From the IMG/VR virus record IMGVR_UViG_3300044675_002527, positions 1 to 25,745 of that record: 25,745 nucleotides of DNA; one strand, written 5' to 3'. The DNA comes from a virus. The position numbers were made by a program, and so were the translations under genes. This document shows positions 1-25,745 of the stretch, piece after piece. A model generated the notes under the pieces. That model was not told the DNA's origin. It did no database searches and saw only the letters and a program-made list of their open reading frames with translations. Numbering within the stretch: position 1 is the first letter of the stretch; each line of letters opens with the position of its first letter.

Positions 1-146
1 TCTTCGACGCCTGGCTAGCCGAGTGCCGAGCCTATGACGCGGCCGGCCGGCAAGGCGAAGTGCCACCCCTGCCCGAGCGCTTCCTGACCAACGGGCCGAA
101 GCTATGGCGCGATGGTCCGGCCTATGCCGGCAAGCGGTGGCGCTGA
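1..146 (+). CDS. C-terminal end of an unknown phage protein (5' end outside window)
   Basis: An open frame enters from the left edge, with its first complete codon at position 3, and runs 47 residues to TGA at 144-146. Nearly all codons end in G or C, as in the other real genes here. The visible part is rich in Arg, Pro and aromatic residues and ends in the tail AGKRWR. I do not recognise the family and see no motif. The stop overlaps the ATG of the next gene (TGATG), which supports both as coding and translationally coupled. By position it belongs to the early or middle region upstream of the terminase genes. Confidence 0.55.
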   Translation, partial: FDAWLAECRAYDAAGRQGEVPPLPERFLTNGPKLWRDGPAYAGKRWR

Positions 147-340
147 TGGACCTGAGTCCGGCGCAGGTTGCGCGCGCCCATGCCGACGATGCACTGGCCG
201 AAGACTGCCTGCGCCGCGCCAGAGCGGCCCAGGAGGCGCTCCAGCACCCGAACCTAGACCAACCCAGCCGGGAATACCTCGAGGGCCTGAGCGCCCGCTA
301 CAAAGCCCTTGCAGGCCGGTTGCGTGGAACCCCTCAATGA
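146..340 (+). CDS. Small unknown phage protein, 64 aa
   Basis: The ATG at 146 overlaps the preceding stop (TGATG). A GGTGG stretch just upstream can serve as ribosome binding site, so I prefer this start to the in-frame ATG at 104, which would cover the upstream gene. The product is mostly helical, rich in Ala, Arg and Leu, starts MDLSPAQVARAHADDALAED and has no cysteine-pair, transmembrane or signal sequence beyond a single Cys. It ends at TGA 338-340, overlapping an ATG of the next frame. No family is recognised. Its place in a run of small coupled genes before the terminase genes suggests an accessory phage function. Confidence 0.5.
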   Translation: MDLSPAQVARAHADDALAEDCLRRARAAQEALQHPNLDQPSREYLEGLSARYKALAGRLRGTPQ

Positions 341-354
341 ATGGAGCCCTTGCC

Positions 355-834
355 ATGCCAAAGCCGAAACCCGCGCGCGCGCGGGGTCGCCCTGAGAGGG
401 CTGTGACCGTGGATTTTGGGCCTGCCCAGCGCCTGGCCAATGGCACGGCATGGGTGGCCTATCGGGCGGACCCGGAGAGCCCGGCGCGGCCATCCGTGAA
501 GGCCGCCAGCGCCAAGATTATCTACCATCAGTTGTGGCTGGCCGGACACCTAACAGACGAACACCACGAGGCGGCGGACAGGTATCTGACCCGGCTGGAG
601 GTGGCATCCGGGGCCCAGGTGGACACGCGCGGCAATGGGGCGGCGTCCTATGGCCCAACCATGGCGCAAGTGGCAGCGCTGGCCGATCTGCGGGTGGCAG
701 ACGCGGCCATTGGCCCGGCGCCGCTGGTGGCAGGGGTGCGGACTGTCATCGGCTGTAATAAGTGGCCGCCGGATTTGGAGGTGGGGGCTTTCCGGGCCGC
801 GCTGGGGCGCCTGGCTGATGCGTGGGGGATGTGA
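355..834 (+). CDS. Unknown phage protein, possible late-gene regulator by position, 159 aa
   Basis: I chose the ATG at 355 because GGAG at 343-346 lies 8 bases upstream. An alternative ATG at 337 overlaps the previous stop (ATGA) and would add six residues. The N-terminus is strongly basic (MPKPKPARARGRPER), as in nucleic-acid-binding proteins. The middle is helical with a conserved-looking stretch around AADRYLTRLEVASGA. The C-terminal third contains VIGCNKWPPD followed by an amphipathic helix. I see no clear helix-turn-helix or zinc motif. Phage genes immediately before a late promoter are often antiterminators or late regulators, and the next intergenic region does carry a promoter/terminator pair, but assigning that role here is inference from position alone. 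Confidence 0.6.
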   Translation: MPKPKPARARGRPERAVTVDFGPAQRLANGTAWVAYRADPESPARPSVKAASAKIIYHQLWLAGHLTDEHHEAADRYLTRLEVASGAQVDTRGNGAASYGPTMAQVAALADLRVADAAIGPAPLVAGVRTVIGCNKWPPDLEVGAFRAALGRLADAWGM

Positions 835-836
835 CC

Positions 837-1040
837 ATGGAATGGCAACCGATTGAGACCGCGCCGAGGGATGGGCAGGCTATTCTCGCTTGGGATAAAA
901 ATTTCACTTACGAGATTGCTTATCGTCAACGCGGCAAATGGCGCTACGGTCCGAAAGGCTATTCGTTTAACCCCACCCACTGGATGCCCCTGCCTGCGCC
1001 ACCTCAAGTTTCACATGAAACACGCTTGACAAACCCCTGA
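837..1040 (+). CDS. DUF551-like small phage protein, 67 aa
   Basis: The product opens with MEWQPIETAPRDGQAILAW and later has NPTHWMPLPAPP. That pair of motifs, W-P-I-E-T-A-P-x-D-G near the start and T-H-W-M-P-L-P near the end, is the signature of the DUF551 family found in many phages and prophages; its biochemical role is unknown. I start it at the ATG at 837, three bases after the preceding stop, with a G-rich stretch (about 823-828) as ribosome binding site. The ORF could be extended by five residues to 822, but that would overlap the upstream gene. The stop codon lies inside the putative late promoter region, so transcription and translation signals are interleaved here. Confidence 0.8.
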   Translation: MEWQPIETAPRDGQAILAWDKNFTYEIAYRQRGKWRYGPKGYSFNPTHWMPLPAPPQVSHETRLTNP

Positions 1041-1054
1041 TTTATTTGTAGGGG
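1026..1054 (+). promoter_or_regulatory. Possible late promoter ahead of the terminase operon
   Basis: A perfect TTGACA lies at 1026-1031. After a 17-base spacer comes TAGGGG at 1049-1054, a poor match to a -10 box, so the assignment rests on the -35 element, the spacing and the place just before the terminase genes. CCCCT (1034-1038) and AGGGG (1050-1054) form an inverted repeat that could be an operator or a -10 recognised by an alternative factor. No other recognisable promoter was found before the late genes. Confidence 0.35.
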
Positions 1055-1075
1055 GTGAATATTCTGGATTTTTGC

Positions 1076-1106
1076 GCCCGGAGCCGAAAAGGCTGCCGGG
1101 CTTTTT
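1076..1106 (+). terminator. Strong rho-independent terminator between promoter and terminase genes
   Basis: GCCCGG (1076-1081) pairs with CCGGGC (1096-1101), and inside it AGCC (1082-1085) pairs with GGCT (1091-1094), with one bulged G and the loop GAAAA. A run of five T follows at 1102-1106. The hairpin ends only 18 bases before the small terminase start, so it stops transcription before the late genes unless it is overridden. Confidence 0.75.
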
Positions 1107-1123
1107 CATGCCCAAGGCTTAAC

Positions 1124-1525
1124 ATGGCGCGCAGCTCCACCACCCGCAAAGGCAACGGCGCGGGCCACGGTGGACCGGCAAGCGGCGCAGGCTACGGGCC
1201 AGGCGCAGGCCCGGCCAAAGCGTTCACCGCAGACAATCAGCCCGCACCCGAAGCGAAATCCGCCGGCAAGGAAGTGGCCGCCGAAATCAAGGCGCAGATC
1301 GCCGCCCGCAAGGAAGAGATACTCGCCGCGCAATTCACGCGCGCCTTGGACGTGGCGCACCCGCAAGGCCACGCGGCAGCCAAGGATTTGTTGGACCGGA
1401 TAGCGCCGCCTGAGAGCAAGACGGACGTGACCACCAACGGCGAGCGCCTAGGCTACGTCATCATGGCGCCAGCAGAGGCAGAGGACGCCGAAGCATGGGC
1501 GAAGCAGCACCAGCCCCAAACATAG
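1124..1525 (+). CDS. Terminase small subunit (probable), 133 aa
   Basis: This gene lies directly before the large terminase and overlaps it by 31 bases, the normal place for the DNA-recognition subunit of the packaging motor. AAGG at 1114-1117, 6 bases before ATG 1124, decides the start; the longer frame from 1055 would run through the terminator. The N-terminus is a disordered Gly/Ala/Lys-rich segment (KGNGAGHGGPASGAGYGPG) of a type common in small terminases of alphaproteobacterial phages. A helical region follows at about residues 48-90 (KEVAAEIKAQIAARKEEILA), and the C-terminus is acidic, as expected for contact with the large subunit. No clear helix-turn-helix is visible, so the call depends on context and composition. 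If packaging is headful, a pac site could lie inside this gene. Confidence 0.75.
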   Translation: MARSSTTRKGNGAGHGGPASGAGYGPGAGPAKAFTADNQPAPEAKSAGKEVAAEIKAQIAARKEEILAAQFTRALDVAHPQGHAAAKDLLDRIAPPESKTDVTTNGERLGYVIMAPAEAEDAEAWAKQHQPQT

Positions 1526-2940
1526 TCTGGCGCCCCCAGGCAGGCCCACAAACGGCGCTGATCACCTGCCCGGTTTTTGAGGTTTTCTTCGGCGGCGCCC
1601 GAGGCGGCGGCAAGACTGACGGCATGTTGGGCGAGTGGGCCGTGCATGCCGACCGCTACGGCAAACAAGCTATCGGCTTGATGGTCCGCCGCACGCGGAC
1701 GGAATTGCAGGAAACATTCGAGCGGGCGCGGGCGTTGTTCACACCATTGGGGGCGCAATTCACCAGCGTTCCGATGCGGTGCGTGATGCCAGGCGGGGCA
1801 AGACTGACTTTCGCCTATTTGGAACGCGACGCGGACGCCGAAAGCTATCAGGGCCACAGCTACACGCGGGTCTATGTTGAGGAAGCGGGCAATTTCCCGA
1901 GCCCGGCGCCGATCCTAAAGCTGTTTGCCACGTTGCGAAGCGGTTCTGGTGTGCCGTGCCGCATACGCTTGACGGGCAACCCCGGCGGGCCTGGCCACCA
2001 ATGGGTGCGGGCGCGCTACATAGACCCGGAGCCCATGGGCTGGCGCGTCATGAAGGACGATGTGAGCGGCCTGGAGCGGGTTTATATCCCGTCGCGCGTT
2101 GGCGATAACCGGCACTTGGGCGCTGATTACGTGGCCCGGCTGCGGGCGAGCGGCGCACCGGAGTTGGTGCGGGCTTGGCTAGAAGGCGATTGGTCTGTCA
2201 TCGCGGGGGCGTTCTTCCCCGAGTTTGATATGGCGCGGCATGTGATCGCGCCGCGTGAATTGCCGGAGCATTGGTTTCGGTTCCGGTCTTTGGACTGGGG
2301 CAGCGCCCGGCCATTTTCGGTGGGCTGGTGGGCTGTCTCTGACGGCGAGCTGCAGGACATCCCGCGCGGTGCGCTGGTGCGCTACCGCGAATGGTATGGC
2401 AGCACCGGCAAGCCCAACGAGGGCCTGCGCATGACGGCCGAGGAAGTGGCGGCGGGTATCGTGCAGCGTGAGGCGCAAGACCCCAAGCCCGAGAATGGCC
2501 TGCATGGCGTGGCTGATCCGGCCATTTTTGCCAGCGATGGCGGGCCATCGATTGCCGAGCGCATGGCGCGCGCGGCCAAAGTGTTCTTCCGCCCGGCGGA
2601 TAACGCCCGCGTGTCGCGGCAAGGCGCGCTTGGCGGGTGGGATCAAGTGCGGGCCAGGCTGCGCGGTGATGAAACCGGGCCGGGGTTGCTGCTGTTCAGC
2701 ACTTGCCGCGACCTAATCCGCACCTTGCCGGCGTTGCAGCATGATCCTGACCGGCCGGAAGACGTGGACAGCGACGGCGAAGACCACGCGCCAGACGAGG
2801 CGCGCTACGCCTGCATGAGCCGCCCTTGGGTGCGGCAAAAACCCGTGCATCAGCCGGGCGCGATTGTATCGGTTGGCGCGAGCAATACCGCGACCTTTAA
2901 CGACCTTTGGAAAACCGCACCGCGCGCTGAGCGGTGGTGA
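1495..2940 (+). CDS. Terminase large subunit, ATPase and nuclease, 481 aa
   Basis: This is the packaging motor that pumps DNA through the portal and cuts the concatemer. The Walker A motif GARGGGKT is at residues 34-41, and Walker B with the catalytic glutamate, VYVEEA, at 126-131. The coupling motif TGNPGGPG is at 160-167. The C-terminal RNase H-like nuclease begins with LDWG (266-269), continues with VADPAIF near residue 345 and ends with a DEARYA motif about 40 residues before the C-terminus, giving the three acidic positions of the metal site. The 481 residues fit the family. The start at 1495 overlaps the small subunit gene, suggesting coupled synthesis. All motifs are intact, so the enzyme looks functional. 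Confidence 0.95.
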   Translation: MGEAAPAPNIVWRPQAGPQTALITCPVFEVFFGGARGGGKTDGMLGEWAVHADRYGKQAIGLMVRRTRTELQETFERARALFTPLGAQFTSVPMRCVMPGGARLTFAYLERDADAESYQGHSYTRVYVEEAGNFPSPAPILKLFATLRSGSGVPCRIRLTGNPGGPGHQWVRARYIDPEPMGWRVMKDDVSGLERVYIPSRVGDNRHLGADYVARLRASGAPELVRAWLEGDWSVIAGAFFPEFDMARHVIAPRELPEHWFRFRSLDWGSARPFSVGWWAVSDGELQDIPRGALVRYREWYGSTGKPNEGLRMTAEEVAAGIVQREAQDPKPENGLHGVADPAIFASDGGPSIAERMARAAKVFFRPADNARVSRQGALGGWDQVRARLRGDETGPGLLLFSTCRDLIRTLPALQHDPDRPEDVDSDGEDHAPDEARYACMSRPWVRQKPVHQPGAIVSVGASNTATFNDLWKTAPRAERW

Positions 2941-2953
2941 TGGAGTTCAAGCC

Positions 2954-3250
2954 ATGTCTATGACTGCGCCATTCTCTCCGGGCGAGACGCTCACGCTTGC
3001 CGTGACGGACGCCAGCAGCAGCGCAACCTTTGGCACAGCGGGGGCGCAAGCTTCCGTCATCGAAGTGCAGAACCTTGGCACGCTGACCTGCTTCATTGCC
3101 TTTGGCGCGTCTGCCACAACGGCGGGCTATCCGATTGGCGCCGGTCAGTCCAAGGTGGTCAGCAAGGCGCCAGGCGTGGCGCAGATCGCGGCCATTTGCG
3201 CGACGGGGCAGACCACCACGCTGTGTGTCACGGCGGGCCAGGGGCGCTAA
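2954..3250 (+). CDS. Small beta-rich phage structural-type protein, 98 aa
   Basis: ATG 2954 is preceded by GGAG at 2942-2945. The sequence is almost free of charged residues in its core and alternates small and hydrophobic residues (TLAVTDASSSATFGTAGAQ, then VIEVQNLGTLTCFIAFG), as expected of a small beta sandwich. Its pattern of a value attached to a reference level (FGASATTAGYPIGAG) recalls small virion proteins and the N-terminal domains of the two glycine-rich proteins downstream, but I cannot claim homology by eye. It sits between terminase and a receptor-binding-type gene, 11 bases before the latter's RBS-led TTG start. Exact function is unknown; a decoration or fibre-associated protein is possible. 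Confidence 0.65.
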   Translation: MSMTAPFSPGETLTLAVTDASSSATFGTAGAQASVIEVQNLGTLTCFIAFGASATTAGYPIGAGQSKVVSKAPGVAQIAAICATGQTTTLCVTAGQGR

Positions 3251-3254
3251 CTTG
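3240..3254 (+). promoter_or_regulatory. Ribosome binding site and TTG start
   Basis: AGGGG at 3240-3244 lies 7 bases before TTG at 3252-3254. No ATG or GTG in the same frame gives a sensible start here: the frame stays open further upstream, but using it would overlap the preceding gene heavily. This site therefore decides an unusual TTG start for the receptor-binding-type protein. Confidence 0.65.
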
Positions 3255-4535
3255 TTCCAGCGCATCAACACGCGGTTGCGGGCAGGCGGCAACGCCAGCG
3301 GCATTGCGTTTGATTTTAGGTCTGGCGCGCTTGATCCGCGGATTAGCTTCACGCGGGCGTCTGCTGGCTGGTATTTCGACAGCGCTGGCAATCTGGTGCA
3401 GGCCAGCACGAACGAGCCGCGCTTTGATTATGATCCTGCCACGCTTCAGGCGCGCGGGTTGCTGATTGAAGGCAGCAGGACGAACGGTATTCGTAACCCA
3501 AGGCTTGAAGGTGCTGTTGCCGGAACGCCGGGGACCAACCCAACCAATATGGTATTTTCTGGCCCTGCGGGATTAACCCAGCAGATTGTTGAAATTTCTA
3601 CAGAAAATAACATGAACTTTGTTTCTGTGCGTTGGTCTGGTACCACCTCTGCATCTGGGCGACTTTCTTGGTTTATGGAAAGTGGTGGCATCATAGCCGC
3701 TACGGTTGGTCAAACCTTTGCAGCATCAAACTTTTGTAAAACTGTAGCTGGAACCTACCCTACCGCCGGTGCGATTTTTTCATTTGCGGAGCAGGATGCT
3801 ACTGCAACCACAATTGCAACCGGGACTGTCGCGGTTCAAGCGCCGTTTGCAAGTGGCACAAGAATAAGTGCATCGCGTGTTTCCGCCTCCTACACTATGG
3901 CACAGGCAACCGCTGCATTTGTGCGCCCCGTTTGGAATTCGGACACAATCAATTCCGGCGTTGCCGTTGATGTAACCATCCGCTTTGCTGCCCCGCAGAC
4001 AGAACTCGGCAGCTTCCCCACCAGCCCGATCTTCCCCGCTGTTGGATCGCCTGCTGCTTCCACGCGCGCGGCTGATAATGTGTCCGTCGCAACTTTGACG
4101 CCTTGGTTTAATCCAAACGAAGGCACCATATTAGTTGAATATCAGCGACCATTTGTTGGATTTAATCAATTTGAAGTTAATTTTTCTGACGGAACCTATG
4201 GTGAGTTTATTGGTCTTTATACAAGTGCCACAAATCAAATAGCCGAAATTAGACAAGGCGCCGCAAGTCAAGCTGGCCTAGTTTTGGAGGCTGGTGCTGG
4301 CGTTAATGATCGTTTGAACAAAAAGATATTAGCTTATCAAGTCAATAATTTTGCCGCTTCGTTGAATGGTGCAGCACCTATTGTTGATACATCAGGTTCC
4401 GTTCCGATTGGCTTGACCACCATGAGAATAGGAACCTTTCAGGGTGGGAGTCAGTTTTGTAGCGGCTGGATCAGCCGAATTGCCTATTACCCAACGCGGC
4501 TTTCCAACACCACGCTGCAAGGTCTAACATCATGA
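3252..4535 (+). CDS. Receptor-binding / tail-fibre-type protein with lectin-like C-terminus, 427 aa
   Basis: The start is TTG with AGGGG 7 bases upstream. Residues 31-78 hold a phage module I recognise from tail and virion adhesins: ISFTRASAGWYFDSAGNLV, then PRFDYDPATLQARGLLIEG and the end SRTN. The middle (about 80-280) is Ser/Thr-rich beta sequence. The last 140 residues (GTILVEYQRP to RIAYYPTRLSNTTLQGL) look like a laminin-G/concanavalin-like jelly roll, a common carbohydrate-binding fold. From about 3480 the DNA turns clearly AT-richer than its neighbours: bases 4141-4200 are 33% GC by hand count, against 72% for 5041-5100 in the portal gene. This suggests an acquired or swapped host-range cassette. 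Its place between terminase and portal is unusual for a P22-like order. The next gene overlaps its stop by ATGA. Confidence 0.75.
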   Translation: MFQRINTRLRAGGNASGIAFDFRSGALDPRISFTRASAGWYFDSAGNLVQASTNEPRFDYDPATLQARGLLIEGSRTNGIRNPRLEGAVAGTPGTNPTNMVFSGPAGLTQQIVEISTENNMNFVSVRWSGTTSASGRLSWFMESGGIIAATVGQTFAASNFCKTVAGTYPTAGAIFSFAEQDATATTIATGTVAVQAPFASGTRISASRVSASYTMAQATAAFVRPVWNSDTINSGVAVDVTIRFAAPQTELGSFPTSPIFPAVGSPAASTRAADNVSVATLTPWFNPNEGTILVEYQRPFVGFNQFEVNFSDGTYGEFIGLYTSATNQIAEIRQGAASQAGLVLEAGAGVNDRLNKKILAYQVNNFAASLNGAAPIVDTSGSVPIGLTTMRIGTFQGGSQFCSGWISRIAYYPTRLSNTTLQGLTS

Positions 4536-4825
4536 GTTGGACCTATACCTATCACCGCTTTGCCAATCGCGCGGCGTTTGACGCGGCTTGTGATGCGGCA
4601 GGCTTGCCGCGTGAGAATGGGCAGATCGCCCCGCCTGAAACCGTGGCGCTGGATGTGATTGGCGCGCTGCATGACCGGGCCGAGTTCAACGCGCTGGGCA
4701 TCGTGATCAAATTGCCGGTTTTGCTGACCGGCTTTCATGTCAACGCGGCCTGGTCCGGTGAAGTGCCGGCGCCGTTCCGTGCCAGTCGCATCTCACCTGC
4801 CACACCTCGGAGGGTTTTCGCGTAA
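4532..4825 (+). CDS. Small unknown protein between adhesin and portal, 97 aa
   Basis: The ATG overlaps the previous stop (ATGA), and its own TAA overlaps the portal ATG (TAATG), so it is translated in a coupled chain. The N-terminus is helical and aromatic-rich (MSWTYTYHRFANRAAFDAAC). The middle gives PPETVALDVIGALHDR and a hydrophobic stretch GIVIKLPVLLTGFHVNAAW that could be a beta hairpin rather than a membrane segment. The C-terminus is basic. Small genes after fibre genes are sometimes fibre-assembly proteins, but I recognise no such family. GC returns to the high local level here, unlike the adhesin upstream, so it probably belongs with the portal side of the module boundary. Confidence 0.65.
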   Translation: MSWTYTYHRFANRAAFDAACDAAGLPRENGQIAPPETVALDVIGALHDRAEFNALGIVIKLPVLLTGFHVNAAWSGEVPAPFRASRISPATPRRVFA

Positions 4826-7062
4826 TGTCGCACGAACCCGATGACCTGGATTACGATACGCCCGCCGGCAAATACCGCCGTTGGCTGATCGAGATCGAGC
4901 AGGCCGACAAATGGTGCCATGATTGGCACGACACGGCCCGCCGCTGCCTGCGCCGGTATCGTGACGAGCGCCGCAATGCCGCGTCTTCCGATGACGGCGA
5001 GCGGCGCATCAATATTTTCTGGTCCAATGTGGCGACGCTGCAGCCGGCGCTTTATGCGCGCCGCGCCAAGCCTGTGGTGGAACGGCGCTTCAAGGACGCC
5101 GACCCCATCGGCAAGACGGCGGCCGAAGTGCTGGAGCGCGCGGTCACTTTTGCGACCGATAGCGAGCAATTCGACGAGGTTATCAAGCAAGCGCGCGATG
5201 ATCGGCTGATTGTTGGCCGTGGCACGGCTTGGGTGCGCTATGTGCCGCACTTCCAACAGATGCAGCCGCCGACGCCCGCTGATGGTGTTGGCATCACGGA
5301 TGACGCTTCCGAATACGAGGCTGAAGCGCCCGAACAGCCCGGCGATATGCTGGTGTTCGAGGAAGTGGCGCATGATTATGTTGCCTGGGCTGATTTCCTT
5401 ATGTCGCCCGCCAAGACCTGGCGTGAAGTGCGCTGGGTAGCGCGCCGGGTGCAAATGACGCGGCACGAATTGGCGGAGCGGTTCGGCGAGGAAATCGGCC
5501 GGGCCGTGCCGTTGGCCGCGCGCTTGCAGCAAGACAACTCCGACACGCCAGAAGCGCGCTTCCGTGATGGCTTGGCCGCGCGGGCCGAGGTCTATGAGAT
5601 TTGGGACAAGGCCGAGCGCAAGGTGTGCTGGATTGCCAAGGGCTATGAGGCGCCGTTGGATGAGCGCGACGATCCGCTGCGGCTGCGTGAGTTCTTCCCT
5701 TGCCCGAAGCCTTTGTTTGCCACCACGACGACCGATAGCCTGATCCCGAAGCCGGATTTCCTGCTTTACAAGGATCAGGCGAATGATTTGGATGATGTCA
5801 CCTATCGCCTGTCCAAACTGACCGAGGCGTGCCGGGTTTCTGGCGTTTATGACGCATCGCAGGACAGCAGCCTTGGGCGGTTGTTCCAAGAGGGTGGCGA
5901 CAATAAGCTGATCCCGGTCAACACCTGGGCGGCCTTTGCCGATAAGGGCGGGCTGCGCGGTGTCATGGATTTCGTGCCGCTGGATGGGGTGATTGCCACC
6001 ATCCGCGAATTGACGGCGCGTGAGCAGGCGCTCAAGGCGCAGATTTACGAGGTGACGGGTATTTCAGACATTGTGCGGGGTTATTCCGCACCATCTGAGA
6101 CGGCCACGGCGCAGCAGATCAAGGGCCAATTTGCTGCGTTGCGCTTGCAGGAACAGCAGGCCGAGGTAGCGCGGTTTGCGCGTGATTTGATTGCGATGAC
6201 GGCGGAGATCATCGCCGAGCATTTCCAGCCGCAGACGATTGCGCTGATGTCTGGCTTGCAGGAGCAGGCGCCGGAGTTCCAGCAGGCCTTTCCTATGGCG
6301 GTGATGCTGCTGCGCCAAGACGCCATGCGGAGTTTCCGCATTGAGATCGAGACGGACAGCACGATTGCCGTTGACGAGCAGGGCGACAAGCAAGCCGCGA
6401 CCGAGTTTCTGACCGCGATGGGCAATTATATGGCGACCAGCCTGCCCATGGCGCAGCAGGCGCCGGAATTGTTGCCGGTGGTAGGGCAAGGCGCGGTATT
6501 CTTGGCGCGGCGCTTTCGGGCCGGCCGGCAATTGGAAGGCGCCATTGATCAGGCGTTCCAGGCGTTGCAGCAGCGCGCGCAGCAGATGCTGCAGCAGCAG
6601 CCTGACCCGGCCACGCTGAAGGCGCAGGCTGATGAAAAGCGGCTGGCGCTGGAGGCGGATATTAAGGCGCGTGAATTGGCGTTGCGTGAGCAGGAATTGA
6701 CCTTCAACGCGGATTTGAAGGCCCGTGAGATGGGCTTGCGTGAGGCGGAAATGGCGCAGGCGGCGACCATTGAAGCGCAACGCTTGCAGGATGGCCAGGC
6801 GGCGCGGGCTGAAGCGCGCAAGGATGCGTTGCTGCCTGACCGCGAAGCAATGCTTGGAGAGAGCGAGGCGCAAATGCGAGAATTGGCAGCGGCTTTGGCG
6901 GCGTTGGGCCAGAGCCTTGAAGCGATGCAACAGCAACACGCCAGCACGTCGCAAATGCAGGCGCAGGCCTTGGCGCAATTGGCGGCTTCCATGACGGCGC
7001 CGAAGCGCGTGGTGCGGGGGGCTGATGGTCGCGCCATGGGCGTTGAAACCGTATTCAATTGA
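4825..7062 (+). CDS. Portal protein, P22-like, 745 aa
   Basis: This is the dodecameric ring at the packaging vertex, through which DNA enters and leaves. The length (745) matches P22-type portals of about 725 residues and is much longer than HK97-type portals. Residues 1-130 carry the helical start with RINIFWSNVATLQPALYARR, followed by the portal-typical stretch IVGRGTAWVRYVPHF. The central part has stem- and clip-like segments (NDLDDVTYRLSKLTEACR, then EVTGISDIVRGYSAPSETA). From about residue 575 the protein becomes a long Gln/Ala/Glu-rich coiled coil (QRAQQMLQQQ, ADIKARELALREQELTF), as expected of an extended C-terminal barrel. It starts at the TAATG overlap. An unbroken 384-residue antisense frame (4735-5889) is a shadow of its codon use. 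Confidence 0.93.
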   Translation: MSHEPDDLDYDTPAGKYRRWLIEIEQADKWCHDWHDTARRCLRRYRDERRNAASSDDGERRINIFWSNVATLQPALYARRAKPVVERRFKDADPIGKTAAEVLERAVTFATDSEQFDEVIKQARDDRLIVGRGTAWVRYVPHFQQMQPPTPADGVGITDDASEYEAEAPEQPGDMLVFEEVAHDYVAWADFLMSPAKTWREVRWVARRVQMTRHELAERFGEEIGRAVPLAARLQQDNSDTPEARFRDGLAARAEVYEIWDKAERKVCWIAKGYEAPLDERDDPLRLREFFPCPKPLFATTTTDSLIPKPDFLLYKDQANDLDDVTYRLSKLTEACRVSGVYDASQDSSLGRLFQEGGDNKLIPVNTWAAFADKGGLRGVMDFVPLDGVIATIRELTAREQALKAQIYEVTGISDIVRGYSAPSETATAQQIKGQFAALRLQEQQAEVARFARDLIAMTAEIIAEHFQPQTIALMSGLQEQAPEFQQAFPMAVMLLRQDAMRSFRIEIETDSTIAVDEQGDKQAATEFLTAMGNYMATSLPMAQQAPELLPVVGQGAVFLARRFRAGRQLEGAIDQAFQALQQRAQQMLQQQPDPATLKAQADEKRLALEADIKARELALREQELTFNADLKAREMGLREAEMAQAATIEAQRLQDGQAARAEARKDALLPDREAMLGESEAQMRELAAALAALGQSLEAMQQQHASTSQMQAQALAQLAASMTAPKRVVRGADGRAMGVETVFN

Positions 7063-7079
7063 TCGGCGGGGTTTAGGTT

Positions 7080-7487
7080 ATGGCCGTGCAGCTTTCCGTT
7101 GCCGTGCGTAATGCGCGGTTGGACGCGATTGAAACGACCGCCGGCGCATCGGCGGTGATGAAGATTTTCACGGGCAGCGCGCCCGCTAATTGTGCGGCGG
7201 CAGATAGCGGCACCGTGCTGGCGACGATCAATCTGCCGTCCGATTGGATGGCCGCCGCAAGCAGTGGTAGCAAGGCAAAAAGCGGCACTTGGCAAGACCT
7301 AAGCGCCGATAACACCGGCACGGCGGGGCATTTTCGCGTGTACGACAGTAGCGCCACGACATGCCACATTCAAGGCGTAGTATCGGCCAGTGGTGGCGGT
7401 GGCGATTTGATTGTGAGTTCTACATCGTTTACGGCGGGGCAGTCCTTCACGGTCAATACGTTTACCCTGACGGACGGGAACGCATGA
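7080..7487 (+). CDS. Conserved small phage virion-type protein, 135 aa
   Basis: The sequence MAVQLSVAVRNARLDAIETT, with the following IFTGSAPANCAAADSGTVLA and NLPSDWMAAASSGSKAKSG, is a pattern I recognise from small proteins repeatedly found among structural genes of alphaproteobacterial and other proteobacterial phages. No experimental role is known to me. After a short N-terminal helix the protein is beta-rich and ends in alternating Ser/Thr/Phe strands (SFTAGQSFTVNTFTLTDG). It comes 17 bases after the portal, and its stop overlaps the start of the first glycine-rich protein (ATGA), so it is co-translated with the adhesin pair. A decoration or adhesin-anchoring role is possible but unproven. 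Confidence 0.75.
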   Translation: MAVQLSVAVRNARLDAIETTAGASAVMKIFTGSAPANCAAADSGTVLATINLPSDWMAAASSGSKAKSGTWQDLSADNTGTAGHFRVYDSSATTCHIQGVVSASGGGGDLIVSSTSFTAGQSFTVNTFTLTDGNA

Positions 7488-8788
7488 TCCTCCTCACCTC
7501 CACCTCCGATAAAATCCGCCTTGTCACGGATACGGCGGGGGATATTCGCGTTCAGGCGTCCTATGTGGATTTGTCGGGAACCACGGTCACGCCGGGGCGG
7601 CTGAATACCGCGATTGCCACTGATACCACGACAGATGTTGTTTTATCGCCTGCGTCATCCACGCAGCGGAACGTGAAATTCCTCAGTATCTGGAACGACA
7701 GCGCAAGCGCAGCGAACAAGATCACGGTGCTGCATACTGATGGCACGACTGCGGTGGACCTGTATCAAGTGTCGCTGCCCGCACAGTCCGGCGTTGTGTA
7801 TCTGGATGGGCAGGGCTGGACGCTGTACGGCAATACGCGCCCGACCAATATCCAGACTTTCAGCGCAAACGGCACTTGGAACAAGCCAACCAATTTCACA
7901 CCCAAGATAGTGCTGGTTCGCATCTGGGGCGCAGGCGGCGGTGGCGGTGGCGGGGCTTCGCTTTCTACTGCGGCTATCACCAAAGGCGGCGCTGGCGGGG
8001 GCGGCGGATGCCGCGTTGAGTTTATCTTCACCGCTGATGCGCTGACCAATTCCGTATCTGTCACCATTGGCGCTGGCGGTTCTGCTGGTGCTGCTGGCGC
8101 GGCTGGTGGCGCAGGTGGCAATGGCGGCGCAGGCGGTAACACGACTTTCGGCAGCTACCTGACCGCTTACGGTGGCGGCGGCGGTGTGGGCGGGCAAACT
8201 TCGGCTGTTGCTACGGGTAGCGGCGGCGGGGGCGGATGCCATGCTGCGGGCGGTTCTGGTTCTGGTGGTACGGTTGGCACTGGCGGGCTACCAACGGGCG
8301 GTGGACCGGGCATTGGTGGTCAAGGCATTACCGGCAGCGCCACATCTGGCGGCACAGCACATTATGGCTGGGAAGGCGGTGGCGGTGGTGGTGGGTCAGC
8401 AAACACCCCGGCTGGCGTTGCTGGTGGCGGTTCGGTTTGGGGTGGCGGGGGCGGCGGTTCTGGTGGACATCGTAGCGCAACACCCGCAGTTGTCGTAGCC
8501 ACTGCGGGCGGCGGCGCCAATTCCGCCGTAGGTGGCGGCGGCACGGCTGGGGCGTCTGGCGCTACCCCCACCCCTGGAACCCAAGGCGCTGCAAGCAACA
8601 ATGTTGTCGGCGGTCAAGGCGGCGGTGGCGGCGGTTCCACAGTGACGGCTTCCACTTCTGGCGCTGCTGGTGGTGCTGGCGGGCAAGGTGGTGGCGGTGG
8701 CGGCGGTGGGGGTGCTGGTAATAACCCCGGCACTGGCGGTGCAGGCGGTGCTGGTGGTGATGGTTATTGCGTTGTGATGTGCTGGTGA
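7484..8788 (+). CDS. Glycine-rich adhesin-like phage protein, copy 1, 434 aa
   Basis: The start is the ATG at 7484, inside the ATGA overlap with the previous gene; the frame is open further upstream but that part is a shadow. Residues 1-112 form a beta domain (MILLTSTSDKIRLVTD, then TQRNVKFLSIWNDSA and HTDGTTAVDLYQVSLPAQSG) that I recognise from other phage structural proteins. A short hinge (NIQTFSANGTWNKP, then VLVRIWGAGGGGGGG) opens the glycine-rich domain of about 290 residues, where runs of 5-9 Gly alternate with variable loops such as TSAVATGS and HYGWEG. It lacks the strict Gly-X-Y of collagen. A polyglycine-II sandwich as in the gp38-type adhesins of T-even phages is the closest model. 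Likely a receptor-binding tip. It is paralogous to the next gene. Confidence 0.75.
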   Translation: MILLTSTSDKIRLVTDTAGDIRVQASYVDLSGTTVTPGRLNTAIATDTTTDVVLSPASSTQRNVKFLSIWNDSASAANKITVLHTDGTTAVDLYQVSLPAQSGVVYLDGQGWTLYGNTRPTNIQTFSANGTWNKPTNFTPKIVLVRIWGAGGGGGGGASLSTAAITKGGAGGGGGCRVEFIFTADALTNSVSVTIGAGGSAGAAGAAGGAGGNGGAGGNTTFGSYLTAYGGGGGVGGQTSAVATGSGGGGGCHAAGGSGSGGTVGTGGLPTGGGPGIGGQGITGSATSGGTAHYGWEGGGGGGGSANTPAGVAGGGSVWGGGGGGSGGHRSATPAVVVATAGGGANSAVGGGGTAGASGATPTPGTQGAASNNVVGGQGGGGGGSTVTASTSGAAGGAGGQGGGGGGGGGAGNNPGTGGAGGAGGDGYCVVMCW

Positions 8789-8794
8789 CGCGCC

Positions 8795-10087
8795 GTGATC
8801 CTGCTTACATCCACGTCCGATAAAATCACGGTCACAACGGGCGCAGCCGGAACGATTGGGGTTTTTGCGTCTTGGGTTGATTTGAATGGCACCACGGTTA
8901 CGCCTGACCGCGCCAATTTTTCAATCACGAGCGCGACCACGACGGATGTTGTCGCGTCTCCGGCGTCAAGCGTCACGCGCAACGTCAAGCTGCTGTCTGT
9001 CTGGAATGACGGCGCCACGCAGGATGTTTCGATCACGCATACCGATGGCACTACGGCGGTTGATTTATGGGCAGGGTCTATTCCCGCGCAATCCGGCGTG
9101 GCGTTTGATGAGGCGTGCGGCTGGAAAATCATCGGGGCGGAAACACCCGCTGATATTCAGACCTTCACCGCGCCTGGTGGTCGCTGGATCAAGCCGACTT
9201 CTTTTCAGCCGTCGTGGATTTTGATGCGCGTTTGGGGCAGTGGTGCCGGTGGTGGGGCTGGGGGTTCTCTCGCGACCGCTGTTGTGGCCAAGGGCGGCTC
9301 TGGCGGCGGCGGCGGCGCAATGGCAACCGCCATAATCCCAGCGGATTTCGTGCCGGATTTTCTCAATGTTGCTATTCAGTTTGGCGGTCTTGGTGGGCTT
9401 CCCGGCGCCGCTGGCGCTGCGGGTAGTGATGGTAACAACGGAAGCTCGTCTTTCGTAATCCCTGCACATTCTAATCCAATACTTGCGGCGGGTGGTGGAA
9501 CTGCTGGTCGTGGTGGGGCTATCACCGCCGCCTCTACCTTGGCTGGTGCTGGCGCATCGGCGCATTCTACTGGCGGTGGAAATATTACGGGTCCAGGGTA
9601 CTCAATGATTGGGACCAGTGCCTCTTCCGGGGCTGCTACTAACGGTCCCGCATGGGAAGGCGGCGGCATGGGCGGCGGTAGCAACGCCACGCCACTGTCT
9701 TTAGCTGGCGGCACATCGCGCTTTGGCGGCGGCGGTGGTGGATCAGGTGGGCATCATAGCGCCACGCCAGCGGTGGTTGACGCATCTGCGGGCGGTTTAA
9801 CAGGTCCAACCGTAGGCTCTACCGCGTCAGGCGGTGGCGGCGCTGCGGGAACGTCTGGCGCAACACCAACGGCAGGCACAAACGGCGCTGATGGAACTGC
9901 CGAATACGGTGGGCAAGGCGGCGGCGGCGGTGGTTCTACGGTTGCCGCGTCAACTTCTGGCGCAGACGGCGGCAATGGTGGTCGCGGCGGTGGTGGCGGC
10001 GGTGGCGGTGGTGTGGGGATGAACCCTGGCCTTGGTGGACGCGGCGGGCAAGGTGGCCCTGGATACGGATGGATCGCGACATGGTGA
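8795..10087 (+). CDS. Glycine-rich adhesin-like phage protein, copy 2, 430 aa
   Basis: The start is GTG at 8795, six bases after the stop of copy 1; it aligns residue for residue with the ATG of copy 1. The first 110 residues are roughly 60% identical to copy 1 by eye (ILLTSTSDKI, TTVTP, RNVK, HTDGTTAVDL, PAQSGV all shared). The hinge IQTFTAPGGRWIKP and VWGSGAGGGAGGS then leads to a glycine-rich domain. In it, blocks such as SGGHHSATPAVV and QGGGGGGSTVAASTSGA match copy 1, while the intervening loops differ (for example FVIPAHSNPILA). The pattern of conserved Gly frame with varied loops suggests a duplicated receptor-binding protein with different specificity. The last bases overlap the next small gene. 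Confidence 0.75.
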   Translation: MILLTSTSDKITVTTGAAGTIGVFASWVDLNGTTVTPDRANFSITSATTTDVVASPASSVTRNVKLLSVWNDGATQDVSITHTDGTTAVDLWAGSIPAQSGVAFDEACGWKIIGAETPADIQTFTAPGGRWIKPTSFQPSWILMRVWGSGAGGGAGGSLATAVVAKGGSGGGGGAMATAIIPADFVPDFLNVAIQFGGLGGLPGAAGAAGSDGNNGSSSFVIPAHSNPILAAGGGTAGRGGAITAASTLAGAGASAHSTGGGNITGPGYSMIGTSASSGAATNGPAWEGGGMGGGSNATPLSLAGGTSRFGGGGGGSGGHHSATPAVVDASAGGLTGPTVGSTASGGGGAAGTSGATPTAGTNGADGTAEYGGQGGGGGGSTVAASTSGADGGNGGRGGGGGGGGGVGMNPGLGGRGGQGGPGYGWIATW

Positions 10088-10293
10088 AAGCAGGCGAGAA
10101 GCGTTTTGCATTGGTGCGGGGTGCTGATGGTTTAGTGGTGAATACATGCGTGTGGGATGGCATCACGCCATGGAATGATCTGCCCCCAGGAATTAATGAT
10201 ATTGAATGCCCGGCGTATGTTGATCCAGGCTGGCGATATGTTGGCGGTAAATGGCTTCCGCCTGAACCGCCGCCCGAGCCGCCGCCTGAATAA
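10081..10293 (+). CDS. Small phage protein downstream of adhesins, 70 aa
   Basis: I start it at ATG 10081 (MVKAGEKRFALVRGADGLVV), which overlaps the stop of copy 2 by seven bases; an in-frame ATG at 10069 would add four residues. The rest reads NTCVWDGITPWNDLPPG, then IECPAYVDPGWRYVGGKW, and ends in the repeated tail PPEPPPEPPPE. This layout (a short beta unit stating a value, then D-P-G-W-x-Y-x-G-G-K-W and a proline tail) is common in small phage proteins next to fibre genes and in C-terminal parts of fibre-assembly proteins. A chaperone or cap for the adhesins is possible but inferred from position. The stop overlaps the next start (TAATG). Confidence 0.65.
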   Translation: MVKAGEKRFALVRGADGLVVNTCVWDGITPWNDLPPGINDIECPAYVDPGWRYVGGKWLPPEPPPEPPPE

Positions 10294-11072
10294 TGGCGCG
10301 CACCGGCACATTTGACCCTCAGATACAGGCGCTTGCGTGGTTCGACACACAGGCGTTTGCGGAGGGTTGGTTTGCAGATGATCTTATCCCGCCGACAAAC
10401 ACAGGTATTACCGGCGATTTAACTGTTACGCTTGCCGATGTTACGCTTTCGGCGGATGGCACAGTAGCCAATGGCGCATCGGGCGATTTAGCTGTCACGC
10501 TTGCCGATGCCACATTGGTAGCTGATGGAACCATTACGCAACCCGGCATCACTGGCGATTTATCCGTAACCCTAGGGGCAGTGACGCTCTCCGCAGACGG
10601 CACAATCACGTTGCCGAGTATCATCGGCGATCTGGCCGTGACATTGGAGGCCGCCATTTTGGCGGCAACCGGCAGTGGCCCATCTGATGAACAAACGCGC
10701 GGCGGCTTTTACACCAAGGAAGATCGCAAGCGCCTGGCACGCCTGGCGCAACTGCAAGCGCAACGGCGCGACCGCCAGCGCGATGAGCAAGACATTTTCC
10801 GCAACGCCTTGGGCGCCGCTTATGACGCGGCGCTGGGGCTTGTGGATGAACCAGCGGCAGAAACCCGCGCCGAAGTGCGGGAAGCCATTGCAGAGGCCGC
10901 GCAAACGGCGCCTGAGCCTTACCGGGCGGAAGTGCAACGCCTGCGCGACCTGGCGCGGCAGGCCGAGACGCTGGCGCAGATTGAGCGCGTGGTGACACGC
11001 ATCGCGGCCATTCAGGCAAGGGCGGAAGCCGACGCCGATGATGATGACGCCGTGCTGATGTTGATGGGGTAG
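10293..11072 (+). CDS. Repeat-containing phage structural-type protein, 259 aa
   Basis: The N-terminus (about residues 1-35) contains PQIQALAWFDTQAFAEGWF. Residues 39-129 are four tandem units of 20-24 residues with the pattern G-D-L-x-V-T-L-x-x-x-T-L-x-A-D-G-T, which should form stacked beta strands. From about 130 the protein changes to highly charged helix (YTKEDRKRLARLAQLQAQRR, later EVQRLRDLARQAETLAQIER), ending in an Asp run (DADDDDAVLMLMG). A beta stalk joined to a coiled coil suggests a rod-like virion part or fibre. I do not recognise a named family, although similar G-D-L/T-L-S-V-T-L repeats occur in other phage proteins. It begins at the TAATG overlap with the previous gene. Confidence 0.7.
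   Translation: MARTGTFDPQIQALAWFDTQAFAEGWFADDLIPPTNTGITGDLTVTLADVTLSADGTVANGASGDLAVTLADATLVADGTITQPGITGDLSVTLGAVTLSADGTITLPSIIGDLAVTLEAAILAATGSGPSDEQTRGGFYTKEDRKRLARLAQLQAQRRDRQRDEQDIFRNALGAAYDAALGLVDEPAAETRAEVREAIAEAAQTAPEPYRAEVQRLRDLARQAETLAQIERVVTRIAAIQARAEADADDDDAVLMLMG
10407..10679 (+). repeat. Four in-frame tandem coding repeats of about 70 bp
   Basis: The units start at about 10407, 10479, 10548 and 10620 (24, 23, 24 and 20 codons). Each encodes the core G-D-L-x-V-T-L followed by T-L-x-A-D-G-T or a close variant; the last unit is the most diverged. DNA identity between units is lower than protein identity, so the array is not recent. Unit number could vary between related phages. Confidence 0.7.
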
Positions 11073-11073
11073 C

Positions 11074-11427
11074 ATGAAGCGAAAATTCGTGTGGTTCCAG
11101 GGTGATTGGCGCGACGTGACTAATGCCAAGCGCCCACCTTCCGTTGCGCCTTACATCATGAGCGACAGCATGGCGGCGTGCTTTCACCCGGCCACGGGCG
11201 AAATGATGGACAGCAAAAGCGCCTTTCGCCGCGTCACGCGTGAGCATGGCATGGTTGAAATGGGCAATGATGCGCCGGCCATGACAGCGGCCGCGCATGA
11301 TACGCGCAGCGTCGCGCAAGACGTGGCGCAGGCCTACCAGATGCTTGAACAAGGCTACACGCCGCCGCCGGCCGAGAGTGCCGGAAGCCTAGACGGCGCC
11401 AGCGTCGAAACGCGGCTTTTCACCTAA
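11074..11427 (+). CDS. Conserved small phage protein upstream of scaffold, 117 aa
   Basis: The protein begins MKRKFVWFQGDWRDVTNAKR and continues with APYIMSDSMAACFHPATGEM and SKSAFRRVTREHGMVEMGND. This arrangement, with a basic start, a W-D/E-W patch, I-x-x-D, H-P-x-T-G and S-K-S-x-F-R-x-x-T-x-x-H-G, is familiar from small genes next to scaffold and capsid genes in many proteobacterial podoviruses; the function is not known to me. The second half is helical (ARSVAQDVAQAY-like stretch) and ends in a Pro/Ala tail. It starts two bases after the previous stop and is followed 15 bases later by the scaffold gene. Confidence 0.75.
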   Translation: MKRKFVWFQGDWRDVTNAKRPPSVAPYIMSDSMAACFHPATGEMMDSKSAFRRVTREHGMVEMGNDAPAMTAAAHDTRSVAQDVAQAYQMLEQGYTPPPAESAGSLDGASVETRLFT

Positions 11428-11442
11428 CACAAGGACATTCAC

Positions 11443-12504
11443 ATGACGCTTTCGGACAGCGGAGCCGCAGACGCGGTGCCCGCCGATGATCTGCGCGCTG
11501 ATCTCGACGCCGCTTTTTCCAGCATGGCCGGCGATGACCAGCCCGCCGCCAGCACCGATACAGAAGCGCAGCCGCGCCGCGATGACGCGGGCCGGTATGC
11601 CGCCGAAGAACAACCCGCCGAAGACGCGCCAGAAGCGCCCAAGGCGGAAGGAACCAAGGACGAAGCCCAGCCGACCGAAGGCGACAGCACCGCAAAGGTT
11701 GCACCGCCCGAAGGATGGCCGTCCGACGCAAAACTAGCCTGGGATCGCCTGCCCAAAGCTGCACAAGACGCGTTGCGCGCGGACTTGGACGCGGGGCGGA
11801 TTACCGTTGGCAAGCCAGCGCAGGGCACAACCGCACCCGATCCGGTGCGGGAAGTGGTGAAGGCATATCAGCCGGAAATCTCGCGGCGTGGCATGGCGCC
11901 CGAACAGGCGGTCAAAGTCCTGTTTGAAGCCCAGCGCGCGCTTGACGAAAACCCGGTAGCGGCCCTGATCCAGCTTGCCCGCAGCTACGGTGTGGACCCA
12001 GCAACCCTTGCGCCGAGCAATGGCGCGCAAGCCTCGCCCCAATCTGCCGATTCCGTCTTGGGTCAATTGCAGCAGGAAGTGGCGACGCTCAGGGGATATC
12101 TGACGCAACAGCAGCGCGCGCAACATGACGTTGTCATGGCGGAACAGCATCGCATCATTGACGATTTCGCCAACACGAAAGCGGCGGATGGTGTGGCGGC
12201 TTATCCGTATTTCGAGCAAGTGCGCGTGACCATGGGCAATCTGATGCAGGCCGGCGAAGCCAAAAGCCTGAAGGATGCCTACGACATGGCGGTTTGGGCG
12301 CGGCCCGATCTTCGTGAACGTATCCTGCAGGATCGTTCAAAAGCGGAGACGGAAAAGCGCGAAGCCGAGGCCCGTAAAGCCGCCGATGAGGCGCGCAAAA
12401 AGGCCGTTAGCGTCAAGAGCAACCCGAGCTTCACCGCCAATGCAGCCCCGACCGGCAGTTTGCGTGACGAGCTTCTGCGCAATTTCTCTAGCGCTTCCCT
12501 TTAG
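11443..12504 (+). CDS. Scaffolding protein, 353 aa
   Basis: AAGGA at 11431-11435 lies 7 bases before the ATG. The first 85 residues are acidic, Ala/Pro/Glu-rich and probably disordered. A segment with PPEGWPSDAKLAWDRLPKAA follows, a motif I know from scaffold-like proteins of podoviruses. Residues of about 200-240 form a Gln-rich coiled coil (LQQEVATLRGYLTQQQRAQ), then a conserved part runs to WARPDLRERIL. The C-terminus is a Lys/Arg/Glu helix (RSKAETEKREAEARKAADEA) with a basic end, as expected for the coat-binding helix of P22-type scaffolds. It directly precedes the major capsid gene, the normal order. It would build the procapsid and then be released. Confidence 0.87.
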   Translation: MTLSDSGAADAVPADDLRADLDAAFSSMAGDDQPAASTDTEAQPRRDDAGRYAAEEQPAEDAPEAPKAEGTKDEAQPTEGDSTAKVAPPEGWPSDAKLAWDRLPKAAQDALRADLDAGRITVGKPAQGTTAPDPVREVVKAYQPEISRRGMAPEQAVKVLFEAQRALDENPVAALIQLARSYGVDPATLAPSNGAQASPQSADSVLGQLQQEVATLRGYLTQQQRAQHDVVMAEQHRIIDDFANTKAADGVAAYPYFEQVRVTMGNLMQAGEAKSLKDAYDMAVWARPDLRERILQDRSKAETEKREAEARKAADEARKKAVSVKSNPSFTANAAPTGSLRDELLRNFSSASL

Positions 12505-12517
12505 GAGATAACCCATG
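12503..12517 (+). promoter_or_regulatory. Strong ribosome binding site for the major capsid gene
   Basis: AGGAG at 12503-12507 overlaps the TAG stop of the scaffold gene and is 7 bases before ATG 12515. It is one of the two best Shine-Dalgarno matches in the window (the other, AGGAGG at 13524-13529, serves the next gene), in keeping with the high copy number of coat protein. Confidence 0.75.
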
Positions 12518-13522
12518 GCCGTATCCCCCGGCTTGAATGAAGTGGTGACGACCACCCTTCGCAATCGCTCCGGCAAGCTTGCCGACAACGTATCCCGCAA
12601 CAATGCCCTGCTGAACCGCCTGCGCGAACGCGGCAAGGTGAAAACCTTTGCCGGCGGCCGGTCCATCGTGCAGGAAATCGAATATGCGATGAATGGCACT
12701 TATCGCCGGTATTCCGGCTATGAAGTGCTGAACATCGCGCCGTCCGACGTGATGACGGCGGCCGAGTTCCCGATCCGCCAGGCGGCGGTGGCGGTGTCGA
12801 TTTCCGGCCTTGAAATGCTGCAAAACAGCGGCAAGGAAGCGGTGATTGATCTGCTGGAAAGCCGCATCGGCAATGCCGAGCGCACTTTCATGAACAGCTT
12901 GTCGTCCGACATTTACAGCGACGGCACCGCTTCGGGCCAGATTACCGGCCTGCAAGCGCTGATCGCCAATTCGCCGGGTTCCGGCACCATTGGCGGCATT
13001 GATCGTGGCACTTGGCAGTTCTGGCGCAACATCAGCTTCTCTGCCGTGTCTGACGGTGGCGCGGCGGTCACCAGCGCCAATGTGCAGTCCTACATGAACC
13101 GCGTTGCCATTCAGTTGGTGCGTGGCAATGACGGGCCGGACCTGATCGTGGCGGACAATAACTATTACCGCCTGTATCTGGAAAGCCTGCAGGCCATCCA
13201 GCGCGTGACCGATGAGCGCACCGCGGCTGCTGGTTTTGCCGCCCTGAAATACTACGGCGCGGGCCGTAGCATTGACGTGGTGCTTGACGGTGGTTTCCAG
13301 GGCTTCAGCACTGACCCCGGTGGGGTTGGCGGTGCGCCGACGGATCGGATGTATTTCTTGAACACGAATTACATCCACTATCGCCCGCACCGTGACCGCA
13401 ACATGGTTCCGCTTGATCCTGACCGTTTCAGCGTCAATCAGGATGCCATGGTGAAGCTGATCGGCTGGGCCGGCAACATGACCCTTTCCAATGCGCGCCT
13501 GCAGGGCGTGCTGCGCGCCTAA
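12515..13522 (+). CDS. Major capsid protein, 335 aa
   Basis: The N-terminus LNEVVTTTLRNRSGKLADNV, the following NALLNRLRERGKVKTFAGGR, and the later AAEFPIRQAAVAVSISGLEM, QNSGKEAVIDLLESRI and NAERTFMNSLSSDIYSDGTA are those of a widespread capsid family of the HK97 fold in proteobacterial tailed phages. The C-terminal part has RMYFLNTNYIHYRPHRDRNM, consistent with the E-loop-to-A-domain beta sequence of such coats. Its position after a scaffold gene and its strong ribosome binding site fit. The high-GC codon use matches its neighbours. I am sure of the role; the exact subfamily relative to P22 gp5 cannot be settled by eye, as this protein is shorter than P22 coat (about 430 residues). Confidence 0.93.
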   Translation: MAVSPGLNEVVTTTLRNRSGKLADNVSRNNALLNRLRERGKVKTFAGGRSIVQEIEYAMNGTYRRYSGYEVLNIAPSDVMTAAEFPIRQAAVAVSISGLEMLQNSGKEAVIDLLESRIGNAERTFMNSLSSDIYSDGTASGQITGLQALIANSPGSGTIGGIDRGTWQFWRNISFSAVSDGGAAVTSANVQSYMNRVAIQLVRGNDGPDLIVADNNYYRLYLESLQAIQRVTDERTAAAGFAALKYYGAGRSIDVVLDGGFQGFSTDPGGVGGAPTDRMYFLNTNYIHYRPHRDRNMVPLDPDRFSVNQDAMVKLIGWAGNMTLSNARLQGVLRA

Positions 13523-13537
13523 TAGGAGGGCCAACAA

Positions 13538-14059
13538 ATGTCTTTTTCGATCTCTTCCATTGAAGGCGTCAATCCGTTCGATATTTGGACGGTTGACACC
13601 ACTAAGCTGGAAATTCCGGCTTCCCCGATTGCGGCTGGCACGCGCAGCCATGCCGCGCTGAACGGCGAGTTCGTTTGCGTGTCAAATGCGGGGTCTTCCG
13701 CTTTGGCCGTGGGCGATGTGGTGTTCATGAATGCCAGCTTCGCCGCGACGCCGCTTAGCACGTCCAACGACGCGCGCGGGCAGATTGTTGGGGTGGCGGT
13801 TGCCGCCATTCCTGGCACGTCTGGCACCATCACCGGTTATGGCTGGGTGCAAGTGAAGGGCACGGCAACCGCGCGCGTTCTGGCGAGCGCGGCGGCCAAT
13901 GCGCGCTTGAACACCACGGCGACGGCCGGCGTGCTGGACGATGACGGCACCGCCGGTTCGTTCCAGGTGCAAGGCCTGTATCTGACCACGGCCAATGGTG
14001 CCGGCACCAATGCCACGGCTTGCGTGCTGAATTACCCGTTCGTGGACGTGTCGCTCTAA
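13538..14059 (+). CDS. Probable capsid decoration / head protein, 173 aa
   Basis: AGGAGG at 13524-13529 lies 8 bases upstream, as strong as the coat gene's site, so the product is probably abundant. The sequence is a small beta barrel type: ALNGEFVCVSNAGSSALAVG, then VVFMNASFAATPLSTSN, GQIVGVAVAAI, GYGWVQVKGTATARVLASA and NARLNTTATAGVLDDDGTAG. The order capsid, then a small beta-rich and strongly translated gene, and the pattern GYGWVQVKG followed by an Ala-rich turn, are typical of head decoration (cement) proteins. No membrane segment or signal peptide is present. A terminator-like hairpin follows it, closing the head sub-operon. Confidence 0.78.
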   Translation: MSFSISSIEGVNPFDIWTVDTTKLEIPASPIAAGTRSHAALNGEFVCVSNAGSSALAVGDVVFMNASFAATPLSTSNDARGQIVGVAVAAIPGTSGTITGYGWVQVKGTATARVLASAAANARLNTTATAGVLDDDGTAGSFQVQGLYLTTANGAGTNATACVLNYPFVDVSL

Positions 14060-14065
14060 CGGGAC

Positions 14066-14088
14066 GGGCCGGGCATATCGCCCGGCCC
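14066..14088 (+). terminator. GC-rich hairpin after the capsid genes
   Basis: GGGCCGGGC (14066-14074) and GCCCGGCCC (14080-14088) form a perfect 9-bp stem with the loop ATATC. The following bases (CTTCCATTTCC) give only a weak T tract, so it may act as a partial terminator or as an mRNA 3'-end stabiliser that sets capsid message above the downstream genes. Confidence 0.5.
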
Positions 14089-14111
14089 CTTCCATTTCCA
14101 AGGAACAACCA

Positions 14112-14714
14112 ATGTCAGACGATTTCGCGCTCATGGGTGGAACGGTCCACCCGGACGGCACGGTGTCCATGGGCAGCGATGCCCGGCTTTATGTGGAGTT
14201 CTTCGCGCATTCGGAACACCAGCCCTTTAAAAGCCAAGAGGCAGGGCGGCCGATTTACGAAAAGCGCGACTACATCAAAATTATTCAGCCCGGCGAGCGT
14301 GATCAGATGATCCGCGAAGTGACCGAGTTGGACCGGTTGCGCTTTCCGCGCCAGTGGCAGGCTTACGCTAACCAGCAGCAGCAAATGCCGGACGGCACGC
14401 CGATTGCGGTGATGTTTCCGCAAGACCCGCAAATCTGCGACCAGATGCGCGCCTTGAAGGTGCATACGGTGGAGCAGCTTGCCGGGCTTGGCGAGGAAGG
14501 CATCAAGCGCTTGGGCATGGGCGGGCGGGCTTATGTGGAGCGCGCCAAAGCGTTCCTGGCCGCCGCGTCCAACATGACGGGCGCACATGAGATGCAGCGC
14601 CAGATTGAAGCGCAAACAGATGAGATTGCCACGCTCAAGGCGGCCCTTGAGCGGTTGCAGGCGGAATTGGCCGCAAACCCCAAGCGTCGCCGGGCGGCGC
14701 AGGAAGAGGATTGA
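14112..14714 (+). CDS. Conserved phage protein with HhH-like motif and coiled-coil C-terminus, 200 aa
   Basis: AAGGA just before 14104 supports ATG 14112. Residues 25-80 (ARLYVEFFAHSEHQPFKSQE, then AGRPIYEKRDYIKIIQPGER) and the later LRFPRQWQAYANQ are those of a conserved family seen between capsid and connector genes in proteobacterial podoviruses. Around 118-150 lies TVEQLAGLGEEGIKRLGMGG followed by YVERAKAFL, which resembles a helix-hairpin-helix and could bind DNA or protein. The last 45 residues are a coiled coil (RQIEAQTDEIATLKAALERL) with a basic end. The function is unknown; a role in head completion or in packaging is possible from its place. Confidence 0.75.
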   Translation: MSDDFALMGGTVHPDGTVSMGSDARLYVEFFAHSEHQPFKSQEAGRPIYEKRDYIKIIQPGERDQMIREVTELDRLRFPRQWQAYANQQQQMPDGTPIAVMFPQDPQICDQMRALKVHTVEQLAGLGEEGIKRLGMGGRAYVERAKAFLAAASNMTGAHEMQRQIEAQTDEIATLKAALERLQAELAANPKRRRAAQEED

Positions 14715-14718
14715 TACA

Positions 14719-15090
14719 ATGAACGGTCTTGGTTCTGATATGATGGGCCTTGGGATGCCTTCAGCGCTTGCCAATCTGGTAGGCGAAACCATCCCGGCAT
14801 CGGTTGCGGGTGCTGGCACGGCGCAGTCGGGCGCGACGCCGCTTACGGGCACGATCAACCAAGTGACGACTTCGGCGGGCCAGACGGCGGTGTTGCTGCC
14901 TTCCACGCAACCGCTTGGCACTTCCGTTCAGGTCTATGTCAGCACCGCAACGGCGGCGCTGGTGTTCCCGCCTTCCGGCTGCAACATCAACGAAGGCGCG
15001 GCAAACGCTTCCTTCAGTGTGGCGCAATCCCGTGTGGCGTCCTTTGTTCGCGTGAGCGCGACAAAGTGGATCGCGCAGTACGGCGCCTAA
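14719..15090 (+). CDS. Small beta-rich phage protein, 123 aa
   Basis: I choose ATG 14719, just after the previous stop, with AGGA (14706-14709) nine bases upstream; the frame is open further upstream but that stretch is a shadow of the previous gene. The first 30 residues are Gly/Met/Leu-rich, with MMGLGMPSALANLVGETIPA. The remainder is uncharged beta sequence (TGTINQVTTSAGQTAVLLPS, then GTSVQVYVSTATAALVFPPS) ending VRVSATKWIAQYGA. This reads like a small sandwich domain of the type that describes a value at a virion surface. It lies between the coiled-coil protein and the adaptor gene; function unknown, perhaps a minor head or neck protein. Confidence 0.7.
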   Translation: MNGLGSDMMGLGMPSALANLVGETIPASVAGAGTAQSGATPLTGTINQVTTSAGQTAVLLPSTQPLGTSVQVYVSTATAALVFPPSGCNINEGAANASFSVAQSRVASFVRVSATKWIAQYGA

Positions 15091-15093
15091 GAC

Positions 15094-16026
15094 ATGAGCT
15101 ACACTTGGCTTCAGCTTGGCCAGGCCGTGGCAGCGGAAATGGGGCTTGGCGCCATTCCCGCTTCTGTGGCTGGGGCCACCGATGATCAGACGCGCCAGAT
15201 TGGCGCGCTGGCCAATCGGTGCGGTGAGATGCTGGTTCGCATCCGTGAATGGGTGGCGCTGCAAGCCGAGTGGGATATTACGGTTGCCGCGCCGATTGAC
15301 CTGACCGGCAATGTGACGTCCGGTTCTGTCACGGTCACGGGGCTTGCCAGCACGGCGGGGCTTTTGGCCGGCAGGATGGCCGTATTGGGCGACGCCATGA
15401 CGCAGGGCACGCGCTTGGCGTCCGTGGTGGACGTCAACACGGTGACACTGACGCAGCCCGCCACGGCCACCATAACGGGCGCGGCGCTGTCCTTCTGCCA
15501 AGACGTTTACGCGGCGCCGCCGGATATGCTGGCGCCGATCAACCGCACCTTTTGGGATCGCACGCGGCGCTGGGAATTGGTTGGCCCGATGTCACCGCAG
15601 GAAGATGAGTGGATGCGGTCCGGCATTGTGGCGACCGGCCCGCGTCGGCGCTTCCGGTTCATTGGCAGGGGCGACAATGTGTTCCGCATTTGGCCGCCGC
15701 CTGGCGCGCTGGATAGCCCGGCGTCATTGGCGTTTGAATACATCTCGGCCCATTGGGCCACGGCGGCGGATGGTTCGGCCAAGGCGCGTTTTACGGCCGA
15801 CGCTGACACCTGTGTCTTTTCCGATGATTTGATGCTGATGGGCGTGAAATGGCTTTGGTTGCAGTCCAAAGGCATGGAATACGCGGCCTTCCGTGATGAT
15901 TGGATGCGCCAAGTGGGCCAAGCGGAAGCAACAGATGGCGCCAGCCCCACCCTGGATATGGCGCGCGGGCGTTGGCCGATCCTGATTGGGCCGGGCAACG
16001 TGCCTGATACAGGTTATGGCGCATGA
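15094..16026 (+). CDS. Head-tail adaptor / neck protein, 310 aa
   Basis: The N-terminal 60 residues are helical (TWLQLGQAVAAEMGLG, then NRCGEMLVRIREWVALQAEW), as in the ring adaptors that sit below the portal. The middle has a beta insertion (GNVTSGSVTVTGLAST to TQPATATITGAA). The C-terminal half has the family pattern FWDRTRRWELVGPMSPQEDE, RRRFRFIGRGDNVFRIWPPP, LAFEYISAHWA and LMLMGVKWLWLQSKGMEYA, which I recognise from connector proteins of alphaproteobacterial podoviruses and prophages. In P22 this place is taken by gp4; homology to gp4 itself cannot be claimed by eye. The stop overlaps the start of the gp10-like gene (ATGATA context at 16023). Confidence 0.78.
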   Translation: MSYTWLQLGQAVAAEMGLGAIPASVAGATDDQTRQIGALANRCGEMLVRIREWVALQAEWDITVAAPIDLTGNVTSGSVTVTGLASTAGLLAGRMAVLGDAMTQGTRLASVVDVNTVTLTQPATATITGAALSFCQDVYAAPPDMLAPINRTFWDRTRRWELVGPMSPQEDEWMRSGIVATGPRRRFRFIGRGDNVFRIWPPPGALDSPASLAFEYISAHWATAADGSAKARFTADADTCVFSDDLMLMGVKWLWLQSKGMEYAAFRDDWMRQVGQAEATDGASPTLDMARGRWPILIGPGNVPDTGYGA

Positions 16027-17561
16027 TACCGCGCCGGCAGGTGCCGCGTGTGGCGCGCGGTGTGGCGCGGCAAATTCCGGCGCCGGTTGGCGGGCTGAAT
16101 GCGCGCGATAGCGTCGCCAGTATGCCCGGCAGCGATGCGCTGATCTTGGACAACATCTTCCCCGAGCGGTCATGGGTGGAGGTGCGCAAGGGCTATACCT
16201 CGCACGCAACCGGCATGACCGGCGCGGTTGAAACCCTGATGGACTATAACGGCCCAACGCCTAAGCTGTTCGCGGTGGCGAATGGTAGCATCTTTGACGC
16301 GTCCAGCGCGGGCGCGGTGGGGGCGGCGGCCGTCACTGGCCTGACCAATAACCGCTTCCAATTCACCAATTTCACCAATGCGGCGGCGAGTTGGCTGATT
16401 TGCGTCAATGGCGCCGATGGGGTGCGCACTTGGGACGGTAGCGCCTGGGCAACCCAAACCATCACGGGCGTCACGGCGGCCAATCTGTTTTGCGTCACCA
16501 CCTGGAAGCGCCGGGTGTGGTTTGGCGAACAGGGCACGGCCAAAGCGTGGTATCTGCCGACTGATGCGGTGAGTGGTGCAGCCAATTCCATCAACCTTGG
16601 CGCGGTGTGGCGTTATGGCGGCACCATTGCCGGGATCGTGGCGCCGTCCTTTGAGAATTTCGGCACCGGGCTTGATGATTACATCGGCTTCATTTCAACG
16701 CGCGGTGAATTGGCGCTGTATCGCGGCACGGACCCGGCGAGCGCCAATACCTTCACCTTGCAGGGCGTGTTCCGGTTGGGCGCACCGATTGGCCGGCGGT
16801 TTTACGTGCAGACGGGCGGCGATATCGCCCTGTTGAATGTGGATGGCGTGGTGAGCCTGACCGAAGCCATGCAGCTTGACCGCAGCGTGTCGCAAAAGAG
16901 CGCGGTGACGGACAAGATCACGCGGTTATTCACGGACGCGGTGCAGCTCTACGGCAGCAATTTCGGCTGGCAATTGACGGTTTACCCGGAGGGTCATCGG
17001 GTGATTGTCAACGTGCCGATCAGCAGCACGGTTGCGGTGCAATACGTCATGAACACGCTGTCGGGCGCGTGGTGCCGCTATACCAATCACAACGCGGCCT
17101 GTTGGGCGACATGGCAGGGCGGGCTGTATTTCGGCGGCATGGCGGGCGGCGTGGTGTATCGCGCCGATTTCGGCACCAATGACAACGGCGCCGATATCAC
17201 CTGGGGGCTGAAGACTGCCTTTAGTGACTTCAAGGTGCCAAGCCGCATGAAGCGCTTTACCTTGCTGCGCCCGTTGATCCAGGCGACCGATAACCCGAAT
17301 GCGTCCATTGCGCTTGACGTTGATTACGGCGACCAGGCGGCGCAGAACGTGCCGTCTTATTCCAGCACTTCGGCGCTATGGGATAGCGCGGTGTGGGATG
17401 TTTCATCCTGGGGCGGCACGCAAACGCTGCGCCCATGGGTTTCCTTGGGCAAGATTGGCTATGTTGGCGCGGTGCGCATGGCGGGCCAGACGCGCGGCTT
17501 TACCATGCAGCTTTCCGCCTTTGATATTGTGTTTGAACCGGCGCAAGCCTTGGGGCTGTGA
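16023..17561 (+). CDS. P22 gp10-like DNA stabilisation / neck protein, 512 aa
   Basis: This would be the tail hub factor that keeps packaged DNA inside the head. After a basic start (MIPRRQVPRVARGVARQ) comes PAPVGGLNARDSVASMPGSD and ALILDNIFPERSWVEVRKGY, which is the standard opening of this family. The rest is repeated beta sequence with Trp-containing blades (GADGVRTWDGSAWATQT, WKRRVWFGEQGTAKAWYLP, GWQLTVYPEGHRVIVNVPI, GAWCRYTNHNAACWATW), consistent with a beta propeller. Length 512 compares with 472 for P22 gp10. It follows the adaptor gene as in P22 (gene 4 then 10). A TGATG overlap links it to the acetyltransferase downstream. Annotators often name it simply as a phage structural protein. 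Confidence 0.85.
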   Translation: MIPRRQVPRVARGVARQIPAPVGGLNARDSVASMPGSDALILDNIFPERSWVEVRKGYTSHATGMTGAVETLMDYNGPTPKLFAVANGSIFDASSAGAVGAAAVTGLTNNRFQFTNFTNAAASWLICVNGADGVRTWDGSAWATQTITGVTAANLFCVTTWKRRVWFGEQGTAKAWYLPTDAVSGAANSINLGAVWRYGGTIAGIVAPSFENFGTGLDDYIGFISTRGELALYRGTDPASANTFTLQGVFRLGAPIGRRFYVQTGGDIALLNVDGVVSLTEAMQLDRSVSQKSAVTDKITRLFTDAVQLYGSNFGWQLTVYPEGHRVIVNVPISSTVAVQYVMNTLSGAWCRYTNHNAACWATWQGGLYFGGMAGGVVYRADFGTNDNGADITWGLKTAFSDFKVPSRMKRFTLLRPLIQATDNPNASIALDVDYGDQAAQNVPSYSSTSALWDSAVWDVSSWGGTQTLRPWVSLGKIGYVGAVRMAGQTRGFTMQLSAFDIVFEPAQALGL

Positions 17562-17983
17562 TGCAGCTTGTATTCGGTGAGGATCGCGCGATTGCTGAAT
17601 GGGTGTTCGCGCGCATTCCGCACGCGTCTGGCGGTGGCGATGGTTACGCCATCGGGGTGCATGACGGCCAGGCTTTGGTGGCGGGCGCGGTTTATTCCGG
17701 CTTCACGGAAGGCAATTGCGAAATGAGCATTGCTGCGGTGACGCCACGCTGGGCGCAACGCGGGGTGATTAGGGCCTTGCTGCATTATCCGTTGGTGCAG
17801 TGCGAATTGCGCCGGGTAACCGCCATGGTGCCGCATGACGCGACCCGCACGCTGCGCTTTTTGCGCGGGGTTGGCTTCAAGCAGGAAGGCACCTTGCGCG
17901 ATTGGTTTGCGCCGCGCCGGCATGGTGCGGTGATGAGTTTCATGCGCCGTGATTTTGACCGGCTATTTGCCAAGAGGGTTTGA
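17561..17983 (+). CDS. GNAT-family N-acetyltransferase, phage type, 140 aa
   Basis: The ATG overlaps the previous stop (TGATG). The protein shows the GNAT layout: strand pair at 27-60 (YAIGVHDGQALVAGAVYSGF, then CEMSIAAV), the acetyl-CoA loop and helix at 61-75 (TPRWAQRGVIRALLHYP), a strand at 82-90 (LRRVTAMVP) and the C-terminal helix and strand at 92-125 (DATRTLRFLRGVGFKQEGTL). The pattern A-T/V-x-P-R-W-A-x-R-G/R is found in other phage acetyltransferases encoded among virion genes. The substrate is unknown; it could modify a virion protein or a host target. It may be carried as a cargo gene, but it is firmly embedded in the late operon with overlaps on its left and an RBS for the next gene in its end. 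Confidence 0.85.
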   Translation: MQLVFGEDRAIAEWVFARIPHASGGGDGYAIGVHDGQALVAGAVYSGFTEGNCEMSIAAVTPRWAQRGVIRALLHYPLVQCELRRVTAMVPHDATRTLRFLRGVGFKQEGTLRDWFAPRRHGAVMSFMRRDFDRLFAKRV

Positions 17984-17985
17984 GA

Positions 17986-18801
17986 ATGGGCAAGAAATCT
18001 CCAAGCGCGCCAGCCGCGCCCGATCCGGTGAAAACGGCGCAAGCGCAATCGCAGATGAACCGCGAGACGGCCATTACGCAATTCGGCCTGAATGCGGTGA
18101 ACCAGCGCGACCCTTACGGCAGTTTGTCCTATAGCCAAATTGGCACCTGGGCTGATGGCACGCCACGCTTTGAGGCAACGCAAACCCTAGCGCCGGAAGA
18201 ACAGCGCGCGCTGGATCAATCGCGCCAGGCGCAAGACATTTACGGCCAAGCGGCGCTGCAACAATTGGGCGCGGTGCGGGATAGGCTGGCGGCGCCGGTT
18301 AATCTGAACAATGACGCCGTTGAAGGGCGCTTGATGGAATTGGGCCAGAAGCGGCTTAATCCGGTGCTTGAGGAACGGCGCAATGCGCAAGACACGCGGC
18401 TGCGCCAGCAGGGCTTAATGCCCGGCACGGAAGCCTATGACGTGGCGATGCGCGGCATTGGTGAGGCGGAAAACGACGCCTACAACCAATTGTTGTTGCA
18501 GGGACGCGGGCAGGCGATCAATGAAATCCTGACCGAGCGCGCCGTGCCGTTGAATGAGGCGGCGGCGCTGCTTTCTGGTCAACAGGTGCAGGCGCCTTCC
18601 TTCGTGAACACGCCGCAGACGAATGTGGCGCCGACGGATTACATGCAGGCGGTTGGGTTGCAGCAAGCGGCGCTGAACAATGCGTTTAACGCCAAGAACC
18701 AGAACTACCAGACGCAGCTTTCCGGCATGTATCAGCTTGGGTCGGCTGCGCTTGGTGGTTGGGCGCGTGGTGGTTTTGGCATGCCGGGCGGCGGCGCATA
18801 G
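17986..18801 (+). CDS. Probable ejection / internal virion protein, 271 aa
   Basis: GAGGG at 17974-17978 lies 7 bases before ATG 17986. The sequence begins MGKKSPSAPAAPDPVKTAQA and continues NRETAITQFGLNAVNQRDPY, GSLSYSQIGTW and TLAPEEQRALDQSRQAQ; I recognise this opening from phage virion proteins located with the ejection genes. The middle is amphipathic helix (RLMELGQKRLNPVLEERRN, GLMPGTEAYDVAMRGIGEAE), and the C-terminus is Gln/Ala/Gly-rich (QNYQTQLSGMYQLGSAALGG). Mostly alpha, soluble, no signal peptide. By order it stands where P22 has gene 14/7 products, which leave the head with DNA. The exact counterpart cannot be settled by eye. Confidence 0.72.
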   Translation: MGKKSPSAPAAPDPVKTAQAQSQMNRETAITQFGLNAVNQRDPYGSLSYSQIGTWADGTPRFEATQTLAPEEQRALDQSRQAQDIYGQAALQQLGAVRDRLAAPVNLNNDAVEGRLMELGQKRLNPVLEERRNAQDTRLRQQGLMPGTEAYDVAMRGIGEAENDAYNQLLLQGRGQAINEILTERAVPLNEAAALLSGQQVQAPSFVNTPQTNVAPTDYMQAVGLQQAALNNAFNAKNQNYQTQLSGMYQLGSAALGGWARGGFGMPGGGA

Positions 18802-18812
18802 TGAGGTGATCC

Positions 18813-20603
18813 ATGTCTGAGTCCTTCGCATCCAATCCAGCCCTTGCTATGGCGCTGCGCCGTGGGCGCCTGTCTGATCAGTTGCTTGCCGATAGCCTGA
18901 AAGCCAAGCCGGTTGGCGGGCACGCGGGCGGCCTGGCGCAGATGGGCACGGCGCTGATCAATGGCTATTTCGCCGGGCAGGATGATCGGCGGGTTGAGCG
19001 CCTGCTGCGCGAAGACAATGAAACGGCGAATGCGCAGATTGCCGCGCTGTATGGTCGCGGGCCTGCGCCTGCCGCCCCGGGTGGTGCTAGCCCGGTTGCG
19101 CCTGGCAGCCTGCCGCCGCCCGTGCCAAACCCTGAAATGACCGGGCAGCCTGCGCCCGCTGCGCCGCCCGCCGGTGGTATGGCCATGCCGGTGGCAGCGC
19201 CTGCGCAAACGCCGGAACAGCCCGCGCCCCGCATGGTGCGGCTTGCCAATGGGCAGGAAATCAACCTTGACGTGCTGCAAAACGCCGAGGCATCGCCAAA
19301 CCAGCGCGTGAGGCTGGCGGCGGCTGGCGTGCGCCGTTCCATTGACGACGACCGGGCCGAGCGGCGGTTTCAGCAGCAGATCGCCATGCAAGAGGCGGCA
19401 GCGCGCCGGGCTGAGGCAGCGGCAAACCGCGAAAGCTGGTCTGCGCTGGTTCCTATGCAGCGCGATGGTCAGACCGTGATGGTGCAATCCAGCAATCGCG
19501 GCAATATGCGCGTGGTGAATGGTTATGCGCCCGTCAGGGAGCCTCAAGCATCGCTCACGCCCGCCAACGCCGCCGCCATGCTGGCAGACATGGCTGCAGC
19601 GTATGAAGCAGGGACGCTGACGCCTGAGCAGACAAATCGCTATGAAATTGCGGCGGCCATGATGCAGCGCCCGCAAACGTATTTGGACCAGCAGTCCGGC
19701 GAGATGGTGACGGTCCCGGCGATGACTTTCCCTCCATCGGTGCAACGCGCCTTGGCTGCTGGTCAGGCCCGCCGCGCTGGTGGTGGTGCTGTCACGGTGC
19801 CGACTGCCGCCGCGTCAGGGGCGCCAGCCATGGCGCCGCCTGCTGCCATGCCGATGCCAGCCACTGGTGACGCCCCAATGGCGCCTGCTGCGCCCGTCGC
19901 GCCGCCCGCGCCCGCGCCGATGCCGCGCGTTGGCAATGATGTGAGCGTCATGCCGCCGATGGTTGGGGAGCAATCCGCGACGCGCACACCGGATGGCCGC
20001 GCCATTACCACCACGCAAATCAGGCCGGAGCGCAATAATCCGCCGGCAAACTATCGCTGGGCAGATAATGGCGTGTTGGAACCAATCCCAGGCGGCCCAG
20101 CTGATCCGCGCACGCAATCCCTAACTGAAGCCGAAGCAAAAGCCAATTTGTTCGGCACTCAGATGAAAATGAGCCAAGACATTATTGGCAATGTTCAAAC
20201 GCCATCTGGGGTAGCCATTGCCGCATGGCGGAACGCGCCGTCTTTGGTGGTCAATCCGCTTTTGTCAGAAAACGACCAACAGTATTTCAACGCGGTTCGG
20301 CTATTTGCGGCGGGCATTCTCCGCAAAGAAACTGGTGCTGCATTTACCCCAGGTGAAATGCTTGATGTGCATGAGCGGTTTTTCCCGCAACCCGGTGATA
20401 GCGCGGCAGTCATTCAGCAAAAGGACCGCGCCCGCCAAGCGGCCATTTCCAGCATTGAGGCAGAAGTGCGCGGCGGGATGCGTGGCGGCAATATGCAGTC
20501 TGGGCCGGCGCCTAACGCCGCCGCGCCGTCGCAAATCATCGTCAACCCGCAAACAGGCCAGCGAATGCAGCTTCGTGGCGGCCAATGGGTGCCCATGCAA
20601 TGA
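18813..20603 (+). CDS. Large ejection / internal virion protein, 596 aa
   Basis: GAGG shortly before 18813 serves the ATG. Residues 1-80 are helical (MSESFASNPALAMALRRGRL, then GTALINGYFAGQDDRRVERL). Two long Pro/Ala/Met linkers lie at about 82-140 and 325-390. Residues 170-215 form a charged coiled coil (DDDRAERRFQQQIAMQEAAA). At 483-542 is a block I recognise in many phage DNA-transfer proteins: YFNAVRLFAAGILRKETGAA, then EMLDVHERFFPQPGDSA and a Q-Q-K-x-R-A-R-Q end. The C-terminal tail reads QIIVNPQTGQRMQLRGGQWV. No transglycosylase motif is evident. It is likely ejected with the genome to help it cross the envelope, as P22 gp7/gp20/gp16 do. Confidence 0.75.
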   Translation: MSESFASNPALAMALRRGRLSDQLLADSLKAKPVGGHAGGLAQMGTALINGYFAGQDDRRVERLLREDNETANAQIAALYGRGPAPAAPGGASPVAPGSLPPPVPNPEMTGQPAPAAPPAGGMAMPVAAPAQTPEQPAPRMVRLANGQEINLDVLQNAEASPNQRVRLAAAGVRRSIDDDRAERRFQQQIAMQEAAARRAEAAANRESWSALVPMQRDGQTVMVQSSNRGNMRVVNGYAPVREPQASLTPANAAAMLADMAAAYEAGTLTPEQTNRYEIAAAMMQRPQTYLDQQSGEMVTVPAMTFPPSVQRALAAGQARRAGGGAVTVPTAAASGAPAMAPPAAMPMPATGDAPMAPAAPVAPPAPAPMPRVGNDVSVMPPMVGEQSATRTPDGRAITTTQIRPERNNPPANYRWADNGVLEPIPGGPADPRTQSLTEAEAKANLFGTQMKMSQDIIGNVQTPSGVAIAAWRNAPSLVVNPLLSENDQQYFNAVRLFAAGILRKETGAAFTPGEMLDVHERFFPQPGDSAAVIQQKDRARQAAISSIEAEVRGGMRGGNMQSGPAPNAAAPSQIIVNPQTGQRMQLRGGQWVPMQ

Positions 20604-22348
20604 GCGGAACGCTTCCCCCTCTGCCGCCGGGCTTTGTTCTTGAGCCCGCAAGCGGCCTGCCGCCCATCCCGGAAGGGTTTGTGTTGGAAGCCCCACCACA
20701 AGCGGCCGCCGCGCCGCAACGCGGTTTTGGCGAAAGCGTCGCGCGCTTGGCTGGGCAGGTCGGCGCCGGGTTCAATGAACGACTTGGCCAAGTGGTGGGC
20801 GCGCTGCCTGATTTATACAATCGCGGCTTGCGCGCGGCTGGCCTGCCGGCCATGCCAGAAGGTGCTTACACGCGCGGCATTGGGCAAGCCTTAGAAACCA
20901 CGATAGGCGCGGCGCCTGCGCCCGAAGGCACCACGGAACTTGCTGCGCGCGGTGCGGGCAAGGGTATCGTGGACGTTGGCACCATGCTTATCCCTGCCGG
21001 GCGCGTGGCGGCTGCAACCGCCCCGGCCATTGGCGCAGCGCCATCGCTCACCAACCGCGCGGCGACCGTGATGGCGTCTCAGCCTGCGCTACAGACCGTA
21101 GCGGGCACGGCGGCTGGCGCAGTAGGCGAGGCAACCGATAGCCCGGTGGCGGCGCTTGCTACAGCCTTAGCGGTGCCTGCGGCGGCGGCAACCGGAGCGC
21201 GCTTGATTACGCCGATCCAGCAGCAAGGCAACGCCGAATATCGCGCGTTGGTGGCGGCGGCGGAGCGCGAAGGCATCCCCGTGACAGCGGGACAGGCGAC
21301 CGGAAGCCGCTTCTTAAAAAACATCGAAAGCCGCCTGGAGCAATTGCCTTTGACTGGTGCGAGGCAGCGCGCCATTCGTGAAGGGCAGGAAGAGGCATTT
21401 ACGCGCGCTGCCATGCGCCGCACGGGCACGGCTGCATCTGATACCTCGCCCGACACGCTCAACGCCATTCGCGGGCGGCTTGGGGCGGAATTTGAAAATA
21501 TCTCCAACCGCAACACGCTTAACGTCACGCCAGAATTAGAAAATCGGCTGGCGCAAATTGAAGACAGCTTGCGGTTCATCCCCGCCGAATTGGCTGGGCC
21601 GGTCAAGGCCCGCATTGATCAATTGCGCGGCATGATGGTGGCGCCCCCTGGATCTGGTGGTGTGCCACTAGCGCCCGGCCAAACGGCGCCCAATCCGGTT
21701 ATTCCTGGTGCATCTTATCGCATGATGGATAGCGCGCTTGGGCGGTCCATGCGCAGCACTAGTAATGGCGATTTGCGCGCCGCGCTTGGCGATATTCGCG
21801 ACACGCTGCGCACCGCCATGGATAAAAGCATCAGCCCGGAAGACGCCGCCGCATGGGATCAGTTGCGCCGGGATTATGCGAATTTAATGGTCATATCTCG
21901 CGCCGCCGGTGGCGCCGGTGAGGCCGCGGCTACGGGGCGGCTTTCGCCATTGGCTTTGCGCGGGGCGGTCAATCAATCCACGGGCGGCGGTTATGCTTTC
22001 GGGCGCGGTGATCTGAATGAGTTGTCCCGCATCGGCCAAAGCGTGCTGCGCCCGCCGCCCGATAGCGGAACGGCCGGCAACAATATGGCGAATGCCTTGC
22101 TTACCGGCCAATTAGCAGCCGCTGGCGGCATTGGCGGGACTATGGCTGCAGGGCCGCTTGGTGGTGTCGCAGGTGCGGCGTCTTCTATGTTTCTGCCGCG
22201 CATTGTCCAAGCATTGATGAACTCGGACGCTGGGCAAACATACTTGCGCAATCAAGCCATCCAAAATGGCCCGCGCGTAAGCCCCGCCTTAATCGCGGCG
22301 CTGGCGGGCCAGCAGGGAACGGCTTACGCGGTCCAGCCCCGCCCATAA
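20600..22348 (+). CDS. Ejection protein with repeated LPPxPxGFVLE motif, 582 aa
   Basis: I start at the ATG in the ATGA overlap with the previous gene; the frame could be extended five residues to 20585. The N-terminus has two copies of a short motif, LPPLPPGFVLE (5-15) and LPPIPEGFVLE (20-30), which in my experience marks the beginning of large phage DNA-transfer or polyvalent proteins. Two Ala/Gly-rich hydrophobic regions follow, at about 110-210 and 495-545 (LLTGQLAAAGGIGGTMAAGP), which could insert into membrane. A helical core lies between them (EYRALVAAAEREGIPVTAGQ, IRGRLGAEFENISNRNT, DLRAALGDIRDTLRTAM). It takes the place of the P22 gp20/gp16 pair. No lysozyme or transglycosylase active site is visible, so a channel-forming role is more likely than wall cutting. 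Confidence 0.78.
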   Translation: MSGTLPPLPPGFVLEPASGLPPIPEGFVLEAPPQAAAAPQRGFGESVARLAGQVGAGFNERLGQVVGALPDLYNRGLRAAGLPAMPEGAYTRGIGQALETTIGAAPAPEGTTELAARGAGKGIVDVGTMLIPAGRVAAATAPAIGAAPSLTNRAATVMASQPALQTVAGTAAGAVGEATDSPVAALATALAVPAAAATGARLITPIQQQGNAEYRALVAAAEREGIPVTAGQATGSRFLKNIESRLEQLPLTGARQRAIREGQEEAFTRAAMRRTGTAASDTSPDTLNAIRGRLGAEFENISNRNTLNVTPELENRLAQIEDSLRFIPAELAGPVKARIDQLRGMMVAPPGSGGVPLAPGQTAPNPVIPGASYRMMDSALGRSMRSTSNGDLRAALGDIRDTLRTAMDKSISPEDAAAWDQLRRDYANLMVISRAAGGAGEAAATGRLSPLALRGAVNQSTGGGYAFGRGDLNELSRIGQSVLRPPPDSGTAGNNMANALLTGQLAAAGGIGGTMAAGPLGGVAGAASSMFLPRIVQALMNSDAGQTYLRNQAIQNGPRVSPALIAALAGQQGTAYAVQPRP

Positions 22349-22495
22349 TTTCCCGGCAAGCCAAGCGGCACCGAAGCCGCAAATAAGGGCAAACGCCAAT
22401 CGTTCGATTGGGTTTTCCGTAGGCGGGAACGACAGCCAAGCGGCTGTCCCCGCAATGCAGGCGATTAAGCACCGCCACCAAACAGCGTCACGCAT
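22289..22495 (-). CDS. Possible small two-helix membrane protein on the opposite strand, 68 aa
   Basis: The gap between the ejection gene and the tail fibre gene (22349-22544) holds no good + strand frame, but on the minus strand an ORF from ATG 22495 encodes a protein with two clear hydrophobic segments: residues 6-23 (WWRCLIACIAGTAAWLSF) and 32-52 (RLAFALICGFGAAWLAGKLW), followed by a basic tail (DRVSRSLLARQRRD). The frame extends upstream to 22567, but that part would cover the start of the fibre gene. The 3' end overlaps the ejection gene by 60 bases. The topology resembles small holins or antiholins. The ribosome binding site is weak (GGTG/GGGG) and no terminator is seen, so it may be chance. 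Confidence 0.35.
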   Translation of the reverse strand: MRDAVWWRCLIACIAGTAAWLSFPPTENPIERLAFALICGFGAAWLAGKLWAGLDRVSRSLLARQRRD

Positions 22496-22544
22496 CCCCG
22501 CACCATACCCGGTAGCGGCCCCTTTGTCATGGAGAAACCCGCCC

Positions 22545-23897
22545 ATGTCCCGTAACGGTTCCGGCACTTACACGCGCCCCCAATCGGATTACATCCCCGG
22601 CACGACTATCCTGGCATCATCCCTCAATTCAGACCTGAACGATATGGCGTCTGCCCTGACCGCTTCACTGGCGCGTGATGGCCAGACCACGCCAACGGGC
22701 AATCTGCCGATGGGCAATTTCCGGCATACAGGCGTTGCAGACGGTGTGGCCCGCACGGATTACGCGGCGCTTGGGCAAACGCAAAACGGCGCCTTCCTGT
22801 GGGGCGGCACGGCGGGCGGCACGGCCAATGCCGCGACCATCAGCTTGAACCCGCCATTGGCAGCATACGCGGCGGGGCAAGCGTTTCGGTTTATCAGCAG
22901 CGCGGCCAATACCAGCAGCGTCACGTTGAATGTCAACGGCGTGGGCGCGGTGGCGTTGAACAAGGGCGATGGCACGGTGGCGTTGAGCGCGGGCGACCTG
23001 CCGGCGAGCGCTATGGTTACGGTGGTGCATGACGGGACGCGGTTTCGGTTGATTGATCCGGCGATTTCGCCAACGCTTGACGCTATAACGCCAGCATGGG
23101 TGGACCTTGCCAGCGCAACAACGACTGACCTAAGCACGGTTGGCGCCAATGTGCGGATTACCGGCACAACGACCATCACAGGCTTTGGCACGGCGCCAAG
23201 CGGTGTCACGCGCAAGTTGCGGTTTGCAGCGGCGCTGACGCTGACGCACAACGCGACCAGCCTGATTTTGCCAGGTGCAGCCAACATCACCACGGCGGCG
23301 GGTGACACGGCAGAGGCTATCAGTCTTGGATCTGGCAATTGGGTGTTGGTAAATTTCACGCGCGCGGCGGCAGGTTATGCGGGCAATATCCTGTTGGCCA
23401 ATCCGGTGGCCGCTGCGAATATCGGCATCAATCGCGGCACGGCCCAGGCCACAACCAGCGGCACGGCAATTGATTTTACCGGGGCAACTGGCATTCCCGC
23501 AGGAGTGCGGCGCGTTACGCTGATATTTGATGATGTCAGTTTAAGTGGCACGGAGCGTTTGCTTGTGCAGCTTGGGGCTGGATCAATCCAAACAACAGGA
23601 TATCTGGGGTCGTCCGGCGGTATTTTTGGACCCAATCAATGCAATAGCCTTTCATTTACGACAGGATTTATTACCGAGCTTGCGAACGCGGGGGTTTTCC
23701 GCATGGGCGCCATGCAGTTTTTCAATATCAGCGGCAATAAATGGGTTCAGTCGCATTCAATCGGGGATAGCTCTGGTAGCGTTATGCATGGCGGCGGCGT
23801 TGTCACCCTGTCCGGCGTTCTGGATAGGCTTCGCATTACCAACACCGGGTCAAACACCTTCGATAACGGCAGCGTCAATCTTGTGTGGGAGTTTTGA
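22545..23897 (+). CDS. Tail fibre protein, 450 aa
   Basis: ATG 22545 follows GGAG at 22531-22534. The first 75 residues are a standard virion-attachment domain of podovirus fibres: SDYIPGTTILASSLNSDLND, ALTASLARDGQTTPTGNLPM and GNFRHTGVADGVARTDYAAL. The shaft (80-290) is beta-rich with Ala/Gly/Thr-rich strands (TLNVNGVGAVALNKGDGT). The C-terminal 160 residues begin near GINRGTAQATTSGTAIDFTG and form a separate sandwich domain ending LDRLRITNTGSNTFDNGSVN and LVWEF, which is where receptor binding is expected. From about 23490 the DNA is lower in GC (48% for 23521-23580 by hand count), as if the tip had been exchanged. It precedes the lysis genes directly. Confidence 0.85.
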   Translation: MSRNGSGTYTRPQSDYIPGTTILASSLNSDLNDMASALTASLARDGQTTPTGNLPMGNFRHTGVADGVARTDYAALGQTQNGAFLWGGTAGGTANAATISLNPPLAAYAAGQAFRFISSAANTSSVTLNVNGVGAVALNKGDGTVALSAGDLPASAMVTVVHDGTRFRLIDPAISPTLDAITPAWVDLASATTTDLSTVGANVRITGTTTITGFGTAPSGVTRKLRFAAALTLTHNATSLILPGAANITTAAGDTAEAISLGSGNWVLVNFTRAAAGYAGNILLANPVAAANIGINRGTAQATTSGTAIDFTGATGIPAGVRRVTLIFDDVSLSGTERLLVQLGAGSIQTTGYLGSSGGIFGPNQCNSLSFTTGFITELANAGVFRMGAMQFFNISGNKWVQSHSIGDSSGSVMHGGGVVTLSGVLDRLRITNTGSNTFDNGSVNLVWEF

Positions 23898-23899
23898 TT

Positions 23900-24115
23900 A
23901 TGGCTCCCATTGATCCCCGCGATTTTGGCAAGCTGGAGGCCGAGGTCGCCATTTTGCGTGACCAGGTTTCAGCCATGGCCGAAGACATGCGTGCCGTGCG
24001 CACGGTGCTGGATCAAGCATCGGGATCATGGCGCGTGATTGTGGCTGTGGCGGGCATCACCAGCGCGCTAACAGCGATGGCGATTAAGCTGTTGCCGTTC
24101 TGGCCATTCAAATGA
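23900..24115 (+). CDS. Small membrane protein with coiled coil, holin-associated (XhlA-like layout), 71 aa
   Basis: The start is ATG 23900, two bases after the fibre stop, with GGGAG about nine bases upstream. Residues 9-40 form a heptad-like helix (FGKLEAEVAILRDQVSAM, then AEDMRAVRTVLDQ), and residues 45-68 a single transmembrane segment (RVIVAVAGITSALTAMAIKL), followed by a short LPFWPFK end. This layout (soluble helix first, one membrane helix last) is that of XhlA/hemolysin-type lysis proteins and of some antiholins. The stop overlaps the start of the next holin candidate (ATGA). It may modulate holin timing. Confidence 0.72.
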   Translation: MAPIDPRDFGKLEAEVAILRDQVSAMAEDMRAVRTVLDQASGSWRVIVAVAGITSALTAMAIKLLPFWPFK

Positions 24116-24405
24116 CTAAGGAAGAATTTTTTACGGGGGTGGTCTTGGCAGCCGTGTCAGGGTGGATTGCAGCGCTTGGGCGCGAAATCAAGAACGAACG
24201 CCGCCGCTTGAATTGGAAGCTGGTGGCACTGGAAACCCCAAGCGCCATTTCCTGCGGCCTAATCGGCGGCGGGTTTGCTGCCATCATGGGCTGGCACCAT
24301 CCCTTGGCGGTAGCAGCCTGCGCTTCCATCGCCGGGCATATTGGCAGCGCGGTGATGATGCAATTCATCATTGCTTGGCTGAAGCGGCGCGTGCGCGATG
24401 AATGA
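24112..24405 (+). CDS. Holin, LydA / superfamily III type, 97 aa
   Basis: Three hydrophobic segments can be seen: 7-23 (FTGVVLAAVSGWIAALG), 46-62 (AISCGLIGGGFAAIMGW) and 64-90 (PLAVAACASIAGHIGSAV, continuing to IIAWL). Between the first and second lies a basic loop (REIKNERRRLNWK), and the end is basic (KRRVRDE). Size and pattern, including the A-G-x-x-G-S turn in the last helix, fit the LydA-like holins that open the inner membrane for the endolysin. It is coupled by ATGA to the gene before and overlaps the gene after by eight bases. I am confident it is a lysis membrane protein; the subfamily is less sure. Confidence 0.75.
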   Translation: MTKEEFFTGVVLAAVSGWIAALGREIKNERRRLNWKLVALETPSAISCGLIGGGFAAIMGWHHPLAVAACASIAGHIGSAVMMQFIIAWLKRRVRDE

Positions 24406-24685
24406 AGCGCTGGCCAATGCGCTGAAGGCGCGCGATGCGAAGCCGGAACAAGACTGCGAAATGCTGGCGCGCATTTTGATGGGCACGCCGGACATGCGCG
24501 GGCAGCGCTATCCCACCATGCAGCAAGCCCGGCCAATGGCGCCGACCATGCGCGAGCAGGGCGCGAACTTAATGGCAATGCTGGCCAAACGCCCGGAAGA
24601 ATTGACCGAAGCTGAAAAGCCAATCGTGGCCACGCTGGAGGGGTTTCTGTTCCAGGGCGGGCCGTTTCCGAAGGTTGGACGATAA
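24398..24685 (+). CDS. Unknown small protein in the lysis cassette, 95 aa
   Basis: The ATG at 24398 lies eight bases inside the end of the holin gene, so translation is probably coupled. The product is soluble and mainly helical: MNEALANALKARDAKPEQDC, then EMLARILMGTPDMRG, a Met/Pro-rich segment (TMQQARPMAPTMREQGANLM) and a C-terminal EKPIVATLEGFLFQGG. There is no signal peptide, lipobox or membrane segment, so it is not an obvious spanin. I do not recognise the family. Its place between two holin-type genes suggests a lysis accessory or an unrelated small gene. A good ribosome binding site for the next gene overlaps its stop codon. Confidence 0.65.
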   Translation: MNEALANALKARDAKPEQDCEMLARILMGTPDMRGQRYPTMQQARPMAPTMREQGANLMAMLAKRPEELTEAEKPIVATLEGFLFQGGPFPKVGR

Positions 24686-24698
24686 AGGAGCCCATCCC

Positions 24699-25100
24699 AT
24701 GCTTCCCGTAATCACCGCCCTGCTGCCCGCGCTTGGCACGCTGATAGACCGGCTAATTCCTGACCGCGCGGCGGCTGAGAAAGCCAAGGCCGAGATGGAA
24801 CAGCAGCTTGTGACGGCGGCCAATCAAGCCGCGCTGGCACAGGTGGAAGTGAACAAAATTGAGGCCGCGCATTCCAGTGTATTTGTGGCTGGGTGGCGCC
24901 CGGCGATCGGCTGGGTCTGCGCCGCCGGCCTGGCCTGGGCATTTGTTCTGGCGCCGATTGCGTCATGGGCGCTGGTGGTGCTGGGCATCAAGGCGGAATT
25001 GCCGGCCATTCACACGGACTATCTGCTGGAATTGGTGCTGGCCATGCTGGGCATTGGCGGGTTGCGGACGTTTGAGAAATTGCGCGGGGTGGCACGATGA
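24699..25100 (+). CDS. Holin of the GTA/3TM family, 133 aa
   Basis: AAAGGAG at 24684-24690 is 8 bases before ATG 24699. Residues 1-22 include a hydrophobic helix (LPVITALLPALGTLIDRL), residues 25-57 form a charged helix (AAEKAKAEMEQQLVTAANQA), and two strong membrane segments follow at 70-97 (IGWVCAAGLAWAFVLAPIAS, extending to VVLGI) and 107-125 (DYLLELVLAMLGIGGLRTFE). The sequence FVAGWRPAIGW between charged helix and first membrane segment, and the final G-L-R-T-F-E-K, are characteristic of the 3TM holin family of alphaproteobacterial phages and gene transfer agents. It overlaps the endolysin start by ATGA, so the two are likely made together. Confidence 0.88.
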   Translation: MLPVITALLPALGTLIDRLIPDRAAAEKAKAEMEQQLVTAANQAALAQVEVNKIEAAHSSVFVAGWRPAIGWVCAAGLAWAFVLAPIASWALVVLGIKAELPAIHTDYLLELVLAMLGIGGLRTFEKLRGVAR

Positions 25101-25558
25101 GCCTTTCCGCCCGGTGTGAATTGCGCCTAGCAGGCGTGCATCCTGACCTGGTGCGGGTGGTGCGGCGCGCGGCTGAAGGCGGCGCGGTGTTTCGGGTGGA
25201 AGAAGGCTTGCGGACGGTGGAACGCCAGCGCCAGCTTGTCGCCAAGGGCGCATCGCAAACCATGAACAGCCGCCACCTGACCGGGCACGCGGTGGATCTT
25301 CTGCCGCTTGTGGATGGGCAGCCTACCTTTGACTGGAAATACTACTTTCCGCTTGCCGACGCCGTAGCCGATGCGGCCCGGAAAGAGGGCGTGCCCCTCA
25401 TCTGGGGCGGCGCCTGGGGGCGGTCCGTGCAGGATTGGCCGAAGGGCGTCGCCAAGGCGGCACAGGATGCCTATGCGGCGGAACGGCGCGCGGCGGGGCG
25501 TAAACCCTTCCTTGACGGGCCGCATTTTGAACTGCCGGCGGCGGTCTATCCGGCATAA
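25097..25558 (+). CDS. Endolysin, M15 family peptidase, 153 aa
   Basis: This cuts the peptide part of the cell wall. The M15 zinc site is complete: SRHLTGHAVDL gives S58, H60, G63, A65 and D67 of the S-x-H-x-x-G-x-A-x-D motif, and DGPHFEL gives H143 as third zinc ligand, with D140 as likely catalytic acid. The upstream block (FRVEEGLRTVERQRQLVAKG) is also standard for phage members of this family (VanY/L-alanyl-D-glutamate or D-Ala-D-Ala type); the exact bond cannot be told by eye. No signal peptide or cell-wall binding domain is present, so export must depend on the holins encoded just before. The ATGA overlap couples it to the 3TM holin. Confidence 0.93.
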   Translation: MSLSARCELRLAGVHPDLVRVVRRAAEGGAVFRVEEGLRTVERQRQLVAKGASQTMNSRHLTGHAVDLLPLVDGQPTFDWKYYFPLADAVADAARKEGVPLIWGGAWGRSVQDWPKGVAKAAQDAYAAERRAAGRKPFLDGPHFELPAAVYPA

Positions 25559-25624
25559 TCTCGGCAAGGCTTGCGGGTAAGCGGCATAAATATCTGAAAA
25601 AGCGCGATAAAATGCGCGTATCCC

Positions 25625-25674
25625 CGGCACTCATAATGCCGGGGTCAGCGGTTCAAGTCCGCTCGCCGCTACCA
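25625..25674 (+). other. 3' half of a tRNA with CAU anticodon, probable prophage attachment site (att) remnant
   Basis: CGGCA (25625-25629), a seven-base loop with CAT at 25632-25634 and TGCCG (25637-25641) form an anticodon arm. GGGTC is the variable loop. AGCGG, TTCAAGT and CCGCT (25647-25663) form the T arm, and CGCCGCT plus ACCA (25664-25674) make the 3' acceptor strand and CCA end. This is a Met (or lysidine-type Ile) tRNA by anticodon. No D arm and no properly spaced AGCGGCG 5' acceptor strand precede it, so only the 3' part is present. Such fragments at the end of a prophage mark integration into a tRNA gene, with identity beginning at the anticodon arm. Confidence 0.75.
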
Positions 25675-25725
25675 AAAAATCCCCTGAAATACTAAGGAAT
25701 TTCTAAAACCGGCCCAAACCCACAG

Positions 25726-25745
25726 GGGCGATTTGCGCCCGTTTT
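25726..25745 (+). terminator. Terminator-like hairpin at the right edge, cut by the window end
   Basis: GGGCG (25726-25730) pairs with CGCCC (25736-25740) around the loop ATTTG and is followed by GTTTT at the last bases. It lies 51 bases after the tRNA CCA end and could be the terminator of the original host tRNA gene. The T run may continue outside the window. Confidence 0.5.

Follow-up and report, generated by a model that had tools for sequence, protein, structure and literature searches.

A fixed pair of putative TNF-like/polyglycine adhesins in a phage gene cassette that is exchanged between unrelated phages

Two adjacent genes of an uncultured phage, here termed A and B, most probably encode paired receptor-binding adhesins with a TNF-like/polyglycine fold, which would be exposed on the virion and which share a mobile cassette with a small gene for a putative helper. 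The stretch of DNA analysed, called the window, is the entire IMG/VR record IMGVR_UViG_3300044675_002527 (25,745 bases). Judged by gene content alone, its source is probably a phage of the short-tailed type. For this class of proteins the fold, the adhesin-like role and the loop pattern are already known. New are the old and fixed pair, the linked candidate for a mini-chaperone and the transfer between phages; a literature search found no description of a tandem pair of Gly-rich adhesins.

PHROG matches identify the terminase large subunit (1495-2940), the portal (4825-7062) and the major head protein (12515-13522), as well as an amidase, a GNAT protein, an ejection-type protein and lysis genes. 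The layout is close to that of Myxococcus phage Mx8 and its relatives, whose portals are 31-39% identical to that of the window, and the annotations of the named relatives examined list no gene of the size and kind of A and B in the interval between portal and major capsid genes. The features in this interval are listed in Table 1. The TGA stop of the gene preceding A overlaps the ATG of A. Homologues of this gene occur in many, not all, of the related loci, often 5' of A, and it lies outside the constant cassette. At the other side, the co-inherited unit reaches downstream of B to about 10387, and the 10293-11072 gene varies from phage to phage beyond its shared 5' end. Its product contains about three repeats of ~32 residues (GDLxVTLxxxTLxADGT) after the AWFD...GWF motif and has a charged, probably coiled C-terminus.

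Table 1. Positions of the adhesin genes and adjoining features in the window
Feature	Position	Strand	Product or extent	Remarks
Upstream gene	7080..7487	+	135 aa	virion structural protein family; phrog_3758, E 5e-34
Gene A	7484..8788	+	434 aa	N-domain 1-118; TNF-like/Gly-rich ~121-434 (predicted)
Gene B	8795..10087	+	430 aa	GTG start; N-domain 1-116; TNF-like/Gly-rich ~119-430 (predicted)
Most variable stretch of B	9425..9634	+	residues 211-280	column entropy 1.4-2.0
Small gene	10081..10293	+	70 aa	candidate minimal fibre chaperone; Pam3 gp25-like beta-sandwich
Downstream gene	10293..11072	+	259 aa	first ~31 codons (AWFD...GWF motif) form the 3' edge of the cassette

Gene B begins six bases past the stop of gene A, and both products match the PHROG tail-fibre family phrog_863. 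The proteins are 52% identical over 427 residues (BLASTP, E 9e-62), rising to ~60% in the N-domain (about residues 1-118). Within the Gly-rich domain a block of the form SGGHxSATPAVV reads SGGHRSATPAVV in one copy and SGGHHSATPAVV in the other, and QGGGGGGST is present in both. Trees of the relatives, whether built from the N-terminal, the TNF-like or the C-terminal partition, place A and B in distinct clades with support. Since the similarity starts in the non-repetitive N-domain and the two clades are supported separately, it exceeds what low complexity would produce by chance. The original prediction of adjacent paralogues with N-domains about 60% identical and matching Gly-domain blocks is thus borne out. 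The Gly-rich domain, given there as 290 residues, is present but spans ~310 residues (~121-434) when the framing strands are included.

The structure of A was predicted by AlphaFold2 using 33 relatives (pLDDT 73.9, pTM 0.75), while the AlphaFold2 model of B is of modest confidence (pLDDT 58.5, pTM 0.59); confidence is low at residues 253-295 of A and 251-361 of B. In the models a C-terminal TNF-like sandwich encloses a glycine-rich bundle, as in fibre tips of the Pam3 gp24/Bxb1 gp33 type. Residues 121-434 of A superimpose on Bxb1 gp33 with a Z score of 23.6 (215 residues, 2.6 Å), followed by the Pam3 tail fibre gp24 (Z 16.0) and the Gly-rich domains of ALK/LTK (Z 7-9). The top structural matches of B are the same (Bxb1 gp33, Z 17.7; Pam3 gp24, Z 14.3), and the alignments to both phage proteins span ~190-215 residues for A and B. 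Bxb1 gp33 was also the sole PDB match in a sequence-profile search (E 0.0019), and 199 viral models match at E<=0.001, many being Gly-rich or tail proteins. A direct sequence comparison of A1 with Pam3 gp24 was not significant (hhalign E 0.084, probability 0.7); hence, the kinship to Pam3 gp24 rests on the fold. The N-domain alone found no convincing match in the PDB, the best Z scores being 5.9 (DUF4425) and 6.6 (1nc7). Structure prediction had been suggested as a check of the Gly-rich domain, and it yields a folded TNF-like sandwich with a Gly-rich bundle and strong fold matches. S16 gp38 is absent among the structural matches listed for A and B. Of the proposed polyglycine-sandwich adhesin, a Gly-rich adhesin-type fold like that of Bxb1 gp33 and Pam3 gp24 is thus supported; the listed matches do not show membership in the S16 gp38 type, nor does a gap in such lists count against it. 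According to the models, the label polyglycine adhesin is correct in kind, with TNF-like/Gly-rich as the nearest predicted fold.

A published description groups Bxb1 gp33, the Pam3 fibre, S16 gp38 and ALK as glycine-rich bundles of the polyproline-II type (PMC13243192). The Gly-rich domain of Pam3, to which receptor recognition is assigned, was reported to have a stem that is conserved and a tip that is hypervariable (PMC9608196). Column entropies over 31 distinct A/B pairs reveal the contrast of conserved glycines and variable residues that marks fibre tips of the Pam3 gp24/Bxb1 gp33 type: glycines of the C-terminal domain have a mean entropy of 0.25-0.26, and the non-Gly residues of 196-420 reach 1.10 (A) and 1.29 (B), compared with 0.73 (A) and 0.80 (B) in the N-domain. 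In A the entropy peaks at residues 261-300 and 331-370; the most variable stretch of B (Table 1) presumably comprises receptor-facing loops. For the L022-like lineage a simple counting method, in which a few windows are noisy, gave dN/dS values of 0.88 and 0.87 at columns 211-240 and 241-270 of B and below 0.2 in most N- and C-terminal windows. The originally proposed pattern, in which the Gly frame is conserved and the loops vary, therefore holds between lineages, mainly at residues 211-280 of B. Within the window's own species, however, A and B are nearly constant, with stretches spanning them 98.4-100% identical at the DNA level (L003, L004, L005, L007, L009). A different gene of this species does vary among strains. 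In L003, L004 and L009 the 3' part of the tail-protein gene at 3096-4535 has given way to other sequence, and L044 lacks this part; the TTG at 3096 is a questionable start for the gene. The swapped stretch (~3548-4488) has a lower GC content, is flanked by DNA 97-99% identical and looks like a receptor gene switching at the strain level.

The open reading frame of the small gene is listed from 10069, but its most likely start is the ATG at 10081, which overlaps the last codon and stop of B; an "MV" start is conserved among its relatives. Among the cassettes examined, all those with two or three copies are followed by this gene. Six single-copy loci lack it (L112, L114, L116, L126, L129, L134), and in four of these the protein encoded directly next bears a WF-type motif at its N-terminus. 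Starts resembling the AWFD...GWF of the 10293-11072 product were seen 3' of the Gly-rich adhesin in the single-copy loci L114, L116 and L129. The small protein has no Pfam match, and its best profile match in the whole PDB set is the Pam3 chaperone gp25, with an E value of 0.14. In a direct pairwise comparison it resembles residues 4-61 of gp25 (P 2.5e-4; score 27.4 against a maximum of 16.9 among 300 control ORFs), the beta-sandwich that embraces the fibre tip (PMC9608196). Because a Pro/Glu-rich tail after ~60 residues takes the place of the C-terminal helical trimerisation domain, we liken the protein to the sandwich part of gp25 only, and from this sequence similarity infer a candidate minimal chaperone.

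Wherever a viral locus extends far enough past A, B follows A, and this order is fixed. Most of the more distant loci have two copies, two have three (L099, L109), and a single copy is found in L112, L114-L116, L126, L129 and L134. B forms one group with a support of 100/100 and A one with 80/98; the single-copy proteins fall outside both, and in the triple arrays the last copy groups with B and the other copies with A. Taken together, these placements fit one old duplication and the later addition of a copy derived from A. The middle copies of the three-copy arrays (L099:5001-8940 and L109) are long-branched members of the A group, and the first copy of L109 is seemingly frameshifted.

The fixed pair could also mean that A and B are subunits of one obligate hetero-oligomeric fibre rather than independent adhesins, which would explain why they are never apart in this lineage. 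Consistent with such a mixed fibre, distances among A loops and among B loops correlate beyond what distances in the N-domain explain (partial r 0.63, permutation p 0.001), relatedness being only partly controlled in this comparison. However, joint inheritance by itself could yield this correlation, relatives with one copy manage without a second, and there is also a form with three copies. We regard an obligate mixed fibre as unlikely, while it is the strongest of the alternatives.

Whichever way the two proteins assemble, their genes have travelled between phages. The DNA of L008 is 91.7% identical to the window over 7470-10387; the similarity ends at 10387, and none is found outside the A/B cassette. 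L011 is 91.5% identical to gene A, running to the contig end, L010 90% identical to window positions 7080-8863, and L006 matches at 82%. No homologue of the window's portal was found in the sequenced DNA of L006, L008, L010 and L011, and the portals of L006 and L010 belong to another family, phrog_156. The cassette lies 3' of a lambda J-like central tail fibre in L011 and near a minor tail protein gene in L008. With ~91% DNA identity of the cassette on differing portals and backbones, the cassette (about 7470-10387) crosses between unrelated phages, apparently of podophage and siphophage types as far as genes indicate morphology. Elsewhere in the window, the 3' part (23148-23897) of the fibre gene at 22455-23897 is 74% DNA-identical to L011:4004-4741.

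The location of A and B between the portal and major capsid genes, beside a gene whose PHROG family is classed under "head and packaging", makes head attachment conceivable, with both proteins serving as capsid decoration or fibres for weak adhesion to cells or surfaces rather than specific tail-based receptor recognition. We consider this improbable. A place at the portal side also suits tail-associated proteins of short-tailed phages, the nearest folds are those of tail fibre or tail-tip proteins, and in L011 and L008 the cassette accompanies tail genes.

The N-domain of A and B also occurs on proteins that lack the Gly-rich domain and have quite different, Gly-poor C-termini. A tblastn search with A in named phages gave one match, restricted to the N-domain of a protein with a non-Gly C-terminus. 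Since the same N-domain bears different C-terminal domains in other phages, it probably acts as a common virion mount. Gly-poor proteins with this N-domain were observed in L119, L120, L122, L124, L125, L127, L128, L130-L133, L135-L138 and L049; L119 has three of them consecutively.

The adjacent paralogues with common blocks such as SGGHxSATPAVV had suggested that the two genes serve as templates for recombination and that gene-conversion tracts might be detectable. No such tracts were found. All four partition trees separate A from B (94/90 in the middle partition), and the sliding-window identity of A and B is 0.485 within and 0.481 between lineages, with a largest difference of +0.03. Gene conversion between A and B was rejected on these grounds, and it is very improbable that the second copy mainly serves as a template for reshuffling loops; over the sampled history the sequences indicate an old, non-recombining pair. 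Equally remote is the idea that the Gly-rich parts are disordered low-complexity filler shaped by neutral slippage, which would account for the Gly-rich coding sequence, the stretches of low AlphaFold confidence and some indels, but was rejected in view of purifying selection across most of the domain, near-constant lengths (429-442 aa in nearly all relatives), conserved glycines beside variable neighbours, the folded model and the match to Bxb1 gp33.

Among known systems, gp24/gp25 of Pseudanabaena phage Pam3 (PDB 7ypx/7yfw; PMC9608196) resembles the cassette in its TNF-like and Gly-rich domains and in the gene order, the chaperone gene coming after that of the fibre; the beta-sandwich of this chaperone is similar to the small protein. 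Pam3, however, is a myophage. It has a single fibre gene, the fibre carries a helical stalk at its N-terminus, and the chaperone is full-length, including the helical trimerisation domain, whereas the window encodes two paralogous adhesins, each with an N-domain of beta type, and a partner of 70 aa. Gp33 of the tail wing brush of mycobacteriophage Bxb1 (PDB 9d93) is the best structural match to the C-terminal domain of A, but it is encoded by a single gene of a mycobacterial siphophage and leaves the N-domain wholly unaligned. S16/PP01 gp38 (PDB 6f45; PMC12892980) likewise has Gly-rich motifs with hypervariable receptor loops in between; its own features are a ten-strand PGII sandwich and a beta-helix domain, and it caps the gp37 trimer. 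ALK and LTK share the TNF-like sandwich with a Gly-rich insertion, but they are animal receptor tyrosine kinases, and the similarity is one of fold only.

For A and B as virion adhesins we propose that the N-domain probably mounts both proteins on the virion, that the TNF-like sandwich would organise the bundle of Gly-rich strands and that the receptor is presumably contacted by the variable turns that link successive Gly runs. After one old duplication the copies have diverged, while A, B behind it and the small gene are passed on together; the product of the small gene probably helps to fold or shields the Gly-rich domains, as gp25 does for gp24 in Pam3. The cassette moves among unrelated phages that presumably share hosts. 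More tentatively, it may be a self-contained mobile unit in which two permanently paired, non-recombining adhesins and a sandwich-only mini-chaperone dock on podophages and siphophages through the common N-domain and the adhesins act jointly, either in a mixed fibre or on two receptors; we think this full version rather doubtful.

A recent paper regards the distribution of polyglycine tips in phages as an open question of interest that sequence searches can hardly address (PMC13243795), and such tips are so far known from few solved structures. The A/B family offers dozens of relatives with a conserved mount, defined variable loops, a fixed pair and a candidate chaperone in one exchangeable unit. 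With this unit one can ask directly whether receptor range is tied to the cassette and not to the phage backbone.
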